Positions 1 to 64,000 of a stretch of 64,000 bases of DNA are shown here, one piece after another (position 1 is the first letter of the stretch; every line of letters starts with the position of its first letter). The notes beneath the pieces are model-generated. The model had not been told where the DNA came from and did not search any database. It was given only the letters and a program-made list of their open reading frames with translations. The position numbers and the translations under genes were made by a program. This DNA comes from Candidatus Eremiobacteraceae bacterium (lineage in GTDB: Bacteria; Vulcanimicrobiota; Vulcanimicrobiia; Eremiobacterales; Eremiobacteraceae). Location of the stretch: NCBI GenBank assembly GCA_035710745.1, contig DASTCX010000025.1:124001-188000 (forward strand). The letters run 5' to 3'.

Positions 1-103
1 CGAGGCGCGCGCCCGCGGCTTTCAGGATGTCGAGCGTCGCATGCATGATCTCGGGACCGATGCCGTCGCCGTACGCGACCGTGATCGGTGTGTTCGTCGC
101 CAT
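1..103 (-). CDS. icd: Isocitrate dehydrogenase, N-terminal fragment (runs off left edge)
   Basis: Only the first 34 codons are inside the window; the gene continues beyond position 1. The ATG is the complement of 101-103. The residues begin MATNTPITVAYGDGIGPEI, the nucleotide-binding start of the isocitrate/isopropylmalate dehydrogenase family. The PITVAYGDGIGPEIM wording is closest to the Thermus/Rickettsia-type NADP isocitrate dehydrogenase as I remember it. Expected role is oxidative decarboxylation of isocitrate to 2-oxoglutarate in the cytoplasmic TCA cycle. Isopropylmalate dehydrogenase is the alternative and cannot be fully excluded from so short a piece. Confidence 0.72.
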   Translation of the reverse strand, partial: MATNTPITVAYGDGIGPEIMHATLDILKAAGARL

Positions 104-191
104 GTGGGCCGTTTTCGGTCGGGTGCGACGGGCGTCCTATCCCGAGCGTCGTCGCTGAAGGGCGCAAAGTCGCATTGGACAAACGACAGCG

Positions 192-458
192 GTGATGAGC
201 AGCGCAAACATCGTCACCGCGACGTTCGACCTGACGCGCAATGCGACCGCGGCGGTCGACTGGTTCTTGAATCAATCGATCGATCGCGACGCGGTGAGCG
301 TTCGCGTCGCCGGTGCGGGCGAACAGCCCCGGCCGCCGCAAGCCGGCGACAACCGTCGCGCGGACTTGACGTGGTCAGTGAGCGTCGACTTATCGCGCAC
401 GCGGCTGAACAAGCGCATCGTCGTCGAGACGATGAAGCGCGAAGGCGGAAGAGTCTAA
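192..458 (+). CDS. Small protein, YflT-like stress-protein pattern, function unknown
   Basis: An 88-residue protein starting at GTG 192 or the adjacent ATG 195; the ATG is equally plausible. The N-terminal strand pattern NIVTATFDLTRNATAAVDWF, then a charged C-terminal strand-helix, recalls the small alpha/beta fold of general stress proteins of the YflT/17M type, where a 'TATFD' strand is followed by a helix. That assignment is weak. There is no signal peptide or membrane segment. It is divergent from icd, with 88 bp between their start codons. I would call it hypothetical on current evidence. Confidence 0.6.
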   Translation: MMSSANIVTATFDLTRNATAAVDWFLNQSIDRDAVSVRVAGAGEQPRPPQAGDNRRADLTWSVSVDLSRTRLNKRIVVETMKREGGRV

Positions 459-469
459 GGGTTCGTGGG

Positions 470-793
470 TTAGTTCGCGAGCGTTGCGAGGAGCAGCTTC
501 GCGCCGCCGAAGTGGAACGGCAATTCTCCGACGCCCTGCATGCCCGCGCGCCATTCGTCGTCTTTGAGGAAGATGCGCGCGACCGGATCGCCGAGCGAGT
601 CGTAGACGAAGAACGTCTGACCGGTCTCGTCGTATCGATAGTCGTGGACGCGACCCGCTTGATCTTTCGGCGCTAGATAGAAGCCGACGTGGGTCGCCCT
701 GTACGCGTACGCGTGAGGATCCGACGCGCTCGCGAAAAGCGCATCGACGATGATGCGTCGCGCGAGCGGAAGGCCGATCTTGAATTCGGTCAC
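470..793 (-). CDS. Hypothetical protein, 107 aa
   Basis: The likely start is the GTG complementary to 791-793, giving VTEFKIGLPLARRIIVDALF. A longer reading upstream is low-complexity arginine-rich shadow sequence and was not used. The product has a mixed alpha/beta pattern with several aromatic residues (AYAYRATHVGFYLAP, YRYDETGQTFFVYD) and looks like a small soluble globular protein. I recognise no family, signal peptide or catalytic motif. It converges with the upstream small plus-strand gene, whose stop is 11 bp away, so the two mRNAs meet here. Confidence 0.55.
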   Translation of the reverse strand: MTEFKIGLPLARRIIVDALFASASDPHAYAYRATHVGFYLAPKDQAGRVHDYRYDETGQTFFVYDSLGDPVARIFLKDDEWRAGMQGVGELPFHFGGAKLLLATLAN

Positions 794-970
794 GGACGGC
801 CGTCCAAGCGTACACCGGACCGCGCGAAAGATGCGCGGTCCGTCGTGGCGCGCTCGCGCGTCGTCCACTTCATGCGGCCGCGTTCGCGCAGATTCCAACG
901 CTTGCCTTGCGCGATACTCGCGGTGTGACTGGGCCCATGTTCGAGCGATCATGGGCCTATCGATGCGACG

Positions 971-2272
971 TTAGGCCCTCACCGCGTCGAGCGCTGGGCC
1001 TTCGCCGATGGCGCAGACCGCCGCGGCATCCCAGCGGATGCGTTCGCGCACGAACTCGTTGAATTGCGCGATGCCAACGCCGTCGAGCATCTCGCGCTCC
1101 CGAGCCGGCGTCACGAGCGGCTGGTCGATGAGCGTCAGCTCTGCATAACGTGCGGCGTTCGCCATCGGCCATTGCGCGCCGAGATCGATCTGCGCCGCGA
1201 GCGCTTCCTTGCCCCGCGAGAACTCGTCGGCGCTGAATCCTCGCGATGTGTCTTCTAGTAGTCGCTTCATCTCTCGCACGGCAACCCCGGCTCTATTGCG
1301 ACCGACTGCGGCCATCGCGCTCATGACGCCGACGTCCGAATAGAAGTCGAGAGTCGCATAGACCTCGTACGCAAGACCCATGCGTTCCCGCATACCGTCC
1401 CATAGACGGCTGCCGTCGCCATCGCCGATCAGCACTTGCGCGAGCTGCGTCTGGAGAACCGCATCGTAGCCGTCCGGATACGACGGCGTCGTCGTCGACG
1501 CGGAGAACCACACTTGCGACGTGCCTGATCGACGAAGCACCTTCGATCGGCGTCGCTGAAGCCCGGCGGGAGCGAGTTGCGCAGCCACGCGTCGCCGCGG
1601 CGTCGCGGCGATCGCGGACGTCGTCCATCCGCCGAAGTGCCGGCGAGCAAGCGCGAGCATATCGCGCTCGCTCAGTGCACCGGCCACGCTCAACACGGCG
1701 TTGCGCGGGTGGAAATAGCGGCGATGGTATCGTCTGACCTGGTCGCGCGTGATCTCGCGGATCGTCGCGCGCTTGCCCCCTATGTCACGACCCATCGGAT
1801 GTGGACCCCAAAGTGCGGCGTCTGCCAGCACCTCGATGCGCTTGCTCGGATCGTCTTCCCAATCGCGAAGCTCTTCGAGCACGACGAGGCGTTCGGTCTC
1901 GATGTCGTCGGCCGCGAAACGGGGCCGCTGTGCAACGCTTGCGATGAGCGCGAGCGCCTCGTCCGCTTTTGGCGACGGAACTGTGCCCGAGATAGCGATC
2001 GACTCTTTGCTCGTCGCCGGGTCGAAGCGGTTGCCGCAGCGTTGCATGGAAGCCGCCAGCTGTTGGCGCGAGTAGTCGTCGGTCGACTTGAAGACCAGGT
2101 GTTCGAGGAAGTGGGCGAGCCCGTTCGCACGAGGCGGGTCGTAGATGGATCCGGCCTTGACGGCCAGCGTGAAGCTGACGCTGCCGGCGCTGGGCATTGG
2201 CGCAGCGACGACGCGGAGGCCATTGCGCAGCCTGAACGAGCCGGGCGCTGGAGTTCGAAGCGGGCGGGGCAT
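971..2272 (-). CDS. M16 family zinc metallopeptidase
   Basis: A 433-residue single-subunit M16 (insulinase / mitochondrial processing peptidase) protease. The inverted zinc motif HFLEH lies at residues 54-58 (H54 and H58 ligands, E57 catalytic). The distal acidic ligand is in the ETERLVVLEELRDWEDD segment near residue 133. The N-terminal strand RLRNGLRVVAAPMP is typical. At about 430 residues it corresponds to one complete two-domain half-clam with the active motif, so it would pair with itself or another subunit. It has no obvious signal peptide and likely degrades or processes small peptides in the cytoplasm. The start is ATG at 2270-2272. Confidence 0.92.
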   Translation of the reverse strand: MPRPLRTPAPGSFRLRNGLRVVAAPMPSAGSVSFTLAVKAGSIYDPPRANGLAHFLEHLVFKSTDDYSRQQLAASMQRCGNRFDPATSKESIAISGTVPSPKADEALALIASVAQRPRFAADDIETERLVVLEELRDWEDDPSKRIEVLADAALWGPHPMGRDIGGKRATIREITRDQVRRYHRRYFHPRNAVLSVAGALSERDMLALARRHFGGWTTSAIAATPRRRVAAQLAPAGLQRRRSKVLRRSGTSQVWFSASTTTPSYPDGYDAVLQTQLAQVLIGDGDGSRLWDGMRERMGLAYEVYATLDFYSDVGVMSAMAAVGRNRAGVAVREMKRLLEDTSRGFSADEFSRGKEALAAQIDLGAQWPMANAARYAELTLIDQPLVTPAREREMLDGVGIAQFNEFVRERIRWDAAAVCAIGEGPALDAVRA

Positions 2273-2434
2273 GGGGGTGGACCTTTTCCGGGGGTTTTTG
2301 AGATGGCGGAGGCTTCTATTATTCTGTCCTAGCGAGGGGTGGGTCCGTTTCGGCTAGGGACGCTCATACCATGGCTTTCCCGCGTCATGCCGGGACGTCT
2401 ATCGCCCGACGTCCCGCTGTGATACGATTTTGGC

Positions 2435-2947
2435 ATGAGACAGTTGCTTAGGGCGGCAGCCATCGCTGTCTTCGTGACCGCTACCGCGTCGGTCGCTGAC
2501 GCTGGAACGACTGGCGGCATTAGCGGCCACGTGACCTGGAAGGGATCGGGCATCCCTCTAGCAGGCATCGTGGTTGAGGCTTGTTCCTTGAGCGATCTTG
2601 CGATGACGCGAACGAACGCGCGGGGCTTTTACTCGTTCGTTTCGCTCGCGCCCGACCGATACGAAGTCTACTTCCTAGTTCCGTTGCACCCCGCGATGTG
2701 GTCAGCGGTTCACGTCTCAGCAGATGCAATGACGACTCTAGACGAGCACGCCTGTCCAGGTATCTGCGAACATGTGGGGCCGCCGCCACCGCCAGCAAGA
2801 CCATCGAGTAGCGCATGGACGATAGACGACTACGATGTCAAGCCCGTGCGCCATTCGTCATGCGAACTCGGCACGCAACGTTCACGCGCCGAGCTTCGCT
2901 CGGCCTACTACACTCCGAATTGGAAGGGCCGCGGCGGTCGACCGTAA
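2435..2947 (+). CDS. Secreted carboxypeptidase-regulatory-like (Ig-fold) protein with repeat-derived C-terminus
   Basis: A 170-residue protein with a clear signal peptide (MRQLLRAAAIAVFVTATAS, cleavage around ADA-GT near residue 24). Next comes a carboxypeptidase-regulatory-like fold of about 80 residues: GGISGHVTWKGSGIPLAGI, then TRTNARGFYSFVSLAPDRY, the usual 'ARGFYSF..L.PG.Y' hallmark. A proline-rich linker follows. The last 25 or so residues (RAELRSAYY...KGRGGRP) are read from two intergenic hairpin repeats at 2888-2904 and 2934-2958, so the ancestral stop was probably lost upstream. Likely extracytoplasmic; no enzymatic motif. Confidence 0.7.
   Translation: MRQLLRAAAIAVFVTATASVADAGTTGGISGHVTWKGSGIPLAGIVVEACSLSDLAMTRTNARGFYSFVSLAPDRYEVYFLVPLHPAMWSAVHVSADAMTTLDEHACPGICEHVGPPPPPARPSSSAWTIDDYDVKPVRHSSCELGTQRSRAELRSAYYTPNWKGRGGRP
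2888..2904. repeat. Type B hairpin repeat (GCCGAGC-TTC-GCTCGGC)
   Basis: A perfect inverted repeat with 7-base arms GCCGAGC/GCTCGGC and a TTC loop, followed by CCTACTACA. Near-identical copies with the same trailing CTACTACA lie at 53616-53640 and 53645-53669, and a variant at 10888-10904. Here it lies inside the 3' end of the secreted-protein reading frame and encodes the residues AELRSAYY. Confidence 0.8.
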
Positions 2948-2958
2948 AGGTCGACCGC
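2934..2958. repeat. Type A hairpin repeat, GACC/GGTC class
   Basis: Inverted repeat with 10-base arms GCGGTCGACC/GGTCGACCGC around GTAAA. It lies between the convergent secreted-protein gene and the TPR gene, overlapping the former's stop. It may act as a bidirectional terminator or mRNA 3' structure. The copy at 60671-60695 has the same arms with loop TTTAC, the reverse complement of GTAAA, so the element has an orientation. Confidence 0.8.
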
Positions 2959-2964
2959 TTCATC

Positions 2965-4293
2965 CTATCCAGAGCTGAGTTGAGCGAGCGTTTGTTGCGC
3001 CTGGACCGTTTGGAATGGGTTGAAGCGCGGATTGATCGCTAAGGCAAGCTCGAGGCGCTTTCGGGCTTCAACTCGATAGCGGCAGTGGAGCGCGATGATG
3101 CCGGCATGGTATTGCAGCTTGGCATCCTCCGTGCCGAGGCGAACCGCGCGCTCCGAATGCGCTCGCGCTTCCTCCCATTTGCCGGCGGCTGCAAGCGTCC
3201 AGGCGAGCGTGTCTTCCGCGTAGATGTCGTCGCGGCGCGCGAGGTCGCGGCGCGCTATCGCCACGGCGTCATCGGCACGAAGCCCGTGGTCGGCGTAGAA
3301 CATCGCGATGAGCCGGTCGTTCATGCCCTGCGCGTTGCCGATGCGCTCGATCGCATAGATGAGATCGAGCGTTTGCGCAGCATCGCCACGCCTGCCGAGC
3401 GCGAGCTGCGCATCGTATTCATAGCCGAGCACTTCGGGCAGCGGATAGACTTCCGCGCCTTTCGTCGCGAACGCGAGCGCATTCGTCCAGTCGCCTTTCG
3501 CCCAGTACGCCTTGGCGAGCCCATCGTAGCCGTGCCAGTAGCCCGGGAAGATCGAGAGCGATTCCTTATAGCGCGAGATAGCCGCCTGCGTATCGCCGGC
3601 TGCGAATGCGAGCTCTCCTTGACGCCAATGCGACCAGGCTCGCGTCTCGGCGGGATTGTCGACGACCTCATCCATCCGGCGTTGCACACCATCGATGATC
3701 GTGCGCGCGGACGAGAGGTGGCCGGTCAGTTCGTCGTAGCGGGCGAGCGCGATATCCCAATTCGGATCGTCGCTGCTCGGACGTGACGTCAGCGCGTCCT
3801 TCGCAGCTGAATAATCGCCGATTTCCATGTCGATGTTGGCGACCGTCGCGCGCGCCGTGAAGCTGGACGGGACGATACGCGACGCCTCTTTCGCATAGAC
3901 GAGCGCGGGCCGCATTTGATGGAAAGCGGTCAGCGCCGAGGCCATCGCCATGTCGGCGTTGATGTTGTAGCGCGGCTGGAGCGCGAGCGAGTGCTTCGCC
4001 TCGTTTTCGGCTCGGAGCAGATCGCCGACGTCCGCGCGTTCGCGATAGCGCTGGAGGTACTGTCCAGCGAGCATCGTCGCGATGATCTGGTCGCGCGAGT
4101 TGCGCTTCGTATCCGCTTCGTACGTCGCGACGAGCGCGTCGCGGTTCGCGTAGTCGGCGATGACCGGCGCGGCGGTCCAAGCCGGCGCCGGTACCACGTC
4201 GGGGGTGGATGCGCTAGCGCGCATGAACGCCGGCCATGCGACGAGCGCGGCGACGGCGATCGCCGCGACAGACCAGATGACCCGGGCGTTCAT
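2965..4293 (-). CDS. Tetratricopeptide repeat protein with N-terminal membrane anchor/signal
   Basis: A 442-residue protein starting at the ATG complementary to 4291-4293, preceded by a good AGGAAGAGG ribosome site; longer readings upstream are shadow. Residues 1-27 (VIWSVAAIAVAALVAWPAF core) form a signal or membrane anchor. The rest is helical TPR-type repeats, with A..Y...G....A signatures such as GDTQAAISRYKESLSIFP, KGDWTNALAFATKGAEVYP and GKWEEARAHSERAVRLG. It probably acts as an extracytoplasmic scaffold. It is the last gene of the DUF4331/metal-transporter set, 14 bp after the DUF4331 lipoprotein, which suggests it works with those proteins. Confidence 0.85.
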   Translation of the reverse strand: MNARVIWSVAAIAVAALVAWPAFMRASASTPDVVPAPAWTAAPVIADYANRDALVATYEADTKRNSRDQIIATMLAGQYLQRYRERADVGDLLRAENEAKHSLALQPRYNINADMAMASALTAFHQMRPALVYAKEASRIVPSSFTARATVANIDMEIGDYSAAKDALTSRPSSDDPNWDIALARYDELTGHLSSARTIIDGVQRRMDEVVDNPAETRAWSHWRQGELAFAAGDTQAAISRYKESLSIFPGYWHGYDGLAKAYWAKGDWTNALAFATKGAEVYPLPEVLGYEYDAQLALGRRGDAAQTLDLIYAIERIGNAQGMNDRLIAMFYADHGLRADDAVAIARRDLARRDDIYAEDTLAWTLAAAGKWEEARAHSERAVRLGTEDAKLQYHAGIIALHCRYRVEARKRLELALAINPRFNPFQTVQAQQTLAQLSSG

Positions 4294-4307
4294 GCGTGCC
4301 TCTTCCT

Positions 4308-4916
4308 TTAGTATGGGGTGTTGACGTAGGGGAAGGTCGCGCTGTAGGCTTGCGCCGTTCCGACGTTGTCGGTCGTCAGGCACGGCGACTCGTGGTGGTC
4401 GTCGGGTACGACGCCGAGCGCGGCGAGTGTGTTGCCGAAGATCGCCCCGAGCGAGATGTCTATGACGTCGTCGTTGAGCCACCGGCCGCCGAACGTGTTT
4501 CCGGTGGCGCCGCCCGTCTCGACGCCGAGATACGCGCCGCATGGCGTGTTCGGCGTGCCGCAACCCGCGACGGTCTTGCTCAGATCCGCCTGCATCTCGT
4601 CGGGGGTGAGGATCGAGGCGAGCGTCGTCGAGGTCGTCGTGTCGCGTCCTGCGTCGTTCTCCATGAACGTCACGATCGAGTCGTGGAGCAGGTTGTCTTG
4701 CGTCGGTGCCGAGCGGTTCGACTGGTCGTGGTTAGAGAAGTTCTCGAACGCCTCTTTGACGGCCGGTCGCGACAGACGTTCGATCTGGACGTACGTGGAC
4801 TTGTGCCCGGCCGCCGGCAGCGAAGACGACGAGGTCGTGCAGCCTGCCGCGCCGATCGCGAGGAGCGCGCCGAGCGCCGCTGCGCGGAGAGTGATCGATC
4901 CGTTATGCATCTTCAT
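4308..4916 (-). CDS. DUF4331 C-terminal-half lipoprotein
   Basis: A 202-residue lipoprotein with signal LRAAALGALLAIGAAGC (lipobox LAIGAAGC). The mature part, from YVQIERLSRPAVKEAFENF to the end (TFPYVNTPY), matches only the C-terminal half of the complete DUF4331 protein encoded at 8156-9358 (WTQIERLGRPAVKEAFEAY ... TFPYLNAPY). Shared blocks are AYLGVETGGATG, FGGR.LNDD.IDISLGAIFGNT and the terminal FPY.N.PY. The N-terminal half is a separate gene only 6 bp upstream. The DUF4331 family has no established function to my knowledge. The two parts probably form one domain pair outside the membrane. Confidence 0.85.
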   Translation of the reverse strand: MKMHNGSITLRAAALGALLAIGAAGCTTSSSSLPAAGHKSTYVQIERLSRPAVKEAFENFSNHDQSNRSAPTQDNLLHDSIVTFMENDAGRDTTTSTTLASILTPDEMQADLSKTVAGCGTPNTPCGAYLGVETGGATGNTFGGRWLNDDVIDISLGAIFGNTLAALGVVPDDHHESPCLTTDNVGTAQAYSATFPYVNTPY

Positions 4917-4922
4917 ATCCTC

Positions 4923-5684
4923 CTAGTTGCCGCTCGTCGTGCTCGTCGTCGCCCAGACGCCGATGTGGCCGCTGCCGAGCATCGACTTCGGGACTTCGAC
5001 GACGATGGCGATGACGTTGAACTGGTTCGAAGAGAGGAAGTCCTGCGACGCCGTCGTCGCGCAGCCGTGCGGATTGCCCGGCGCGAAGCCTTGGAATCCG
5101 ATGCCCGGATTCGGCGGTCCAGGATTCGGTTGGTTCTGATAGTCGCGATCGGGCAGGATCTGGAAGAACCGCGCGAGATCGAAGAAGAACGGGTCCTTCG
5201 CGTCACCCGCGAACACTTTGACGCCGTTCGAGAGCGGCGTGCCGGTGCGATCGTTGAACGTCACGGTCCCGACCTTGGTGACGAGCTTCGATGTCGTGCC
5301 GGTCAGCACCGGAGCCGACGGCCCGTAGACCTCGATCGACTGACCCGTACCCGAGTGCTTCGCCTTGAGCTGCAGCACCTGGTCCTCGATGCCGTCGCCG
5401 TTCGTGTCGATCTTGAGCTGATAGAGCACGGCCGGATCGAGCGCATCGGCGCCGAGGTTCGCGTGCGAGATGAGCGGGAAGACGTCCATCTGAAGCACGA
5501 CATTGCTCGAGTTGTCCGGCGCCTGATAGACGAAGACGTCGGTGATGTCGGCTCCCGGGCGGTTGACGACGGTCATCGAATCCTGATGATCGGAGCCTGC
5601 CGCCGGATGAGCCAGATAGATGAAGACCGCGCCGGACAGAGCGATGATGGTCGCCGCAACGCCGGCAAGACGCGCTGGTCTCAT
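4923..5684 (-). CDS. DUF4331 N-terminal-half protein, exported
   Basis: A 253-residue protein starting at ATG 5682-5684 behind a strong AAGGAGGAAA ribosome site. The signal segment is LAGVAATIIALSGAVFIYLA, then GSDHQDSMTVVNRPGADITDVFVY, matching the GSDHLDSPTT.ARPGADITDVYAF start of the complete homologue at 8156-9358. It continues in parallel (DPFFFDLA.FF.I.PDR; DFLSSN.FNV) and stops at GVWATTSTTSGN. That is precisely where the full-length protein carries on (NLWATTSTSSNGG) into the half encoded by the next gene. So a DUF4331 protein is divided at its inter-domain linker into two separately exported polypeptides. Confidence 0.87.
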   Translation of the reverse strand: MRPARLAGVAATIIALSGAVFIYLAHPAAGSDHQDSMTVVNRPGADITDVFVYQAPDNSSNVVLQMDVFPLISHANLGADALDPAVLYQLKIDTNGDGIEDQVLQLKAKHSGTGQSIEVYGPSAPVLTGTTSKLVTKVGTVTFNDRTGTPLSNGVKVFAGDAKDPFFFDLARFFQILPDRDYQNQPNPGPPNPGIGFQGFAPGNPHGCATTASQDFLSSNQFNVIAIVVEVPKSMLGSGHIGVWATTSTTSGN

Positions 5685-5712
5685 TTGGGTTTCCTCCTTG
5701 TGCCGGACGCCG

Positions 5713-6540
5713 CTACGCGACGGCCGTCGGGTGAGTAGCCGCGCTCGCAACCGGTGTCGAACGCACGCTAGCGTACGTCCAGACGAAGACGGCGAGCAAC
5801 GAAGAGACGAGAATGCCGCTCACGGCGATGTCGGGCACCGGCGATCGCCAGCCGAGCGTTTGCGCCAGCTCGTAGCCGCCGACCAAGAGCGCGAGCCCCG
5901 TGACCGCCACGATCCAGACGCGAGTCGCGCGAACGGTCTCTAGAGCCGGTCGTGCGCACAGTTTGTGTACGAGCATGCTGTCAAGCGTGTCCGTGACGGC
6001 CATGCCGAGCGAGAAGATGACTCCGATGAGCGCGGCGATGATGATGCCGCCGCCGGCGGAGAACGCGAGCGCGTACGTCGCGATCTGGCTCGACGTGTCG
6101 AAGCCGAGGCCGAAGAGCAAACCGACTGGGATGGCGGCAAGCGGACTCGTCGCCGCGCGAAGGGCGCGCGGGATGAGCGCCGACTTGACGCCTGCGGGAG
6201 CCGTCGCGCCGATCTGCAGTTGGCGCAGGTTGAAAGCGGCGATCAGGAAGAGCGTCACGATGCTGACCCACGTCCCGGCCGTCTCGATGAGAGCACCATG
6301 GATGGCGATCTTGCTGCCGAGCAATCCGGCGAGCATCGCGATCGCGAGCACCATGATCGAGTGGCCGCCCGCGAACAGCGTGCCTGCGAAGCGGCTCCAC
6401 TTCGATCGCGCGCCGATCGCGTTACGCGTCAGGTTGTCGATGGCAGCGAGGTGGTCGGGATCGGCGCCGTGACGCAGCCCGAGGGCGAAGACCGTGAACG
6501 CGCTCGTCGCAAAGCCGGCCGTGAGAAGAGTCGGCGTCAT
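5713..6540 (-). CDS. NiCoT-type nickel/cobalt permease (HoxN/NixA family)
   Basis: A 275-residue integral membrane protein. The NiCoT signature H-x4-D-H is present as RHGADPDHLAAIDN (H24, D29, H30) in the first helix pair. The second signature appears as LFGLGFDTSSQIA. Hydrophobicity suggests seven or eight helices. NiCoT permeases import Ni2+ and/or Co2+ for metalloenzymes such as urease, hydrogenase or B12 enzymes, none of which is in this window. The start at 6538-6540 overlaps the upstream NicO stop (ATGA), so the two are translationally coupled. Which metal is carried is not decided by the motif. Confidence 0.85.
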   Translation of the reverse strand: MTPTLLTAGFATSAFTVFALGLRHGADPDHLAAIDNLTRNAIGARSKWSRFAGTLFAGGHSIMVLAIAMLAGLLGSKIAIHGALIETAGTWVSIVTLFLIAAFNLRQLQIGATAPAGVKSALIPRALRAATSPLAAIPVGLLFGLGFDTSSQIATYALAFSAGGGIIIAALIGVIFSLGMAVTDTLDSMLVHKLCARPALETVRATRVWIVAVTGLALLVGGYELAQTLGWRSPVPDIAVSGILVSSLLAVFVWTYASVRSTPVASAATHPTAVA

Positions 6541-8072
6541 GAAGCAGCTCCTTGTCGATGCGAGCGCGCGTGCGCATGCGAGTGGCCCGGCGCTAGCGCG
6601 AACGTCGCGACTCCGGCGAGCGCGAGCAGCGTCACGACGACCGGTGATGCTTCGATGAGCCCGGCTTGCGCGCTCTGGCCGAGCATGACCGCGCCGATGA
6701 TGGCGATGACGCAAGCGGAGACGAGCGGCGCAAATGCGGCGGCTTTGTCGAAAAGCGGTCTGCGCGAGATCCACGCCGCGCCGCGGACGAGCGCGATGCC
6801 GAGCCCGGTGAGGACCGCGGCCAGACCGATCGAGAACGCGACGACGACCGCGACGCCGTAGCCGATCTCGTGAAGCGCAAGCGCGGCGAGCATGACGACG
6901 AGCGCCGCCGGACACGGCGCGATATTTCCAGTCATCGCCGCGAGCATCACACCGCGGAACGATAGCGGCGCGTCGCCGCTCGCGCCGAGCGAATGATCGT
7001 GCGAATGATCGTGGCTGTGATGGTGATGATCGTCGTGATCATGACCGTGAGCGACGGCGCGCCGCGCTCGGACGTAACGCGCGAGACTCGACGCCCCAAG
7101 ACTCGCGACGACGAGCCCTGACGCGAACGTGATCCACGGATAGATCGCCTCGGGAACGATCCAGCGCGCCGCGAACAGAAGCGCGACGCCCAGCAGCAGC
7201 ACGCCGGCGGTGTGCGCGATCGTCAGGCCGGTCGCGAGCAGCAGCGCTTGCTTCGGCGTGGCACGCGCGCCGACGAGCGAGACCGCGAGCAGCGTCTTGC
7301 CGTGACCGGGCTCGAGCGCGTGCAAAGCGCCGAGCCCGATCGCCGCGAGGAGGGTCAAGAGTACGACGAGCGGGCTCGACGCGCCGCGTGCGAGCATGTC
7401 GGAGAGCGCGTTGGAGCGGAATTGCGACGGCTGATTCGACGGAAACGTCAGCGCGGTCGAGCTCGCGCCGGCAGTCACGCGCTCGACGCCGCCGGTGAAA
7501 TCGATGGCGACCGACGTCAGATCGCGCGGCGAGCCGAGCTGCGCGCTCGGATAGTGGCGTAACTCGTCCGTGGGCTCGGTCGCAGGCGCGACGACGACGT
7601 CCTTCCAGCCGATCCGGTCCGGAAATGAATCGTCGCTGATCGTGATGCGTGTCGGCGGCGTCGCGATCCGTGCGTGGAAATCTTCGACCCAATAGAGCGT
7701 CGGCAACCCGCCTGCCCCTGGCCGTGTGCTGACGCTTGGTTCTTGCGCCGATAGCGCGAGACGCCGGCCATCGGCGTCGACGTCGAGCGACGGCTCGATG
7801 ATGCCGATCTCATCGTGCGCCCAAGCGCGCAGCTGCGCGGCGTCCATCGATCCGTTCGATGTGCGCGCCCGCATCGTCTGGAATGTCGGGATCTCCGCCA
7901 TGTCGAGGATGTAGCGCAGATGCAGCTCGTTCGAACGGGCGTCGACCTTGACGAGATGGTTGATCGTGAAGTTGCCGAGCGGATGCGCGCTTGCGGAAGC
8001 CGCGTTGGCGGCGATCAGCGCGCCGACGCATGCGACCAGCATCCCCGTCATCCAAGCCGACCGATATCTCAC
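6537..8072 (-). CDS. NicO/RcnA-like nickel/cobalt transporter with exported N-domain and His-rich loop
   Basis: A 511-residue protein from GTG 8070-8072 with a GGAGA ribosome site. Residues 1-29 are a signal peptide, then a periplasmic domain of about 200 residues beginning HPLGNFTINHLVKV. From residue 235 come six or so membrane helices with the NicO signatures HALEPGHGK (251-259) and GNIAPCPAALVVML (382-395). A cytoplasmic-type loop at 342-360 holds 11 histidines (HGHDHDDHHHHSHDHSHDH), and the C-terminus carries HSHAHARSH. Such loops bind Ni2+, Co2+ or Zn2+. RcnA-type members export Ni/Co; others import. The direction here is unknown. Confidence 0.85.
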   Translation of the reverse strand: MRYRSAWMTGMLVACVGALIAANAASASAHPLGNFTINHLVKVDARSNELHLRYILDMAEIPTFQTMRARTSNGSMDAAQLRAWAHDEIGIIEPSLDVDADGRRLALSAQEPSVSTRPGAGGLPTLYWVEDFHARIATPPTRITISDDSFPDRIGWKDVVVAPATEPTDELRHYPSAQLGSPRDLTSVAIDFTGGVERVTAGASSTALTFPSNQPSQFRSNALSDMLARGASSPLVVLLTLLAAIGLGALHALEPGHGKTLLAVSLVGARATPKQALLLATGLTIAHTAGVLLLGVALLFAARWIVPEAIYPWITFASGLVVASLGASSLARYVRARRAVAHGHDHDDHHHHSHDHSHDHSLGASGDAPLSFRGVMLAAMTGNIAPCPAALVVMLAALALHEIGYGVAVVVAFSIGLAAVLTGLGIALVRGAAWISRRPLFDKAAAFAPLVSACVIAIIGAVMLGQSAQAGLIEASPVVVTLLALAGVATFALAPGHSHAHARSHRQGAAS

Positions 8073-8155
8073 GCTTTCGTCTCCAAACAGAATAGGAATC
8101 GATGGTGGCGGCCGGAGGCATACGCAGCATCCGGCCGCCGGTGGGCATGCGCCGT

Positions 8156-9358
8156 CTAGTAGGGCGCGTTGAGGTACGGGAACGTCTTGCCGTAGGTCTG
8201 ATGCGGTCCCACGTGGTCGCTCTCGAGCGCCGGCGACTCTTTGCCATCGTCGGGTGCGAGTTTGAGCGCGGGGATCGTATTGCCGAAGATCGCTCCGAGC
8301 GAGATGTCGATGATGTCGTCGTTCAGACCGCGGCCGCCGAACTTGCTGCCGGTCGCGCCGCCGGTCTCCACGCCGAGATACGCGGCGGGAGCGCCGGTCT
8401 GCGACAGATCAGCCGAGATCTCGTCCGGGATGAGCACCGCCTTCAAGACATTGGCGATGGCGGGCGAGCGTCCGGCGACGGTCGTCGTGAATGTGTAGAT
8501 GTCGTTTGGAAGAAGCGGATCGTCGATCGGCGTACTTCGGTTCGTGCGATCGTGACTGTCGTACGCTTCGAACGCTTCCTTGACCGCGGGTCGTCCGAGC
8601 CGCTCGATCTGCGTCCACGGACCGCCGTTCGAGCTCGTGCTTGTCGTCGCCCATAGATTGATCTTGCCGGGCGAACCGCCGTCGGGCGCGAGCATCGTGC
8701 GCGGCAGCTCGACGACGAGCGACAGCACGTTGAACTTGTTCGACGACAAGAAGTCGACACCGGGATTGTTGAAGCCGGTCGCGGTGGGCGCGGGCGCCTT
8801 GGCGCCCGGCGCGTGGCCGGCGCGATCGGGGATGATCTTGAAGAACTGCGCGAGATCGAAGAAGAACGGGTCCTTGCGCGGTCCGGCGAAGATCTTCATG
8901 CCGTCGTCGAGCGTCGCAGGCTTATCGTAGGCGATGCTACCGCTCTTCGTGACCCACATCGAAGTCGTGCCGGTCTGCGACGGCTTCGCCGGACCGTAGA
9001 CGTCGATCTTCTGGTCGGCGCCCATACCTTCGGCCTTGAACTGGATGACCTGATCCTCGACGTGATCGCCCGTGTTGTCGATCTTCAACTGGTACATGAC
9101 GCCGGGATCGAAGAACGTCGAAGGACCCTGACCGGCGGGGATGACGGGATGCACGTCCATGACGAGCACGACGTTCGAATCGTTGTCTGGAGCTGGAAAT
9201 GCGTAGACGTCGGTGATGTCCGCACCTGGGCGAGCAGCCGTCGTCGGGGAATCGAGATGATCGGACCCGCGCGACGCGTGCGCCCCGTACAGGGTCAACG
9301 CGCCCACGAGAAGTGCGACCGCCGCCGCTGCGGCGACGCCCATGAGTCGCTGCGTCAA
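8156..9358 (-). CDS. DUF4331 protein, full length, exported
   Basis: A 400-residue protein. The start is the TTG complementary to 9356-9358, nine bases after a GGAGG site; ATG 9341-9343 is a weaker alternative. Signal segment VAAAAAVALLVGALTLYGA, then GSDHLDSPTTAARPGADITD. It contains both halves that are separate genes at 4308-5684. I know no biochemical function for DUF4331; the many Asp/Asn and GADITD / NDDIIDIS motifs look like a repeated beta scaffold that could bind metal, which is inference. It is first in the operon, 83 bp ahead of the NicO gene and divergent from the sigma factor. Confidence 0.87.
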   Translation of the reverse strand: MTQRLMGVAAAAAVALLVGALTLYGAHASRGSDHLDSPTTAARPGADITDVYAFPAPDNDSNVVLVMDVHPVIPAGQGPSTFFDPGVMYQLKIDNTGDHVEDQVIQFKAEGMGADQKIDVYGPAKPSQTGTTSMWVTKSGSIAYDKPATLDDGMKIFAGPRKDPFFFDLAQFFKIIPDRAGHAPGAKAPAPTATGFNNPGVDFLSSNKFNVLSLVVELPRTMLAPDGGSPGKINLWATTSTSSNGGPWTQIERLGRPAVKEAFEAYDSHDRTNRSTPIDDPLLPNDIYTFTTTVAGRSPAIANVLKAVLIPDEISADLSQTGAPAAYLGVETGGATGSKFGGRGLNDDIIDISLGAIFGNTIPALKLAPDDGKESPALESDHVGPHQTYGKTFPYLNAPY

Positions 9359-9577
9359 GTTCGTGTGCCTCCGTTGGTTGGCGGCGATTTTGCGTACGGT
9401 CGCCGCCGGTGATCGAAAAGCCGGCGATTCATGGGTGCAACGAGCGATGGTGCTTACCGGATGAGTCTTGCGAGGGCCGGATCACAAGACCACGACGCGG
9501 TGATACGAGCGGCGGTCCCACGCGTTAGAGCGGTAGGACCACGACTATGACGATGACGAGGGAGGACGAAGCGCCCG
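9359..9577. promoter_or_regulatory. Divergent intergenic region between DUF4331 operon and ECF sigma gene
   Basis: 219 bp without a gene. It must hold the promoters for both the minus-strand metal/DUF4331 operon and the plus-strand sigma/anti-sigma pair. Visible structure: an inverted repeat GTCTTG (9465-9470) ... CAAGAC (9485-9490), and similar GGACCACGAC / CAAGACCACGAC strings around 9483-9495 and 9535-9545. I could not recognise an ECF -35/-10 pair with confidence. Confidence 0.4.
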
Positions 9578-10216
9578 ATGCTCGCCTGGCCCGTGCCGTG
9601 CACGTGGGAGGTCATGTCGAAGTTCGCGCCGCGACGGCGCGAGCAAGGCCTCGATTTTTGCGAGCGCGAATGGGCGGCGCACATGCAGGACGACGTGCTC
9701 ATGCGGCGCGTGACGGCCAGCGATCACGACGCGTTCGCGGCGCTATATGACCGGCACGCGGCGCTCGTCTACGGTATCGCGCGGCGGATGCTCTCGGATA
9801 CGGCGCAGGCGGAAGACGTCGCGCAGTCGGTCTTCCTCCAGTTGTGGGTGCGCCCCGAGCTCTACCGCGGCGGCAATCTCGCCGCGTGGCTCGCACGAGT
9901 CGCTCGCAACGCGTGCATAGATATCTTACGCAGTTCGGCCGTGAGGCTGCGCGAGCCCGAGCTTCCTGCCGACGTCGAGGCTGATTCGTCGGTCGACGAA
10001 GAGGTCTTCGCAGGTTTGCGCGCGGAGGCGCTCACCGCAGCGCTCGACAGCTTGCCAACGGAACAGCGCACCGCGATCGAGCAGGCGTATTTCTCCGGCC
10101 TCTCCTATCGAGAGGTCGCGGAGCGGTCGGGCGAGCCGCTCGGAACGGTGAAGAGCCGGATCCGCATGGGCCTCAAGCGCTTGTGGGAGACATTGCGAGA
10201 GAAGGTGCCGTCGTGA
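9578..10216 (+). CDS. ECF-type RNA polymerase sigma factor
   Basis: Up to 212 residues. Region 2 is seen at HDAFAALYDRHAALVYGIARRMLSD followed by AEDVAQSVFLQLW. Region 4 is seen at ALDSLPTEQRTAIEQAYFSGLSYREVAER and GTVKSRIRMGLKRLWETL, the SigK/ECF-type HTH. The start is uncertain: ATG 9578, 9614 (GGGAGG only two bases upstream) and 9683 are all in frame, and conserved sequence begins only after residue 40. Its stop overlaps the anti-sigma start (GTGA). Being divergent from the DUF4331/metal operon, it is the obvious candidate to transcribe that operon. Confidence 0.92.
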   Translation: MLAWPVPCTWEVMSKFAPRRREQGLDFCEREWAAHMQDDVLMRRVTASDHDAFAALYDRHAALVYGIARRMLSDTAQAEDVAQSVFLQLWVRPELYRGGNLAAWLARVARNACIDILRSSAVRLREPELPADVEADSSVDEEVFAGLRAEALTAALDSLPTEQRTAIEQAYFSGLSYREVAERSGEPLGTVKSRIRMGLKRLWETLREKVPS

Positions 10217-10866
10217 TCCGCGGCCACGATGAGTCCATGCTCGAGCTCGCCGCGCTTCGCGCGATCGGCGCGCTTGAGCACGACGAAGCGGCGATCATCG
10301 ACCGTCATCTCGCCGAGTGCGAGCAGTGCCGGTCCGAGTACGCGCGCTCGAGAGCGGCAGGTGCCGCACTCGCGTTCTCGACGGCGACGCCGCCGCCGCC
10401 CGAACTTCGGCATCGAGTGCTCAGTCGCGCCGCGAGAATCACGCGCGTGCGCCGCTGGTATCAGCAGACGTCGTGGCGCGCAGCGGCAGCCGCGGCGGTC
10501 GTCGTCATCGCGGCCGGTACGTGGTTCGCGACGCACAAGCAACAGCCCGAACAGCGATGGGCCGCGCACTGCACCGCGGCTGCGGCGGCCGATTGCGGCG
10601 ATCTCGTCGCGAGCGGCGGCGTGCTCCGGCTCGACGCGCGCGGGCTTGCGACGCCGCCCTCCGGCAAGGTCTACCAGGCGTGGGTCATCCCGCCGAAGCA
10701 AAACCCGATTCCCGAGCCGACGTTCTCGGTCGATTCGAGCGGCGCCGGGACCGTCGCCATAGATGCCGCGCCCGCGAAGGGCGACATCGTCGCGGTGACG
10801 CTCGAACCTGCCGGCGGCTCCAAGCAGCCGACCTCGAAGCCGCTCATCGTCGCGACGATCCAGTGA
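10213..10866 (+). CDS. Anti-sigma factor, zinc-finger + RskA-like domain
   Basis: 217 residues from GTG 10213, coupled to the sigma gene by a GTGA overlap; an upstream in-frame ATG at 10183 would intrude into sigma. The N-terminus has the anti-sigma zinc-binding pattern HLAECEQCRSEY (H-x3-C-x2-C). One membrane helix follows (AAAAAAVVVIAAGTWF). The extracytoplasmic C-domain carries the RskA hallmark GKVYQAWVIPP with ...TFSVDSSGAGTVAI. It should hold the sigma factor at the membrane and release it on an external signal; the domain faces the same compartment as the exported DUF4331 proteins. Confidence 0.92.
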   Translation: MIRGHDESMLELAALRAIGALEHDEAAIIDRHLAECEQCRSEYARSRAAGAALAFSTATPPPPELRHRVLSRAARITRVRRWYQQTSWRAAAAAAVVVIAAGTWFATHKQQPEQRWAAHCTAAAAADCGDLVASGGVLRLDARGLATPPSGKVYQAWVIPPKQNPIPEPTFSVDSSGAGTVAIDAAPAKGDIVAVTLEPAGGSKQPTSKPLIVATIQ

Positions 10867-10887
10867 AACGAGAGACGGGGGGAGCCC

Positions 10888-10963
10888 GCCGAGCTGCGCT
10901 CGGCATACCACATGCTCGTATTAATGCGGAAGGGCCGCGGCGGTCGAGATGAATCTCGACCGC
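10888..10963. repeat. Composite type B + type A hairpin repeat
   Basis: A type B variant (10888-10904, GCCGAGC-TGC-GCTCGGC) is followed after 35 bp by a type A hairpin (10940-10963, arms GCGGTCGAGAT/ATCTCGACCGC, loop GA). The order B-spacer-A, with the shared string GGAAGGGCCGCGG before A, is the same as at 2888-2958. It sits between the convergent anti-sigma and ketosynthase genes and may terminate both transcripts. Confidence 0.8.
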
Positions 10964-10985
10964 TCCCTGAGACCGCCTACTACAT

Positions 10986-12218
10986 CTAGGCGGCGCGGAG
11001 GACGATCGCCGCGTTCAAGCCGCCGAACCCGAAGCTGTTCGACATGACGACGCGTTGCTTCAATGCCATCGGCGTCTCCGGCGAGTAGCGCAGATCGCAG
11101 CCGTCGCCCGGCGTCTCGAGGTTGATCGTCGGCGCGACGAGCGCGTCGCGGATCCCAAGCACGCACATCGCGATCTCGACCGCGCCGGTGGCGCCGAGCG
11201 CGTGGCCGGTCATCCCCTTCGTCCCCGATACGACGATCTTGTCGGCCGCAGCGCCGAGCGCGGCGCGGATCGCGCGGCTTTCGGTCGCGTCGTTGAGCGG
11301 CGTCGACGAACCGTGCGCGCTCACGTGATCGACCTCCGACGGGTCGACGTCGCCGTCGCGCAGCGCAAGCGTCATCGCGCGCGACGCCTCGCGGCCATCT
11401 TCGCGCGGCGCGACCATGCTTTGACCATCGTTCGTCAGCGCGTAGCCGACGATCTCGCCATACGGGGTAACGCCTCGCCGCACGACGTCTGCCTCGCATT
11501 CGAGCAATAACAGACCCGCGGCTTCCGCCATGACGAACCCGTCGCGGGCCGCGTCGAACGGGCGGCTTGCGGTCGCGGGATCGCCGTTGCGCGTCGACAT
11601 CGAGCGGATGACGTCGAACGCGTCGAAGATGAGCGGCGTCAGCGGTACCTCGACGCCGCCGGCGAGCGCCGTGCGGCACAGGCCGCTTCGAATCGCGCGG
11701 AACGCATCGCCGATCGCGACCGCGCCAGCCGCGCACGAATTCGAGTTGGAGATCGTCGGGCCGTGCAGCCCGAAGTGGATCGCGACGTTGCAGCACGCCG
11801 CCGCCGGGAAGACGCTCAAGGCGAGGATCGGGCTGATGGCCCTCGGACCCTTCTCGTAATAGCTCTTGAACTCGCCTTCGGCGAACGCCGCGCCGCCGAG
11901 CGCGCTGCCGATCCAAACGCCGAAGTCGCCGTCGTCGCCTTGCGGCGTGTAGTTCGCGTCGTCGAACGCCATCTGGGCCGCTGCGATCGCGAACTGGCTG
12001 TAGCGGTCGGTGCGCTGCGTCTCGCGGCGCGACAGCAACGCCGATGGATCGAAGTCGTCGACTTGCCCGGCGACTTGCGAGCGGAACAGCGATGCGTCGA
12101 AACGGTCGATCGCCCGCACACCACGGCGGCCGCCGAGCGTTCCACGCCACATCTCGTTCCTGCCCGATCCGATCGGCGTGATCGCGCCGATGCCCGTTAT
12201 GAAGACCCGATTAGCCAT
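10986..12218 (-). CDS. Beta-ketoacyl synthase, KAS II (FabF)-like
   Basis: 410 residues, the usual KAS II length. The thiolase-fold catalytic triad is intact: C162 in SNSCAAG, H302 in SAHGSSTPLND, H339 in KGMTGHALGATGA. Start VFITGIGAITPIG and end SNSFGFGGLNAAIVL are typical. It condenses malonyl-ACP with an acyl starter. Its place in a four-gene overlapping operon with a START-type cyclase, a flavoprotein and a methyltransferase suggests a dedicated polyketide-like or modified fatty-acid pathway rather than housekeeping FabF. No ACP or chain-length factor is seen nearby. Confidence 0.9.
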   Translation of the reverse strand: MANRVFITGIGAITPIGSGRNEMWRGTLGGRRGVRAIDRFDASLFRSQVAGQVDDFDPSALLSRRETQRTDRYSQFAIAAAQMAFDDANYTPQGDDGDFGVWIGSALGGAAFAEGEFKSYYEKGPRAISPILALSVFPAAACCNVAIHFGLHGPTISNSNSCAAGAVAIGDAFRAIRSGLCRTALAGGVEVPLTPLIFDAFDVIRSMSTRNGDPATASRPFDAARDGFVMAEAAGLLLLECEADVVRRGVTPYGEIVGYALTNDGQSMVAPREDGREASRAMTLALRDGDVDPSEVDHVSAHGSSTPLNDATESRAIRAALGAAADKIVVSGTKGMTGHALGATGAVEIAMCVLGIRDALVAPTINLETPGDGCDLRYSPETPMALKQRVVMSNSFGFGGLNAAIVLRAA

Positions 12219-12663
12219 TGCGCTCCTCCGCGAGCTGCTTCATGCGTGCGAGCGTCCGGCCCGCGATCGATTGGATGAAGAAATAGCCGACGATCCGGTG
12301 GCCGAACCAGCCGCGCAGCATCGGCCGCACGTGCTCGTCGAGATCGTGAGCGATCGTCACGCGCGTTCCGCCGGGGCAAGGCGCGAACGTCCACGCGACC
12401 GACATGCCTTTCGTCCACCCGGACAAGTGTTTGAATTCGATGCGCGGCGTCGACGGATCGAGCGTCTGCAGCGCGGTCCATCGCACCGGGATCCAATCTC
12501 GGCGCGCCGCCATCTCGACCTCGCGTTCACGCCCGTTCTCGCGAAGCACCTTCACCCAGCGGTAGTGCGGGAGTATCGCCGGCCACGCCGCCACGTCCTG
12601 TGCGAGCTCGTAGATCTTCTGCGCCGGCGCCGCGACGTCGACCGAGCGTTCGAGGTGCATCAT
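12211..12663 (-). CDS. SRPBCC/START-type cyclase-like protein
   Basis: 150 residues from ATG 12661-12663, overlapping the upstream flavoprotein stop by ATGA and the downstream ketosynthase start by 8 bp. Helix-grip pattern: HLERSVDVAAPAQKIYELAQDVAAWPAILPHYRWVKVL at the N-terminus, a central GTRVTIAHDLD strand and a long C-terminal helix IAGRTLARMKQLAE. Family members cyclise or aromatise polyketides or bind lipid/quinone ligands. Coupling to a ketosynthase supports a cyclase or ligand-carrier role; I cannot name catalytic residues. Confidence 0.8.
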   Translation of the reverse strand: MMHLERSVDVAAPAQKIYELAQDVAAWPAILPHYRWVKVLRENGREREVEMAARRDWIPVRWTALQTLDPSTPRIEFKHLSGWTKGMSVAWTFAPCPGGTRVTIAHDLDEHVRPMLRGWFGHRIVGYFFIQSIAGRTLARMKQLAEERNG

Positions 12664-13805
12664 GCGATGAGACCGATGAGCGCGCGCGGATTGAGCGCCG
12701 TCCGCGCCGGCACCGCGCCGGCGAGCGCCGCGAGCACCGATTCGGCGTGCCCGGGATCGCGGCGGATCGCTCGTTCGGCTCGATCGCGCAGCGGCCGGAT
12801 TCGGATGACTGCATCGACCGCCGCGGCGAGCATCGTCCGAGGCCGCACCGCGCTCGCTCGCGCGGCGGCGAAATCGCGCCCTATGGTCGAAGACCGCGCA
12901 CCGCGCAGAAACGCGTCTGCTGCAGTGACGACCGACGACGACGTCTCGAGCGCGATCGCCATGCCCTGACCGACGAACGGATCGAGCAGACCGGCCGCGT
13001 CGCCGACGAGCAGCACGCGATCGCGCGCGGCGACGTCGGCCGCATAGCGAAGCGGACCGACAGCGACGCGCCGCTCGAGCTTGTCTTCTTCGAAACGGCA
13101 TTTGCCTTTCGTCAATTCGACGACCGTCCGATCGGCATCGCTGCCGCGCCGCGCTTCCGGCATGACGAGCATCGAGTTCGCCTTGCCGTTGCCGAGCGGG
13201 TTTCGCGCATAGTAGCCTCCAGGACCGACGAACATCTCAAGCGCGTCTTCATCCTTTTGTCCGGTCAGATGGCCGCCGACGGCCCACCGACCGCCGCGCC
13301 GGTGACGCCGCGCCATGCCTGCTCGCTGCGCGACCGTCGAAAACGCGCCGTCGGCGCCGACGAGAACGCGACACTCGATCGTCCGGTTCGCGCCGTCGCG
13401 ATCGCGATACGAAACGACGAGCCGGTCGCGCGATCCTTCGACGTCGAGGAACGCGCCGCCGATCGACGTCGCGCCTGCGCCGCAGGCCGCTTCGAGCAGG
13501 ATCTCGTCGAAACGGCTTCGTGGGATCGACAGCGCTCCGCGATCCGGCAAGCGCAGCCGCACGGGCTGCGTGCCAAAACCGGAGAGCGCGATAGTGCGCA
13601 GCGGAAATGCTTCTGCCGCCATCGCGTCGAGCAGGCCGAGCTCGGCGAGCGCGTTGCAGGCGCCGGGGCTCACATATTCGCCGCACACTTTCGTGCGCGG
13701 GAACTGCGCGCGCTCGAGAACGGTGACCTCGAAGCCGGCGCGGGCGAGACGCAGTGCCGACGACGAACCCGCGGGGCCGCCGCCGACGATGAGGACGTCG
13801 GTCAC
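12660..13805 (-). CDS. FAD-dependent oxidoreductase (geranylgeranyl-reductase / hydroxylase type)
   Basis: 381 residues. The FAD dinucleotide motif GGGPAGSSSA is at residues 8-17, an R-x-KVCGEYVSPG segment follows at about 36-48, and the second FAD motif is VLLVGDAAGLLDPFVGQGM. This is the group of flavin monooxygenases/reductases related to geranylgeranyl reductase. In biosynthetic operons they hydroxylate or reduce polyketide or isoprenoid intermediates. Its start overlaps the methyltransferase stop and its own stop overlaps the cyclase start. Confidence 0.87.
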   Translation of the reverse strand: MTDVLIVGGGPAGSSSALRLARAGFEVTVLERAQFPRTKVCGEYVSPGACNALAELGLLDAMAAEAFPLRTIALSGFGTQPVRLRLPDRGALSIPRSRFDEILLEAACGAGATSIGGAFLDVEGSRDRLVVSYRDRDGANRTIECRVLVGADGAFSTVAQRAGMARRHRRGGRWAVGGHLTGQKDEDALEMFVGPGGYYARNPLGNGKANSMLVMPEARRGSDADRTVVELTKGKCRFEEDKLERRVAVGPLRYAADVAARDRVLLVGDAAGLLDPFVGQGMAIALETSSSVVTAADAFLRGARSSTIGRDFAAARASAVRPRTMLAAAVDAVIRIRPLRDRAERAIRRDPGHAESVLAALAGAVPARTALNPRALIGLIA

Positions 13806-14488
13806 GCCGCGCCTCCGACGAGCGCCATGCGGTAGCCGGGATACTTGCGGACATCGACTCGTGTCCAGCCCGCGTTTCGAGCGAGCGCCGATGCCTCTTG
13901 CGGTGTGTACGCGCGCAGCACCGACATCGGTCCATCCGCGAGCGTGAACTTATTGCGCGTGAACAGCGGGAACGCGTACTTCGCGAACGCGTACGCGAGC
14001 ATGCTGCGCCTAAGATCGTTGACGATGACGGTCTTCGCGACGCGCGCGAGCTCGCGAAGGACGGCGACGGCGGCGTCGCCGTCGAAGTGATGGAATGCGA
14101 GCACGATCGTCGCAAGGTCGAAACTCTTATCGGCGAAAGGCAACGAGGTAGCGTCCGCTTGTTGGAGACGGATATCGTCTCGACCCGACACGCGTCCGGC
14201 TGCGATGGCGAGCACTTTCGGCGACCGGTCGACCGCGACGCACGTCGCCGCGACGCCGCGGCTGCGGAGATGGTCGAGCATGAAGGCAGGCAAGTCCGCG
14301 CCGCCGGTCGCGACGTCGATGATGGTACGCGGAGGAGGGTCGATGCGGTCGATCTCGAGGCGCAGGCTGCGCCGCCCGCCGAGCAGCCTATTGACCCGAG
14401 CGAGGTCGTGCAAGCTCCCGCGCCAGAGGGCGTCGTCGCCGCTCGTCGTGTCGTCGTCCATCAATTCGCGGGCGATCAGGCGCGGCAT
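13802..14488 (-). CDS. Class I SAM-dependent methyltransferase
   Basis: 228 residues. SAM-binding motif I IIDVATGGADLPAF, acidic motif II VAVDRSP, then DATSLPFADKSFDLATIVLAFHHF. The N-terminus (ARELMDDDT...LHDLARVNRLLGG) is characteristic, as I recall, of methyltransferases that accompany type III polyketide synthase operons. It is the first gene of the four-gene operon and likely methylates the product of the ketosynthase/cyclase/flavoprotein. The actual substrate cannot be read from the sequence. Confidence 0.87.
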   Translation of the reverse strand: MPRLIARELMDDDTTSGDDALWRGSLHDLARVNRLLGGRRSLRLEIDRIDPPPRTIIDVATGGADLPAFMLDHLRSRGVAATCVAVDRSPKVLAIAAGRVSGRDDIRLQQADATSLPFADKSFDLATIVLAFHHFDGDAAVAVLRELARVAKTVIVNDLRRSMLAYAFAKYAFPLFTRNKFTLADGPMSVLRAYTPQEASALARNAGWTRVDVRKYPGYRMALVGGAA

Positions 14489-14645
14489 CGTCCTCGCATT
14501 CTAGAGCAGGGTGATGAAAAACACCTTAGCACGAAGGAGGCGGCCTTCCCGTCGGAATGCCCGTTTAGTGCAAGCGGTGTCACTTCTAAGCGATTGGGTT
14601 GTTGGGTATCATGGGTGGCACGCCGACTCGTAGACCTTCGCATAG

Positions 14646-14963
14646 GTGAGCAATTTGAACGAAGCGTCCCACGCGAACCAGCCCCAGCCCCAGCCGCAAG
14701 GTTTCGATCCGATCCAGTTCACCGTGACGCGGCCGCTCGCTTCTCCGAACGAGCTCGCCGTCGCTTTCGGTCAGCTGATCGACGGCATCGCCGACATCAG
14801 CGGCACTTCGGTCGAGCGCATCATCACGCCGGGTCTCAGCGCGATCACGATCTCGTGGCTCAACCGTTCGGTTCCGTCGGACGAGTGGCTCGGCGACGTC
14901 GAAAGCCAACTGCGTTCATTCGCCGCATGCACCGGCGTCGAGGTCCACTTCCGCCGGCGCTAA
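14646..14963 (+). CDS. Hypothetical protein, 105 aa
   Basis: Starts at GTG 14646. A short polar, Gln/Pro-rich N-terminus (NQPQPQPQ) precedes a compact domain (FDPIQFTVTRPLASPNELAVAF...WLGDVESQLRSFAACTGVEVHF) with an alternating strand-helix pattern. Soluble, with no signal peptide. It faces the P5C dehydrogenase gene, with one base between the two stop codons. The 157 bp upstream, between it and the methyltransferase, show nothing I can name. Confidence 0.65.
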   Translation: MSNLNEASHANQPQPQPQGFDPIQFTVTRPLASPNELAVAFGQLIDGIADISGTSVERIITPGLSAITISWLNRSVPSDEWLGDVESQLRSFAACTGVEVHFRRR

Positions 14964-14964
14964 G

Positions 14965-16533
14965 TCAGCCGGTCTTCTCGCTGACGCTCTTGGCCTGCAG
15001 GAACAGCAGCAGGTAGTCCGGACCGCCCGCTTTCGAATCCGTTCCCGACATGTTGAATCCGCCGAACGGGTGAACGCCGACGAGTGCGCCGGTGCTCTTC
15101 CTATTGAAGTAGAGATTGCCGACGTGGAACTCGTCGCGCGCGCGCTCGAGCTTCGCGCGGTCCTTCGAATATACGGAACCGGTCAACCCGAACTCGGTGT
15201 TGTTCGCGATGGCGAGCGCGTCGTCGTAGTCCTTCGCCTTGATGACGGCGAGCACGGGACCGAAGATCTCTTCCTGCGCGAGCTTGCCGTCGGGCGGAAC
15301 GTCGACGAATATCGTCGGCTCGACGAAGTAACCGTCGCTGCCGACGCGCTCGCCGCCGTAGGCGAGCTTCCCCTCAGCTTTGCCGGCCTCGATGTACTCC
15401 TGGATCTTCTTCATCGACGACTCGTTGATGACCGGTCCCATCCCTTTGTCCGGACTGGTCGTGTCGCCGACCGTGATCTTGTCGGTCCGCTCGACGAGCC
15501 GCTTCACGAACTCGTCGTACACGGGCGCCTCGACGATCGCGCGCGAGCACGCCGAACACTTCTGGCCCTGATAACCGAACGCGGCCTGCGCGACCCCTTC
15601 GACCGCTGCCGCTAAGTCGGCGTCGGCCGAGACGATGATGCCGTCTTTGCCGCCCATCTCCGCGACGACGCGTTTGATCCATATCTGCCCCGGCTGTGTC
15701 TCCGCCGCCAGTCGGTTGACGTGCAGTCCGACGTCTTTGCTGCCGGTAAACGATATGAAGCGCGTGCGCGGGTGCTTGACGAGTTCGTCGCCGATCGCGC
15801 CACCCGAACCAGTTACGAGGCTGACGACGTCCGCCGGAAGTCCGGCGTCGACGAGCAGATCGACGAACCTCGCCGCGATGACGGGCGAGTCGCTCGACGG
15901 CTTGAGCACGACGGTGTTGCCGGTGACGATCGCCGCTCCGGTCATGCCGACCATGATCGCGAACGCGAAGTTCCATGGCGGGATCACGACGCCGGCGCCG
16001 AGCGGGATGTAGCGCATCTCGTTTCGCTCGCCTTCGAACGGCGTGATCGGGTGCGGCTGCGCGTAGCGAAGCATCTCGCGGCCGTAATATTCGAGGAAAT
16101 CGATGCCCTCGGCGACGTCGCCGTCCGCCTCGACCCAGGTCTTGCCCACCTCGAGGACGAGCAACGCGTCGAATTCGTAGCGCCGCTTGCGCACCGCCTC
16201 CGCGGCGCGGAAAAGCACATCGGCGCGCTTTTCGGCCGGCGTCTTCGACCACCGCCGGAAAGCGCGATCGGCGGCTTCGATGGCGGCGCGCGCTTGATCG
16301 GGAGTCGCGGACTGCGCCATGCCGATGATTTCGGACGGCCGCGCCGGATTGTGTGAGGCGAACTGTTTGCCGCCTTTGACTTTCTTGCCGTCGATGACGA
16401 GGTCGTACACGGTGCCGAACATCTTGCGCTCGGCCTCGATCGCGGCGGACATCGCCTCGCGCGAAGCGGGATCGGCGAACGTCTTCACAGGCTCGTTGCG
16501 GAATTCACTGACTTTCTCAAGGACGGTAGACAT
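14965..16533 (-). CDS. pruA: L-glutamate gamma-semialdehyde (P5C) dehydrogenase
   Basis: 522 residues from ATG 16531-16533 with a GAGGAGAG ribosome site. The whole N-terminus (FRNEPVKTFADP.SREAM) is the long group-2 P5CDH type. Catalytic C326 (YQGQKCSACS) and general base E292 (VAEMGGKDG) are present, with the Rossmann segment TGSGGAIGDELV. It oxidises glutamate semialdehyde to glutamate in proline/arginine catabolism. It starts 14 bp after the MocR regulator stop, so the two are co-transcribed and the regulator probably senses an amino-acid or aldehyde signal of this pathway. Confidence 0.93.
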   Translation of the reverse strand: MSTVLEKVSEFRNEPVKTFADPASREAMSAAIEAERKMFGTVYDLVIDGKKVKGGKQFASHNPARPSEIIGMAQSATPDQARAAIEAADRAFRRWSKTPAEKRADVLFRAAEAVRKRRYEFDALLVLEVGKTWVEADGDVAEGIDFLEYYGREMLRYAQPHPITPFEGERNEMRYIPLGAGVVIPPWNFAFAIMVGMTGAAIVTGNTVVLKPSSDSPVIAARFVDLLVDAGLPADVVSLVTGSGGAIGDELVKHPRTRFISFTGSKDVGLHVNRLAAETQPGQIWIKRVVAEMGGKDGIIVSADADLAAAVEGVAQAAFGYQGQKCSACSRAIVEAPVYDEFVKRLVERTDKITVGDTTSPDKGMGPVINESSMKKIQEYIEAGKAEGKLAYGGERVGSDGYFVEPTIFVDVPPDGKLAQEEIFGPVLAVIKAKDYDDALAIANNTEFGLTGSVYSKDRAKLERARDEFHVGNLYFNRKSTGALVGVHPFGGFNMSGTDSKAGGPDYLLLFLQAKSVSEKTG

Positions 16534-16547
16534 GTCTCTCCTCGTGG

Positions 16548-18086
16548 TCACACGGCTGCTGCCGCGACGTCCGTCCGGCGCGCTTTCTTGCGCGCGGATG
16601 CGTAATGCCTGATCGCGCGGCCGAGCCGCGCCATCGCTTCCCCGGCGAGATTCTCGGGCAGGGTCCCGAACGACAGGCGCAGCGTGTTGTTCGCCGGCAT
16701 CGTCGGATAGAACGGCGTTCCCGGCAGAAAGAGCACTCCCTCTTGCGCTGCGTATCCGAACAGCTCGAGCGACGACCAATCCCGCGGCAGTTCAACCCAA
16801 ACGTTGACGCCGCCGCGCGGCGCTATCGCTCTTGCCCCGTCCGGCAGGACGCCGGCGAGCGCCGTCATGAGCGCGTCGCGGCGTCGCCGGTAGAGAAAGC
16901 GCGTCGTGCGGAGATGCCGCGCCGACGCTTTCGACTCGATGAACCGGACGAGCGCGCGCTGTGCGACCGTCGTCGTGAACGTGTCGGCGCGCAGCTTTGC
17001 GGCGACGAGCTCCTGCATCGCGTGTCCGCGCGCGGCGATGTAGCCGATGCGCAAACTCGGGAACAGCAGCTTCGACAGGCTCTCGATGAGGACGACGCGC
17101 CCGTCGGTGTCGCTCGCGAGTAGCGGGGGCGGCGCTTCGCCCTCGTACGAAAGCAGCCACGACGTCTGGTCTTCGACGATCGTGAGCTTCGCCGCACGTG
17201 CGACGTCGAGCACCGCGCGATGACGCGAGCGCGCGAGGAACGAGCCGCTCGGGTTTTGCGACGCAGTGTTCAAGTACATGAGACGCGGCGAAAATCGTCG
17301 CACGGCCTGGGCGATCGAATCGGGCAGCGCACCGTCGGCGTCGCCGGCGAGGTTCACCCACGAAACGCGCTTCTGATCGAACACCTCGAGCGCCGAGAAA
17401 TACGTCGGGGCCTCCGCAGCGGCGAAGTCGCCGAGGTCGAGGAACGTCTCCGCGACGAGGCTGAGCGCTTGCTGCGCGCCGCTGACGACGAGGATATCGT
17501 CGGCGCTGACGTCGGCTCCGCGCGCGCGCAAGCGGGCGGCGAAGATCTCGCGCAGCGCCGGATCGCCGCGGTCGGCGCGATATTGGTGGATCTCGGGCGG
17601 ATCGTCGAGGAACGTTCGCGCGTAGCAGCGCGCGAAATCCGCGAGCGGATATGTCTCCGGCGCGGTGTGACCGTTCGAAAGCGCGATCGTCCCCGGTCGG
17701 AACGACGAGCGGAGCAGATGCATCGCGGCGACGCGGCGCGTCTGCGCGCTATAGCGCGACAGCGCGGAATCCCATTGATCGTCTTGGCGCGACGTCGCGG
17801 GCCGCGGTGCCTCGATCGTTTCGACGGCATCGGAATCGAAGGAGACGAACGTGCCGCGTCCGGTCCGCGACTCGACGAGGCCTTCGGCCGATAGCGCCTC
17901 GTAGGCTTGGCTCGCGGTGACGAGCGCCACCGCATGCCGCTTCGCGAGCTCCCGCAGCGGCGGCAAGCGGGTCCCGAGCGGGAGCGCCCCGTTGCGGATC
18001 TGCTGTGCGATGCCCTCGGCGAGCTGCTGATAGAGCGGACGCCTATCGCGGCTGTGGAACTGGATCTGGGTCAAGGTAGCCGGCAT
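16548..18086 (-). CDS. MocR-type (GntR-HTH + aminotransferase) transcriptional regulator
   Basis: 512 residues. The winged HTH of GntR type is at 16-81 (PLYQQLAEGIAQQIRNG, then LPPLRELAKRHAV and VESRTGRGTFV). A fold-type I aminotransferase domain follows from about 110, with the PLP lysine K339 in ESLSKLLFPSLRIGY and the D/Y surroundings TIVEDQTSWLL. MocR proteins bind PLP and an amine/amino acid and usually control neighbouring genes. Here P5C dehydrogenase lies downstream and an acetyltransferase is divergent. A paired inverted repeat just upstream (18091-18125) is the likely operator. Confidence 0.92.
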   Translation of the reverse strand: MPATLTQIQFHSRDRRPLYQQLAEGIAQQIRNGALPLGTRLPPLRELAKRHAVALVTASQAYEALSAEGLVESRTGRGTFVSFDSDAVETIEAPRPATSRQDDQWDSALSRYSAQTRRVAAMHLLRSSFRPGTIALSNGHTAPETYPLADFARCYARTFLDDPPEIHQYRADRGDPALREIFAARLRARGADVSADDILVVSGAQQALSLVAETFLDLGDFAAAEAPTYFSALEVFDQKRVSWVNLAGDADGALPDSIAQAVRRFSPRLMYLNTASQNPSGSFLARSRHRAVLDVARAAKLTIVEDQTSWLLSYEGEAPPPLLASDTDGRVVLIESLSKLLFPSLRIGYIAARGHAMQELVAAKLRADTFTTTVAQRALVRFIESKASARHLRTTRFLYRRRRDALMTALAGVLPDGARAIAPRGGVNVWVELPRDWSSLELFGYAAQEGVLFLPGTPFYPTMPANNTLRLSFGTLPENLAGEAMARLGRAIRHYASARKKARRTDVAAAAV

Positions 18087-18090
18087 TGAT

Positions 18091-18125
18091 ATGCTTGTCC
18101 TTACTCAATAGATAGGTACAAGCAT
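18091..18125. promoter_or_regulatory. Candidate MocR operator: ATGCTTGT ... ACAAGCAT
   Basis: Two 8-base arms, ATGCTTGT at 18091-18098 and ACAAGCAT at 18118-18125, form a perfect interrupted inverted repeat with a 19 bp spacer. They begin 5 bp upstream of the mocR start and lie in the 60 bp divergent gap to the acetyltransferase. Spaced half-sites of this sort are usual for MocR regulators, so autoregulation is likely. Binding is inferred only. Confidence 0.5.
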
Positions 18126-18146
18126 GCCGCCTTAGAACCCTTCCGC

Positions 18147-18608
18147 ATGAGCACGATCGTGACACGCGAGGCCCAGCCCGGCGACCTTGCGCTCGCGGCC
18201 CAGCACTATCTCGACATGCGACGCGAGCTCGGCTGGCCGGACGGCGAGCTCGATCCGCAGTTCGTCTCGCTTTTCACAGCGACGTATTCGGAAAGCGCGG
18301 CGACCGGCGATAGCCGCTATCTCGTCGCCGTCGAGGATTCGAGGATCATCGGCTCGGCCGTCGCGATGCGGCGGCGCACGATGTCCGAGCGCTATCTCAA
18401 GTCGGTGCCGTCCGGCTATATCGCGAACGTGTACGTCGACCCGTCGTACCGTCACCGAGGCGCCGCGCGAGCACTGACGGCTGCCGCGATCGACTGGCTC
18501 GCCTCCATCGGATGCAAAGTCGTGCGCCTGCAAGCGTCGCAGTTCGGACGGCCGCTCTACGAGTCGATGGGTTTCGTGATGACGGGCGAGATGGAGCTGC
18601 GGATCTAG
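18147..18608 (+). CDS. GNAT family N-acetyltransferase
   Basis: 153 residues. The acetyl-CoA pyrophosphate loop is in YIANVYVDPSYRHRGAARAL (pattern V-x-P-x-[YH]-R-x-R-G-x-[AG]), followed by the usual C-terminal CKVVRLQASQFGRPLYESMGF block. It transfers an acetyl group from CoA to an amine; the substrate is unknown. It is divergent from mocR, with 60 bp between start codons, and could share that operator. Confidence 0.88.
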   Translation: MSTIVTREAQPGDLALAAQHYLDMRRELGWPDGELDPQFVSLFTATYSESAATGDSRYLVAVEDSRIIGSAVAMRRRTMSERYLKSVPSGYIANVYVDPSYRHRGAARALTAAAIDWLASIGCKVVRLQASQFGRPLYESMGFVMTGEMELRI

Positions 18609-18615
18609 GGCCGGC

Positions 18616-18822
18616 TTAGCGAACGGTCTGAGGCGGGTTATCGGGACCGGGCATCGGTTCAGCGTGCGGCATCGGAACGGTGAACCTGCGTCGTCGCATA
18701 TCGGCCGAACCCGGCTTTGACATCTCCCAACCGGGTTGGCGGACAGGCATATCCTTATCGAGTACGCGGCCGATGTGGCGCAAGTCGAGCACCGGCTCGG
18801 GTTTTTGGTTTTCGTCCGGCAT
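18616..18822 (-). CDS. Small hypothetical protein, 68 aa
   Basis: A short frame from ATG 18820-18822: MPDENQKPEPVLDLRHIGRV ... ADMRRRRFTVPMPHAEPMPG. It is proline- and charge-rich, lacks hydrophobic segments, and is probably disordered. It fills the otherwise empty gap between the acetyltransferase and aquaporin genes. No clear ribosome site and no family recognised; it could be a chance frame. Confidence 0.4.
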   Translation of the reverse strand: MPDENQKPEPVLDLRHIGRVLDKDMPVRQPGWEMSKPGSADMRRRRFTVPMPHAEPMPGPDNPPQTVR

Positions 18823-18942
18823 GGCTCGCGCGTCTACTGCGCGAGCCACGCCACGCCCTGCACCGCAGGTCGCTCCTCGGCGTTGCGACAAGTCCCGTTC
18901 CGATTGCGCTGTGCTCTTCCAGCTCTTCCATAGGAGGAACGG

Positions 18943-19590
18943 ATGAAGAAGTATTTGGCCGAGCTCGTCGGCACGTTCGTGCTGATCTTCTGCGGCGTCG
19001 GCGCCGCCGCGATCAGCGGCGACAAGATCGGCATCGTCGGCATCTCTCTCACCTTCGGTCTCACGCTGGTCGCGATGGCGTACGCGATCGGTCCGATCTC
19101 CGGCTGCCACATCAATCCGGCGGTGACGATCGGTCTGGCGGTCGCCGGCCGCATGAGTTGGGCGGACGTCCCCGGCTACGTCATCGCCCAGATCGTCGGC
19201 GGCATCGCGGGCGCTGGAGCGCTCCTCCCGATCGTGTCCGGCGGAATCGCCGCGACCGCCAACTCGATCCAAGGCGACTATACCGTGCTCGGCGGCTTCC
19301 TGACCGAAGCTTTGCTGACGATGGTGCTCGTGCTGACCGTCATCGGCTCGACGTCGAAGAACGCTCCTGCCGGGCTCGCCGGCATCCCGATCGGCCTTGC
19401 GCTTGCGGTGACGAACCTCGTCGCGATCCCGGTGACGAACGCGTCGATCAACCCGGCACGCAGCATCGGCCCGGCGCTATATTCAGGCGGCGGCGACCCC
19501 GTCAACCAGTTGTGGCTGTTCATCGTCGCGCCGATCGTCGGCGGTATCGTCGCGGCGCTCGTCTACATGGTGATCCGCGACAAGGAGTGA
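18943..19590 (+). CDS. Aquaporin / MIP family channel
   Basis: 215 residues with six membrane helices and two NPA boxes: GCHINPAVTIG (N58) and NASINPARSIG (N170). A clear AGGAGG-type site precedes ATG 18943. Compared with E. coli AqpZ by spacing from the NPA boxes, the selectivity-filter positions are F38, N158, A167 and R173 instead of F, H, T, R. The His and Thr typical of a strict water channel are therefore absent, and a wider or different solute range is possible. It is followed by the moeB-type gene after 32 bp. Confidence 0.9.
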   Translation: MKKYLAELVGTFVLIFCGVGAAAISGDKIGIVGISLTFGLTLVAMAYAIGPISGCHINPAVTIGLAVAGRMSWADVPGYVIAQIVGGIAGAGALLPIVSGGIAATANSIQGDYTVLGGFLTEALLTMVLVLTVIGSTSKNAPAGLAGIPIGLALAVTNLVAIPVTNASINPARSIGPALYSGGGDPVNQLWLFIVAPIVGGIVAALVYMVIRDKE

Positions 19591-19622
19591 AGGCGGGCTG
19601 CGGCCGTCGAAACCTCACGGCC

Positions 19623-20807
19623 GTGGCGACTCACCTGACGACCGGCCTCACGCGCGAGGAACGCAAGCGGTACTCGCGCCATCTGACGCTGCCTCAAGTC
19701 GGCGTCGAAGGCCAAGAAAAGCTCAAGCAGGCGCGCGTCCTCATCGTCGGCGCGGGCGGATTGGGCGCGCCCGTCGGGCTCTATCTCGCGGCGGCGGGCA
19801 TCGGCACGCTCGGCATCGTCGACTTCGACGTCGTCGAGGAATCAAATCTTCAGCGCCAGGTCATCCATTCCACGAGCGGCGTCGGAAGCTCGAAGGCCGA
19901 CTCGGCCGCACGCCGGATCGCCGAACTCAACCCGTTCGTGCGCACCGTCATCCACGATCATCGGCTGACGAGCGCGAACGCGATGGATATCATGCGCGGC
20001 TACGACGTCATCGTCGACGGCACTGATAATTTCCCGACGCGTTATCTGACGAACGATGCTTGCGTGCTGCTCGGCAAGCCGCTCGTCTATGGTTCGGTCT
20101 ACAGATTCGAAGGCCAAGCGTCGCTTTTCGACGCGAAGAGCGGCCCGTGCTATCGCTGCCTCTTCCCCGAGCCGCCGCCGCCGGGGTCGGTCCCATCATG
20201 CGAGGAGGGCGGCGTCTTCGGCGTGCTGCCCGGTCTCATCGGCATGATACAAACGACGGAGACGATAAAGCGCATCACCGGCATCGGCGAATCGCTCGCC
20301 GGTCGCCTGCTCGTCTTCGATGCGCTCGAGATGCGCTTCCGCGAACTGCGTCTGCGCAAGGACCCGCATTGTCCGGTGTGCGGAGCGCATCCGACCGTCA
20401 CCGGGCTCATCGACTACGAAGCGTTTTGCGGCGTCGGCGCCAACGCTGCCGGCGCGGAAAGGGCGAACGGCACGAGCGTGAGTGGATCAGATAGCGAGAT
20501 CACCCCGAAGGAGCTCAAGGCGAAACTCGACCTCAACGATCGCTTCGAGCTCGTCGACGTGCGCGAGGACTACGAGATCGATATCGCAGCGCTGCCGTAC
20601 ACGAAGTGGATACCCATTCGCGAGCTGGGCGATCGCATCGGCGAGCTCGACAAAAGCGCCGAGACGATCGTCTATTGTAGATCGGGTTCCCGGAGCGCGC
20701 ATGCGGTCGAGTTCATGCGCCAAAACGGATTCACGAACGCGCGCAATCTTACCGGCGGAATCCTTCGTTGGTCCGACGATGTCGATCCGAAGGTGGAGAA
20801 ATACTAG
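19623..20807 (+). CDS. MoeB/ThiF-type adenylyltransferase fused to rhodanese (MoeZ-like)
   Basis: 394 residues from GTG 19623; a much longer open frame upstream is a shadow of the aquaporin gene. The E1-like domain has GAGGLGAP (43-50) for ATP, paired zinc cysteines C176/C179 and C250/C253, and the candidate thioester Cys C193 in SCEEGGVFGVLPG. A C-terminal rhodanese domain (about 292-394) has the persulfide loop YCRSGSRSAH with C352. Such fusions activate ubiquitin-like sulfur carriers (MoaD, ThiS, CysO) and deliver sulfur for molybdopterin, thiamine or cysteine synthesis. Confidence 0.92.
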   Translation: MATHLTTGLTREERKRYSRHLTLPQVGVEGQEKLKQARVLIVGAGGLGAPVGLYLAAAGIGTLGIVDFDVVEESNLQRQVIHSTSGVGSSKADSAARRIAELNPFVRTVIHDHRLTSANAMDIMRGYDVIVDGTDNFPTRYLTNDACVLLGKPLVYGSVYRFEGQASLFDAKSGPCYRCLFPEPPPPGSVPSCEEGGVFGVLPGLIGMIQTTETIKRITGIGESLAGRLLVFDALEMRFRELRLRKDPHCPVCGAHPTVTGLIDYEAFCGVGANAAGAERANGTSVSGSDSEITPKELKAKLDLNDRFELVDVREDYEIDIAALPYTKWIPIRELGDRIGELDKSAETIVYCRSGSRSAHAVEFMRQNGFTNARNLTGGILRWSDDVDPKVEKY

Positions 20808-20810
20808 ACC

Positions 20811-21563
20811 TTAGCCGGACGTCCAGCCGCCGTCGAGCGTGAAGACGGCGCCCGTCGCGAACGAGGCGCTGTCGGAGACCAAGAATACCGCCATATCCGC
20901 CACTTCGTCCGCCGACGCGATGCGCGCTTGCGGCGTGCGCGACTCGATCCAATTTGAGAGCGAGTCGCTTTGACGGACGCCGGTCGTCATGTCGGTCTCG
21001 ACCCAGCCGGGCGAGAGCACGTTGACCCGGACGTTGTGGCGAGCCCAATCGAGGGCAAGCGACTTTGCGAGGCCGATGAGCCCGGCTTTCGACGCCGAGT
21101 ACGCGGTGAGGCGACCGGCGCCCGCAGTCCCCGCGATCGAGCCGATGAGCACGATCGATGCGGCCCGCTGAGCCGCGATCGCGCGGCGCGCGAACGCCTG
21201 TGAGGCGACAAACGCGCCGGTGAGGTTGACGCGAAGGATCGATTCCCAAGCGCCGATGTCGAGCTTCTCGCCCGACGTGAACGTCGGGCTTATCCCGGCG
21301 CTGTAGACGAGCGCGTCCGCCGCTCCGCGATCGTGGAAGAACCGCTCGACGACGCCGTCGATCGCGTCGTGGTCGCCGACGTCGAGCGCGTAACCCGCGG
21401 CCTTGGGACCGATCTTGTTCGCGACGTCGAGCGCGGTCGTCGCGTCCCTACCCGTGATGCCGGCGAATGCGCCGCCTTCGACAAGGCGTTTCGCGATCGC
21501 GAGCCCGATACCGCGAGTGCCGCCGATGACGAGCACCGACCTGTCCTTGACGTCGCCGATCAT
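20811..21563 (-). CDS. Short-chain dehydrogenase/reductase (SDR)
   Basis: 250 residues, classical SDR. Cofactor loop GGTRGIG (residues 14-20), NAG-equivalent SAGIS, catalytic Ser in GSIAG and Y-x3-K as YSASK, plus the usual C-terminal FTLDGG. NAD(P)H-dependent oxidation/reduction of an unknown substrate. The ATG overlaps the stop of the beta-propeller lipoprotein gene, making it the last gene of the lut operon. A role in hydroxy-acid metabolism beside LutABC is plausible but unproven. Confidence 0.9.
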   Translation of the reverse strand: MIGDVKDRSVLVIGGTRGIGLAIAKRLVEGGAFAGITGRDATTALDVANKIGPKAAGYALDVGDHDAIDGVVERFFHDRGAADALVYSAGISPTFTSGEKLDIGAWESILRVNLTGAFVASQAFARRAIAAQRAASIVLIGSIAGTAGAGRLTAYSASKAGLIGLAKSLALDWARHNVRVNVLSPGWVETDMTTGVRQSDSLSNWIESRTPQARIASADEVADMAVFLVSDSASFATGAVFTLDGGWTSG

Positions 21564-22600
21564 TTGCTTCGTTCTTTCTCGAGATAGCCCACGGCGCCGG
21601 TTCCTGCGTACGCGAACGTCGGACCTTTGCGAACCGCGAACCAGAGCTCGCCGCTCGGGCCTAAGGCGATCGCCGACGGCAGCGAGTCTTGCGTCGCCAC
21701 GTTGATCAGGGTCGGATGTCGATCGCTCCAGCCCGGCTGAAAGCCCACGTCGCCGTTCGAATCGATGAACCAGATCGCTCTATTCGTCCCCGTCGTCAGC
21801 GCGACCGGCGCTCGAGCGGTCGTGTCCTTGAAGATGTGCTTGACTGTGTCGAAGAGGACGAGTCGGTGCGACGCGAGCTCGACGACACCCACGTCCTCGC
21901 CGGTGAGGTCGGCGGCGATCGGACCCGGTTTGCTCTTGGGTACGGGCAGCACGTATTCCGTGATTTGATCGGTCGCCGGATCGATACACCCGATCCGATC
22001 GCCGTCGGTCTCCGTGAACCAGAGCTTTCGGTCGCGCCCGACGACGATGTCCGTCGGACCGCCTCCGACGTGCGGGAGAGGATACTCCACGATCTTGCCG
22101 GACTTCGTTATCCGGCCGATCGCGTTGGCATCGCGCTCGGCGAACCACATCGCACCGTCGGGGCCGGCGACTATACCCATGGGCAGTGCATCCCACGATG
22201 CGATCGGATACTCCGACCAGACCCCTTTCGTCGTGATGCGGCCGATCATGTCTGGGCCGGAATCGACGGGAAGATGGGGATTGACCTGTGTGAACCAGAG
22301 GGCGCCATCCGGGCCCGACGCTATCCGCTCACCTTCCGCGTCGATATTCTCCGGATTCTGATACATCTCGATGTTGCCGCCGGAGTCGACAGCGCCGATC
22401 GCCTTCGCGAGCGGTAATGTGAACCACATGCGACCGTCGGACCCCAGCGTGAGGTTGTTGACGGCGCTGATCTGCGTGAGCGCGAAGACCCTCGGCGATG
22501 TCACGTACCCGTCGCTCACCGCGGACGAATTGACGCAACCGGCCGCCGCAAGCGATGATAATATAATGATAACGCAGATCTGATTCGAGCCCGATCTCAT
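21560..22600 (-). CDS. Beta-propeller lipoprotein, virginiamycin B lyase (Vgb)-like
   Basis: 346 residues from ATG 22598-22600. Lipoprotein signal ending LSSLAAAGC. The mature part is a series of about seven blades with the repeated Vgb/SMP-30-type motif G.DG..WFT (SDGRMWFT, PDGALWFT, PDGAMWFA, RDRKLWFT, NRAIWF, SGELWFA), each followed by IG.I...G. The lyase active-site residues cannot be verified by eye, so this is a structural match only. Outer-leaflet location, fused by 4 bp overlaps into the lutC-lut operon. Confidence 0.82.
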   Translation of the reverse strand: MRSGSNQICVIIILSSLAAAGCVNSSAVSDGYVTSPRVFALTQISAVNNLTLGSDGRMWFTLPLAKAIGAVDSGGNIEMYQNPENIDAEGERIASGPDGALWFTQVNPHLPVDSGPDMIGRITTKGVWSEYPIASWDALPMGIVAGPDGAMWFAERDANAIGRITKSGKIVEYPLPHVGGGPTDIVVGRDRKLWFTETDGDRIGCIDPATDQITEYVLPVPKSKPGPIAADLTGEDVGVVELASHRLVLFDTVKHIFKDTTARAPVALTTGTNRAIWFIDSNGDVGFQPGWSDRHPTLINVATQDSLPSAIALGPSGELWFAVRKGPTFAYAGTGAVGYLEKERSK

Positions 22601-23223
22601 CGCGCGCCCCCCTCGAGCAACATGATGCCGCTGACGATGACGATAAGAGTCTTTGGCCCGTGAGCGCCGAGGACGAGGACTTTCTCGATGTCCGCGGTGC
22701 GCGCGGGTCCGGTGATCAAAACGGCTTCGCCTCTGTCGCCCCGACGAGCGGCGGCGTGAAGCGCGGCGAGCGACGCGCTCGACATCGTCGGGAATAGGGC
22801 GCCCGAGTCCGCGACGACGATGCACGTCCGCGGCAGATACGGAGCGAGCCGGCGTTCCGCCGTGCGCTCGATGACGAGAACGGTTCCGGTGTCAGCGATG
22901 AGCGCTTCTGCGCGCAACACCGCGTAGTCGGCCCTCTTCATATCGCTTTCCAACGGGCCGAGACCTCGCGATCGGACGATGCGCTCGATCTCCGCGTCGA
23001 CTCCGCTCGCATCGGGAACGAATACCGTCTCGCCCGAGACGAGCGCAAGCTCCTCGCGAAACCGCGTCGCGAGCGAGGCCGCGTCGCGTGGGATTTCTTC
23101 GTCGGTCGTCGGCGCGCCGACCGCCGCCGGCAACGAAGCGGCCTTGGGTGGCTCGTCCTCTTTTCGCCCGAGCGCCTTGGCTACGCGAGCGAGAAAGCGC
23201 GCTCGACCGGAATCGTCCGTCAT
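22597..23223 (-). CDS. lutC: Lactate utilisation protein LutC (LUD domain)
   Basis: 208 residues from ATG 23221-23223. LutC/YkgG pattern: an N-terminal helix RARFLARVAKALGRKEDEPP, then AADYAVL-like RADYAVLRAEALIADTGTVL, LAPYLPRTCIVV and the C-terminal ITGPARTADIEKVLVLGAHGP. LutC is the subunit of the LutABC iron-sulfur L-lactate oxidation complex that lacks Fe-S cysteines. It overlaps lutB upstream (ATGA) and the Vgb-like gene downstream. Confidence 0.88.
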   Translation of the reverse strand: MTDDSGRARFLARVAKALGRKEDEPPKAASLPAAVGAPTTDEEIPRDAASLATRFREELALVSGETVFVPDASGVDAEIERIVRSRGLGPLESDMKRADYAVLRAEALIADTGTVLVIERTAERRLAPYLPRTCIVVADSGALFPTMSSASLAALHAAARRGDRGEAVLITGPARTADIEKVLVLGAHGPKTLIVIVSGIMLLEGGAR

Positions 23224-24587
23224 CGCTCGCGCCACCAATCTTTGAACGTCATCGACGCGACCTTCGGCATCGATCGTTCCTTCGACCACGCGCGCGCCGC
23301 GGGCGAGATCCACGGCAGCATCGATGAGACCGCACCCCCGACTCGCGCCGCCAAGACCGCGAATGAATAGCCTCGCGACGACGACATCGCCCGCGCCCAT
23401 GACGACACGGCGGCGTTCTCGAGCGGCGAGGACGCTGCGCCCTCATCCACCGATCGCGAACGCTCGTGGACGAGCAGATGTGGAAGGTCGATCTTCACCG
23501 GGCACTCGGCGGCGCATGCGCCGCACAACGTCGATGCGAACGGAAGTTCGCCGGCATCTTCGACGCCGACCATCGACGGCGTGATGACCGAGCCTATCGG
23601 ACCGGGGTAGACCCAGCCGTACGCACCGCCGCCGACGCGCCGGTAGATCGGACAGACGTTGAGGCACGCGCCGCAGCGGATGCAGTAGAGCGACTCGCGC
23701 GCCACCGGATCGGCGAGCAGATCCGTGCGGCCGGCATCGACGAAGATGCAATACATCGCGCGCCCATCCACCGGTCCGAGAAAGTGGTGGACGTACGTCG
23801 ACATCTTCTGACCGGTGCCTGAGCGCGCGAGCAGTTGGAGAAAGACGATGAGGTCGTCGAGCGTCGGGATGACCTTCTCGATGCCCATGACGACGATCTG
23901 CACCGGCGGCGCTTGCGCCGACAGGCCGCCGTTGCCTTCGTTCTCGACGACGACGACGGTGCCCGTCTCCGCGATGCCGAAGTTCGCGCCGGTCATGCCG
24001 ACGCCGGCGTCGAGGTAGCGCTGCCGCAGCCGAAGTCGGGCGATCTCGCTCAGCGCCTCCGGGTCGTCGGTATAATCGACCTTCAGCTTGCGTTCGAAGA
24101 GCGAGCCGACGTCCTGTCGCGACATGTGGATCGCCGGGGCGATGATGTGCGACGGACGCTCGCCCGCGAGCTGCACGATGTACTCGCCGAGGTCCGTCTC
24201 GACCGGATCGATCCCGGCGGCGGTCAAACGCGCGTTGAGCTCGAGCTCCTCGGACACCATCGATTTACCTTTGACGACGCTGCGCGCGCCGTGCGCCCGG
24301 CATATGTCGAGGAAGCGCGACGCGGCCTCGTCGGCGGTCTGGGTCCACAAGACGCGCCCGCCGCGCGCGATGAACTCGCGTTCGAACCGGACGAGCAGCT
24401 CGTCGAGGTGCTCGATCGAGTACGCTTTGATCTCGTGGGCGCGCTCGCGCAGTTCGTCCCAAGCGATCAGCGTCTGCGCGGCATGTTTGTGCTCGACCGC
24501 GCGGCGCATCGATGAATCGAGAATAGGAGGAGCGCTCGGGCTGTGCAGGTCGTCGTGCACCTGCCTGCGATCGAAGTGGATCGTCAT
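23220..24587 (-). CDS. lutB: Lactate utilisation iron-sulfur protein LutB
   Basis: 455 residues. The LUD domain occupies about 60-290 (SVVKGKSMVSEELELN, GVGMTGANFGIAETGTVVV), followed by two [4Fe-4S] motifs: CIRCGACLNVCP with C302, C305, C308, C312, and CGACAAECPVKI with C355, C358, C362. Together with LutA and LutC it oxidises L-lactate to pyruvate. It starts 13 bp after the lutA stop. Cytoplasmic, no membrane segments. Confidence 0.92.
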   Translation of the reverse strand: MTIHFDRRQVHDDLHSPSAPPILDSSMRRAVEHKHAAQTLIAWDELRERAHEIKAYSIEHLDELLVRFEREFIARGGRVLWTQTADEAASRFLDICRAHGARSVVKGKSMVSEELELNARLTAAGIDPVETDLGEYIVQLAGERPSHIIAPAIHMSRQDVGSLFERKLKVDYTDDPEALSEIARLRLRQRYLDAGVGMTGANFGIAETGTVVVVENEGNGGLSAQAPPVQIVVMGIEKVIPTLDDLIVFLQLLARSGTGQKMSTYVHHFLGPVDGRAMYCIFVDAGRTDLLADPVARESLYCIRCGACLNVCPIYRRVGGGAYGWVYPGPIGSVITPSMVGVEDAGELPFASTLCGACAAECPVKIDLPHLLVHERSRSVDEGAASSPLENAAVSSWARAMSSSRGYSFAVLAARVGGAVSSMLPWISPAARAWSKERSMPKVASMTFKDWWRER

Positions 24588-24600
24588 CCGCTCACCGCGT

Positions 24601-25347
24601 TCATCGGCTCGCGAGCACTTCGGCGAGGTGCAAGGTCTTGAGGTTCGACCCGCGATGCTCGAGCATGCCGCCGACGTGCATGAGGCAGCTCGAGTCGCCC
24701 GAGACGAGATATTCCGCGCCGGTCGCCGTCGCGTTCGCGCATTTCGCCGAACCCATCGACGTCGAAAGCGCTTCGAACTTGACGCTGAACAGACCGCCGA
24801 AGCCGCAGCACTCCTCGATGGCAGGCAGCTCGCGGTAGTCGATGTCGCCGACCGCTTGCAACAGACGTCGAGCCGCCGCGGTGCAGCCGAGCTCGCGCCG
24901 GCCGTGACATCCGTCGAGCATGGTCACGGAATGCGGAAAACGGGCTCCGACGTCGACCGTGCCAAGCACGTCGACCAAGAACGTCGCGAGGTCGAAAACG
25001 CGAGTGCCGACCGCCGCCGCCTTGCCGCCAGGGTCCAGCGTCGAATAGAAACGTTTCGTCATCGCGCCGCACGATCCGGACGGCACGACGATCCATTTGT
25101 ACTCTTCGAAGATGTCGCCGAAACGCGCGGCGAGCTCGAGCGCTTCCTTGCGATGGCCACCGTTGAGCGCCGGCTGGCCGCAGCATGTCTGTTCCGCCGG
25201 ATAGTCGAGGTTGACGCCGAGACGCTCGAAGATGGAGACGACCGCCTTGCCGACGGACGGGAACAAGACGTCGATGAAGCACGGGATGAATAGCGCGACC
25301 GTATCACCCGGTGCGTACGCGTCGCTCGCCGTGCCGGCGCGGCTCAT
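24601..25347 (-). CDS. lutA: Lactate utilisation protein LutA (CCG-domain oxidoreductase subunit)
   Basis: 248 residues from ATG 25345-25347. Two CCG (heterodisulfide-reductase-type) cysteine domains: EQTCCGQPALNGG near residue 55 and EECCGFGGLFSVKF near 180, each with a partner cysteine (IPCFIDVLFP; GDSSCLMHVGG). It is the first gene of a five-gene minus-strand operon lutA-lutB-lutC-Vgb-like-SDR. It is divergent from the S9 peptidase with a 99 bp gap. Confidence 0.92.
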   Translation of the reverse strand: MSRAGTASDAYAPGDTVALFIPCFIDVLFPSVGKAVVSIFERLGVNLDYPAEQTCCGQPALNGGHRKEALELAARFGDIFEEYKWIVVPSGSCGAMTKRFYSTLDPGGKAAAVGTRVFDLATFLVDVLGTVDVGARFPHSVTMLDGCHGRRELGCTAAARRLLQAVGDIDYRELPAIEECCGFGGLFSVKFEALSTSMGSAKCANATATGAEYLVSGDSSCLMHVGGMLEHRGSNLKTLHLAEVLASR

Positions 25348-25446
25348 GAGCGCGTGTTCGCTGGCCCGGCGCACAGGTCCGCCCCGCACCGCGGAGAAGC
25401 GAAGCCGCCGTCATCGAATCGTCGCGACGAAAGGAATCCAAAATCC

Positions 25447-27525
25447 ATGCGCCCTTCCATCTCCTTTGCGATCGTCGCTGTTTTCGCGTCTGCGGCGCTG
25501 AGCGCGTTCTCGACGCCTGCCGCGGCCGCGACTCGACCGGTGAAGGCGGAAGATCTTTTCGCGCTTCGCACCGTGTCGTCGGCGATCATGTCGCACGACG
25601 GCTCGCGCATCGCGTACGTCGTGACGAAAATGGACGGACCTAAGGACACGTATCTGTCGGATATCTGGATCGCTGATGTCTCGACGGGCCATACCTGGCA
25701 GTTGACGCAAGGCGACAGCGACGCGGACCCGGCGTGGTCGCCCGACGACAAATGGCTCGCATTCGACAGCGGCCGCGGCGACAAAGGCCAGGTCTATCGC
25801 ATCTCGCTCGGCGGCGGAGAGGCGCAGCGACTGACGAACCTTCCGAACGGCGCGTTCGGGCCGAGCTGGTCGCACGATGGATCGCGCATCTTATTCTCAT
25901 CGGTCACGCTCGATCCGCAGCCGCCCGCGCATATCGACTTCAAGGCGGCGGGCTTCACACCGAAGGACGAACAGAAGACGAGCGATGTCCGCATCATCAC
26001 CGTCCGACACTTCGAAGACAACGGTCGGGGCGAGACGTATGACAAGCACGTCCATCTCTGGATCATGTCGGCTGACGGGAGCGGGCAGCGCGCGCTTACT
26101 TCGGGGCACCAGTGGTCGGAGCAGGGAGCGGTGTGGTCGCCTGACGATAGGCAGATCGCGTTCGGTACGCTTCATGGAGACGACCCGTATGGCTTGCGCA
26201 ACGACATCTACGTCATGGCGTCGTCCGGCGGCGCGGCGCGCAAGATCCCGCTCGCGCCTGTCGGCAACTACCAGCCGACGTGGTCGGGTGACGGCAAGGG
26301 CATCTACTACTTCAAGCAAGTGACGCACGACCCGTCTGGGTACGCGTCCCTCGACTACACGTCGCTCGATGCGACGGCGCAGCGAGAGATCGTGCCACCC
26401 GATACGCTTGCGTGGGGCGATGCCGTCATCACCGATATGGATGAGGGCGGCGCCGGCTGTGGGCCGCTGCTCGGCCCCGGCGATCGCTGGTATCTCGCGA
26501 TCGTGAGCAGACCCGGCGCTTCGGCGCTCGTCAAGTACGACGCGCGCACCGGAGCGGCGACGACGATCGCGGGCGGCGATCGCGAGATCCTCGAGTGTTC
26601 GATGAGCGACGACGGCTCGAAGGCCGCTTTCGTCGCGTCCGACGCGACGCACCCGGGCGAGCTCTACGTCGTCGACACGAACGCCGGCGCGGCGAAGCGC
26701 CTGACGAACCTCAACGGCGCCTACCTCGCGACGGTCTCGCTGTCGACTCCGCAGGAGTTCGAGATCATCGACAACGCCGGCTACCACGTCCACTATTGGG
26801 TGATGCGTCCGCCGAACGCGGTTTCCGGGCGTCGCTATCCGACGATCCTCGACATCCACGGCGGCCCGGGGACGGAGTTCGGCAACGCCTACTTCGATGA
26901 GTTCCAGTACCTCGCGGGTCTCGGTTACAACGTCGTCTACGCGGATCCGCGCGGCAGCCCGGGCTTCGGCCATCTCTTCCAAGCCGCGCTCAACCTGAGC
27001 TGGGGCGATGCGATGTTCGACGATGAGATGCGTGTCATGAACGCCGTAGAGCAACGTCCGGATGTCGACGTCAACCGGCTCGGCGTGTCCGGCGGCAGCT
27101 ACGGCGGCTATGCGACCCTCTGGGTCATCGAGCACACCGATCGCTTCAAGGCGGCGATCTCGGAGCGGCCCGCGGTGAACATGACGACGCAATGGCTTGC
27201 CGGCGATATCAACTTCGCGTTCGATCCGAAATACTCGTGGGGCAACCCGTGGGACCACTTCCAGCAGAATTGGAGCGTGTCGCCGTCGGCGTACGTCGAC
27301 AAGATCCATACGCCGCTCATGCTGCTCCACAGCGACAACGATATCCGCACGCCTATCGGCGAGACGCTGCAGGTCTTTTCAGCGCTCAAAATCCTCGGCC
27401 GTACTGTCCAATACGTCGAGTTCCCGCGCGACAACCACGATCTCTCGCGCACGGGCGAGCCGATCCATCGCGTCGAGCGGCTCCATATAGGCGCCGACTG
27501 GTTCGCGAAATACCTGCACCCGTAA
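25447..27525 (+). CDS. S9 family (prolyl oligopeptidase / acylaminoacyl-peptidase) serine peptidase, exported
   Basis: 692 residues from ATG 25447. Signal peptide (ISFAIVAVFASAALSAFS, cleavage after AAAAT near 28). An N-terminal TolB-like beta-propeller (repeats such as PAWSPDDKWLAFDS, PSWSHDGSRILFSS, AVWSPDDRQIAFG) gates a C-terminal alpha/beta hydrolase with S551 in GGSYGGY, D632 in HSDNDIRTP and H664 in RDNHDLS. It likely cleaves short peptides in the periplasm or outside. Monocistronic, with a type A hairpin 41 bp after the stop. Confidence 0.93.
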   Translation: MRPSISFAIVAVFASAALSAFSTPAAAATRPVKAEDLFALRTVSSAIMSHDGSRIAYVVTKMDGPKDTYLSDIWIADVSTGHTWQLTQGDSDADPAWSPDDKWLAFDSGRGDKGQVYRISLGGGEAQRLTNLPNGAFGPSWSHDGSRILFSSVTLDPQPPAHIDFKAAGFTPKDEQKTSDVRIITVRHFEDNGRGETYDKHVHLWIMSADGSGQRALTSGHQWSEQGAVWSPDDRQIAFGTLHGDDPYGLRNDIYVMASSGGAARKIPLAPVGNYQPTWSGDGKGIYYFKQVTHDPSGYASLDYTSLDATAQREIVPPDTLAWGDAVITDMDEGGAGCGPLLGPGDRWYLAIVSRPGASALVKYDARTGAATTIAGGDREILECSMSDDGSKAAFVASDATHPGELYVVDTNAGAAKRLTNLNGAYLATVSLSTPQEFEIIDNAGYHVHYWVMRPPNAVSGRRYPTILDIHGGPGTEFGNAYFDEFQYLAGLGYNVVYADPRGSPGFGHLFQAALNLSWGDAMFDDEMRVMNAVEQRPDVDVNRLGVSGGSYGGYATLWVIEHTDRFKAAISERPAVNMTTQWLAGDINFAFDPKYSWGNPWDHFQQNWSVSPSAYVDKIHTPLMLLHSDNDIRTPIGETLQVFSALKILGRTVQYVEFPRDNHDLSRTGEPIHRVERLHIGADWFAKYLHP

Positions 27526-27565
27526 CGACACGACGAACGCGCGTCGCGCACACGATGAAAGGGGA

Positions 27566-27589
27566 GCGGTCGAGATTCATCTCGACCGC
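27566..27589. repeat. Type A hairpin repeat, GAGAT/ATCTC class
   Basis: Inverted repeat with arms GCGGTCGAGAT/ATCTCGACCGC and loop TC, between the S9 peptidase stop and the next unknown gene. Preceded by GGGGA, as in most type A copies of this window. Possible transcription terminator. Confidence 0.8.
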
Positions 27590-27608
27590 CATGGTCTAAC
27601 CAGAAAGC

Positions 27609-28292
27609 TTGACCTCGACCGAAACCCGCGCGTCCAAGATTTACGCACGTTTCGCCGCCCTATTGGAGCCCCTTGGATACGTAGCGAGGGGAGGCCGCGG
27701 TAGTTTTCGCCGCCCGCTGGGAGAATCGCTTTACGGCTTGATTGGCGTGAATCTGAACTCGTGGGCGGGAGGGCGAGTCGTCAACTTAGACCCAGCGATC
27801 GGCGTTCGCGAAGCTCGTGTCAACATGATCGTTTCCGCGTTTCGAGGCATCCCGTATCGATCTAGCATGCCGACGGTCGTAAATCTACTTTCCAATCTGC
27901 CGCCCACAAGCACACATAGATCCTGGACAGTTGAAGACGCGGGCGACCTTTCTCCCGTCGATGCGTGTGTGGGGGAAATCCAGACACGCGGATTGGCCTT
28001 TATCGAACAGCACATGACGCTGGAATCGATGCGCCAATCCCTTATCGAGCGGCTAGCTGGAGAATACTATGGTTTTCGCTACACCTTAGCAGTCGTCCAC
28101 GCGATGCTCGGAAGGCAAGACTTGGGGATGATCTTGTTGAGCGCGGTGCTGGAAGATATCAGGGCTGGCAAGGTACCTGCCACTGAAGAGTTTCTCCGTT
28201 TCGTGCGGTGGTTTGAATCCAGCCCACTCGATATTTACTCGATGGATCAAAAGGAGCTCGCGCGCTTTTTCCGCGGTCACGCGCCGGATTGA
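27609..28292 (+). CDS. Hypothetical protein with atypical base composition
   Basis: 227 residues; the start is probably TTG 27609 with AGAAAG before it. Sixty-base lines counted by eye inside it give about 50-55% G+C in the middle and 3' part, clearly below the neighbours. Sequence: an N-terminal ASKIYARFAALLEPLGYVA helix, a FRRPLGESLYGLIGVNLNS strand pair resembling uncharacterised DUF4304-like proteins, and a helical C-half. No signal or membrane helix. The ends are sharply bounded by a hairpin repeat upstream and a convergent gene downstream. Function unknown; possibly horizontally acquired. Confidence 0.65.
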   Translation: MTSTETRASKIYARFAALLEPLGYVARGGRGSFRRPLGESLYGLIGVNLNSWAGGRVVNLDPAIGVREARVNMIVSAFRGIPYRSSMPTVVNLLSNLPPTSTHRSWTVEDAGDLSPVDACVGEIQTRGLAFIEQHMTLESMRQSLIERLAGEYYGFRYTLAVVHAMLGRQDLGMILLSAVLEDIRAGKVPATEEFLRFVRWFESSPLDIYSMDQKELARFFRGHAPD

Positions 28293-28693
28293 TGTTTGCC
28301 CGAAACGCGAGACCACCACACGAGATAGAGCGCCGGGATGAGGAAGACCGCGTCTCGCACGACCGTCCACCATGTCGCGGGCGCAGTGTCGGCCGAACCG
28401 AAGCAGCCGCATGAGACTTGCAAGCCGCGTGCGACGACCGACGCGACGACGCCGATGAAAAGCGCGAGCAGCGCTGACGCGACGACCGAGGTGGTGGACA
28501 GAAGCCAACCGCCGATGAGATACACGCCGAGGAGCACCTCGAATGGCGGAAGCGCGATCGCGGCGATCGCGACGAGGACCGGAGGTAGTCCGAACCCGAA
28601 AGCGGTTATGGTCGCCGCGAGATCCGATGCATGCCCGATCTTGAGCCCACCGGCGGCGAGAAAGACGAGCCCGAGCGCGATGCGCGCGATCAA
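28277..28693 (-). CDS. MauE/DoxX-like membrane protein
   Basis: 138 residues, four membrane helices. The N-terminal RIALGLVFLAAGGLKIG and the CGCFG motif (SCGCFGSAD) mark the MauE / methylamine-utilisation-type DoxX family, quinone-linked redox membrane proteins often paired with thioredoxin-like partners. No ATG is in frame; the best start is TTG 28691-28693, only 9 bp from the divergent ATG of the thioredoxin-like gene at 28703. Probably supplies or receives reducing equivalents for that exported thioredoxin. Confidence 0.78.
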   Translation of the reverse strand: MIARIALGLVFLAAGGLKIGHASDLAATITAFGFGLPPVLVAIAAIALPPFEVLLGVYLIGGWLLSTTSVVASALLALFIGVVASVVARGLQVSCGCFGSADTAPATWWTVVRDAVFLIPALYLVWWSRVSGKHQSGA

Positions 28694-28702
28694 AGGAGCG
28701 AT

Positions 28703-29356
28703 ATGAGCACGCGGTCCGAACGCCGCCGACAGCAACGCAGTCAAGGCGATTCCCCCAAAGGTATGAGCGGCGGCACCATTGCGGCGATCGTCCTCGTCAT
28801 CGCGATGGTCGGCATCATCGCGTACGCGGTCGTCCAGCGCAACTCGCAGGTGAGCGGTGCGGCGGTCGCCCCGAACGCGCTTCCTTCGATACCGCCGCCG
28901 CTGAAAGTCGGCACGAAGGCGCCGGGCTTTTCGGTGACGACGAAGAGCGGGGTCCTCACGCAAGACTCGTTCGCGGGCGAGCCATATCTGCTCGAGATCT
29001 TCGCGACGTGGTGCCCGCACTGCCAACGCATGACGAGCGTCCTACGCGACATCCGCAAGCGGTTCCCGCTCGATAAGCTCGGCATGGTCTCGGCGACTGG
29101 ATCGCCGATCGGCATGGCGAGCACGCCCGACAATGAGGTCCCTGAGACGCAAGCCGATGTCGACGCTTTTGACGAACAATTCAACGTGACGTGGCCGTCT
29201 GCGTTCGACCAAAATCTCACCGTCGCGAAGACGTGGGGATTCGCCGGCTTTCCCGGCATCTATATCGTCGACGCAAAGGGCACGATCAGATACGCGCACA
29301 GCGGCGAGATCGACGAGAAGACGCTCGTCGCCGCGATCCAGAAAGCGGGCGGCTAG
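28703..29356 (+). CDS. TlpA/ResA-like membrane-anchored thioredoxin-fold protein
   Basis: 217 residues from ATG 28703 with an AAAGGAG site. A basic N-terminus, one anchor helix (GTIAAIVLVIAMVGIIAYAVV), then a periplasmic thioredoxin fold with active site WCPHC (FATWCPHCQRM) and the cis-proline region GFPGIYIVD. Peroxiredoxin/TlpA-type start VGTKAPGFSVTT. It likely handles disulfide reduction or cytochrome/metal-site maturation outside the membrane, and is divergent from a MauE-like quinone-redox protein. Confidence 0.88.
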   Translation: MSTRSERRRQQRSQGDSPKGMSGGTIAAIVLVIAMVGIIAYAVVQRNSQVSGAAVAPNALPSIPPPLKVGTKAPGFSVTTKSGVLTQDSFAGEPYLLEIFATWCPHCQRMTSVLRDIRKRFPLDKLGMVSATGSPIGMASTPDNEVPETQADVDAFDEQFNVTWPSAFDQNLTVAKTWGFAGFPGIYIVDAKGTIRYAHSGEIDEKTLVAAIQKAGG

Positions 29357-29372
29357 GACGCTTTTCGCGTCC

Positions 29373-29807
29373 TCACATATCGACGGCGTTCGGGAGCGAT
29401 CCGCCGCCACCCGAGCCGCCATCCGGCGGGAAGTGCGACGCGAGCTCTGCACCCGAGGCTTCGATGCCATGCACGATGCCGTCCGTTAGGTCGCCACTGC
29501 GGATCCGCTCCGACATCGACCCCGCGACCCGCTCCCAAAACTCTTGACCGACGCGCTCGTGGATAGCGACGTCGCCGAGGATGACGAATTCTCGGCGCGA
29601 CGGCACGACGAAGATGAGCACACCGTTGCGCTGCGGCGTCTGCGTCATCCCGAGCCGCGTGAAAGTGCGTTCGGCCGCTTTTCGCACGCTGCCCCACGGC
29701 GGCGGCGCGATCGACACGCGGATCTGACCCGTCGTATTCCGTTCCGCGTCGACGATGGCGCGGACGATGCGCTCGGGATCGATGTTGTGCGCCTGGCGCT
29801 TCACCAT
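29373..29807 (-). CDS. TPM-domain protein, short
   Basis: 144 residues from ATG 29805-29807, overlapping the upstream TPM gene end by 7 bp. TPM (TLP18.3/Psb32/MOLO-1) pattern: an IDPERIVRAIVDAERNTTGQIRVSI strand-helix, then GVLIFVVPSRREFVILGDVAI and a C-terminal helix. No signal peptide. TPM domains are found in photosystem repair factors and membrane quality-control proteins. It forms a conserved trio with a long TPM protein and LemA. Confidence 0.82.
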   Translation of the reverse strand: MVKRQAHNIDPERIVRAIVDAERNTTGQIRVSIAPPPWGSVRKAAERTFTRLGMTQTPQRNGVLIFVVPSRREFVILGDVAIHERVGQEFWERVAGSMSERIRSGDLTDGIVHGIEASGAELASHFPPDGGSGGGGSLPNAVDM

Positions 29808-30565
29808 CCTCCGGATGCGCCTCCGCCGCCGCCCATGCCGCCGCCACCCGAGAAGCCTCCGCCTCCGCCGCCGAACCCGCCGCCGCCGAAGCCGCCTCCC
29901 CCGAGTCCGCCCCAAAAGCCGCCGTAACCGCCGTAACCGCGTCCGCTTCCGAACGTGTGCGATCGTCGCGCGGCGATGATCATACCCATCACGAACAGCC
30001 AGATGACGATGAAGAATGCGAATCCGATCAGCGGTCCGGCTTCGTTAGACCCGCTCGGACTTGTCGTGGGCTCGGGCTGTCCGCCGATCGCGGCGATCAT
30101 CGCGTCGACGCCGCCTTGGACGGCCCCGTCGTCGTCACCGGCGCGGATCTTCGGAACGATGACGTCCCTGATGATCTCCGACGACCGCGCGTCCGTGAGC
30201 ATCGGCTCGAGACCGTAACCGACCTCGATGCGAAGCTTGTGATCTTGCGCGAAAACGAAAAGCACGGCGCCGTCGTCGAGACCCTTGCGTCCGACCTTCC
30301 ACTTCGTGAACGCGTTGATCGTGAATCCTTCGAGCGGTGTATCGCCGGTCGACTGACCGATCCAGACGATGACTTGATGTCCGGTCTTCGTCTGATAGCT
30401 TTGCAGTTCGTTATCGAGATTCTCGCGCTCGCCGGCCGAGAGAAAGGCTGCATTGTCCGTCACCCAGCTCGTCGGTAAAGGCGGAACGGGCGGTTCGTCG
30501 GCGCGCGCAGCCGCGGCGAACACAAGCGCGGACGCCGCGAGGGCGCACGCGAGCGAGGCTTTCAC
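29801..30565 (-). CDS. TPM-domain membrane protein with glycine-rich tail (YgcG-like)
   Basis: 254 residues. Signal peptide (ALAASALVFAAAARA), TPM domain about 30-165 (VTDNAAFLSAGERENLDNEL, DDGAVLFVFAQDHKLRIEVGYGLE), one membrane helix (IGFAFFIVIWLFVMGMII) and a C-terminal tail of Gly/Phe/Tyr repeats. It starts 4 bp after the LemA stop. The Gly-rich tail after the helix is standard for YgcG proteins. Role in envelope maintenance is presumed; no catalytic residues known. Confidence 0.88.
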   Translation of the reverse strand: MKASLACALAASALVFAAAARADEPPVPPLPTSWVTDNAAFLSAGERENLDNELQSYQTKTGHQVIVWIGQSTGDTPLEGFTINAFTKWKVGRKGLDDGAVLFVFAQDHKLRIEVGYGLEPMLTDARSSEIIRDVIVPKIRAGDDDGAVQGGVDAMIAAIGGQPEPTTSPSGSNEAGPLIGFAFFIVIWLFVMGMIIAARRSHTFGSGRGYGGYGGFWGGLGGGGFGGGGFGGGGGGFSGGGGMGGGGGASGGW

Positions 30566-30569
30566 GCGA

Positions 30570-31172
30570 TCAGAACTGGACTTTCGGCGCGGTCTCGGCG
30601 CCCTGGGTCGCCTGGAAGTATGCCTTCTCCTTGAACTTGTCGCCGAACATCCCAGCTACTATGTTCGTCGGAAACGATAGGCGCATCGTATTGAATTTTT
30701 GCGCCGCGCTGTTGTAGCGCATGCGCTCGACCGCGATCCTGTTCTCCGTCCCTTCGAGCTGCGATTGGAGGTCGAGGAAGTTCTCATTCGCCTTGAGGTC
30801 AGGATAATTCTCGACGACCGCGAGCAGCCGCGAGAGCGCCGAACTCAAACCGTCCTGCGCTGCCTGATACTTCGCGAGGGCCTGCGCGTCGGTGGGCAGA
30901 TTCTCGGTGCCGTGGATCGTCACTTGCCCGACCCTCGCGCGCGCCTCTGCGACCGCGATGTACGTGCTCTTCTCGAAGTTGGCGACGCCCTTCACGGTTG
31001 CGACGAGGTTCGGGATGAGGTCGGCACGCCTCTGGTAGACGTTCTCGACCTGTCCCCACTGAGCTTGGACTCCTTGGTCGAGCGCGACGAGCGTGTTGTA
31101 CGATGAGACGAGCCACCCGGCGATCGCGACGATGGCGAGAACGATGACGAGCGGTACGATCCTGGTGTTCAT
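30570..31172 (-). CDS. lemA: LemA family protein
   Basis: 200 residues with an AGGAGAAGG ribosome site. One N-terminal membrane helix followed by the LemA helical bundle: YNTLVALDQGVQAQWGQVENVYQRRADLIPNL, AVVENYPDLKANENFLDLQ and RMRYNSAAQKFNT.. are the family hallmarks. Function in bacteria is unclear. It heads the lemA-TPM-TPM operon; a DUF3105 gene lies 30 bp upstream on the same strand. Confidence 0.93.
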   Translation of the reverse strand: MNTRIVPLVIVLAIVAIAGWLVSSYNTLVALDQGVQAQWGQVENVYQRRADLIPNLVATVKGVANFEKSTYIAVAEARARVGQVTIHGTENLPTDAQALAKYQAAQDGLSSALSRLLAVVENYPDLKANENFLDLQSQLEGTENRIAVERMRYNSAAQKFNTMRLSFPTNIVAGMFGDKFKEKAYFQATQGAETAPKVQF

Positions 31173-31202
31173 ACCTTCTCCTGTCGGGTCCGTTGCGAAG
31201 CG

Positions 31203-31892
31203 TTACTTAGCGGCGTTCGCTTCGTTCGTCAGATATAGATTGATGAACGAATCGATCTTCGACTTGTCGGCGGATTGCAGCGTGGCGAGGTGCGTCCACG
31301 CGGTGAGCGCGATGCGGGCTTTCATGTGCGGATACGGCGCGACGATGACGGCCTTGCCGACTTCCTCGCCTTGCTGCACCTCTTGCACGGAAGGCTGGAG
31401 CTCGTTCGGCGCGATGAGCGGCGCGTCGAAGCTGAAAGCGATGGAGCTGAGGCTCGCAGCCACGTCCGGACACGTGCAGCTGTATTGGAGCAGCACGTTG
31501 CCGTGTTCGAGCAGATGCACCTGGACGTATACCGGGAGCGGATTCGGGCTCACGAATTGATCGGAGAAGATCTCTTTGTGCGGCCCGCTCGTCGGCGGGT
31601 TGGAGTTATAGACGAAGTCGTCTTTGGCCCCGGGATCCAGATGTGCGTGGCCTTGCGATGGGAATGACGCGCCAGGAAATGGAGGCAACGAAGCCGTCGC
31701 AGTCGCGGACGGCGACCCCGTTGTCGCCGCAGCCGGAGCTCCCGGGTGCGCACCGCGCCAGATCCAGACGATCGCGACGAGCACGAAGACGCCCAGGGCG
31801 GCGCCGGCGATCGCCGGCGTCAGGCCAGGGCGGCGGCCTTGGCCGGGCGACGGACGCGGACCGGATGCCGACGCTTTCTTCTTCTTGCTCAT
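31203..31892 (-). CDS. DUF3105 membrane-anchored protein
   Basis: 229 residues: a basic N-terminus, one helix (AIAGAALGVFVLVAIVWIW), a Pro/Ala/Thr linker, then the DUF3105 core with HAHLDPGAKDDFVYNSNPPTSGPH, VHLLEHGNVLLQYSC and a terminal helix. Histidines H-x-H and a CTCP pair are visible and could bind a metal, which is inference. Exposed outside the membrane. It precedes lemA by 30 bp and is divergent from the lipid kinase. Confidence 0.85.
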   Translation of the reverse strand: MSKKKKASASGPRPSPGQGRRPGLTPAIAGAALGVFVLVAIVWIWRGAHPGAPAAATTGSPSATATASLPPFPGASFPSQGHAHLDPGAKDDFVYNSNPPTSGPHKEIFSDQFVSPNPLPVYVQVHLLEHGNVLLQYSCTCPDVAASLSSIAFSFDAPLIAPNELQPSVQEVQQGEEVGKAVIVAPYPHMKARIALTAWTHLATLQSADKSKIDSFINLYLTNEANAAK

Positions 31893-31948
31893 GGCGGCGC
31901 AGGTTCGGGAAGGCCGCGGTCCGCGCCTGGCGGAACCCGCATCGCTCG

Positions 31949-32851
31949 ATGGCAGACCGGCGCGCGGCCGTCGTCGTCTTCAATCCGGCAGCAGGACGCC
32001 GCGGTGCGCACGAAGCGCTTCGCGCCGTCACGACGAGGCTCGACGGCAAGATCGCTGCGGTGCTCGAGACGTCGCTCGCCGACGGTTTCGACCTGCGCAT
32101 GCGCGATGCGATCCGCGACGTCGTCGCCACCGGTGAGCGACCGGCGCTCATCGCCGTCGGCGGAGACGGCACGCTTTCGATCGCGCTCAACGCGCTCGCC
32201 GACCCTTCCGCCGTGACGCTCGCAATCGTCCCCGTCGGATCGGGCAACGATTTCGCGACCGCGCTCGGGATCGCGAGCATCGACGCGGCTATCGACGCTA
32301 TCGATCGCGGTGCGTCAAGGCCGGTCGACTTCGGCACCGTGAACGGACGCCGTTTCGCGAACTGCGTCGGCATCGGGTTGGACGCAGAGGTCGGCGCGTT
32401 ATCGGCGCGCATGCGCGCGCGCGGGTTTCCGCCCGGACCTTCATACTACGCGGCCGCGCTCGCCGGCCTGTTCATGGTCAAACCCGTCGGCATCGTCGTC
32501 CATGTCGGCGATACGACGATTCGCCGCGACGACGGCGTCATGGTGACGATCGGCAACGGCCCGGACTACGGCGGCGGTTTCAAAGGCGCGCCTGGCGCGT
32601 CGCTCGATGACGGACTGCTCGACGTCAACGTCTTCTCGGATGTCCAGGGATTCTTCCGCCGGCTCTCGCTCATGCAGCGCATGCGTGCCGGCTCCCACGT
32701 CGGTCAGCCGAACGTCGATTCGTCGCGCGCTGCGTCGCTCGAGATCGACGTCGATCGAAAAGTCGCTATGCATGTCGACGGCGAGCTGGCGACGGTCGAG
32801 CATGCGAGGATCGCCGTCGTGCCCGGCGGCATGCGCGTCATCGCGCCGTGA
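31949..32851 (+). CDS. Diacylglycerol / lipid kinase family protein
   Basis: 300 residues from ATG 31949. ATP-binding glycine motif GGDGT at 71-75, followed by LAIVPVGSGNDFA and the C-terminal beta-sandwich with GNGPDYGGGFKGAPGASLDDGLLDV. This is the DagK/YegS-type catalytic domain that phosphorylates diacylglycerol, sphingoid or undecaprenol-like lipids. Its last 14 bp overlap the convergent Nramp gene. Confidence 0.9.
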   Translation: MADRRAAVVVFNPAAGRRGAHEALRAVTTRLDGKIAAVLETSLADGFDLRMRDAIRDVVATGERPALIAVGGDGTLSIALNALADPSAVTLAIVPVGSGNDFATALGIASIDAAIDAIDRGASRPVDFGTVNGRRFANCVGIGLDAEVGALSARMRARGFPPGPSYYAAALAGLFMVKPVGIVVHVGDTTIRRDDGVMVTIGNGPDYGGGFKGAPGASLDDGLLDVNVFSDVQGFFRRLSLMQRMRAGSHVGQPNVDSSRAASLEIDVDRKVAMHVDGELATVEHARIAVVPGGMRVIAP

Positions 32852-34121
32852 ATTGCGCGCCGATGAGCACGACGTTGAAGGCGATGATGAGCGCGACGAC
32901 GAGCCAGGCGATCGCAGTCGTCGCGCGCGAGTTGACGAGCCCGCCCATGACGTCCTTGCGCGACGTGAGGAGCGCGAGCGGCACGAGCGCGAACGGCAAG
33001 ACGAACGACAGCACGACCTGGGTGAAGACGAGCACCACCTGCGGATTTTGACTGAGCCCGATAACGATGAAGCTCGGGATCATCGTCACCGCCCGCCGCA
33101 CCCAAAGCGGGATCGAGAAGCGTACGAAGCCTTGCATGATGACCTGACCCGACATCGTGCCGACCGCCGAGGACGATAGGCCCGACGCGAGGAGCGCTAT
33201 CGCGAACGCCGCCGCCGCTGCCGGTCCGAGCGCCGGCGTCAGCATCTGGTAGGCTTGACCGATGGTCGCGACATCCGCGTGCCCGGACGAGTGGAAGGCC
33301 GCCGCTGCGACGACGAGCATTGCGACATTGATGATGCCCGCCGCCCCGAGCGCGATGACGACGTCCATCAGCTCGAAGCGGTAGATGTGTTTGGCATCCG
33401 CTTCGTTCGACGGCTTGATGCGATTCTGCGTCAGCGACGAGTGGAGGAAGACGATGTGCGGCATGACCGTCGCGCCGATGATGCCGACCGCGAGATACAA
33501 CGCGCCTTGCGGGAGCGTGATGGCGAATGCGCCGCCCGAAACCCAGCCGGTCGGATGCGCGACGATCAGCTCGAAGACGTACGCCCCACCGATGATGACG
33601 ACGAAGGTCGCCATCGCGGCTTCGAGCCGCCGGAAACCCCGCCGTTCGAGCGCGAGGAGTGCGATGACCGCGACCGCCGCAAGTCCGGCACCCCAAAGGA
33701 GCGGCACGCGAAGCAGCAGATAGAAGCCGACCGCGGCGCCGACGAACTCGGCGACGTCCGTCGCCATCGCGCCGATCTCGGCGACGACCCAAAGCGCGTA
33801 TGCGGCGGGTGCGCCGAAGTGGTCGCGGCACAGCTCCGCAAGATTGCGTCCGGTGGCGATGCCGACTTTCGCGGAGAGCGCTTGGACGAACATCGCCGTG
33901 AGGCTCGCGAAGACCACGACCCAGAGTAGCCGGTAGCCGAACTGCGCGCCGCCTTGGACGTCGGTCGCGATGTTTCCGGGATCGATGTATGCCACAGATG
34001 CGATAATCGCGGGACCGAGGAACGGCAGCAGCGCGGCGATGCCACGGCGCCGCCCCTCGAGGGAAGCGCGCGCTTCGGTAAGCGTGCTCGATGGTTCTTG
34101 CGCGATGACCGCGTCGCTCAC
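32838..34121 (-). CDS. mntH: Nramp-family divalent metal (Mn2+/Fe2+) importer
   Basis: 427 residues, about eleven membrane helices. The metal-site motifs are intact: DPGN at 47-50 in helix 1 (AYIDPGNIATD) and M220-P221-H222 in helix 6 (GATVMPHIVFLHSSL). It couples proton entry to uptake of Mn2+ and related ions. The start overlaps the stop of the DtxR/MntR-type regulator upstream (ATGA), so the regulator and its likely target are a two-gene operon. Confidence 0.93.
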   Translation of the reverse strand: MSDAVIAQEPSSTLTEARASLEGRRRGIAALLPFLGPAIIASVAYIDPGNIATDVQGGAQFGYRLLWVVVFASLTAMFVQALSAKVGIATGRNLAELCRDHFGAPAAYALWVVAEIGAMATDVAEFVGAAVGFYLLLRVPLLWGAGLAAVAVIALLALERRGFRRLEAAMATFVVIIGGAYVFELIVAHPTGWVSGGAFAITLPQGALYLAVGIIGATVMPHIVFLHSSLTQNRIKPSNEADAKHIYRFELMDVVIALGAAGIINVAMLVVAAAAFHSSGHADVATIGQAYQMLTPALGPAAAAAFAIALLASGLSSSAVGTMSGQVIMQGFVRFSIPLWVRRAVTMIPSFIVIGLSQNPQVVLVFTQVVLSFVLPFALVPLALLTSRKDVMGGLVNSRATTAIAWLVVALIIAFNVVLIGAQFTAR

Positions 34122-34816
34122 GCGACCGTCCGTTTCGCGATCGACGACCGACGACGGACGCGAACTGCGCTCGATGCCTTTGCCGACAACGACACGGTCC
34201 TCGCACCGATGCGAAGCCGGGTCTCGCCGGCGCGCTTCGCGATGACGCGAACTTTCGCACCCGGCAGCACGCCGGCGCGCTCGAGCACGCGGACGACGGA
34301 CGGTACGCGGTCGTCGATCCTGCTCACGTGCGCTAGGACGCCGGTCGCGATCAGCGGCAGCGCTTCATCGGCGACGCGGACGAGTCTGCCGCGTGCGTCC
34401 GGGATCGCGTCGCCGTGCGGATCGATCTCGGGAAAGCGCATGAGCCGCTCGAGCCGCAGCGCGACATCGTCCGACACGGCATGTTCGATGCGCTCCGCCT
34501 CCGCGTGGAGCCGGTCGAGCGGCACTCCGAGCGAGCCGTGGAGAAACGTTTCGACTATCCGATGCCGGCGGATGACCGCGAGCGCGATCCGCCGCCCGGC
34601 CTGCGTCAATCTTAGAGCGACGCCCGACTTGTCGCGCTCGACGAGCCGGGCGCGCTCGAGCTCTCTCACGCGCTTGCTCACCGACGCTCTCGAGACGCCG
34701 AGCCGTCGCGCGACGTCGGCGGCCTTGACGGCCTCACCGCTCCCCGCCAGGTAGATCGATTTCAAATAATCTTGGCGGGCGCGATCGGGCCACCGATCCC
34801 CGCCTGTGTTAACCAT
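34118..34816 (-). CDS. mntR: DtxR/MntR-family metal-dependent repressor
   Basis: 232 residues from ATG 34814-34816; TTG 34823-34825 is an in-frame alternative. Winged HTH in RQDYLKSIYLAGSGEAVKAADVARRLGVSRASVSKRVRELERARLV. Dimerisation and metal-binding helices contain RHRIVETFLHGSLGVP and the E-x2-R-x-EH pattern EAERIEHAVSDDV, and a C-terminal SH3-like FeoA-type domain follows. Next to mntH and under a palindrome covering its own start codon, it is the expected Mn/Fe-responsive autorepressor. Confidence 0.9.
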   Translation of the reverse strand: MVNTGGDRWPDRARQDYLKSIYLAGSGEAVKAADVARRLGVSRASVSKRVRELERARLVERDKSGVALRLTQAGRRIALAVIRRHRIVETFLHGSLGVPLDRLHAEAERIEHAVSDDVALRLERLMRFPEIDPHGDAIPDARGRLVRVADEALPLIATGVLAHVSRIDDRVPSVVRVLERAGVLPGAKVRVIAKRAGETRLRIGARTVSLSAKASSAVRVRRRSSIAKRTVA

Positions 34817-34824
34817 GGTTAACA
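34807..34824. promoter_or_regulatory. Perfect 18 bp palindrome over mntR start codon (candidate MntR operator)
   Basis: TGTTAACCATGGTTAACA is a perfect palindrome whose central ATG is the mntR start codon. DtxR-family boxes commonly carry TTAACC/GGTTAA-type half-sites. On the minus strand a weak TTGATG (-35), 17 bp, TGTTAA (-10) pair would start transcription at or near this ATG, so the site would block the promoter and the message would be leaderless or nearly so. Confidence 0.65.
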
Positions 34825-34868
34825 AACTTCAGCCCGGCCGTCATCAAAGCCTGCTCTGAAACTCGGAT

Positions 34869-34933
34869 GGAGCGGTCGACCTTGCGCTGATATTGAGTGT
34901 AGCGGTCGAGCTTTAGCTCGGGCGGCCTGCTAC
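34869..34933. repeat. Degenerate type A hairpin copies
   Basis: A partial copy (GGAGCGGTCGACCTT, 34869-34883) is followed by GCGGTCGAGCT-TT-AGCTCG at 34902-34920. The 3' side overlaps the stop region of the downstream secreted-protein gene. Outer flanks GTAG (34899) and CTAC (34930) also pair. Probably a decayed terminator-like element. Confidence 0.55.
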
Positions 34934-35802
34934 GGCATCGCGGGCTGCGATGCGCTGCGGATCTGATCGAGGGTCTTGGAGAACATCGAGCGATAGCCGC
35001 CGTGACCGAACGCGACCAGGCGCCAATCGATGTATCGCCCGCCACCGGCCTTGATCGCGACCGTGCCGAGCGGCACGTCGGGAGATTGCCAGACGTCCAT
35101 CGTGATCGGCAAGTCGACTCCACCGGCGGGGAGCGATCGCAACGGCAACTCCGCGACGAGGTGCGTCGCGTGGACGATGGTCCGGCCGATACGCATGTCG
35201 ACCGCGTCGATCGAACGTAACCTGCCATACCGCGGTGACGAATCGACGGCGCCGGTCAAGATCGAATACGTCGCGCCGCTTCCGGGAGAGACCTCGTACT
35301 CGAAGCTCGAGACTTTCAACGCGCTCGTGAGCACGCGGTACGTCCGTGCAAGATCTCCCAGCGTGGAGCCGATGATATACGTCTTCAACACGGCGTCCGT
35401 GCCGATGCCGACGGTGGTCTCGGCCGGAAGTCCGCTGACGGGCTGCGCGCGCACGTGCGTCTCGATGAACAGCGTCGGCGTCCCCGCGACCCGTTCGCTC
35501 GCGAAGCCGACCGTCTTATCGACTGTTAAACCGTCGGCGAAGACGACGCGGTAGCGCACCCAGTCGCCGGGAGCGACCGGATACGAGAGATAGGCGAATA
35601 ACTGCCGATCGCTGATCGAGTCGCCCACGTGTAGTGCGACCGGGACTGCAGGCGGAATTCGCGGCGGCGATGGCGATGGCGTCGTTGACGGTGTTGCGGT
35701 CGGCATCGGTGACGGTGATGGTGACGCTGCGCCCAAAAACGCGGCGGCTAATGCCATTCCCGCGGCGGTCGAGATAAATCTCGACCGCTCCCTATTCATC
35801 AC
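34930..35802 (-). CDS. Hypothetical secreted protein whose N-terminus is read from a hairpin repeat
   Basis: Up to 290 residues. From ATG 35802 it begins MMNRERSRFISTAAGMALAA: the ERSRFISTA part is the type A repeat at 35765-35788. An internal ATG at 35757 would give MALAAAFLGAASPSPS with a short n-region. With the repeat the signal peptide has a proper basic n-region, so the repeat may be functional coding sequence. A Pro/Ser/Thr spacer (to about 52) precedes a beta-rich domain (GDSISDRQLFAYLSYPVAPGD, GSGATYSILTGAVDSS, GTVAIKAGGGRYIDW). No family recognised. Confidence 0.7.
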   Translation of the reverse strand: MMNRERSRFISTAAGMALAAAFLGAASPSPSPMPTATPSTTPSPSPPRIPPAVPVALHVGDSISDRQLFAYLSYPVAPGDWVRYRVVFADGLTVDKTVGFASERVAGTPTLFIETHVRAQPVSGLPAETTVGIGTDAVLKTYIIGSTLGDLARTYRVLTSALKVSSFEYEVSPGSGATYSILTGAVDSSPRYGRLRSIDAVDMRIGRTIVHATHLVAELPLRSLPAGGVDLPITMDVWQSPDVPLGTVAIKAGGGRYIDWRLVAFGHGGYRSMFSKTLDQIRSASQPAMP

Positions 35803-35841
35803 GATCGCAAGACCGCGGCGGTCGAGATAAATCTCGACCGC
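35765..35841. repeat. Two tandem type A hairpin repeats, GAGAT/ATCTC class
   Basis: Copies at 35765-35788 and 35818-35841, both with arms GCGGTCGAGAT/ATCTCGACCGC and loop AA, both preceded by CCGCG, 29 bp apart. The first encodes the RSRFISTA residues of the secreted protein. They lie between the fur gene end and that protein. Confidence 0.8.
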
Positions 35842-35853
35842 TCCCCTTTCGGG

Positions 35854-36282
35854 TCACGAACAACGGTCGCACAGACCGAAGAATTCGAAGCGGTGCTGAG
35901 TCGTCTTGAAGCGGAGCGCTTGCGTGAGGTCGCGCTCGATGCGGCCTATCGACCGGCATGGCACGTCCTCGACCTTGCCGCACTTCGTGCACACCGCATG
36001 GTGATGATGTTCGGGCGAGCAGAAAAGATATGCGCTTTCGCCGCGGCCCTGGGTGCGGACCGACGCCGCGCCGATAGCCTCGAGCGTCTCGAGCGTCCGA
36101 TAGATCGTCGCGAGTCCGATGCCGCTGCGCTTTCGCGACAGCCGTTGATGAAGGTCTTTTGCGGTCGCGTACCGTTCGACGGCGGCCAGCTCTTCGACGA
36201 TCGCCAGCCGCTGCTTGGTGACGCGGAACGAGCCGCCCGAAAGCGCGGCGCGCACGTCGCGCCGGGCCTGATCCTTCGTCAT
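35854..36282 (-). CDS. Fur/Zur-family metal-responsive repressor
   Basis: 142 residues from ATG 36280-36282. HTH (AKDLHQRLSRKRSGIGLATIYRTLETL), regulatory-site histidines HHHH at 92-95, and the structural zinc tetrad C98-x2-C101 ... C138-x2-C141. It is the last gene of the znuA-znuC-znuB operon, coupled by a 4 bp overlap. Context favours a zinc sensor (Zur), with the operator at 38999-39021 as its likely site; Mn or Fe sensing cannot be excluded. Confidence 0.9.
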   Translation of the reverse strand: MTKDQARRDVRAALSGGSFRVTKQRLAIVEELAAVERYATAKDLHQRLSRKRSGIGLATIYRTLETLEAIGAASVRTQGRGESAYLFCSPEHHHHAVCTKCGKVEDVPCRSIGRIERDLTQALRFKTTQHRFEFFGLCDRCS

Positions 36283-37145
36283 CGCGCGCGCACCGTCGCG
36301 CGCCGCGACGCGAGCACGGCCGAGAGCAGCGAACGCCGGCGAGGTGAGAATATCATCGCCAGGAAAAAACACGCGGTCGCGGTGAGGACGATCGTCGCTC
36401 CGGACGCGGCGTCGAGATAGTACGACAAGTACAGTCCGCCGATCGACGAGACGACGCCGACCACGGCTGAGACCACCATCATCGTGCCGAAGCGTGTCGT
36501 CAGCTGATATGCCGTCGCCGCGGGCGTGACGAGAAGCGCCGCGACGAGCACGATGCCGGCCGCCTGAAGCGAGACGATGATCGTCACCGCCAACAAGACG
36601 AGCAGCAGGTAGTAGAGGAAATCGGTCGGCAGTCCGCTCGCTTGCGCCATGACCGGATCGAACGACGAGAAGAGCAGCTCCTTGTAGAGCAGCATGACGA
36701 TAGCGAGGACGAGCGCGGCGAGCGAGACCACCAGGATGATGTCGAGGCGGTCGACGCCGAGGATGTTGCCGAACAGGAAGTCTTGCAGGTCCGACGAGTA
36801 GCTGCGCGCGCGCGACATCAGCAGGACGCCGAGCGCGAACGCCGCCGTGAACAGGACGCCGATCGTCGTGTCGAGCGAAAGCTCCGAACGCTTGGCGATC
36901 GAACCGATGCCGAGAGCGGTGAGCACCGCGACGACGAGACCGCCGACGTAGAGGTTCGCCTTCATCATGTACGCGATGACGATGCCGGCGAAGGACGCGT
37001 GCGCCAGACCATCGCCGATGAACGACAGGTTGCGTAGCACGACGAAGACGCCGATGACGGAACACGTCAGCCCGATGAACGTCGACGCGACGAGCGCGCG
37101 CACCATGAACGCGTTTTGCAGCGGATCGGCGAGCCAATGGATCAC
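36279..37145 (-). CDS. znuB: Metal ABC transporter permease (ZnuB/MntB type)
   Basis: 288 residues from GTG 37143-37145, which overlaps the ATPase stop (GTGA). ABC-3 family: eight or so helices with VVLRNLSFIGDGLAHASFAGIVIAY, GILF-like TTIGVLFTAAFALGVLL and VGVV...GLYLSYYLDAASGATIVL. Forms the membrane channel for Zn2+ or Mn2+ uptake with the neighbouring ATPase and binding protein. Metal identity rests on the operon rather than on this subunit. Confidence 0.9.
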   Translation of the reverse strand: MIHWLADPLQNAFMVRALVASTFIGLTCSVIGVFVVLRNLSFIGDGLAHASFAGIVIAYMMKANLYVGGLVVAVLTALGIGSIAKRSELSLDTTIGVLFTAAFALGVLLMSRARSYSSDLQDFLFGNILGVDRLDIILVVSLAALVLAIVMLLYKELLFSSFDPVMAQASGLPTDFLYYLLLVLLAVTIIVSLQAAGIVLVAALLVTPAATAYQLTTRFGTMMVVSAVVGVVSSIGGLYLSYYLDAASGATIVLTATACFFLAMIFSPRRRSLLSAVLASRRATVRAR

Positions 37146-38083
37146 AGGCGCGCCTCTCCGTCGCCGCCGATCAACAACGGATGGCTGCCGAACGTCGCCG
37201 CAAGCGTGTCGCGTGTGAGCACGACGTCCGGCGGCCCGAATGCGATGACGTGGTGGTTCAGGCAGAGCACCTTGCCGAACCACGTCGCGACGCACGATAA
37301 GTCGTGGGTCGAGGCGATGATCGTCGTGCCGGCGCGGTTGCGCTTTTCGAGCAGCGTGAAGATCGCGTGCTGGCTTGCCGCGTCGACGCCCGCGATCGGC
37401 TCGTCGAGCAAAAGGAGATCCGGCTGTTGCACGAGGGCGCGGGCGACGAACGTCCGCTGCTGCTGACCGCCCGACAGCTGACCTATCTGCGAGTCGCGCC
37501 ACTGCGACATGCCGACCTCCGCCAGCGCCTGATCGACCAATTCCAAGTCGGAGGTTGACGGACGGTGGAAAAGGCCGAGGCGCCCATAGCGACCCATGAG
37601 GACGACGTCGCTGACGGTGACCGGGAACGACCAATTCACGGATTCGGCTTGCGGCACGTAGCCGATGCGCCGTTTATCGACGTCGCTCGGCTCGGCCCCG
37701 AGCACCCATGCGGCGCCGCACTCGATAGGATGGATGCCGGCGATCGCCTTGAGGAGTGTCGACTTGCCCGAGCCGTTCGGCCCGATTATGCCGACGAATT
37801 CGCCGCGTTCGACTTCGAACGTGACCTCGTCGAGGACATCGCGGCCGAAATAGCCGGCGCATACACCTTCGAAGTCGACGGCCGGTTCAGCCGCGCCCCG
37901 CGCGCGCAGCGCTTCGGCGATGACCGCGCTCGTACCGCGCGTGTGCCCCTCGTGCGGGTGGAGATGCGGCGCCGTCGGCGCTATCGAATGGCTATGGTCG
38001 GCGGGCGATGCTAGCTCGCTGGGCGACACGTGCGTGTGGTCGTGGTGATCGACGTCGTGTTCGGTCATCCGCTCCTCGCTCAT
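37142..38083 (-). CDS. znuC: Metal ABC transporter ATPase (ZnuC type) with His-rich N-terminal extension
   Basis: 313 residues from ATG 38081-38083, overlapping the binding-protein stop. Walker A GPNGSGKS, Q-loop YVPQAES, signature LSGGQQQR, Walker B LLLLDEP, H-loop STHD. Unusually, the ABC domain starts only at about residue 68. Residues 1-50 carry 11 histidines (EHDVDHHDHTH, HSHS, HLHPHEGH), and no such extension is normal for ZnuC. It would sit in the cytoplasm beside the exit of the channel and could bind or gate the imported metal. Confidence 0.92.
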   Translation of the reverse strand: MSEERMTEHDVDHHDHTHVSPSELASPADHSHSIAPTAPHLHPHEGHTRGTSAVIAEALRARGAAEPAVDFEGVCAGYFGRDVLDEVTFEVERGEFVGIIGPNGSGKSTLLKAIAGIHPIECGAAWVLGAEPSDVDKRRIGYVPQAESVNWSFPVTVSDVVLMGRYGRLGLFHRPSTSDLELVDQALAEVGMSQWRDSQIGQLSGGQQQRTFVARALVQQPDLLLLDEPIAGVDAASQHAIFTLLEKRNRAGTTIIASTHDLSCVATWFGKVLCLNHHVIAFGPPDVVLTRDTLAATFGSHPLLIGGDGEARL

Positions 38084-39012
38084 CTGCGCAAAGCGTCGAC
38101 GATCGTCTCGACGTCGTGGCGCATCATGGAATCGTAGTCGGCCGCGACGCCGCCGGTCCCGAGCGTGTCGTCGTAAAGGTCGGTGACGAGAGCGATGTTC
38201 GCGCCCGAGGCGAGCGCATCCGCGAGCTTCGGCGAATATTGCGGTTCGCCGAAGACGGCGCGCACGTGGTTCGACTTCGCGAGCGCGATCAGCCGCGCGA
38301 ACGACCCCGGTGCCGGTTCTTGACCGGGCAGCGGCTCGATCGCGCCGACGTCCCTGATACCGTAGCGCCGGTCGAAGTAGAGCCACGCGTCGTGGAAGCA
38401 GATCATCGCCCGATGCTCGCGCGGGATCGTGTTGATATGGAACCGTATCCAGCCGTCGAGCGAGACGAGCCGCGCCGTCTCGATGCTCGCGTTCAGCTCG
38501 TAGACGGAGGCGTTCTGCGGATCGGCGGATTCCAACGTGCGCGCGATCATCGCGACGTAATCGGCGGCGTACACCGGGTCCATCCATAGATGTGGATTGC
38601 CCGACGCAATATCCGTCGCCGGTACCGAGTCCGACAACGTCACGATACGCAAGCCGGCCCCGCCGGCGGCGTCGATGAGCCGCGCGAGCCACGCCTCGAG
38701 TCCAAGGCCGTTTTCGAAGAGCACGCTCGCGCCGGAAAGCGCGACCATGTCGTCGGGTCGCGGTTCGAACGTCTCCGGAGAGGCACCGGCGGGCACGATG
38801 CCGTGGAGGTCGATGCGATCGCCGCCGACCGAAGCGACGAGCGAGCATAATGTCGTGATCGTGCAAGCGACACGCAGGCGTGGCGCGGGAGCCACTTGCG
38901 GGTGCGCGGTGCCGGAGTCCGAGCGGCCAGTGCATGCCGCGGCGACGACGCACGCGAGAGCGATCGCGACTGAGGTTGCGGCGAGCGACGCCCTTTTGTT
39001 ATCGAGAATCAT
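38080..39012 (-). CDS. znuA: Metal ABC transporter substrate-binding lipoprotein (ZnuA/TroA type)
   Basis: 310 residues. Lipoprotein signal ending VVAAAC27. Cluster 9 fold: TLCSLVASVGGDRIDLHGIVPAGASPETFEP. The first metal-ligand His of the usual P-H-x-x-E-P motif is replaced by E80, whereas H141 (NPHLWMDP), H207 (CFHDAWLYF) and D278 (VTDLYDD) remain. No long His-rich loop is present here; that feature has instead appeared on the ATPase. The start codon lies in the centre of the Fur-like box. The operon follows the lytic transglycosylase gene by only 36 bp. Confidence 0.9.
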   Translation of the reverse strand: MILDNKRASLAATSVAIALACVVAAACTGRSDSGTAHPQVAPAPRLRVACTITTLCSLVASVGGDRIDLHGIVPAGASPETFEPRPDDMVALSGASVLFENGLGLEAWLARLIDAAGGAGLRIVTLSDSVPATDIASGNPHLWMDPVYAADYVAMIARTLESADPQNASVYELNASIETARLVSLDGWIRFHINTIPREHRAMICFHDAWLYFDRRYGIRDVGAIEPLPGQEPAPGSFARLIALAKSNHVRAVFGEPQYSPKLADALASGANIALVTDLYDDTLGTGGVAADYDSMMRHDVETIVDALRR

Positions 39013-39021
39013 TCTCGATAA
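38999..39021. promoter_or_regulatory. Fur/Zur-like operator centred on znuA start codon
   Basis: Perfect inverted repeat with 11-base arms TTATCGAGAAT / ATTCTCGATAA around one central base (39010). The core CGAGAATCATTCTCG has the 7-1-7 architecture of Fur-family boxes (compare TGATAAT-N-ATTATCA). The znuA ATG is 39010-39012. A fur-type gene closes the same operon, so feedback repression by metal is likely. Confidence 0.72.
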
Positions 39022-39048
39022 GATTGTCGGCGCGCGGGCCCGTTCCCT

Positions 39049-39810
39049 TTACCCGGCGCGCAGCACCGCTGACCTGTAACCCGCCATGATGCTGCTGACG
39101 TACTCTTGCGTCTCTCGATACGGGGGCACTCCGCCGAAGTGATCGACGGCCCCCGGCCCGGCATTGTACGCGGCGAGCGCGAGATCGAGCCGGCCATCGT
39201 AGCGGTCGAGAAGCGAGCGCAGGTATTTGGCGCCGCCCTCGACGTTCTGCGCCGGGTCGAATGGATCTGAGACGCCGAGCTCGCGCGCGGTGCCGGGCAT
39301 CAATTGCATGAGGCCGACCGCACCGGCACCCGAGACGACGTCGGCGCGAAAGCCTGATTCTTGGCGGATGACCGCGTCGAGCAACGCCGGGTCGAGGCGG
39401 TTACGACGCGCCGAGGCATCGATGATTCCCGCGAAGCGGCTGGGCGGCGCAGCGCCTGAAGTCTGATCCGACTCGCTCGTGGCGTTTGAAGCCGGCTGCG
39501 CTTGGATCGGCGAAGCCCCGAACAGCGAGCGCAACGCGACGGAACATCGGCTCTCGAGCGTCGACAATTCTCGGCGCAGCAGGTGGGTGAACGCCGTGAA
39601 GCGGCGCTCGAGTCCGGCCACGCCGGTTTGGGCTTCCTCGAGCAATCGATCCCCCGGTCCGGCGACTCGCGTGTTCGAAGTCGACGGTTCGATCGCGTCC
39701 TCAAAGGTCTGGGTCGATCCGACCTCGCCTGCGAACGCACCGGCGTTGGCAAGCGGATCCGAGTCGGAAAAAGCGTCAAGGCCGATCGACGAAGCCGGAG
39801 ATATATCCAT
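39049..39810 (-). CDS. Lytic transglycosylase (SLT) of the flagellar operon
   Basis: 253 residues from ATG 39808-39810. The first 110 residues are low-complexity/helical. The C-terminal half is a goose-lysozyme/SLT domain with catalytic E151 (IRQESGFRADVVS), GAVGLMQLMPGTA and LALAAYNAGPGAV. No signal peptide is apparent; export through the flagellar secretion apparatus would fit its position 58 bp after fliI. It probably opens peptidoglycan for the rod, a job FlgJ does elsewhere. Confidence 0.88.
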   Translation of the reverse strand: MDISPASSIGLDAFSDSDPLANAGAFAGEVGSTQTFEDAIEPSTSNTRVAGPGDRLLEEAQTGVAGLERRFTAFTHLLRRELSTLESRCSVALRSLFGASPIQAQPASNATSESDQTSGAAPPSRFAGIIDASARRNRLDPALLDAVIRQESGFRADVVSGAGAVGLMQLMPGTARELGVSDPFDPAQNVEGGAKYLRSLLDRYDGRLDLALAAYNAGPGAVDHFGGVPPYRETQEYVSSIMAGYRSAVLRAG

Positions 39811-39868
39811 CAATGCGCTCCTGCGGAGTTGTCCGCGTGCGAGATATCGCGGCGCGCGTGCGTGTCGT

Positions 39869-41245
39869 CTAGCGTCTGACGACTCGTCGCTTGGCGGCAC
39901 CCCTCGCTCCCGCTCGCCGCTGCTCGACGGCCGGCGTTGACGCGGCACTCAGGCGACCGGCGATCGATGCGAGCGCTTCGAGGGTCCGCACCGGTAAAGG
40001 CTCGGCCATCGCCGCCTCGCCGTGGAGAAGCGCTGCGATCTCACCGCGCACCGCGACCGCAGCATCGAGCGCCGCATCGCCTCCGGGTTCGTAAGCGCCG
40101 ATCGCGAACAAGTCCTCAGACCGTTCGAGGGTCGCGAGGGCAGCTCGAACCGTCGTCGCGGCCGCGAGATGCGTGTCGGACGCCACGCTAGGCATCAAGC
40201 GGCTCAGGCTGCGGAGAACGTCGATAGCCGGAAAACTGCCGGCTTCGGCCAGCCGTCTCGACAAGACGATATGACCGTCGAGCAGTCCGCGGACGGAGTC
40301 CGTGACGGGTTCGCGCACGTCGTCGCCGTCGACCAACACCGAATAGATGCCCGTGACGCTGCCGCCCTTCCAGGCGCCGGCGCGTTCGACGAGCGAAGCG
40401 AGGACAGATGCGAGCGATGGCGGGTGGCCACGATGCGCGGGCGATTCGCCCGCCTCGAGCGCGTGCTCGCGCCATGCCGTCGCAGCGCGCGTGAGTGAAT
40501 CGACGACGAGCAACACGTCGCGGCCTTCCCACGCCAGCGCCCGAGCGTGGAGCGTCGCGGTACGGATCGCCGCGAGCCGCTCGAGTGCGGGTGCGTCGGC
40601 GGTCGCGCAGACGACCGTCGTCGTCGACCGTCGCGGGTCCGCTCGCAGCGATTCGATGAGCTCTGCGGCTTCGCGACCGCGCTCGCCGACGAGCGCGATG
40701 ACCCGTGCATCGACTGCGGCGCTTTGCACGATACTCCGCAAGAGCGACGTCTTGCCGACGCCGGCGCCGGCGAACAGGGCGATCCGCTGGCCGTACCCGA
40801 GCGTAGCGAACGCATCGATCGCAGCGACGCCGGTGTACAACGCACGGTTGATCGCGACTCGATCAAAAGTGCCACATGGATCGTCAGCGCAGATGACACG
40901 CGCGTCGCGGACACCGTCCGCACGCCCCCAGGCATCCGTATCGCGGCCGAGCAGCGTGCTGCCCACGAACGAACCGATGCGAGCGCCGCTCGAACTCGCG
41001 CGAGCTCCCGTGACCACGCCGGTCGAATCTCCGAGCGGCACGCACGTGGCGCACGTTCCGTCGAGGTCGACCACTTCGGCGACGATATCCGGCCGTCCGC
41101 GGCGCTCGACTTGGACGCACGCACCTATCGCAAGGCCCGGCATGACGGCGCGCATCTTGCGGCGCGATACTGCTGCCACCGTGCCATGGCGGATCCATCC
41201 GTCCGCAGACGTGTGCGAAAGCGGCAGCGGTTCCTCAGCGATCAT
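39869..41245 (-). CDS. fliI: Flagellar export ATPase FliI
   Basis: 458 residues from ATG 41243-41245. F1-like ATPase: Walker A GAGVGKTS at 160-167, Walker B DVLLVVDSLTR, plus VGERGREAAEL. The type III ATPase segment GSVTGIYSVLVDGDDVREPVTDSVRGLLDGHIVLSRRLAEAG is diagnostic of FliI/YscN. It powers export of rod, hook and filament subunits. Overlaps the FliH-like gene start by 4 bp. The C-terminus is a basic tail (RRAGARGAAKRRVVRR). Confidence 0.93.
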   Translation of the reverse strand: MIAEEPLPLSHTSADGWIRHGTVAAVSRRKMRAVMPGLAIGACVQVERRGRPDIVAEVVDLDGTCATCVPLGDSTGVVTGARASSSGARIGSFVGSTLLGRDTDAWGRADGVRDARVICADDPCGTFDRVAINRALYTGVAAIDAFATLGYGQRIALFAGAGVGKTSLLRSIVQSAAVDARVIALVGERGREAAELIESLRADPRRSTTTVVCATADAPALERLAAIRTATLHARALAWEGRDVLLVVDSLTRAATAWREHALEAGESPAHRGHPPSLASVLASLVERAGAWKGGSVTGIYSVLVDGDDVREPVTDSVRGLLDGHIVLSRRLAEAGSFPAIDVLRSLSRLMPSVASDTHLAAATTVRAALATLERSEDLFAIGAYEPGGDAALDAAVAVRGEIAALLHGEAAMAEPLPVRTLEALASIAGRLSAASTPAVEQRRAGARGAAKRRVVRR

Positions 41246-41757
41246 GACGAGTCGGCGACGGCGCGGGCGAGGAGCCGCGCGCGTTGGTCGACGGTCGCGC
41301 TGACGATTCCATGCGCGGTCTCCACGACGACGTCGCCGGACGCGAGAGTCTCGTCCGCGGCGACGCTCGCGGCGACGCGATCGCGGCATGCAGCCGCATC
41401 GACCGGCGAGAGCCGGACCGTCGTGCCCGATCCTTGACCGGCGACTTCCATCGCGTCGTCGACGAAACGAGCGACGAATAGCGGATTCCTTGCGATCGCC
41501 TCGCGGAGCGCCCGCGCACAGGCCTCGCCGGCGATCTTGGTAGCACGTTCGCGCACCGACGCAGCGGTTCGCGCCTCGTCGCGACAATTCGCTTCGTCGT
41601 CGCGAACTTCGGCGGGCTTCTCGAGATCGATCTGGTGCAGTTCTGGCAGAACTTCTTCTTCCACGGCGTCCGTGTCGAGTTCTGGCGGTGTCTCTTGCAC
41701 TAGCCGCCGTGCTATCACCACGCGCGGCACGAACGGCGCAAAGCCGTCGGCTGTCAC
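41242..41757 (-). CDS. fliH: FliH-like flagellar assembly protein
   Basis: 171 residues from GTG 41755-41757, overlapping the fliF stop (GTGA). Charged, acidic central helix (ELDTDAVEEEVLPELHQIDLEKPAEVRDDE), then the FliH/V-type ATPase E-subunit pattern with VRLSPVDAAACRDRV and the end motif ASGDVVVETAHGIVSATVDQ. FliH regulates FliI and docks it to the export gate. Low overall conservation is normal for FliH; position between fliF and fliI supports the call. Confidence 0.82.
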   Translation of the reverse strand: MTADGFAPFVPRVVIARRLVQETPPELDTDAVEEEVLPELHQIDLEKPAEVRDDEANCRDEARTAASVRERATKIAGEACARALREAIARNPLFVARFVDDAMEVAGQGSGTTVRLSPVDAAACRDRVAASVAADETLASGDVVVETAHGIVSATVDQRARLLARAVADSS

Positions 41758-43250
41758 GGTCGTATTACCTCGGCTGACGAGCGAAGGTCGAGATAGGCGA
41801 CGATCGCATCGCGTCGCTCCGGCGCACAGCGACGCAGAACGCCTTCGCGCACGTCGTGCGACTCGACGGCGAGCACGTATGCGGCAGCCTGCGGCGATTC
41901 GCCCGCGATCGACGCGAGAATCGATCGGGAGCGCTCGGCATGCGTGTCGATCGCGGAAAAAGAGACCGGCGTCTTCGCTTGAGGCGCCTTTTCCGAAGCA
42001 AGCCCGCGGGCGCGCGTGAGCGGCAGCGTCGCAAAGCCGAACAATGCGAGCGCGCACGCGACCGCCGCGCGTGCGATGCCGGCGCGGGCGTCCGGATCCT
42101 CCGTTGTCGACGGCACCGCCGAAGGAGCGGGCGACGCGAAGGCGAGCGTTTGGACGACGACCTCGTCGCCTGTCGCGAGATCCGCACCGGCGGCTGCCCG
42201 CACGAGCGCGGTGACTTCCGATACCGACGTCGACGCGACGCGCGACGAGTTGAGGAAGACGGCCACGGACATTCGCACCGGCGCGTCAGCGGCCATGACG
42301 CGGCGCTCCGAAAGCGTATCGTATGCGAAGCGACGAGTCGTGCGCTCGCGGTCGAACGACTTGCCCGACTCCGTGCCGCGCTCGTGCGCGACATCCGCGC
42401 TCAAGGCGCCGTGCGGCACGACCTTCGTGCTCTGCGTCTGCTGCTCCGAGCCTGCCGCGGCGACGCTCACCCGCACGACGGCGACGCCGGCTCCGAAGAC
42501 CGCGTCGAGCGCCGATTGCACCGACCCTTGCACGCGATGCTGCTTCGTCAACGCAGCATCCGGCGACGGCGGTGATCCGATCGCCGCACCGGATGCGTCG
42601 ATGACGGAGACGTGATCCGGCGACAACCCCGGGTACGCCGCGGCGATGAAGCGGCGGATGCCCGCCACCGCTTCCGCGGTGAGCGTCGCCCCCGGCTGCA
42701 TGATGAGCTGCACTGCGGCGCTCGGCGGTTCCGTTCGATCGGGGTCTGCGAGGGGATCGGGCTGCGCTGGCGGCAGCACGACGGCTGCGTCGGCGATGCC
42801 TGCGATACGGCGCAATCCGGCGACGAGATCGCCTTCGATGCCGGAGCGGCGCCTGTCGTCGAGGATCGACTGCGGTGTGAGCGCGTTCGACTGATCGCCG
42901 AGCACGTCGGCTGAGGTCGGCACGTAGCGCCGCGGCAGACCGGCTAGAGTAAGCCGCAAGAGCACATCGCGCCGTCGTGAAGCGGCGACGAAAATCTGCG
43001 TGCCCTGCGCATCGGCGCGAAACGTCTCCCCCCAAAGCGTCAACGCGCTTTCGACGTCGCTCGTCTGCGATGGGCGCAACGCCTCATCGAACAGCGGCAC
43101 GTCGCCCTGGAAGCGCCCGATGCATAGCGCTATGGCGGCGACGACGGCGCTTGCTGCGATCGTGCCGGCGACTCCGGCGCGACGTCTGCCCACCCACGCC
43201 CCCGATCGCTCGATGAGCGTCGGCAGCCGGGGGTGGATCTCCGCGAGCAC
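41754..43250 (-). CDS. fliF: Flagellar MS-ring protein FliF with FliG-like C-terminal tail
   Basis: 498 residues. Helix 1 at about 27-45 (VAGTIAASAVVAAIALCIG), a periplasmic ring-building region (GLPRRYVPTSADVLGDQS...IEGDLVAGLRRIAGIADAAVVL; LSPDHVSVIDASG) and a second helix near 395-412. After it, residues 438-498 read ILASIAGESPQAAAYVLAVE..., ending AIVAYLDLRSSAEVIRP. This resembles the FliG middle-domain start, where an E-H-P-Q motif is followed by ALxL...A..VL. No separate fliG follows, unlike the usual fliF-fliG-fliH order. Confidence 0.9.
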   Translation of the reverse strand: MLAEIHPRLPTLIERSGAWVGRRRAGVAGTIAASAVVAAIALCIGRFQGDVPLFDEALRPSQTSDVESALTLWGETFRADAQGTQIFVAASRRRDVLLRLTLAGLPRRYVPTSADVLGDQSNALTPQSILDDRRRSGIEGDLVAGLRRIAGIADAAVVLPPAQPDPLADPDRTEPPSAAVQLIMQPGATLTAEAVAGIRRFIAAAYPGLSPDHVSVIDASGAAIGSPPSPDAALTKQHRVQGSVQSALDAVFGAGVAVVRVSVAAAGSEQQTQSTKVVPHGALSADVAHERGTESGKSFDRERTTRRFAYDTLSERRVMAADAPVRMSVAVFLNSSRVASTSVSEVTALVRAAAGADLATGDEVVVQTLAFASPAPSAVPSTTEDPDARAGIARAAVACALALFGFATLPLTRARGLASEKAPQAKTPVSFSAIDTHAERSRSILASIAGESPQAAAYVLAVESHDVREGVLRRCAPERRDAIVAYLDLRSSAEVIRP

Positions 43251-43253
43251 AGG

Positions 43254-43538
43254 TCACACCTGCGTCTGGAGGAGCGAGTTGACCGCGCTGCTCACCCGTG
43301 ACGCTGCGACCGAGATGACTTCGAGCGCGACGTCCGCCTTGGCTCGCGCGATCGACGCACCGGCGACGTCACCCCCACCACCCGCGAGCACGGCGGCCTC
43401 TACGTCTGCGCCGTGCAGCGCATCGGCAGCGCCGCCGAGCGCACTCGCCAACGCGTCTCCGAATGATGATGTCGCTCTCGGTGAGGCCGAGGCCGGCATG
43501 CCGGCCTGCGCGACGCCGTCGATGATATCGACGTTCAT
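43254..43538 (-). CDS. fliE: Flagellar hook-basal body protein FliE
   Basis: 94 residues. FliE is a short rod-MS-ring adaptor. The diagnostic C-terminal helix is present as ARAKADVALEVISVAASRVSSAVNSLLQTQV (family pattern ADLALQ...VRNKxxxAYxEIMxMQV). It lies between flgC and fliF with 3-4 bp spacing and overlap, the classical order. Confidence 0.88.
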   Translation of the reverse strand: MNVDIIDGVAQAGMPASASPRATSSFGDALASALGGAADALHGADVEAAVLAGGGGDVAGASIARAKADVALEVISVAASRVSSAVNSLLQTQV

Positions 43539-43987
43539 GCGCGGTCGACGTCGATCGCCTCGACGTCCATTTGTTTGGCCGCCTGAAGCGCCGCCACGTC
43601 CGCGTCGTACGCTCGTCCGGCCGCGACGAGCGATACCATTTGATCGATGGAATCGTCACCCCCGGCCGGCTTCGAAACGATCGAGGCGACTCGAACCGGC
43701 TCGGGCACACCGCCGCCGAATAGCGCAAACCCGAACGCCGAATCGCCATCGTCGACGCCATATGTGTCGTCGAACGCTAAACTCCCGGTCGGGTAGGATC
43801 CTAGCGCCGAGTCGAGCGCGCTCGCGAACGAGCCTTCGCCGGCCGGCTCAAGAACGGGCGCGCGGGGGCGGAAGGTCGAGCCGTCACGTGGGATCCCCGC
43901 GTTGGCGATATTCTCAGCGATGAGATCCATCTCGGCGCGGTGCGCCGCCATTCCGCTGGCCGCGATGTCGAAGGCTGACGCGCTCAT
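43535..43987 (-). CDS. flgC: Flagellar basal-body rod protein FlgC
   Basis: 150 residues from ATG 43985-43987. N-terminal rod motif FDIAASGMAAHRAEMDLIAENIANAG (pattern S..L.A.R.R.D..A.N.AN). The C-terminal helix is DSIDQMVSLVAAGRAYDADVAALQAAKQM. Overlaps flgB and fliE by 4 bp each. Forms the proximal rod with FlgB. Confidence 0.9.
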   Translation of the reverse strand: MSASAFDIAASGMAAHRAEMDLIAENIANAGIPRDGSTFRPRAPVLEPAGEGSFASALDSALGSYPTGSLAFDDTYGVDDGDSAFGFALFGGGVPEPVRVASIVSKPAGGDDSIDQMVSLVAAGRAYDADVAALQAAKQMDVEAIDVDRA

Positions 43988-44304
43988 CGCCGCGCGTCCT
44001 CCGCGACGGTGCGATACTCGCGCAGCATCGCGCGCTCTTGGTCGGCGAGCGCCCGAAAGCGCAGCGAATTCTCGGCGGTCGCGCCCATCGCGTACTCGAT
44101 CGTGCCGCTCGCCCCAGACGAGGGCGCCGAACGTACGGCGGCCGCGAACTCGAGACCGCGATCGCTCAGCTCGGGTGCCGGCGCTATGTCGCGTGCGACG
44201 AAGCCGCTCGAGCGCGCGTTCGCCGCGTCTTCTGCGAGCACGCGCGCCCGCAATTGCGCCACGTTCATACCTTGTTCGACCAACCCGAACGACCCATCGA
44301 CCAT
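43984..44304 (-). CDS. flgB: Flagellar basal-body rod protein FlgB
   Basis: 106 residues, first gene of the flagellar operon. FlgB pattern: LVEQGMNVAQLRARVLAEDAANARSSGFVARDI at the N-terminus and ENSLRFRALADQERAMLREYRTVAEDA at the C-terminus. The leader lies in the 256 bp divergent region facing the cyclase gene and contains strong hairpins that could carry regulation. Confidence 0.87.
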   Translation of the reverse strand: MVDGSFGLVEQGMNVAQLRARVLAEDAANARSSGFVARDIAPAPELSDRGLEFAAAVRSAPSSGASGTIEYAMGATAENSLRFRALADQERAMLREYRTVAEDARR

Positions 44305-44412
44305 TTCGCACGACCTCCGGCCGAGAACGAGCGTACGCTTACCATATGAACAGCGTTTGTCGGCGTAGTGGCGGCAGAGAAAGCGAGCTCCCGCGAAAGA
44401 ACACCAGTACGA

Positions 44413-44509
44413 ATCGTGGAAATATTCGATCTCCCGTCGGCTCGAAGCCGGTGGCTTTGCAGCCGATAGTATAGATGAGAAGGCGGCGGTCCCGACCTTG
44501 CCTGTCGGG
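44413..44509 (-). promoter_or_regulatory. Structured leader upstream of flgB; possible c-di-GMP-I (GEMM)-like element
   Basis: On the minus strand, upstream of flgB, two hairpins occur: CCCGAC-AGGCAAG-GTCGGG (44491-44509) and a nested stem TCGGCT ... AGCCGA (44436-44465) enclosing GCAAAGCCACCGG. The strings ACAGGCAA and GCAAAGCCACCGG resemble conserved blocks of the c-di-GMP-I riboswitch, and such switches are known before flgB operons. The characteristic P1b/P2 pairing could not be reproduced by eye, so this is tentative. Confidence 0.28.
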
Positions 44510-44560
44510 CCTATTGCTGTCGCCGCTCGTTCTGACGCGCCTAGAGCATCGGGTGGTGAG

Positions 44561-46360
44561 ATGAGTCACGACCGGCGTGACAATCCGTGGGAGCGCATCG
44601 CTTCGCGTCTTGACGAAGCGTACGACGATGCGCGCTCGCTCGCCGATGCGAAGCCTACGTCCGGCCGTCCGCCCGCACGCGCGAAGAACGCCGCCGATCG
44701 TCTGATCGAACTCCTCGCAGACGCTCGCCACGACGTGCGCGCGCGCGAGGTCGAAGCGTCGGTCGCGGCGACCCGAGCCCAGCGGCTCGAGGTCGAGCTC
44801 GCGCAGGCGCTGCGCAGGGCCGACACGCTCGTGCGCATCGGCAAAGCGATCAACGCCGTCCGCGAAGTACCTGCGCTTCTCCAACTCGTCGTCGATCTTG
44901 CCGTCGAAGCGACTGCCGCCGAGCGCGGCCTCGTCGTCATCCCCGATCCCGCCGGCGGATCGCGCGAATACAGCGCGGCGAGCAACCTCGATCCGTCCGA
45001 CATCGGGGCGCCGTCGTTCGCCATCAGCCGGTCGATCGTCGAGCGCGTCCTGCGCGAGGGCGAGCCGCTCGTGACGACGGATGCGCAGAACGATCCGAAC
45101 GTCGACGAAGCCCCGAGCATCCGGTCGCTCCACATCCGGTCCATCATCTGCGTGCCGATCCGCAACAAGGACGGCGTCGTCGGCGTCATCTACGTCGACT
45201 CGCGGATCCGCCCCGACAGCCTGCTCCACCACGATCCCGAGCTGCTCGCGACGATCGCCGACCAAGCCGCCGTCGCGATCGACAACGCGCGGCTCTACGA
45301 CGACTTGACGAAGAGCTTCGCCGAACTATCCGGCATCAAAGGTCAGACGGACGAGATCCTCGAGTCGATCGCGTCCGGCGTCGTCGTCCTCGATTCGACC
45401 GACACGATCGCGCAGTTCAACCGCGCGGCCGAGATCACGTTCGGATTGTCGGCGTCGACGCTCGTCGGGCGCAACGCGCGCATCCTCAACACGTGGCTGC
45501 CCGGCTTCTCGTCGCTCGTCGAGCGGTTCAGGACCCAATCGGATGCGCGGCTCGTGCTCGAGATCACCGGCGATCACTTCGTCCGCGGCGGCATCGTCCT
45601 CCAGCTGACCTTCTTCCGCATCCGCGGCGCGGCCGGCGGCGGCGCAGGCACCGCCGTCGTTCTCAACGATCTCACCGAGAGCCGCGCGCTCGTCGCCGAA
45701 AACCTCGCGCAGGTCGAGAAGAGCAGCCGCATCGCGCGTTCGTTCGAACGCTATCTCGCGCCGCACGTCGTCGACGCACTGCTCAAAGATCCCGAAGCGT
45801 TCGCGCTCGGCGGCACTCGCGTCCGCGCGACGATGCTCTTCGCCGACATCCGCGGCTTCACCGAACTCTCCGAGCGCCTCATGCCCGAGCAGGTCGTCGA
45901 TTTGCTCAACCGCTACCTCGAGCCGGTCGTCAACGTCATCTTCGCCAACTCCGGGTTGCTCGACAAATTCTACGGCGACGGCATCATGGCGGTGTTCGGC
46001 GCGCCGCTGCCGAGCGAAGACGATCCGCGACGCGCGGTGACGGCGGCGCATCAGATCCTTCAGCAAGTCCACGCACTCAACGCACAGCCCGGCGCTCTCT
46101 GGCCGCTTTCAGTCAGCATCGGCCTTGCGACCGGCGACGTCGTCGCCGGACACATCGGCTCCGAGCGCCGGCTCGAATACACGGTCGTCGGCGATGCAGT
46201 CAATCTCGCGCAACGCCTGCAGGGGATCGCAGAGCCGAACCAAGTTCTCGCGGACGAAGCGACGTACGCGTGCGTCAAAGGCCGCCTTACCGCGACGCGC
46301 CGGATGGCAAGCCTCAAGGGCAAGGCGGGTCTCATCCCCGTCTACGTGCTCCACGGATAG
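44561..46360 (+). CDS. Class III nucleotidyl cyclase with GAF and PAS sensor domains
   Basis: 599 residues from ATG 44561. Coiled helix about 45-90, GAF domain about 90-245, PAS-like domain 262-375 (SIASGVVVLDSTDTIAQFNRAA), then a class III catalytic domain 420-595. Metal aspartates D429 (FADIRGFTE) and D473 (YGDGIMAVFG), base-selecting K469 and T541/D545 (EYTVVGD), transition-state N548 and R552 are present, so it should be active, most likely as an adenylate cyclase. Soluble. It is divergent from the flagellar operon and followed after 7 bp by a diguanylate cyclase. Confidence 0.92.
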   Translation: MSHDRRDNPWERIASRLDEAYDDARSLADAKPTSGRPPARAKNAADRLIELLADARHDVRAREVEASVAATRAQRLEVELAQALRRADTLVRIGKAINAVREVPALLQLVVDLAVEATAAERGLVVIPDPAGGSREYSAASNLDPSDIGAPSFAISRSIVERVLREGEPLVTTDAQNDPNVDEAPSIRSLHIRSIICVPIRNKDGVVGVIYVDSRIRPDSLLHHDPELLATIADQAAVAIDNARLYDDLTKSFAELSGIKGQTDEILESIASGVVVLDSTDTIAQFNRAAEITFGLSASTLVGRNARILNTWLPGFSSLVERFRTQSDARLVLEITGDHFVRGGIVLQLTFFRIRGAAGGGAGTAVVLNDLTESRALVAENLAQVEKSSRIARSFERYLAPHVVDALLKDPEAFALGGTRVRATMLFADIRGFTELSERLMPEQVVDLLNRYLEPVVNVIFANSGLLDKFYGDGIMAVFGAPLPSEDDPRRAVTAAHQILQQVHALNAQPGALWPLSVSIGLATGDVVAGHIGSERRLEYTVVGDAVNLAQRLQGIAEPNQVLADEATYACVKGRLTATRRMASLKGKAGLIPVYVLHG

Positions 46361-46367
46361 GCGGGAG

Positions 46368-49300
46368 ATGCGCGAGACGATGGCGGCCCAAGAGCCGATC
46401 CGATACTTGGACGACCCGGGGTTCGGGGTCGCATCGGACGTCGGCGCGGCGGCGCTCCAGCTTACCGGCGCGAACGCGGTCGCGGTCTTCCTTTATGACG
46501 AGTCGCGCAGCGCGTACGTCGGCGCGGCCCGCGTCGCACCGGACGGTCCGCACGCGCTCCCGTCGACCTTGTCGAGCGAGGCCGTCGCGACGGTCGTCAC
46601 GCAAGGTTCGCCGGTCGCGACGTTCTCGCTCGCGCTCGAGCTCGAGGGGGCGATCGCCGAGGAAGTGCAGCGGACGAACGCCGCGTCGCTGCTCGTCATC
46701 CGCTGCGATCGCGGCCCGCGCCCGCTCGGCCTCTTGCTTTGCTCGTTCGACGAGATGCAGACTTTCGACGCCGGCGCCGAGCGCGATGCGCTCGCGCTCG
46801 GGCGGGTCGTCTCCACGATGCTCGAGTACGCGCGTCGCACGAACGCCGCGCTCGATCGCGCCGACCGCCTCGCGACGCTGCTCGACACGGCATCCGCCTT
46901 CGCCGGTGAGCTCGACCTCGAATCGCTTTTCGCGGCGATCCACGAGCAAGTGTGCCGGCACATGGACGCACCGAGCTTCTTCGTCGCGCTCGAGAGCAGC
47001 GAAGCCGGCGCGTTGCGGACCGAGTACGCCGTCGAATCCGGCGTCCGCATCCAGGCCGAATCGCTGCTTTCCGGCGGCAACGTCCGTCAGGTCTTCGAAA
47101 GCTCGCTTCCGCTCGTGCTCGACGCGGAGCGCGACGCATTCGCGATGGAGCCTGGTTCGGCCGGAGCGCGCGTCTCGTCGGCGCTCTACGTGCCGATGCG
47201 CTTGCGTGACCGGGTCATCGGTGTCATGTCCGTCCAGTCGTACCGGCCGGACGCCTACTCCTCCGCGCACGTCGAGCTGCTTCTCGAGCTCGCGGAGCAG
47301 GCGGCGACGGCCATCCAGAACGCCGGTATGTTCCGCGAAGAACGGCGGCGCATGCGCGAGCTGTCGGTGCTCCATCGCCTCGCAGCGCTGACGAACTCGG
47401 AAGCGCACCTCGACCGCATCATGGCGGCTATCGTCACCGAAGCGGCTTCGGCGTTCAAAGCAGACGCGGCCTCGATCGCGCTCGAGAACGAGCGCGGCGA
47501 CTTCATGCTGGCGGCGACCCACGGCGTGTCCGAGTCGTATCGCCACACGCGCGTCATCCCTGGACCGTCGTTGCGCGCGCTCTACGGCTCGCCGCCGACC
47601 GAACGCTTCATCGGACCTGACGAGATCGACGCGATGGGCCAGACGGACCTCGTGGTCGCCGAGGGGATCACGAACTGGTTCCTCGTGCCCTTGCTCCAGC
47701 AAGGACGTCTCATCGGAAGCCTCGCCCTGTGCGGCCGGGACCGCATCATCCGGCTGTCGCCGAGCGAGACCGGACTCGCGCGGCTCTTCGCCGAGCAAGC
47801 CGCGGCGGCGATGCTGCGCGCGCAGTCCGCGCACGCGCTCACCGAGCGCATCGAAGATTACGATCTACTGACGCGCGTCGGCCGCGCTCTCGTCTCGCGG
47901 CTCGAAGTCGACTACGACGCGATCCTGCGCCTGCTGCGGGATCAGCTCGGCTACACGCATCTCGCGATCCTCACGCTCGAGGGCGACCCGCCCGCGCTCG
48001 CGCTCAAGGCACATCTCGGACACGGCGACCACGCGAGCGCGATGGCGCTCGAACCGGATCGCGGCGTCATCGGCTCGGTCGCCGCCACCGGCGAGATGCT
48101 CTACCTGCCGGACGTCTCGAAGGACGCGCGTTACGTCCAGACGACGGTCGACGTCCAGTCGGAGCTCGCGTACCCGCTCAAGTACGGCGGTCAAGTGCTC
48201 GGCGTCCTCGACGTGCAAAGCGAGGCTCGCGATGCGTTCACGGCACGCGATCGCCGCATCCTCGCCGCTCTCGCCGACCAGTGCGCGATAGCGTTGTCGA
48301 ACGCGCGGCAATATGCGACCGCTGGCGCGCGCCTCCAGTCGCTCGGCGCGGCGCGCGTCCAGCTGGAGAAATACGCCGAGTATCTCGAACGGCGACAAGA
48401 GGATCTCAAACTCGTCAACGCCGTGTCGGCCGCGGCGAGCGCGACGCTCAACCTCGACCGCATCCTCGAATCGGCGGTGCGCAACGTCGCCGCCGGGCTC
48501 CGCGCCGATCGCTGCAGCGTCGGCATCCTCGACGAAGACCAGATGCGCATCGAGATCGCCGCCGAATACCGGCCGGACGGCCATGCGACGTCGGTCGGCG
48601 TGAAACTGCCGCTGCAAAGCTCGTCGATGCTCGCGAAGTCCGTCACCGGGCGTCACACGATCGCCACTGAGGACGCTCTCGCCGATCCGCGCTTCGCGGA
48701 TGTCCGGTCTGAGATGATGCTGATGCACGTGCGCGGCACGGTCATCGTGCCGCTCGTCGCCGGCGGCCGCGTCATCGGCACGCTGTCGGTCAACTCATCG
48801 GGCGAGGCGCGCCGCTTCACCGACGAAGAGATCGAGGTGCTCGAAACGGTCGCGAATCAGCTCGCGCTCGGTGTGCGTAACGCGCGCCTCTATGGCCGGG
48901 CTCGCGACCGCGCGAACGAAGACTCGCTGACGGGCATATTCAACCACCGGTATCTGCACGAGCGCCTCGAGTTCGAGCTGCTCCGCGCGCGGCGCGCCGG
49001 TCATCCGCTGTCGATCGCGCTCTTCGACCTCAACAACTTCAAGACGTTCAACGACACGTTCGGCCATCAAGCGGGCGACGAAGTGCTGCGCGTCGTGGCG
49101 ACGACGCTCGGCATGTGCTTGCGCGCGACCGACATCGGCGGACGCTACGGCGGCGACGAGTTCCTCGTCATCTTACCCCAAGCCGACGAGCCCGGAGCGC
49201 AGATGCTCCTCAACCGTGTGCGCCGCAAACTCGAAGAGCAGGCGAAGGCGGGCTTCCCGCCGATCCCGATCGAGCTCGCCGCCGGCATCGCGGTCTTCCC

Positions 49301-49400
49301 GCGCGATGGCCAGACGAAGCGTGATCTCATCGCGCACGCCGACCAGAGCATGTACTCGCACAAACGGCTCGAGAGCGGCCTCCCGACCGCGGGTCAGTGA
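46368..49400 (+). CDS. Multi-GAF diguanylate cyclase (GGDEF)
   Basis: 1010 residues from ATG 46368 (ATG 46380 possible). About five GAF modules in tandem (roughly 10-150, 165-330, 345-500, 515-665, 690-850), recognised from repeated LY.P...G..IG.L blocks and connecting helices, then a GGDEF domain from about 855. The active site is RYGGDEF. RATD, five residues upstream, is a canonical inhibitory I-site (R-x2-D), so product feedback is expected. Makes c-di-GMP. No membrane segment. Likely co-transcribed with the preceding cyclase. Confidence 0.92.
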   Translation: MRETMAAQEPIRYLDDPGFGVASDVGAAALQLTGANAVAVFLYDESRSAYVGAARVAPDGPHALPSTLSSEAVATVVTQGSPVATFSLALELEGAIAEEVQRTNAASLLVIRCDRGPRPLGLLLCSFDEMQTFDAGAERDALALGRVVSTMLEYARRTNAALDRADRLATLLDTASAFAGELDLESLFAAIHEQVCRHMDAPSFFVALESSEAGALRTEYAVESGVRIQAESLLSGGNVRQVFESSLPLVLDAERDAFAMEPGSAGARVSSALYVPMRLRDRVIGVMSVQSYRPDAYSSAHVELLLELAEQAATAIQNAGMFREERRRMRELSVLHRLAALTNSEAHLDRIMAAIVTEAASAFKADAASIALENERGDFMLAATHGVSESYRHTRVIPGPSLRALYGSPPTERFIGPDEIDAMGQTDLVVAEGITNWFLVPLLQQGRLIGSLALCGRDRIIRLSPSETGLARLFAEQAAAAMLRAQSAHALTERIEDYDLLTRVGRALVSRLEVDYDAILRLLRDQLGYTHLAILTLEGDPPALALKAHLGHGDHASAMALEPDRGVIGSVAATGEMLYLPDVSKDARYVQTTVDVQSELAYPLKYGGQVLGVLDVQSEARDAFTARDRRILAALADQCAIALSNARQYATAGARLQSLGAARVQLEKYAEYLERRQEDLKLVNAVSAAASATLNLDRILESAVRNVAAGLRADRCSVGILDEDQMRIEIAAEYRPDGHATSVGVKLPLQSSSMLAKSVTGRHTIATEDALADPRFADVRSEMMLMHVRGTVIVPLVAGGRVIGTLSVNSSGEARRFTDEEIEVLETVANQLALGVRNARLYGRARDRANEDSLTGIFNHRYLHERLEFELLRARRAGHPLSIALFDLNNFKTFNDTFGHQAGDEVLRVVATTLGMCLRATDIGGRYGGDEFLVILPQADEPGAQMLLNRVRRKLEEQAKAGFPPIPIELAAGIAVFPRDGQTKRDLIAHADQSMYSHKRLESGLPTAGQ

Positions 49401-49858
49401 CCGCCGCCGACCAGTTCGCGGAGATGCGCCGCCTGAGCTTCAGCTTGCTTCAACGGTAGATCGTAGCTGTTCGTGAGCGGCCACGTCCCTTTCGGCGTGG
49501 CGATCATCAACCGGTAGAACGTCATGTTCTTGTCCATCATCGAGTCGAGGCCGATGCTGACGTCGCTGAAGCCGACGCTTCCCGACGCGTTCTCGCGCAG
49601 ACCGCGCGACGTCCAACTCATCGTTTGGCTCGCCTTGTCGAAGGTGAACGTCCGCCGCTTTTGCGTCAGCACGCCGATAGCGCAGAGAATCGTGAAGAAC
49701 CCGAAGATCCCTGCCGCTAGATAGCTCGGCGACGTTTGATGGATGCTGCCCCACGTCGCGATCCCGAGCACGACGGTCATCAGGATCATGAGGATCTCGG
49801 CGAACACGGGTGAGTCGACGTACCGCTCTTGGTTCTTGTCGTTCGGATTGAAGTCCAT
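49394..49858 (-). CDS. Hypothetical two-helix membrane protein
   Basis: 154 residues. Two membrane helices (VFAEILMILMTVVLGIATW and YLAAGIFGFFTILCAIGVL) precede a soluble beta-rich domain (RRTFTFDKASQTMSWTSRG ... FYRLMIATPKGTWPLT) that looks like a small PH-like module. I recognise no family. Its 3' end overlaps the diguanylate cyclase gene by 7 bp in a convergent arrangement. Confidence 0.72.
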   Translation of the reverse strand: MDFNPNDKNQERYVDSPVFAEILMILMTVVLGIATWGSIHQTSPSYLAAGIFGFFTILCAIGVLTQKRRTFTFDKASQTMSWTSRGLRENASGSVGFSDVSIGLDSMMDKNMTFYRLMIATPKGTWPLTNSYDLPLKQAEAQAAHLRELVGGGH

Positions 49859-49951
49859 GCTCGAGGTATCGGACGGGGTCGCGAAGGCCTGAAGCGACGA
49901 GGCGCGAGCATCTGCTCGCGCCTCTTTAGTCTTTGTCGTCGCTTTTCAGAT

Positions 49952-50350
49952 CTAGCGCTTGCTGAACTGGAAGCGTTTGCGCGCGCGCTTGCGGCCGTAC
50001 TTCTTCGACTCTTTCTCGCGCGGATCGCGCGTGAGCAAGCCGGCCTTGCGGAGGACCGGACGGAGCGTCTCGTCTTCGCGCAGGAGTGCGCGCGCTATGC
50101 CGTGACGGATCGCACCGGCTTGGCCGGTGAGACCGCCGCCGTGCGCGGCGACCTCGATGTTGAAGCGCGTCATGCTGTTCGTCGCTTCGAGCGGCTGGCG
50201 CACGATCTGCAGCAGCGTGGCGCGGCCGAGATATTGCTCGATCGGCCGGTTGTTGACTTTGATCTCGCCGCTGCCGGCGGTCAAACGGACCCGCGCGACC
50301 GCGCGCTTGCGGCGTCCGGTGCCCTGCGGTGTCGTCGTCGCGATTGCCAT
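49952..50350 (-). CDS. rpsI: 30S ribosomal protein S9
   Basis: 132 residues. S9 signature [12 protein letters not shown] at the N-terminus, [20 protein letters not shown] in the middle, and the C-terminal basic tail ending [16 protein letters not shown] that reaches the tRNA P site. Directly follows rplM, with stop and start sharing one base, the universal bacterial arrangement. Confidence 0.97.
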
Positions 50351-50781
50351 CAGACCTCTTTCATCGGCTGCGGCGCTTGCGCAGCGTGGGTATGATCAGG
50401 CCCGACGAAGAGGCGCAAACGCGCCATGCGCTTCGAACGCAGCCGGTTGCCGGGGATCATCCCGCGCACCGCGGTCTCGATGAGCCGCGTCGGGTGCGCG
50501 TCTCGCACTTGTCCGGCGGTCCGCTCGCGCAGGCCGCCCGGGAATTGCGAGTGGCGGTAATAGATCTTGTCGGACCACTTCTTGCCGGTAAGACGGATCT
50601 TCTCGGCATTGACGACGACGACGAAGTCGCCGGTGTCCGAATGCGGGGTGTAGATCGGCTTGTGCTTGCCGGTCAGATATTTGGCGATGCGCGTAGCGAG
50701 CCGGCCGAGCGTTTTCCCGTCGGCGTCCACGACGTACCAGGCGCGCTGGACGTCCTGCATCGCGAGCAAGGGCGTGTTCAT
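50350..50781 (-). CDS. rplM: 50S ribosomal protein L13
   Basis: 143 residues. L13 hallmarks: [45 protein letters not shown] and the [20 protein letters not shown] block. The annotated ATG is 50779-50781; an internal ATG at 50760 would also give a complete L13. A sigma-70-type promoter and a leader hairpin lie upstream. Confidence 0.97.
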
Positions 50782-50806
50782 GGGTGGATCAGGAGCCTTT
50801 TTCAGA

Positions 50807-50824
50807 CGAGCGGCGGGCCGCTCG
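50807..50824 (-). promoter_or_regulatory. Leader hairpin upstream of rplM
   Basis: Inverted repeat with 8-base arms CGAGCGGC/GCCGCTCG separated by two bases, inside the predicted 64-base 5' leader of rplM-rpsI. L13 leaders in other bacteria bind the ribosomal protein for feedback control. Whether this hairpin does so is inference. Confidence 0.4.
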
Positions 50825-50851
50825 ATAGATATCGTGCGGGCGAACCAAGTA

Positions 50852-50881
50852 ATAATACGGCAGCGGTGCGGGACCAGTCAA
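50852..50881 (-). promoter_or_regulatory. Sigma-70-type promoter of rplM-rpsI
   Basis: On the minus strand TTGACT (complement of 50876-50881) and TATTAT (complement of 50852-50857) are separated by 18 bp. Both hexamers are close to the TTGACA/TATAAT consensus. Transcription would start near 50845, giving a leader of about 64 bases before the rplM ATG. Confidence 0.7.
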
Positions 50882-50928
50882 GGAGTTCGGCGACCAGGGT
50901 ATTGGGCGTTGTCGATGCGGGACAGCCG

Positions 50929-51522
50929 TCAGAGCGCGTCCGAATCGACGCCGCGCGGGATCACGTAGTATGCCGCGATTAGCAAGTAGGCGGCGAAACT
51001 CGCAAGCGGATCGACGAGCGCTACGAGCATCGCGAGCGCGTAACCCACCCAACCGACGCGATAGGCCCTGATCGTCGCTCGAAGCGTCTCGTCTCCGACG
51101 CTCGCATGGAACGCGCGGCGCCGGACGAGATGCAGCAACATCAGGTTGTAGAACGTCGCGCACAGCGTCAGCACGATCCCGTAGAGGAACGTCGACGAGC
51201 GCATCGTCGGATACGTGCCGAGCGTGCTCGTCGCGAACGGGATGAACGCGGTGGCGGCGAGCAGCAGTAAGTTCAGGAAAACGGTCATGCGGTCGACGTG
51301 CGCGATCATCCTGAAAAGCGCATGATGGTTCTGCCACATGATGCCGATGACCGCGAACGAGAGGACGTAGGCGACGACGTTCGGCCACAGCCCGAACAGC
51401 GCCGACGAGAGCTGCGCCTCCGAAGGTTGATGGAGCTGCGGCAGCACGACGCCGAGCACGAGCAGCGTGATCGCGAACGCGAACACGCCGTCGGAGAACG
51501 CCTCGAAGCGCGATTTATCCAC
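50929..51522 (-). CDS. TMEM175-family potassium channel-like membrane protein
   Basis: 197 residues, six membrane helices. The N-terminal signature RFEAFSDGVFAFAITLLVL (R-x3-FSDGVFAIAITLLVL in the family) forms the TMEM175 (DUF1211) pore helix. Bacterial homologues conduct K+ with little selectivity. It follows the ferritin/CDGSH fusion gene by 3 bp and is presumably in one operon with it. Confidence 0.9.
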   Translation of the reverse strand: MDKSRFEAFSDGVFAFAITLLVLGVVLPQLHQPSEAQLSSALFGLWPNVVAYVLSFAVIGIMWQNHHALFRMIAHVDRMTVFLNLLLLAATAFIPFATSTLGTYPTMRSSTFLYGIVLTLCATFYNLMLLHLVRRRAFHASVGDETLRATIRAYRVGWVGYALAMLVALVDPLASFAAYLLIAAYYVIPRGVDSDAL

Positions 51523-51525
51523 GCG

Positions 51526-53523
51526 CTAGTTGTCTTCGTCCTTGAAGCCGACGTACCAGTGCGTACCGTCGCAGAACGGTTTGTTCTTCGAGTGACCGCA
51601 GCGGCACAGCGCGTAGTGCTCGGCGAGCGCACCGGAGTTCTGCTTCTCACGCTGGATGGCGATGTTGCCCTGGACGTGATACGGGCCGTCTTTCGAGACG
51701 TAGATCGCTTGGTCGCGGTCTTCGCCTTTGTAGTCGACGCCGTCGCGCGTGAAGCTCAGCGCGCCGGACGGACACTGCCTGACGATCGCGACGACCTCGT
51801 CCGCCGAAGCGCCGTCGGGCGTCACGAACGTGTCGCCTTCGTGATGGAAGACCGCCGGGAGATGATCGGTGCAGTTGCCGGCGTGGCAGCACGTGCCGCG
51901 GTTGTCGTGGATCGTGATCGACTTGCCGACGTACGTGTCGGGCCGGTCGGGCGTGCGGTTCGGCGACTTCGCGCTCGAGAACCCGATGCGCGCGTGCGTG
52001 CCGTCGCAATACGGCTTGAGGTTCGAACCGCCGCACCTGCAAAGGGCGAGCGAACGTCGCGTGGCGAGGGTCTCGCCTTTCGAGTTCGTGAGATGCCGCA
52101 GGTTGGCGACGAGATACGGGCCGTTCTCCTCGCAGGAGATCGTCGCCGGCACCGGCGGCTCGATCGAGTGGAAATCCATCTTGCTCGAGAACTGCCGCGG
52201 GACGAACTGGACGAGGTGGTCGCCGATCGACTGCAGCGCCGCCGCCGCCTCTTGCACCTGCGGAGGCGCTTCGGGTCTCGCACCGATCGCCGAGGTCCGC
52301 GCGACGAGATCGGCGATGCGCTCGAGCACGAACACCCACGCCGACGTCTTGTGCGCGAGCAGATGGATGTCGCGGTTATATCCGAAGCCCGGGCCGGCGG
52401 TTTTGCCCGGGTATTCCGGACCAGCGGGCATCTGCGCGAGCGCTTCGCCGAGCGGGCGGAGGACCGACGCCATGATGCGCAGCGTGCCGCGCGAGATCAG
52501 GCGGAGCTCGTCTTCGGTCTCGTCGATGTGGGCGAAGAAGCGCGCGAGCATGAGCAGCATCGTGTCGTATGTCGAGTTGAACAGATCGGCGACGTCGTGG
52601 GTGAGCGGATCGGTGATGATGTTGCCGCCTGTCGCGTCGTCGTAGTAGCGCGTCATCGGGTTCGAGATGACGGGTCGTACCGGTTCGAACGTCGCTCCGG
52701 TGTCGCTCGCATCTTTGAGCGCTCCCGCGTATTGCTTTCGGATCGCGTCGAACACGGCGAAGTGGGCGTCTGGATGATCCGACGTCGGCGCTTCGCCTTG
52801 TTCCACGATCATCTCGACCGCCGCTCGCGCTGACGCCGCATCGACGACTTGGACGAGCTTGGGGAGGTCGAGATAACGCGAATTCGCCTGCGCTTGGGGC
52901 GGCCCGATGAAGAGCACGTCTTCCGGAATGTTCGTGAAGCCGCTCAGTATCTTGTGGTAGAAATCCCCGACGGTGCGGAAGTCGACGTCGTAGGGCTCGG
53001 TGAGGGCCGCGGGCCGTGTGCCTGCAGCGCCGGCGGGCGCAACCGGTCCGCATACACGGGTGCGGATAGCTTCGTAGACCTTCGATTTCTCGTCCGGCAG
53101 CACGCCCGCTTCCGGCAGTTCGAAACAGAGAAGCCGTTCGATCGTCTCCTGCGAGAACGGCTCGAGCGTCAGCGGGATGCCGAGCGGGAACGCCGACGCG
53201 GGAAGCGGGAAGTTCACGCGCCTGAAGTGCGGCGCACCGCCGATCGCGATCAGCATGTTCGACACTTGCGCGAGATGAAGCATCTCCTCTACCGCGACCG
53301 ATGCGAGTCGGCGCTTCCAGCCGCGCACCATCTGCGCTTGCTCGGTCGTGAGGCCGCCCTCGCTGGCGTCGTTCTTGAGCGAGTATGCGGCGAACAGGTA
53401 GACGCACGAGAGGCCGTGCTCGAGCTCCGAGGCGCGCGACAAGAGATAGACGAGTTCTTCTCGCGTCGTCACTTGCGCGATGTGCGAACGGTCGGGCACG
53501 CTCGCCGGCGCTAACGTGGACAT
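51526..53523 (-). CDS. Ferritin-like domain / CDGSH / ferredoxin / CDGSH multidomain iron-sulfur protein
   Basis: 665 residues. Residues about 15-400 match the ferritin-like, VioB-related family: SELEHGLSCVYLF (33-45) and VEEMLHLAQVSNML (78-91) supply E/H iron ligands. The C-terminal part then has a CDGSH domain (C495-x-C497...PYCDGTH, to 510), a Fer4_19-type mono-cluster segment with cysteines at 545, 546, 551 and 584 (TCCHAGNC; QCPSGAL), and a second CDGSH domain (640-655, CRCGHSKNKPFCDGTH). No signal peptide. An unusual fusion suggesting iron storage or oxidative chemistry coupled to Fe-S electron transfer. Confidence 0.88.
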   Translation of the reverse strand: MSTLAPASVPDRSHIAQVTTREELVYLLSRASELEHGLSCVYLFAAYSLKNDASEGGLTTEQAQMVRGWKRRLASVAVEEMLHLAQVSNMLIAIGGAPHFRRVNFPLPASAFPLGIPLTLEPFSQETIERLLCFELPEAGVLPDEKSKVYEAIRTRVCGPVAPAGAAGTRPAALTEPYDVDFRTVGDFYHKILSGFTNIPEDVLFIGPPQAQANSRYLDLPKLVQVVDAASARAAVEMIVEQGEAPTSDHPDAHFAVFDAIRKQYAGALKDASDTGATFEPVRPVISNPMTRYYDDATGGNIITDPLTHDVADLFNSTYDTMLLMLARFFAHIDETEDELRLISRGTLRIMASVLRPLGEALAQMPAGPEYPGKTAGPGFGYNRDIHLLAHKTSAWVFVLERIADLVARTSAIGARPEAPPQVQEAAAALQSIGDHLVQFVPRQFSSKMDFHSIEPPVPATISCEENGPYLVANLRHLTNSKGETLATRRSLALCRCGGSNLKPYCDGTHARIGFSSAKSPNRTPDRPDTYVGKSITIHDNRGTCCHAGNCTDHLPAVFHHEGDTFVTPDGASADEVVAIVRQCPSGALSFTRDGVDYKGEDRDQAIYVSKDGPYHVQGNIAIQREKQNSGALAEHYALCRCGHSKNKPFCDGTHWYVGFKDEDN

Positions 53524-53615
53524 GGAACCATCCCCCAGGGTCGTGAAGGCAGAGCGGTTCCCCGTCGCCTGGCTTGTGGCCCTGTGGGGGTGGGCTGTCA
53601 GAACGGCTAGGTGAA

Positions 53616-53669
53616 GCCGAGCTTCGCTCGGCCTACTACATTTTGCCGAGCTTCGCTCGGCCTACTACA
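53616..53669. repeat. Tandem type B hairpin repeats
   Basis: Two identical 25 bp units at 53616-53640 and 53645-53669, each with arms GCCGAGC/GCTCGGC, loop TTC and tail CTACTACA, separated by TTTT. They lie in the 167 bp gap between the ferritin/CDGSH gene start and the HMA gene end; the rest of that gap shows nothing recognisable. Confidence 0.85.
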
Positions 53670-53690
53670 TCAGTGAGGACCCATTCTGGA

Positions 53691-53927
53691 TTATTCCGGA
53701 AAGCGGACATCGCCGGGAGTGAATCCGGCTGCGGCGATCGCAGCGCGGAGCATGTCCGGCGTCGCAACCGTCGGATCCGCGGTGACGGTGGCGAGCGATT
53801 CACCAAGGCTCGCGATGGCATCGGTGACGCCCGCGATCCCGCACAGCGCCGCGCGGACCATCTCGACGTCGACCGCCGAGCGCATGTCCGCGATCTCGAT
53901 GACGATGTCTTGCGAACGCGCGGTCAT
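53691..53927 (-). CDS. Heavy-metal-associated (HMA)-like domain protein lacking the CxxC motif
   Basis: 78 residues with the full HMA ferredoxin-like layout: VIEIADM...VDVEMVRAALCGIAGVTDAIASL, LATVTADPTVATPDMLRAAIAAAGFTPGDV. The metal-binding M-x-C-x2-C loop is replaced by ADMRSAVDVE, with no cysteine at either position. The only Cys lies in the helix (ALCGIAG). Either it no longer binds Cu/Zn or it binds by other residues. Last gene of the operon, overlapping truA by 4 bp. Confidence 0.78.
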   Translation of the reverse strand: MTARSQDIVIEIADMRSAVDVEMVRAALCGIAGVTDAIASLGESLATVTADPTVATPDMLRAAIAAAGFTPGDVRFPE

Positions 53928-54694
53928 ATCGGATGCGCGTAGTGCACGCGTTCCAAGAACAGGCCGTGCGGCGGCGCCGTGAAGCCGGCACGCTCGCGCT
54001 CACGCGAGGCGAGGGTCGTAGCGACATCGTGCGGCGTCATCCGTCCGCGCCCGACGTCGACGAGCGTGCCGACGACGATGCGCACCATCTGATGGAGAAA
54101 TGAGTCCGCGGTCATCCAAAGCTCCACGAAGTCGCCGGCGCGATCGACCGAAATGCCGGTCACGGTCCGGGTCGTTCCGCCCCGCGCCGGCGGCGTCGCG
54201 CAGAACGCGGCGAAATCGTGCTCGCCGATCAGCTTCTCCGCACCCGCGCGCATCGTGGCGATCTCGAGCGCCGCGCGAACGTGGAACGCTCGTCGATCGT
54301 TGAGCGGCGAGGGCGCCGTCCGGTTGACGATGCGATAGCGATAGGTACGAGCGAGCGCGTGCCGGCGCGCGGAAAAACCGGACTCCCGCTCGACCGCGCG
54401 CAGCACCGCGATGCGCGAACCGCGCAGCATCGCACTGGCAGCTATTGGTAAGCGTTCGAGGTCGAACGAGCTCGTCGTCGCGTAGCTGACGACCTGACCT
54501 GTCGCATGGACACCGGCGTCGGTGCGGCCCGCGGCGACGATGCGGACGTCGTGACCGAACAGCCGCGACAACGCGCGCTCGAGCTCGCCCGCGATGGTCG
54601 GCAACGTCGTCTGTCGTTGCATGCCGTGGTAGCCCGTGCCGTCGTACTCGACGACCATCGCGATCGTCCGGAGCAGACCGCCGCTTTCGCTCAC
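53924..54694 (-). CDS. truA: tRNA pseudouridine(38-40) synthase TruA
   Basis: 256 residues. VVEYDGTGYHGMQRQ start, catalytic aspartate D59 in AAGRTDAGVHATGQV, and the C-terminal SFLHQMVRIVVGTLVDVG block. Modifies positions 38-40 of the tRNA anticodon arm. Overlaps lysS upstream and the HMA gene downstream by 4 bp. Confidence 0.95.
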   Translation of the reverse strand: MSESGGLLRTIAMVVEYDGTGYHGMQRQTTLPTIAGELERALSRLFGHDVRIVAAGRTDAGVHATGQVVSYATTSSFDLERLPIAASAMLRGSRIAVLRAVERESGFSARRHALARTYRYRIVNRTAPSPLNDRRAFHVRAALEIATMRAGAEKLIGEHDFAAFCATPPARGGTTRTVTGISVDRAGDFVELWMTADSFLHQMVRIVVGTLVDVGRGRMTPHDVATTLASRERERAGFTAPPHGLFLERVHYAHPI

Positions 54695-56157
54695 TCCGGC
54701 TTCTGCAGCGGGAAAAGGAGCACGTCGCGGATCGACGCCTCACCGGTCAAGAGCATGACGATGCGATCGATTCCGTAGCCGATTCCGCCGGTCGGCGGCA
54801 TGCCGTATTCGAGCGCCTGGACGTAGTCCCAGTCCGGCTCGGGCGCTTCCGCATCGCCGGCGGCGCGTTCGCGCGCCTGCGCTTGGAAGCGGCCGCGCTG
54901 GTCGTCTGGGTCGTTGAGTTCGGAAAACGCGTTCGCCATCTCCATGTGGCCGATGAAGAGCTCGAAACGCTCGACGAGGTCGGGGTCGCCCGGTTTGCGT
55001 TTCGCGAGCGGCGACAGCACGACGGGCTGCTCGGTGACGAACGTCGGATCGACGAGATGCGGCTCGGCGACGAGTTCGAAGATCTTGTCGATGACGTGCC
55101 CGTGACTCGCACCTTTTTGGAGCTCGATGCCGAGGCGGCGCGCGACCGCGCGCGCTCGTTCCTCGACGAGAACGTCCTCGCGCGACAGCTCGCCCCACTT
55201 GGCGAGCGCATCGAGGTAGGGGATGCGAGCGAACGGTTTTTCCAGACGGATCTTCTCGCCGTTCCACTCGTGGCCGCCGCGGACGCCGACAGATTCGGCG
55301 AGGTGGACGATCAGGTCTTCGGTCAGCCGGATCATGCCTTCGACGTCGGTGTACGCCTCGTAGAGCTCGAGCATCGTGAACTCGGGGTTGTGCGTCTTGT
55401 CGATGCCCTCGTTGCGGAAGATGCGTCCGAGTTCGTAGACCTTTTCGATGCCGCCGACGATGCAGCGTTTGAGGTTGAGCTCGGTCGCGATGCGCAGCTG
55501 GAGCGGCACGTCGAGCGCGTTCGACTTCGTCACGAACGGCCGCGCATTGGCGCCGCCCGCGACGCCGAGAAGCGTCGGCGTCTCGACCTCGTGGTAGCCG
55601 CGCCCGTCGAGGAAACGTCGCGCGGCGGCGAGGATGCGCGAGCGCGCGAGCATCGTATCGAGCACGGGCCGGTTCACCATGAGGTCGACGTAGCGTCGAC
55701 GATAGCGGATCTCCGGATCGGTGAGGCCGTGCCACTTGTCGGGCAAGGGGCGGAGCGACTTCGAGAGCACGGTGAGCGATCGGACGTGGACGGAGATCTC
55801 GCCGGTCTTCGTCGTGAAGATCTCACCCGTCGCGCCGAGGACATCCCCGCGATCGAGGAGGTCGATGACATCGGCATCGGCGCCGAGATCGTCGACCTTG
55901 AAATAGAGCTGGATGCGGCCGGTCTCGTCGTCGAGGTCTGCGAACACGCTCTTCTTGCTCATCCGCCGCAGACCGCCGATGCGGCCGGCGACGCGGACCT
56001 CGCCGGTCGCCTCGCGCGCGGCTGCGCAGGTGTGGGTACGGTCGAACTTCGTGACCGCGAACGGGTCGCGGCCCATCGCTCGCAGCGCGTCGAGTTTTCC
56101 TCGACGCACCTTGATCAGTTCGGCTTCGGTCTTTCCTTCGTCGAGCGGCTCGCTCAC
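54691..56157 (-). CDS. lysS: Lysyl-tRNA synthetase, class II
   Basis: 488 residues. OB-fold anticodon domain (VRVAGRIGGLRRMSKKSVFADLDDE), motif 1 region FLDGRGYHEVETPTL, motif 2 RIFRNEGIDKTHNPEFTMLE and motif 3 GIGYGIDRIVMLLTG. All are standard for bacterial LysS. Overlaps greA by 4 bp; the greA-lysS pairing is common in bacteria. Confidence 0.96.
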   Translation of the reverse strand: MSEPLDEGKTEAELIKVRRGKLDALRAMGRDPFAVTKFDRTHTCAAAREATGEVRVAGRIGGLRRMSKKSVFADLDDETGRIQLYFKVDDLGADADVIDLLDRGDVLGATGEIFTTKTGEISVHVRSLTVLSKSLRPLPDKWHGLTDPEIRYRRRYVDLMVNRPVLDTMLARSRILAAARRFLDGRGYHEVETPTLLGVAGGANARPFVTKSNALDVPLQLRIATELNLKRCIVGGIEKVYELGRIFRNEGIDKTHNPEFTMLELYEAYTDVEGMIRLTEDLIVHLAESVGVRGGHEWNGEKIRLEKPFARIPYLDALAKWGELSREDVLVEERARAVARRLGIELQKGASHGHVIDKIFELVAEPHLVDPTFVTEQPVVLSPLAKRKPGDPDLVERFELFIGHMEMANAFSELNDPDDQRGRFQAQARERAAGDAEAPEPDWDYVQALEYGMPPTGGIGYGIDRIVMLLTGEASIRDVLLFPLQKPE

Positions 56158-56663
56158 TTCGCCTTAGCTTTGGAGCCGGTCTTCCGGTTGCCACGGATCG
56201 AGATGACCTTGAGCTGCACCTCGCCGCCCGGCGTCGACGCGGTGACGGTCGATCCCGGTTTCGAGCCGATGAGCGCGACGCCGATCGGCGATTCGTTGCT
56301 GATCTTCGCGTTGAGCGGATCGCTCTCGGTGCTGCCGACGATCGTGTATTCGTTTTCGCTCCCGGCGGTCACGTTGCGGACGCGCACCGTGCTGCCGAGA
56401 TGCACCTCGTCGGCGCTGCCTTCGCTCTCGACGATGATCTTCGCGTTGCGGATCATCGCCTCGAGCTTGAGGATGCGCCCTTCGACGAACGCCTGCTCTT
56501 GCTTGGCGTCCTCGTATTCGGCGTTCTCAGAGATGTCGCCGAACTCTTTGGCCTGACGTATTCGGTCGTTGACCTCTTTGCGATGGACGCTCTTGAGCTC
56601 GTCGAGCTCGACTTCGAGCTTTTTCAGGCCGTCTTCTGTGAGCAGGACTTCCTTTTCGGTCAC
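56154..56663 (-). CDS. greA: Transcription elongation factor GreA
   Basis: 169 residues. N-terminal coiled coil with the acidic tip (EDGLKKLEVELDELKSVHRKEV, GDISENAEYEDAKQEQAFVEGRI) and the FKBP-like C-domain (VRVRNVTAG, YTIVGSTESDPLNAKISNESPIGVALIG). Rescues backtracked RNA polymerase by transcript cleavage. 10 bp after the preceding gene. A basic KTGSKAKAK tail ends it. Confidence 0.95.
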   Translation of the reverse strand: MTEKEVLLTEDGLKKLEVELDELKSVHRKEVNDRIRQAKEFGDISENAEYEDAKQEQAFVEGRILKLEAMIRNAKIIVESEGSADEVHLGSTVRVRNVTAGSENEYTIVGSTESDPLNAKISNESPIGVALIGSKPGSTVTASTPGGEVQLKVISIRGNRKTGSKAKAK

Positions 56664-56673
56664 TGGTCTCTCC

Positions 56674-57603
56674 CTAGGTCGCGGTGGTGATGTGAGCGGG
56701 TGCGAGCGTTTCGACGCGTGGTTCGAAGCGCAGGCGATGGAGCAGATCGAGGTAGTCGCTTTCGACGACGTCCTCCCAACGCTTGCCGAGCTTGGCGAGC
56801 AGCGCTGCTTCCATGACGTTCGTGCCGAACGAACGCCCGCCGAGGTTCGGCGTGCTCGTGACGAGCAGCGCGACGCCGCGTTCGCGCAGCTCGGCGACGT
56901 TTTTCTCCGTCACCGTGTTCGTGAGCACGATCTTGCCGGCGAGCGAGTCGGGCATGTGCTGGCGTATGAAGTGGAAGTCGCCGGCGATGAGCTTGGCGGC
57001 ATCGTAGTACTGCGTGAACTTCGGCTCCGGCGGCCGCTCTTGTTTCTTGCCCGTCGGATAGAAGAACTGGAACGGCAGCTTGCACGCGTCCGGCAGATAG
57101 CGCGCGGCCTCTTTCTCGAACTCGGCCAACGACGACACCGGCTTGTCGATCTCGAGCGCGAAGATGAAATCGCCGAACGTGACCTGCGCTCCCGCGGCGA
57201 CGAGCGCCTGCGCCATCCCGAAACGGTCGAGAGCGCTCACCATGAGCACCGGCAGGCCGCGGAAATCGACGATGCCGCGCTCTTGGAGCACGCGCACGGT
57301 CTCGCGCTCGAGCGTGTTCTTGAGACCGCTGCCGTCGACGACGGGCGTCTTCTTGACGCTTTCGAGCATCCGCACGCCGTCGCGCAGCGCGTAGCGCTTC
57401 GTACCGGCATACAGATAGACGTCGATGCCGCCGAGGCCGATCGCGTCGACCCGGCCGTCGATGTCTTTGAGTTTTTCGACGGCGCGTTCGATCGAGCCGT
57501 CGAAGCCGATGCGGCTGATGTCGAATTTTTCGCCGAGCCAGTCGACGATGACGCGGTGATCGCGCGTCGAGGATCCAAGGCTGACCGAGACGATCGTCTT
57601 CAT
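56674..57603 (-). CDS. 'Quinate 5-dehydrogenase'-like protein of unknown activity
   Basis: 309 residues. The pattern MKTIVSVSLGSSTRDHRV, AIGLGGIDVYLYAGTKRYALRD, TPVVDGSGLKNTLERETV and VLMVSALDRFGMAQALVAAGA is that of a conserved family commonly labelled quinate 5-dehydrogenase in databases as I remember. That name is not supported by any shikimate/quinate-DH motif I can see. It is coupled by 4 bp to the acyl-ACP-reductase-like gene upstream, which suggests a joint pathway. Confidence 0.75.
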   Translation of the reverse strand: MKTIVSVSLGSSTRDHRVIVDWLGEKFDISRIGFDGSIERAVEKLKDIDGRVDAIGLGGIDVYLYAGTKRYALRDGVRMLESVKKTPVVDGSGLKNTLERETVRVLQERGIVDFRGLPVLMVSALDRFGMAQALVAAGAQVTFGDFIFALEIDKPVSSLAEFEKEAARYLPDACKLPFQFFYPTGKKQERPPEPKFTQYYDAAKLIAGDFHFIRQHMPDSLAGKIVLTNTVTEKNVAELRERGVALLVTSTPNLGGRSFGTNVMEAALLAKLGKRWEDVVESDYLDLLHRLRFEPRVETLAPAHITTAT

Positions 57604-58790
57604 CCGTTCGCCCGCGCTGCTGCGCCCTTCTGGGCCGCGGACCCGTTCTTCGAGGCGGCGCCGTTACGGCGTGGCACGACGTCGCTTCGGCCCGGCATCG
57701 CGCCGGCACGAGCCGCGATAGCGAGCTCGCGCGTGCGCGCGATCTGCTCGACGGTGATCGCCTTGTCGAACGCGCGCATGCCCGCGAGCTCGAAGCCGTG
57801 CTTTGCGGCGAGCTGCTCGATCTCGAGCACTTTGTGGATGTTGATTCCGCGCCCGAGCGAGTAGTTCTCGAACCGGTTCTCGAGCGTCAGGATCATCGTC
57901 TCCGACATGCACGCGAGCGCGGTCTTCGGCGGCAATCCGAAATCGAAGTGGAAGTCGACGTCGCCTGGTACGCGGATGTTGCCGCCCTCGGTCACCAGGA
58001 CGTCGGGCCGCTCGACCGCGACGCGGCGCGAAACGTCATGCGGCAACGATACTTCGCAGACGACGGCGCCCGGCTTGAGGTCTTCCGGCTCGACGACTTC
58101 CGACACCGCGGAAGTCGCTGTGAGGACGAGATCCGCGCGCTGGACCGCGTCGCGGATGTCGGCGGTCCAATCGCACTGCGCGGCGACGTGCGGCTGGAGC
58201 GCGTGCGAGAGATTCTTGAGGCGAGTCGCGTTGCGCGCCGTAAGGGTCAGGCGCTCGACTTGATTGCCGAGGATCTGAGAGCACGCCGCGCCGATGCTCC
58301 CGGTGGCGCCGATGACGGTCGCGTGCGAGCGCGCGAGGTCGATCCCCATCTCGCGTGCCCCGCGGATGAGGCTTTGGATGCCGGCTGCGATCGTGAACGA
58401 GTTGCCTGTCGTCACGGCGATGGGGCAATTCTCCGATACCGTTACGCCGCCGTCGCCGACGACCGACGTGAACGCGCCGAGACCGACGATCTCGCAGCCG
58501 AGTTCGGCCGCGATGTTCGCACCGCGGATGATGCGCGCCATGACTTGGTCGCGCGGCAATTCGAGGAACTGGTCCGGCAGTAGCGGCGCAGCGATGAAAT
58601 AACCCGTGCACTCCTCGCCGGTCTTGGATCGGATACCCGTGATTTCGGAGACCTTGTACGCTGGCATCCACTCGAGGATCTTGCGGATGAGCGGGCGACC
58701 TTTACCGGCCGCCTTGGGCTCGTAGCGCAGGACGTCTTCGTAGGAAAGCGGGTGGATGAGGAAACCGAATTTGCGCACGCGACGGAACAC
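57600..58790 (-). CDS. Long-chain acyl-ACP reductase (AAR)-like protein
   Basis: 396 residues. It parallels the cyanobacterial acyl-ACP reductase along its length: LGAFTSVV, TTGNSFT, Rossmann loop VIGATGSIGAAC (159-170), LTARN, a catalytic-type cysteine C294 in ALACMSETMILTLE and NYSLGRGINIHKVLEI near the end. AAR reduces acyl-ACP to fatty aldehyde with NADPH. A 55-residue Ala/Lys-rich tail (NGAASKNGSAAQKGAAARANG) is extra. First gene of a six-gene operon running to the HMA protein. A shikimate-dehydrogenase-like label is an alternative. Confidence 0.8.
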   Translation of the reverse strand: MFRRVRKFGFLIHPLSYEDVLRYEPKAAGKGRPLIRKILEWMPAYKVSEITGIRSKTGEECTGYFIAAPLLPDQFLELPRDQVMARIIRGANIAAELGCEIVGLGAFTSVVGDGGVTVSENCPIAVTTGNSFTIAAGIQSLIRGAREMGIDLARSHATVIGATGSIGAACSQILGNQVERLTLTARNATRLKNLSHALQPHVAAQCDWTADIRDAVQRADLVLTATSAVSEVVEPEDLKPGAVVCEVSLPHDVSRRVAVERPDVLVTEGGNIRVPGDVDFHFDFGLPPKTALACMSETMILTLENRFENYSLGRGINIHKVLEIEQLAAKHGFELAGMRAFDKAITVEQIARTRELAIAARAGAMPGRSDVVPRRNGAASKNGSAAQKGAAARANG

Positions 58791-58842
58791 CTCGAGCGAG
58801 CCGACCCTAAGACGGCGACCGTTAATGTTTCACGAGCGGGCG

Positions 58843-59313
58843 CTATGGTCCTGGGAGAAGGTCAGCGTTTTGGCGCGCCTGCGCCTCGCACTTCTCTTTG
58901 AGCGCGCGCAGCATCATGAGCGAGTTCTCCTCCACTTTCTTGTGGAGGATCGGCCCGATGAGCTCCGCGAGCGTCGGCACGCCGAAGTCGTAGTCGACGC
59001 CGAGGCTGACGTGCGTCACGCCGTCGCGCTCGTCGAACGTCCACGCGCCTTCGAATTTGTCGAGGTCGCCTTCGATGAGCTTGTAGTCGATGCGCGTGTT
59101 GACGTCGTCGAAGACGTCTTCTTCCGTCCACTCGATCGGCGCTTCTTCCACGAGCGTCTTCCAGCGCGACACCGCCGTGTTGCCGTCGCGGCTCAGCACC
59201 TTCACGTATTCGACGTCCGGCATGAAATCCGAATAGCGCTCGAGATCCTTAGCGAGCGCGTAGATCTGATGCCGCGGCGCGGCGATGTCTATCGAGGTCT
59301 CGACGTATGGCAT
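58843..59313 (-). CDS. SRPBCC/START-domain protein
   Basis: 156 residues. Helix-grip fold: YVETSIDIAAPRHQIYALAKDLERYSDFMPDVEYVKVLSRDG at the N-terminus, GVTHVSLGVDYDFGVPTLAELIG then the C-terminal helix. Closest in style to coenzyme Q-binding/aromatase-cyclase proteins and to the START protein at 12211-12663. It probably carries a hydrophobic ligand. 52 bp upstream of the AAR-like gene on the same strand, possibly the same transcript. Confidence 0.82.
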   Translation of the reverse strand: MPYVETSIDIAAPRHQIYALAKDLERYSDFMPDVEYVKVLSRDGNTAVSRWKTLVEEAPIEWTEEDVFDDVNTRIDYKLIEGDLDKFEGAWTFDERDGVTHVSLGVDYDFGVPTLAELIGPILHKKVEENSLMMLRALKEKCEAQARQNADLLPGP

Positions 59314-59374
59314 CTTATCGAAAAGCGCCGTAAACGCAGCGGTCGCGCATAAGCGCGACCGGCGAAGACGACCG

Positions 59375-60643
59375 CTAGAGCTTTCCGAGTTTATCCTTCG
59401 CCTTGGTCACTCCTTGTCCAAGGATGTCGACCGCTTCGTCGATCTCGTCCTTCGTGACGACGAGCGGAGGTTCGAGACGGATGACGCGCTGCTGGTTGAG
59501 CGTATACGCCGCGGTCATCCCGAGCTTGAGGCACTCGGGGATGATGACGCCGCCGTACCCTTCGTTCGTGAGTTCCACGCCGACGACGCAGCCTCGGCCG
59601 CGTACTTCGGCGATGACGTCCGGATGTTTCGCGCGCAGCTCGTCCGCGCGCTTCATCAGATACGCGCCCATCTCTCGCGATCGATCGACGAGCTTTTCGT
59701 CGACGAGCACTTCGAGCGCGGCGAGGCCGGCCGAGCATGCGAGCGGGTTGCCGCCGAACGTGCTCGTGTGCATGAGCGGCGATTGGCCGAACGCACGCAT
59801 CCAGACGTCGCGCTTCGAGATCGTCGCGCCGATCGGTACGACGCCTCCCGAGAGACCTTTCGCGATCGTCATGATATCGGGCACGACGCCGTCGGCGTCG
59901 ACGCCCCACATGTAGCCGGTTCGTCCGAGACCTGTTTGCACTTCGTCGGCGATGAAGAGCGCGCCATGCTTGTCGCACAGCTCGCGAACGCCTTTGAGAT
60001 AGCCGTCGGGCGGGATGACGACGCCGCCTTCGCATTGGATCGGTTCGACGATGAACGCGGCTGCGCCGGGCAACGCGCGATCGAGCGCGTCGAGATCGCC
60101 GAACTGGACGTGCTCGAATTCCGGCACGAGCGGCTGGAAGGAATCCTTGAAGACGTCGCGGCCCGTCGCGGTGAGGCTGCCCATCGTCTTGCCGTGATAC
60201 GCGTTATGCGTCGAGACGATGTGCACGCGTTTGGTCGAAAGCCGCGCGAGTTTGAGCGCCGCTTCGACGGCCTCGGTACCGCTGTTCGAGAAGAACGATA
60301 TCGCGAGATCGCCTGGGGCGAGATCGGCGAGCGCCTTTGCGAGCATCGCGAGCTGTTCGTTGAAGAAGACGCGCGTCGAGAGCGCCATCCTATCGAGCTG
60401 ATCGCGGACCGCCGCGACGACGCGCGGGTGCATGTGGCCGAGCGTGAAGACGCCGTAGCCGCCGCAAAAATCGAGGTACGATTTTCCCGTGTGATCCCAG
60501 ACGCGGCAGCCGCGCGCGCGGATCTCGACCGGCGCGCCTGCGACCTTCATGAACCGCGCGAGCGGCGGATTGACGAACTCTTTGTAGGCCGTGTAAACGG
60601 TGTCGAAGAGCGTCAATTGCTGTTCTTGGAGGGCATTGGCCAT
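59375..60643 (-). CDS. Class III PLP-dependent aminotransferase (ornithine/putrescine type)
   Basis: 422 residues from ATG 60641-60643; a 5' extension reads through repeat DNA. GC.VWD..GK.YLDFCGGYGV, NSGTEAVEAALKLAR, ADEVQTGLGRTG and the Schiff-base lysine in TIAKGLSGGVVPIGA. Very similar in layout to putrescine/ornithine/acetylornithine aminotransferases. Transfers a terminal amino group using 2-oxoglutarate; the exact amine is not decided. Its neighbours (START protein, AAR-like reductase) raise the chance that an aldehyde from the latter is used. Confidence 0.88.
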   Translation of the reverse strand: MANALQEQQLTLFDTVYTAYKEFVNPPLARFMKVAGAPVEIRARGCRVWDHTGKSYLDFCGGYGVFTLGHMHPRVVAAVRDQLDRMALSTRVFFNEQLAMLAKALADLAPGDLAISFFSNSGTEAVEAALKLARLSTKRVHIVSTHNAYHGKTMGSLTATGRDVFKDSFQPLVPEFEHVQFGDLDALDRALPGAAAFIVEPIQCEGGVVIPPDGYLKGVRELCDKHGALFIADEVQTGLGRTGYMWGVDADGVVPDIMTIAKGLSGGVVPIGATISKRDVWMRAFGQSPLMHTSTFGGNPLACSAGLAALEVLVDEKLVDRSREMGAYLMKRADELRAKHPDVIAEVRGRGCVVGVELTNEGYGGVIIPECLKLGMTAAYTLNQQRVIRLEPPLVVTKDEIDEAVDILGQGVTKAKDKLGKL

Positions 60644-60670
60644 ATCGCTTCGACGTTCTCGGTTCATGGA

Positions 60671-60748
60671 GCGGTCGACCTTTACGGTCGACCGCCGCGA
60701 CCTCGCGATAAGAAGACAAAGGGAGCGGTCGAGATTTATCTCGACCGC
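60671..60748. repeat. Two type A hairpin repeats of different classes
   Basis: 60671-60695 has arms GCGGTCGACC/GGTCGACCGC with loop TTTAC; 60725-60748 has arms GCGGTCGAGAT/ATCTCGACCGC with loop TT. Each is preceded by GGA or GGGA and followed by CGCG. They lie in the divergent gap between the aminotransferase and the hydrolase, so here a terminator role is unlikely for at least one. Confidence 0.82.
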
Positions 60749-60824
60749 CGCGGCCTCGCAGAGTCGGCCCCACGGTCACCGACTTGAAGGTTGGGCTTTC
60801 GGTCAAAAGAACGTCCCTGGACCT

Positions 60825-61661
60825 ATGACCGACGCAAAGCGAGCGAAGTCCGACGGGCTGAGCATAGCCTATCTAGATGAAGGCAGCGGACCGCCGATCC
60901 TCTTCCTTCACGGCGTTGGCGCGACAAAACAGATGTGGGCGCCGCAGCTCACGATGCTGTCCGAACGGTTTCGCTGCATCGCACTCGACTACCGCGGTTA
61001 CGGCGAGTCGGAAATGCCGCCTGAGTCGTCGCTCAAGCCCGCTGCTCGCGATGCGAAAGCGATCAGCCGCGCGGCATACGCTCGCGATGTCGTCGCGGTG
61101 CTCGATGCGGCGGGAATCGAGTCAGCACATCTCTGCGGATGTTCGCTCGGAGGGGTCGTCGCGCTGGAAACGTACGACGCGAAGCCGGCGCGCGTGAAGT
61201 CGCTTGCGCTCGTCGACACATTTGCATTCTATCCGGACGGTTCTACGTCGATCGACGAGCGCGTCGCGAATCTTGATCGTCTTGGCATCGCCGAGTTCGC
61301 GAAAACGCGCGCACCAGGCATCCATAAGCCGGACGCCCCAAAAGCGCTGGTCGAGAAGTCGGTCGCCGACATGGCATCGATCCCGCTCGCCGTGTACAAA
61401 GCGTCGACGCGCGCGACGTGGACCGGCGACTACCGTGCACTCCTGCCGCGGATCAGCGTGCCGGCGGAAGTGTTCTGGGGCGAACTCGACACTTCGATCG
61501 CGCCGCACGAGTTGAGCGAAGAACTCGCGAGTGCGATTCCGACGTGCAGCGGCGTCGTCCGCGTGCCGCACGCGGGCCACGTGGCGAACCTCGACAATCC
61601 GGAGTTCTTCAACCTCGCGCTCGAGGCGTTCGTCGACTCGGTCGAAGCTGGTTTTATTTAG
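60825..61661 (+). CDS. Alpha/beta hydrolase
   Basis: 278 residues from ATG 60825. Oxyanion segment ILFLHGVGATKQMW, nucleophile elbow CGCSLGGVVALE (Ser within G-x-S-x-G), acid in VFWGELDTSIAP and His in PHAGHVANLDNPEFF. Similar to 3-oxoadipate enol-lactonase-type hydrolases, but the substrate is open. The start is in a 181 bp divergent gap holding two hairpin repeats. Convergent with the SPFH gene, with 12 bp between. Confidence 0.88.
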   Translation: MTDAKRAKSDGLSIAYLDEGSGPPILFLHGVGATKQMWAPQLTMLSERFRCIALDYRGYGESEMPPESSLKPAARDAKAISRAAYARDVVAVLDAAGIESAHLCGCSLGGVVALETYDAKPARVKSLALVDTFAFYPDGSTSIDERVANLDRLGIAEFAKTRAPGIHKPDAPKALVEKSVADMASIPLAVYKASTRATWTGDYRALLPRISVPAEVFWGELDTSIAPHELSEELASAIPTCSGVVRVPHAGHVANLDNPEFFNLALEAFVDSVEAGFI

Positions 61662-61673
61662 TCCGCGACGCGG

Positions 61674-62723
61674 TTAGCCGAGCTTCGTGCCGCACTCCGA
61701 ACAGAACTTCGCGCCGGGCGCGTTCTGCGCTTTGCAGTTCGGGCACACCGCGCCCGCCATAGCTTTGCCGCATTCCGAGCAGAACTTCGCGCCGGGTGGG
61801 TTTGGCGCGTGGCAGTTCGGACAGGCGATCGACGCCGTCGGCATCGACGGAGCCGCTGCGGCTTGCGAGTTCGCCTGCTGCATCGCCTGATTGATCATGC
61901 CCGGCAACGCGAACCCGATGCCGGCGCCGACGCCGAGGCCGGCTGTGGTTCCGGCGCCGCCGCTCTGGTTCTGTGCTGCATCCTCGATCGCGCGCGCGCT
62001 CTTGTATTGCATGTACTGGCCCATATTGCCGATGACGCCCATGCCGGTGCGCTCGTCGATGACCTTCTGCACTTCATCCGGCGGCGTGATCGCGTTGATG
62101 AGCAAGTCGACGAGTTCGACGCCGTATTGGCCGAAGTCGTCTTTGACGCGCGCCTTCGCGGCAGCGTCCAAAGCGTCGTATGACTTCGGCAGGTCGAGGA
62201 TGCTCTTGAGCGTCTCGCCGAGCAGGTTGTTCAGCCGCGAGACGATCGCGTTGCGAAAGAAATCGGCGAGCGCATCGCTCGTGTAGACGTTCTGCGTGCC
62301 GACGATCTTGTTGACGAACAGTTGCGCATCAGTTACTCGGACGCTGAAGACGCCGTACGCGCGCAGGCGCACCATCGAGAACTCGGCATCGCGGAAGAGG
62401 ATCGGCTCGGCGGTGCCCCAGTGCAGATTCGTGAAGACCTTCTGGTTGACGAAGTACACCTCGGCTTGGAACGGCGACGTGCCGCCGAACGGCATCGACA
62501 GCAAGCCGGTTATGAGCGGTAGGTTCTGCGTCGCAAGCGTGTAGCGGCCCGGACCGAACGTGTCGAGCGCGCGACCGTCGCGGAAGAACACCGCTGCCTG
62601 GCTCTCCTGGACGATGAGCTGGCTGCCCCATTTGATGTCGGTCGATCCCGTCTCCGGCCACCGGTGCACGATCTGCTGACCGGTATTGTCGAAGAATTCG
62701 ATGACGGATAAGCCGAGTGCCAT
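61674..62723 (-). CDS. SPFH-domain protein with two C-terminal zinc ribbons (YdjI-like)
   Basis: 349 residues. SPFH/virion-core-like domain (residues 1-220, starting VIEFFDNTGQQIVHRWPE), a helical Gly/Ala linker, then two tandem zinc ribbons, CPNCHAPNPPGAKFCSECGK and CPNCKAQNAPGAKFCSECGT, evidently an internal duplication. Members form membrane-associated scaffolds, often recruited to stressed membranes. Paired with the helical protein encoded just upstream at 62771-63388. Confidence 0.88.
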   Translation of the reverse strand: MALGLSVIEFFDNTGQQIVHRWPETGSTDIKWGSQLIVQESQAAVFFRDGRALDTFGPGRYTLATQNLPLITGLLSMPFGGTSPFQAEVYFVNQKVFTNLHWGTAEPILFRDAEFSMVRLRAYGVFSVRVTDAQLFVNKIVGTQNVYTSDALADFFRNAIVSRLNNLLGETLKSILDLPKSYDALDAAAKARVKDDFGQYGVELVDLLINAITPPDEVQKVIDERTGMGVIGNMGQYMQYKSARAIEDAAQNQSGGAGTTAGLGVGAGIGFALPGMINQAMQQANSQAAAAPSMPTASIACPNCHAPNPPGAKFCSECGKAMAGAVCPNCKAQNAPGAKFCSECGTKLG

Positions 62724-62733
62724 TTGGTCCTCC

Positions 62734-62755
62734 CGGTCGAGCTAAAGCTCGACCG
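62734..62755. repeat. Type A hairpin repeat, GAGCT/AGCTC class
   Basis: Arms CGGTCGAGCT/AGCTCGACCG with loop AA, followed by CTACAACA. It lies between the SPFH gene start and the stop of the helical protein gene. The inner arm bases differ from other classes on both sides, keeping the pairing. Confidence 0.75.
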
Positions 62756-62770
62756 CTACAACAGATATCG

Positions 62771-63388
62771 TTATGGGGTGGGCAGGCCATCGAAGAGGTG
62801 CTTGCGGCCTTCGAAGCGGCGGTCGAACTCCGCCGTCAGCCCATCGAGCTTCGCGAGCGCGCTGCGCAGTGCTGTCGGATCAGCTGCGCCCTGCTCGACC
62901 TCACCGACGCCCGATTCGAACTTCCCCAGCTCACCCATGAGCGCCGTATCGTACGCGTAGATCTTTGCGAGTTCGGTATCGCCCATCTGGACGCGGTCGA
63001 ACACGGCCGCATAGCCATAGTCCGCAAAGCGCATGCGGTCGATCAAGCGGCTGAGGCGACGCGAGCTCTGGTCGATGAGCGCAACGCCGTCGAGGCTGCC
63101 GCTTCGCGAAAGCGTGTCGACGACCGCGTCGAGGCGGCCGCGCACGTTCGTCAGCCGCTCGCCGATGACGGCACGCAACTGCTTATCTGCGATGCGACGG
63201 TCTTCGGTCGACTTGTAGCCGGCGAAGCCCGGCACGAAGCTCGCGAGTGTTGAGAGAGCCTCGTTCAAAGAAGGCAGACGCGATTCGAATTCGTGCACGC
63301 GTTCGCCCAGGCTCGGGCCCGGCGCGACCGTCGGCGTCGCAGGAACGGCCGAGGCGATTTGTCCTTGGCCCGATGCTTGATCTTCCAT
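62771..63388 (-). CDS. Hypothetical helical protein, SPFH-gene neighbour
   Basis: 205 residues from ATG 63386-63388, preceded by GGAGCATCAT; an upstream in-frame ATG at 63409 is possible but lacks a better site. After a Pro/Ala spacer the sequence is almost wholly helical with charged heptads (LGERVHEFESRLPSLNEAL, IADKQLRAVIGERLTNVRGRLDAVVD, LGKFESGVGEVEQG), suggesting a coiled-coil partner. No membrane segment. 47 bp upstream of the SPFH gene, same strand. Confidence 0.75.
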   Translation of the reverse strand: MEDQASGQGQIASAVPATPTVAPGPSLGERVHEFESRLPSLNEALSTLASFVPGFAGYKSTEDRRIADKQLRAVIGERLTNVRGRLDAVVDTLSRSGSLDGVALIDQSSRRLSRLIDRMRFADYGYAAVFDRVQMGDTELAKIYAYDTALMGELGKFESGVGEVEQGAADPTALRSALAKLDGLTAEFDRRFEGRKHLFDGLPTP

Positions 63389-63465
63389 ATGATGCTCCGT
63401 CCGCTCCATCGGCGCGTGGTTGTGCAGCGCCGCCTACGTGGTATATCGTCCCGGACGATTCAAGG

Positions 63466-64000
63466 TTACATCGCTACCGCGAGTTCTTCGTGATCCTCGG
63501 CACCGCGTTCCGCCGGCTGGGTCGCGCGTGCCTCGTCGAGGAGCACGCGTACCGCATCCGGGTCGGGCGCCTTGTTGATGCGCTCGCGCATGCTCCCCGC
63601 GTCGCGGATCCCCTTGACGTACCAGCCGAGATGTTTGCGCATCTGGAGAAGTCCCGATCGTTCGCCGTAGCGTTCGATCATCGCGTCGAAGTGCTCGCGC
63701 GCGAAGTCGATGCGCTCTGCGATCGTCGGCGGTGCAGGCACAGCCTTGCCGCGCATCGCCGCGGCGATATCGCGGATTAGCCAAGGATTGCCGAGCGCGG
63801 CGCGACCGACCATGATCGCGTCGGCGCCGGTCTCGCGCAATCGCATCATCGCCTCCTCGGGAGACGACACGTCGCCATTACCGATGACCGGCACGTGCAG
63901 CGCCTCTTTCAAACGCGCGACGTGCTCCCACTTCGCGGACGGTTTGTAGAACTGTTTACCGTAGCGGCCGTGCAACGTGAACGCGTCGATCCCGACCGCT
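63466..64000 (-). CDS. dusB: tRNA-dihydrouridine synthase DusB, C-terminal part (runs off right edge)
   Basis: 178 codons within the window; the 5' part lies beyond 64000. Dus pattern: AVGIDAFTLHGRYGKQFYKPSAKW, PVIGNGDVSSPEEAMM, TGADAIMVGRAALGNPWLI (FMN phosphate-binding region), and the C-terminal helical tRNA-binding domain (FDAMIERYGERSGLLQMRKHLGWYVKG). Reduces uridine to dihydrouridine in tRNA with FMN. An apparent ATG/TTG start inside (63975) is not the true start, since conserved sequence continues upstream. Confidence 0.9.
   Translation of the reverse strand, partial: AVGIDAFTLHGRYGKQFYKPSAKWEHVARLKEALHVPVIGNGDVSSPEEAMMRLRETGADAIMVGRAALGNPWLIRDIAAAMRGKAVPAPPTIAERIDFAREHFDAMIERYGERSGLLQMRKHLGWYVKGIRDAGSMRERINKAPDPDAVRVLLDEARATQPAERGAEDHEELAVAM

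Follow-up and report, generated by a model that had tools for sequence, protein, structure and literature searches.

A candidate envelope metal-handling locus

We think it rather likely that the locus at positions 2965-10866 of the window (the whole 64,000-nucleotide stretch analysed) encodes an envelope system for handling transition metals, nickel or cobalt and possibly copper, under a SigK-like ECF/RskA pair, with DUF4331 proteins acting as a metal relay to permeases. The cassette is probably an undescribed nickel/cobalt/copper-handling system in the literature that we searched, in the main text of which we found no mention of DUF4331. The secreted DUF4331 proteins, one periplasmic and the second a two-chain form with a lipid-anchored C-half, would bind metal at the ATCUN-type Ser-X-His that begins the mature chain. 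They would pass it on to the NiCoT permease and to the domain of NicO that starts with His1, perhaps with the TPR protein as an adaptor. The genes present, their recurrence, the predicted mature N-termini, the fold match of the NicO domain, the gene fission and the promoter motif come from the sequence or from prediction tools; we infer the metal binding by DUF4331, the transfer between the parts and the role of the TPR protein, and uptake seems a somewhat likelier direction than export.

A sequence-only reading of this DNA had proposed a metal-handling system here, to which the recurrence, the predicted N-termini and the motif lend support; it had missed the anglerase-like domain of NicO, the affinity of that permease with RcnA and the recurrent fission of DUF4331. 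All eight genes were confirmed, six on the minus strand and two on the plus strand. The gene order and the gaps of 83, -4, 28, 6 and 14 bp that had been given proved exact on rechecking, and the ECF and anti-sigma genes, which overlap by 34 bp, indeed face a divergent six-gene operon. The Pfam assignments all lie above the curated cut-offs: the three DUF4331 frames match PF14224 and the two transporters PF03824, and there are matches to TPR, sigma-70 r2/r4 and RskA_C. A phage origin of the locus was rejected, as there was no phage match. The features are as follows.

2965..4293, minus strand: TPR protein with an N-terminal signal peptide or anchor (TPR Pfam matches; homologue N-termini)
4308..4916, minus strand: C-half of DUF4331-B, carrying a lipoprotein signal of its own with the lipobox at Cys26 (PF14224 profile 248-421; split pairs)
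4923..5684, minus strand: N-half of DUF4331-B, secreted, with SDHQDS at 5586-5594 predicted as its mature N-terminus (PF14224)
5713..6540, minus strand: NiCoT-type permease, signature GLRHGADPDHLAAID (PF03824 E 1.8e-22; H..D.DH motif)
6537..8072, minus strand: NicO, a secreted N-domain fused to an RcnA-like permease (PF03824; E. coli RcnA match)
6990..7049, minus strand: His-rich loop of the NicO permease, HGHDHDDHHHHSHDHSHDHS (aligns with the RcnA His-rich loop)
7407..7985, minus strand: anglerase-like N-domain of NicO, predicted mature residue 1 = His, HPLGNFTINH (cleavage site; Foldseek)
8156..9358, minus strand: DUF4331-A, single chain, secreted, TTG start (PF14224 E 4e-57; AF2 pTM 0.83)
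9257..9265, minus strand: predicted mature N-terminus NH2-Ser-Asp-His of DUF4331-A, Ser32-Asp33-His34 (alignment; -3/-1 rule)
9438..9463, minus strand: promoter-like motif CATCCG-N14-TCGTTG, 105 bp upstream of DUF4331-A (motif search)
9578..10216, plus strand: ECF sigma factor, whose true start may be near 9683 (Pfam sigma-70 r2/r4; SigK among the best NCBIfam matches, below cut-off)
10183..10866, plus strand: RskA-like anti-sigma factor with H-x3-C-x2-C, HLAECEQC (RskA_C E 1e-17; NF052375 above cut-off)

Recurrence of the cassette

Loci that combine DUF4331 with a TPR protein and a NicO permease are found repeatedly in Eremiobacterota, to which the host belongs, Cyanobacteriota and Actinomycetota, and versions with partners swapped or missing occur in Armatimonadota, Gemmatimonadota, Bacteroidota and Pseudomonadota. 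Because of this recurrence across phyla, the gene arrangement is far beyond chance. The earlier reading had made the recurrence of DUF4331 beside such transporters in other lineages a test of its proposal, and the neighbourhood check bore this out, with TPR and NicO/HupE neighbours in Eremiobacterota, Cyanobacteriota, Actinomycetota, Pseudomonadota and Armatimonadota. Among 67 DUF4331 units, at loci picked by DUF4331 alone, NicO lies nearby in 40 and TPR in 54, and every cyanobacterial locus with enough contig carries DUF4331-TPR-NicO. A Streptomyces locus reads DUF4331-TPR-'nickel transporter', a Comamonadaceae locus DUF4331-TPR-HupE/UreJ_2, its HupE/UreJ_2 protein having a predicted mature His1, and a Rhizobium locus DUF4331-HupE; in the window's own genome, a second DUF4331 adjoins a canonical NiCoT (locus L031). 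Single-chain copies of DUF4331 often have no partner other than TPR, or none at all.

The N-terminus and fold of DUF4331

Against PF14224, for which the cut-off is 27 bits, the DUF4331 frames of the window score 194.8, 103.3 and 63.1 bits. The Ser and His of Ser-X-His are invariant in an alignment of 18 sequences; in forms with a signal peptide, cleavage is predicted exactly before Ser-X-His, in agreement with the -3/-1 rule, for 79 of 80 homologues, and forms lacking the signal peptide start with Met-Ser-X-His. An ATCUN site is a free N-terminal X-X-His that binds Cu(II)/Ni(II), and the predicted mature N-terminus of DUF4331 has this form. Secreted DUF4331 proteins appear, from these predictions, to carry an ATCUN-type Cu/Ni-binding site at the mature N-terminus, which gives indirect support to the earlier suggestion that they bind metal.

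The AF2 model of DUF4331-A has a pTM of 0.83, with pLDDT < 50 at the N-terminus, and the fold is weakly similar to CBM9-like beta-sandwiches (E 4e-3, prob 0.57). Three observations count against the proposed system: the pLDDT of the modelled N-terminus is low, fold comparison gave no confident structural neighbour for DUF4331, which matches no known structure by sequence or fold, and several second-copy paralogues have lost the His. A broader proposal, which we advance tentatively, is that DUF4331 is an ATCUN-type metal-carrier family whose site is made by N-terminal processing, by signal peptidase outside and methionine aminopeptidase inside, and which with a His1-capped NicO permease would form a phylum-spanning relay, transition metals being handed from N-terminus to N-terminus.

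Fission of DUF4331-B

The split of DUF4331-B is a real and recurrent gene fission, in which the C-half acquired a separate lipoprotein signal. The halves in the window lie in the same frame with a TAG and 6 bp between them, and one TAG is seen in many homologues, as might be expected of one gene broken by sequencing error or recoded by TAG read-through; we give that explanation almost no credence. Against it, 25 homologous pairs are split at the same place in relative frames 0, 1 and 2 and with TAG or TAA as the stop, and read-through, recoding or frameshift was rejected. Moreover, the TAG and a Shine-Dalgarno sequence are joined as TAGGAGG, 33 of 36 C-halves have a lipoprotein signal of their own, and split and single forms interconvert at least 5 times on the tree.

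Two permeases

As judged from sequence and structural models, NicO is an RcnA-like permease with an anglerase-like N-domain and a predicted mature His1. A cleavage site of the AxA-HPLGNF type, with His directly after the signal peptide, is present in all 76 readable N-termini, and Foldseek matches the domain to Cu-bound Ang-1 (9gce, E 4.3e-5, prob 1.00, TM-score only 0.45-0.50). Anglerases, described in 2025, are secreted metal-binding domains fused to HupE/UreJ-2, with Ang-1 mainly in Pseudomonadota and Ang-2 in Actinomycetota, and Ang-1 binds Cu and Ni, Cu2+ more strongly than Ni2+ (PMC12537917). NicO resembles these fusions in joining a secreted domain with a predicted mature His1 to a metal permease and in its fold match to Ang-1. 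It differs from them in that the N-domain, for which no sequence match to PDB chains was detectable, is fused to a NicO/RcnA-type permease (PF03824) and not to PF13795 (HupE/UreJ-2), and in that such proteins occur in Eremiobacterota, Cyanobacteriota, Actinomycetota and Armatimonadota; DUF4331 and TPR partners are not reported for anglerases.

The second permease resembles HoxN/NixA-type NiCoT in its PF03824 match and in the H..D.DH signature, which is intact in 35 of 35 homologues, and it counts as a NiCoT of the HoxN/HupN/NixA uptake class; unlike these, it is only ~275 aa long, scores 80.6 bits against TIGR00802 (cut-off 333) and is embedded in the cassette.

Regulation

A promoter-like motif, CATCCG-N14-NCGTT[A/G], lies upstream of cassettes and also of unlinked DUF4331 genes. 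At spacing 14 it is found in 13 of 88 upstream regions of cassette genes, 7 of which were not part of the discovery set, whereas each other spacing from 8 to 21 gives 0-1, and in one genome (G006) 5 of the 6 genome-wide sites are at cassette or DUF4331 genes. The fixed spacing supports a putative SigK-like ECF/RskA regulon and, with targets both linked and unlinked, is consistent with the earlier claim that the sigma factor switches the operon. The ECF factor scores 138.6 bits against the SigK subfamily PRK09646 (cut-off 226), and the anti-sigma factor combines an RskA_C domain with a zinc-binding H-x3-C-x2-C. Neither cobalamin nor NiCo riboswitches were found by Rfam in the window and nine related loci, and sigma-70 promoter matches were at chance level.

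In M. tuberculosis, SigK-RskA controls MPT83/MPT70 (PMC7509140). The pair in the window is similar in its SigK-like ECF scores, its RskA_C anti-sigma factor and a small putative regulon of exported proteins, and in Streptomyces a fasciclin gene comes after DUF4331-TPR-NicO. It is dissimilar in that the regulon would consist of DUF4331/NicO, and a search of Eremiobacterota turned up no fasciclin gene among the targets; an extra target family there is not fasciclin, which was rejected as a member.

Direction, substrate and alternative functions

RcnA is a Ni/Co exporter in E. coli and RcnB its periplasmic partner. The locus shares with them a homologous membrane domain with a His-rich loop and an accessory exported protein; it differs in its extra N-domain, in the NiCoT within the operon and in having ECF/RskA for RcnR, and DUF4331 is unrelated to RcnB by family. 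It is possible, if doubtful, that the locus serves metal efflux or detoxification, NicO exporting Ni/Co like RcnA, DUF4331 buffering periplasmic metal like RcnB and the sigma factor answering envelope metal stress. The ECF/anti-sigma control fits this explanation, as does the best NCBIfam model for NicO, a nickel/cobalt efflux transporter, and the membrane part of NicO is closest to RcnA (28% identity over 247 aa, E 2e-27, His-rich loop included), which fits uptake poorly and counts against the system that we propose. However, the same operon encodes the uptake-class NiCoT, partner permeases elsewhere are HupE types, and NicO scores 116 bits against the RcnA subfamily PRK10019, under the cut-off of 195.

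That copper is the substrate, and the names NicO and NiCoT mislead, strikes us as rather unlikely, even though Cu(II) is the favoured ion of ATCUN sites and mono-histidine braces alike and Ang-1 prefers Cu2+ over Ni2+ (PMC12537917). The host genome (G000) lacks NiFe hydrogenase and any convincing urease, which favours copper and also counts against the proposed system; therefore the cassette does not serve here to provide these enzymes with nickel, and as a universal purpose such provision was rejected for this and 14 other cassette genomes. Against copper stand the fully conserved NiCoT signature and the association of cassette presence with NiFe hydrogenase (9/27 vs 1/34, 61 genomes, Fisher p 0.003, phylogeny uncorrected). 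Finally, DUF4331 might be a surface protein with no role in metal handling, binding carbohydrate or serving as a structural component, for instance, and have only its regulon in common with the metal genes, as its weak resemblance to CBM9-like folds and the copies found with TPR only or alone would allow; the invariance of Ser and His at the mature N-terminus, whichever of the two maturation routes produces it, and the repeated linkage to NicO, NiCoT and HupE, make this unlikely.

With a metal relay as the preferred function, DUF4331, a large uncharacterised family, gains a specific and cheaply testable hypothesis, namely that it binds metal through its native N-terminus: with a tag or an untrimmed end the proposed site would be lost, and only protein with the native start would show binding. 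The anglerase idea would likewise take in RcnA-type permeases and reach further phyla, and DUF4331 and NicO would be tied to an ECF/RskA regulon.

Recurrence of the cassette

The positions of all eight genes in the window are those of the sequence-only reading, its intergenic gaps are exact, and each family that it named scores over the Pfam cut-off. The window's own genome (G000; 2.97 Mb, 41 contigs) is assigned to Candidatus Eremiobacterota (Vulcanimicrobiota) from the closest named records for its proteins. DUF4331 is present in 31 of 61 relatives and in 0 of 14 control genomes. In our map of 61 loci, the same-strand module runs NicO (~510 aa), NiCoT (~270 aa), DUF4331 N-half, DUF4331 C-half and TPR protein, and is found, complete or with one part absent or relocated, in ~25 of them. 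One genus has a canonical HoxN-type permease (~350 aa) downstream of TPR instead of NiCoT, and TPR alone is a frequent partner of single-chain DUF4331. A scan of 84,980 species, with DUF4331 similarity as the sole selection criterion, gave 79 loci, where the same-strand neighbours of 67 DUF4331 units include NicO (40/67) and TPR (54/67); because some Eremiobacterota contigs are common to both sets, the two are not independent for that phylum. The order DUF4331-TPR-NicO holds in every cyanobacterial locus with a long enough contig. Annotated plasmids carry DUF4331-TPR-nickel transporter-fasciclin (Streptomyces), DUF4331-x-TPR-HupE/UreJ_2 (Comamonadaceae), DUF4331-HupE (Rhizobium) and a further instance of the cassette (Nostoc). 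The neighbourhood search that the earlier reading had proposed thus finds DUF4331 repeatedly beside NicO, HupE or NiCoT and TPR in several lineages.

A second DUF4331 in G000, lacking a signal peptide, adjoins a canonical NiCoT (L031). The cassettes L048 (G006:C2) and L068 (G027:C39) agree across the mapped genes, with genomes assigned to different families, possibly through a contig shared between the two MAGs or through binning contamination. In L067 and L094, where the cassette has apparently decayed, NicO is only an 84-108 aa frame between the ECF gene and TPR. Eremiobacterota-like DUF4331 genes also lie on contigs labelled Rhodospirillales (L100, L102; the former placed among Eremiobacterota in the tree), which are probably misnamed or mis-binned records.

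Beside the cassette lie further open reading frames, perhaps a small polyketide cluster:

10921-14488, minus strand: ketosynthase-like, SRPBCC/cyclase-like, FAD oxidoreductase-like and methyltransferase-like ORFs, adjoining the anti-sigma gene

Neighbours of ~410 and ~149 aa were seen again in L041, L055 and L056.

The DUF4331 N-terminus and the split protein

An alignment of 18 DUF4331 sequences has only 13 invariant columns, among them Ser32 and His34. In 79 of 80 non-redundant forms with a signal peptide, the -3/-1 cleavage rule is satisfied directly before Ser-X-His (one residue earlier, 1; one later, 33; two later, 3); strict A/V-x-A sites stand there in 36 of 80, and in three or fewer at every other offset. 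Forms without a signal peptide start with Met-Ser-X-His, from which methionine aminopeptidase would remove Met, leaving the same N-terminus as in the secreted form. The predicted mature N-terminus fits the ATCUN pattern NH2-X-X-His, and we infer that metal is bound at Ser-X-His. The His is lost in eight proteins, mainly second-copy paralogues of Eremiobacterota. In the paralogues of L110, L114, L152, L158, L060 and L079, Ser-X-His is replaced by Phe-Asp/Asn-aliphatic; these may partner the canonical copy without themselves binding.

The 25 pairs of N- and C-halves share one cut point, after 'WATTST..G', and occur in all three relative frames; the stop codon is fused to a Shine-Dalgarno sequence, and the C-half has gained a lipoprotein signal. 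A lipobox is recognisable in 33/36 C-halves. Since the cut falls, in the model of the single-chain DUF4331-A, in a short loop that joins strand 232-241 to strand 248-254, the halves should re-associate. On a tree of 93 sequences, with four labels corrected by hand, at least five changes between split and fused forms are needed; Armatimonadota DUF4331 is split throughout.

The permeases and the direction of transport

NicO N-termini read A-x-A-type|HP(L/M)GNF in 76/76 readable proteins, so that His1 is the predicted first mature residue. For the model of this N-terminal domain (AF2 pTM 0.81), the single confident structural match at E < 0.001 is 9gce (prob 1.00), the Cu-bound Ang-1 ('anglerase') domain from a HupE/UreJ-2 protein; ZrgA and PA4063, both zinc-binding, come next. 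Ang-1 is reported to bind Cu and Ni via mature His1, and its proposed role is metal capture for uptake; DUF4331 and NicO are not mentioned in that paper (PMC12537917). The HupE/UreJ_2 permease of the Comamonadaceae DUF4331-TPR cassette likewise has a predicted mature His1, which ties the anglerase line to the DUF4331 cassette line.

The H..D.DH signature of NiCoT is intact in 35/35. Uptake is suggested by the NiCoT and HupE partners. Export is suggested by the affinity of NicO to RcnA, with the membrane part 28% identical to the E. coli protein (E 2e-27) in an alignment that takes in the His-rich loop. Between the two, we modestly prefer uptake. As to the use of the metal, no NiFe hydrogenase was found in G000, and its sole urease match is weak and contains stops. 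Among 61 genomes, hydrogenase occurs in 9/27 with the cassette versus 1/34 without (p 0.003, phylogeny not corrected), and 15 cassette genomes have neither NiFe hydrogenase nor urease.

Regulation

By-eye alignment of ECF-cassette intergenic regions from six loci suggested a promoter-like motif, [C/A]ATCCG-N14-NCGTT[A/G]. It stands upstream of 13/88 cassette genes at spacing 14, with 7 of these 13 outside the discovery loci, and at each other spacing from 8 to 21 there are 0-1 occurrences. CATCCG-N14-NCGTTA has six matches genome-wide in G006, five at NicO/DUF4331 genes, two unlinked DUF4331 loci included. Another conserved target is a family of secreted proteins of ~212 aa (MHGRFGGPVYNGPPAL; L173, L181, L185, L195, L196; G000:C13:138132 and C31:25849), for which no Pfam family was found; the motif lies upstream of this family in five genomes. 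The regions upstream of both G000 copies do not contain the full motif. In G046 (C47) the gene is downstream of an RskA gene, and on a Gemmatimonadota contig (L156) ECF-RskA immediately precedes split DUF4331. The window's sigma factor gives good scores with SigK models, below their cut-offs.

The metal-handling cassette is real and recurrent, and it apparently has no earlier description in open-licence main texts. Its function, as read from sequence, is putative; the individual parts are similar to known kinds, and the combination, together with the DUF4331 hypothesis, is new.

Follow-up and report, generated by a model that had tools for sequence, protein, structure and literature searches.

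The DUF4331 locus

The window, by which we mean the whole stretch of 64,000 nucleotides that was analysed, carries on its minus strand two adjacent genes for the two parts of a DUF4331 protein, together with a third gene in which the same domain is unbroken. The features of this region are the following:

2965..4293, minus strand: TPR protein (Pfam TPR_19/TPR_2), 14 nt past the C-half stop
4308..4916, minus strand: DUF4331 C-half, a predicted lipoprotein; 202 aa with ATG 4916 as its start, 200 aa with ATG 4910
4839..4916, minus strand: predicted lipoprotein-type signal at the head of the C-half, up to the lipobox Cys (AIGAAGC), from the translation
4908..4925, minus strand: junction, with TAG 4923-4925 overlapping the Shine-Dalgarno sequence AGGAGG 4919-4924, and in-frame ATGs at 4916 and 4910
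4923..5684, minus strand: DUF4331 N-half, 253 aa, from ATG 5684 to the stop TAG 4923-4925 (ORF and translation)
5713..6540, minus strand: NicO-family nickel/cobalt permease 1 (PF03824, 80.5 bits, above the cut-off of 27.7)
6537..8072, minus strand: NicO-family permease 2 (PF03824, 31.2 bits against the cut-off of 27.7, residues 240-363, preceded by a long N-terminal region)
8156..9358, minus strand: unsplit DUF4331 paralogue, 400 aa, TTG start, PF14224 194.8 bits, heading the gene run
9578..10216, plus strand: ECF sigma factor (Sigma70_r2/r4_2), divergent from the operon
10183..10866, plus strand: anti-sigma factor, RskA_C (PF10099, 64.9 bits)

Read along the minus strand, the order is intact DUF4331 (9358-8156), NicO (8072-6537), NicO (6540-5713), N-half, C-half and TPR (4293-2965), and the short gaps suggest that the run from 9358 to 2965 forms one operon. 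The ECF sigma factor encoded at 9578-10216 is a possible regulator of this operon.

The DUF4331 profile (PF14224) spans 421 positions and has a curated cut-off of 27 bits. Both halves score above it, the N-half with 103.8 bits and a best stretch that stops at profile position 238, the C-half with 63.1 bits over positions 248-421. Neither contains the whole 421-position domain in one chain; N-half and C-half together constitute DUF4331. The earlier note had read the locus as a DUF4331 protein split in two genes, and the presence of both ORFs, with complementary profile ranges, bears this out.

The N-half begins with a signal peptide lacking a lipobox (...AHPAAG, followed by SDHQDS) and ends in WATTSTTSGN, just past the strand that contains WATTS. 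Each half does possess a ribosome site of its own, as had been claimed: AAGGAGG lies 8 nt 5′ of ATG 5684, and AGGAGG precedes the C-half, which closes with TAA 4308-4310. The junction reads TAG GAG GAT ATG AAG ATG, the stop codon overlapping the ribosome site. AGGAGG is 8 nt from ATG 4910 and only 2 nt from ATG 4916; since the former is better spaced, the spacer between the genes is more likely to be 12 nt than the 6 bp originally proposed. The halves share one reading frame and are parted by a single TAG (one open frame of 503 with one TAG), a circumstance on which the earlier note was silent and which could have hinted at a nonsense mutation. About 37 residues, comprising the signal peptide and lipobox, part the conserved blocks of the pair, and the intact paralogue has no counterpart of them at that place.

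Split pairs, their signals and their neighbours

Among named genomes, a scan found 45 relatives, chiefly from Candidatus Eremiobacterota MAGs. PF14224 was sought group by group and matched in 10 of 14 genomes of the family, 60 of 117 of the class, 68 of 149 of the phylum, 45 of 291 genomes of Armatimonadota and 44 of 294 sampled genomes of Planctomycetota. The pair counts given below come from fetched stretches, which are a part of all matches, and are not a census. An hmmsearch of these stretches with the full-length profile recovered 79 distinct single-frame genes and 91 distinct split pairs, of which 55 belong to the own class, 8 to the second class of the phylum, 21 to Armatimonadota and 7 to Planctomycetota; pairs count as ‘distinct’ when their C-halves differ in the last 120 residues. 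One planctomycetal entry (L246), a fused gene with several stops, was removed. The search for other split cases that had been proposed as a check thus yields 90 distinct intact pairs in three phyla (63 from the window's own phylum, Candidatus Eremiobacterota/Vulcanimicrobiota, 21 from Armatimonadota and 6 from Planctomycetota), with many soil bacteria among their carriers, and the gene order is N then C in every one of them. Within the window's own class the distinct split pairs exceed the distinct intact genes, 55 versus 26, which is at odds with the single fission implied for this genome. In Planctomycetota the split is uncommon, with 6 intact pairs versus 34 fused genes.

No convincing lone half was found among the fetched stretches. 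Apparent cases (L062, the second copy in L096, L141, L182/L209, L184 and L252) are accounted for by contig ends, frame overruns or broken genes. L097 (G112:C364) alone is without such an account; its N-part stops at profile position 200 and its C-half was not found, as would result from a frameshift or truncation. L246 and L252 are broken-looking single DUF4331 genes of Planctomycetota, with several stops or a change of frame, and are not splits. Short divergent relatives with a weak or missing C-part and long branches also occur (L033 at 6576-7640 of G000:C6, L073, L052, L105 and L045). The stretches L036 (G003:C2) and L078 (G078:C39) are 99.99% identical over 8,501 bases in MAGs assigned to different families (f1 and f3); their source records, QHBK and QHBJ, bear similar isolate names, and this near-identity reflects either binning contamination or very recent transfer.

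The C-half carries a signal with lipobox and Cys, which is the sequence criterion for bacterial lipoproteins exported by Sec and processed by signal peptidase II. A single PS51257-type pattern, for which every start codon close to the domain was allowed, was found in 87 of 90 C-halves, in none of the 90 N-halves and in one of the 79 single-gene proteins; the background rate, taken from further ORFs of these stretches that have a good ribosome site and from their best start only, was 25 of 966. Three C-halves escape the strict pattern. L096 and L099, which have a Cys within the box, and L247, which lacks K/R close to its start, went unmatched in an earlier search and look like lipoproteins by eye. 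The lipobox Cys is invariant in all 17 aligned C-halves. The lipobox that had been noted in the C-half (AIGAAGC) is real, and lipoboxes of this class recur in C-halves far above background. The claim of two separately exported products is supported as well, with an ordinary signal peptide on the N-half and a lipobox on the C-half, and it is from this sequence pattern that we infer lipidation and localisation of the latter. L095 is the sole single-chain DUF4331 protein among the 79 with an N-terminal lipobox.

The surroundings of the pair are conserved as well. A TPR homologue lies directly downstream of the C-half in 73 of the 91 listed split pairs (four had no room for one) and after 30 of the 79 fused genes; it was not found in seven of the eight pairs from the second class of the phylum. 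Among the 55 split pairs of the own class, homologues of the two NicO genes are present in the fetched stretch of 44 and 37, respectively. Sigma factor homologues were seen in the stretches of 9 of these 55. The trio DUF4331-TPR-NicO, with unsplit DUF4331, also occurs on plasmids of Streptomyces (L264) and Nostoc (L262), and on a Rhizobium plasmid (L263) DUF4331 adjoins a HoxN/HupN/NixA transporter. We know of no name for this conserved module. On the strength of these gene neighbours, it is a reasonable guess, but no more than that, that DUF4331 helps to handle nickel or cobalt at the envelope.

The mature N-terminus probably begins with S-D-H right after the signal peptide, both in the N-half (about 5586-5594) and in the paralogue (9257-9265). 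An X-X-His motif at a mature N-terminus could bind Cu or Ni. The S-D-H-type pattern is present in 69 of 90 N-halves, in a scan that cut some sequences short; the His is truly absent in L100, L101, L066 and L086. Nickel or copper binding through this terminus is only a lead.

Position of the break and history of the split

For the intact paralogue in its mature form, AF2 with 68 sequences gave a model with a pLDDT of 93.4 and a pTM of 0.92, which contains the consecutive strands 207-216 (KINLWATTST) and 223-229 (WTQIERL). In 79 of 90 pairs the break falls after strand 207-216, the N-half ending at residues 213-218. In the remaining 11, all from Armatimonadota, it falls before this strand, with the N-half ending at 198-201, so that the WATTS strand starts the mature C-half. 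According to the model, then, the break sits in the loops flanking one β-strand, between consecutive strands and not between domains; the ‘domain linker’ at which the protein was first said to be split becomes, in the window, the loop between 207-216 and 223-229. Since either chain can contribute the WATTS strand, we take it that the two probably still make up a single fold.

Modelled as a read-through chain, the window pair gave a pLDDT of 88 and a pTM of 0.88, with most of the halves above 90 and residues 229-265 below 50; this is a weak test, as the alignment contains 20 single-chain homologues and would tend to copy their fold. The low-confidence segment 229-265 corresponds to the signal-peptide linker, modelled as disordered. 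A sequence search of the PDB returned no relative of DUF4331, and Foldseek with the DUF4331 model returned nothing at E ≤ 0.001. The top Foldseek rows include carbohydrate-binding-like proteins and ethylbenzene dehydrogenase gamma (4jpq, 1i82, 2ivf_C; E 0.006-0.13). VIA-align listed antibody chains at Z of about 6, a resemblance that may just represent a common arrangement.

For the phylogeny, 169 rows were aligned and trees were built without the breakpoint columns, from 121 cluster representatives (large tree) and from 66 rows (ingroup tree); L208, 0.30 filled, was excluded. Split and fused genes interleave, with at least 9 changes over the 121 representatives and 6 in the ingroup tree. The window pair groups with the split genes L046 and L042 (support 100/99). 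When the Nostoc single-chain protein was added it fell just outside the ingroup, and the number of changes remained 6. That the early breakpoint arose just once in Armatimonadota was rejected (p-AU 0.0099, a soft value as the group was named after the first tree).

The chances are even, in our estimate, that the split is ancestral within this branch and that single-chain genes such as that at 8156-9358 are re-fusions which lost the stop and the signal region. Split genes form the majority; the fused genes L081/L067/L085 are nested among split ones with starred support; and constraining the 13 fused Eremiobacterial genes to one clade leads to rejection (p-AU 0.005, likewise soft because the group was named after the first tree). 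If gaining a split costs twice as much as fusion, the ancestor is split in 837 of 1000 bootstrap trees. Against this, the ancestor is fused in 821 of 1000 if fusion costs twice as much, equal-cost parsimony on the ML tree is tied at 6 against 6, and no clear remnant of a signal peptide, sought as proof of re-fusion, was found in the fused linkers; those of L075, L077 and L095 are longer, without a lipobox. Fission and later re-fusion therefore fit equally well, and the window's intact paralogue, which had been taken as the unsplit ancestor, may not be ancestral. Single-chain DUF4331 proteins are also encoded on plasmids of Cyanobacteriota, Actinomycetota and Pseudomonadota: there were 51 matching records, of which 32 cover at least 80% of the query, and each row listed was unbroken. 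These plasmid proteins point to the fused form as the older one overall. Ancestry of the split within the branch is compatible with the explanation that we favour below.

Interpretation of the split

The shared frame of the window halves, with its single TAG, is what might be expected of one gene with an in-frame stop, whether through a sequencing or assembly error, a recent pseudogene or TAG read-through. The relatives make such an origin scarcely credible. Over the 90 pairs the frame offsets are 26/34/30, so that the in-frame TAG of the window is a matter of chance; read-through is rejected on the same figures, the halves not being kept in one frame. TAG, TAA and TGA are all used as stops between the halves. 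Spacers have a median of 12 nt and are at most 30 nt in 88 of 90 pairs: across split pairs the reading frame is free and the spacer distance is constrained. A broken gene would also leave the stretch of some 37 residues, with its lipobox and ribosome site, to be explained. Moreover, the split is common to independent MAGs, including those of the nearest relatives L046 and L042. Selection was estimated as dN/dS by NG86 on close pairs, among which many dS values are saturated and the relatives of the window pair are too distant to be listed. In the close pairs listed, every dN/dS with finite dS is at most 0.42 for the domain parts, as in L040/L041 (N 0.072, C 0.089), L063/L064 (0.084 and 0.161) and L216/L217 (0.016 and 0.014), and in most of them the leader changes more rapidly than the domains. 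Both halves of the testable split pairs are thus under purifying selection. On this ground, together with the split shared by relatives in the tree, we reject a pseudogene or assembly error, and the earlier note was right to dismiss a frameshift or sequencing error.

We consider it probable that the pair is a natural split protein, the halves of which reassemble non-covalently and are anchored by the lipidated C-half. One DUF4331 protein would be made as two separately exported chains: the N-half would cross the membrane by means of its ordinary signal peptide and then be released, while the C-half would be exported as a lipoprotein and remain anchored. Non-covalent association into a predicted heterodimer would restore the β-rich fold of the single-chain protein, and the pair would represent a membrane-tethered version of DUF4331, acting beside the NicO-type nickel/cobalt permeases and the exported TPR protein of the same operon. 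The split form is conserved in Armatimonadota as well as in two classes of the window's phylum, and has a smaller presence in Planctomycetota; on this explanation it is old, and has changed places with the single-chain form several times. Alternatively, the halves may now be independent proteins, one soluble and exported, the other a lipoprotein, that no longer assemble. Their separate signals, and hence probably separate compartments, would agree with this. We nevertheless hold it to be unlikely in view of the strict N-then-C adjacency in 90 distinct pairs, the position of the break between consecutive strands rather than domains, and the conserved DUF4331 blocks retained in both halves.

It is tempting to go further, albeit tentatively and with somewhat less than even confidence, and to regard DUF4331 as a natural, reversible split system. 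The cut would be tolerated on either side of one β-strand, the downstream half would carry a lipoprotein signal each time, converting a freely secreted protein into a two-chain membrane-anchored one, and lineages would have switched several times. Recurrent fission coupled to a lipid-anchor signal in the middle of a fold would provide a natural experiment on the relocation of a secreted protein within the cell, and the breaks would offer ready-made split sites in a fold for which a sequence search yields no solved relative. The uncharacterised DUF4331 is also tied to a conserved DUF4331-TPR-NicO cluster that ranges from Streptomyces and Nostoc to candidate phyla, and through this link the function of the family becomes accessible to testing. 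A search of the literature outside subscription papers returned no paper on DUF4331 or PF14224, whereas the control DUF4397 did return papers; among the papers retrieved on gene fission, lipoproteins and signal peptides, none concerned DUF4331 by its title or the start of its abstract.

Among known proteins, the single-chain PF14224 protein of Nostoc sp. MS1 (WP_224096029.1) shares 40% identity with the intact paralogue of the window over 92% of its length and is likewise followed by TPR and NicO-type genes; unlike the window pair, it is one chain, without a second signal or lipobox in mid-protein. The Streptomyces anulatus plasmid NZ_CP109253.1 has the same three kinds of gene, DUF4331, TPR and NicO, in a row, but its DUF4331 protein is unsplit and 27.7% identical. 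In natural gene fissions and engineered split proteins, a fold is cut in a surface loop and the parts reassemble. The DUF4331 pair would resemble such complementation pairs in its surface-loop cut and reassembling parts, and differs from them in that each half has its own export signal, that the lipid-anchor signal is found on the C-half only, and that there are two break positions.
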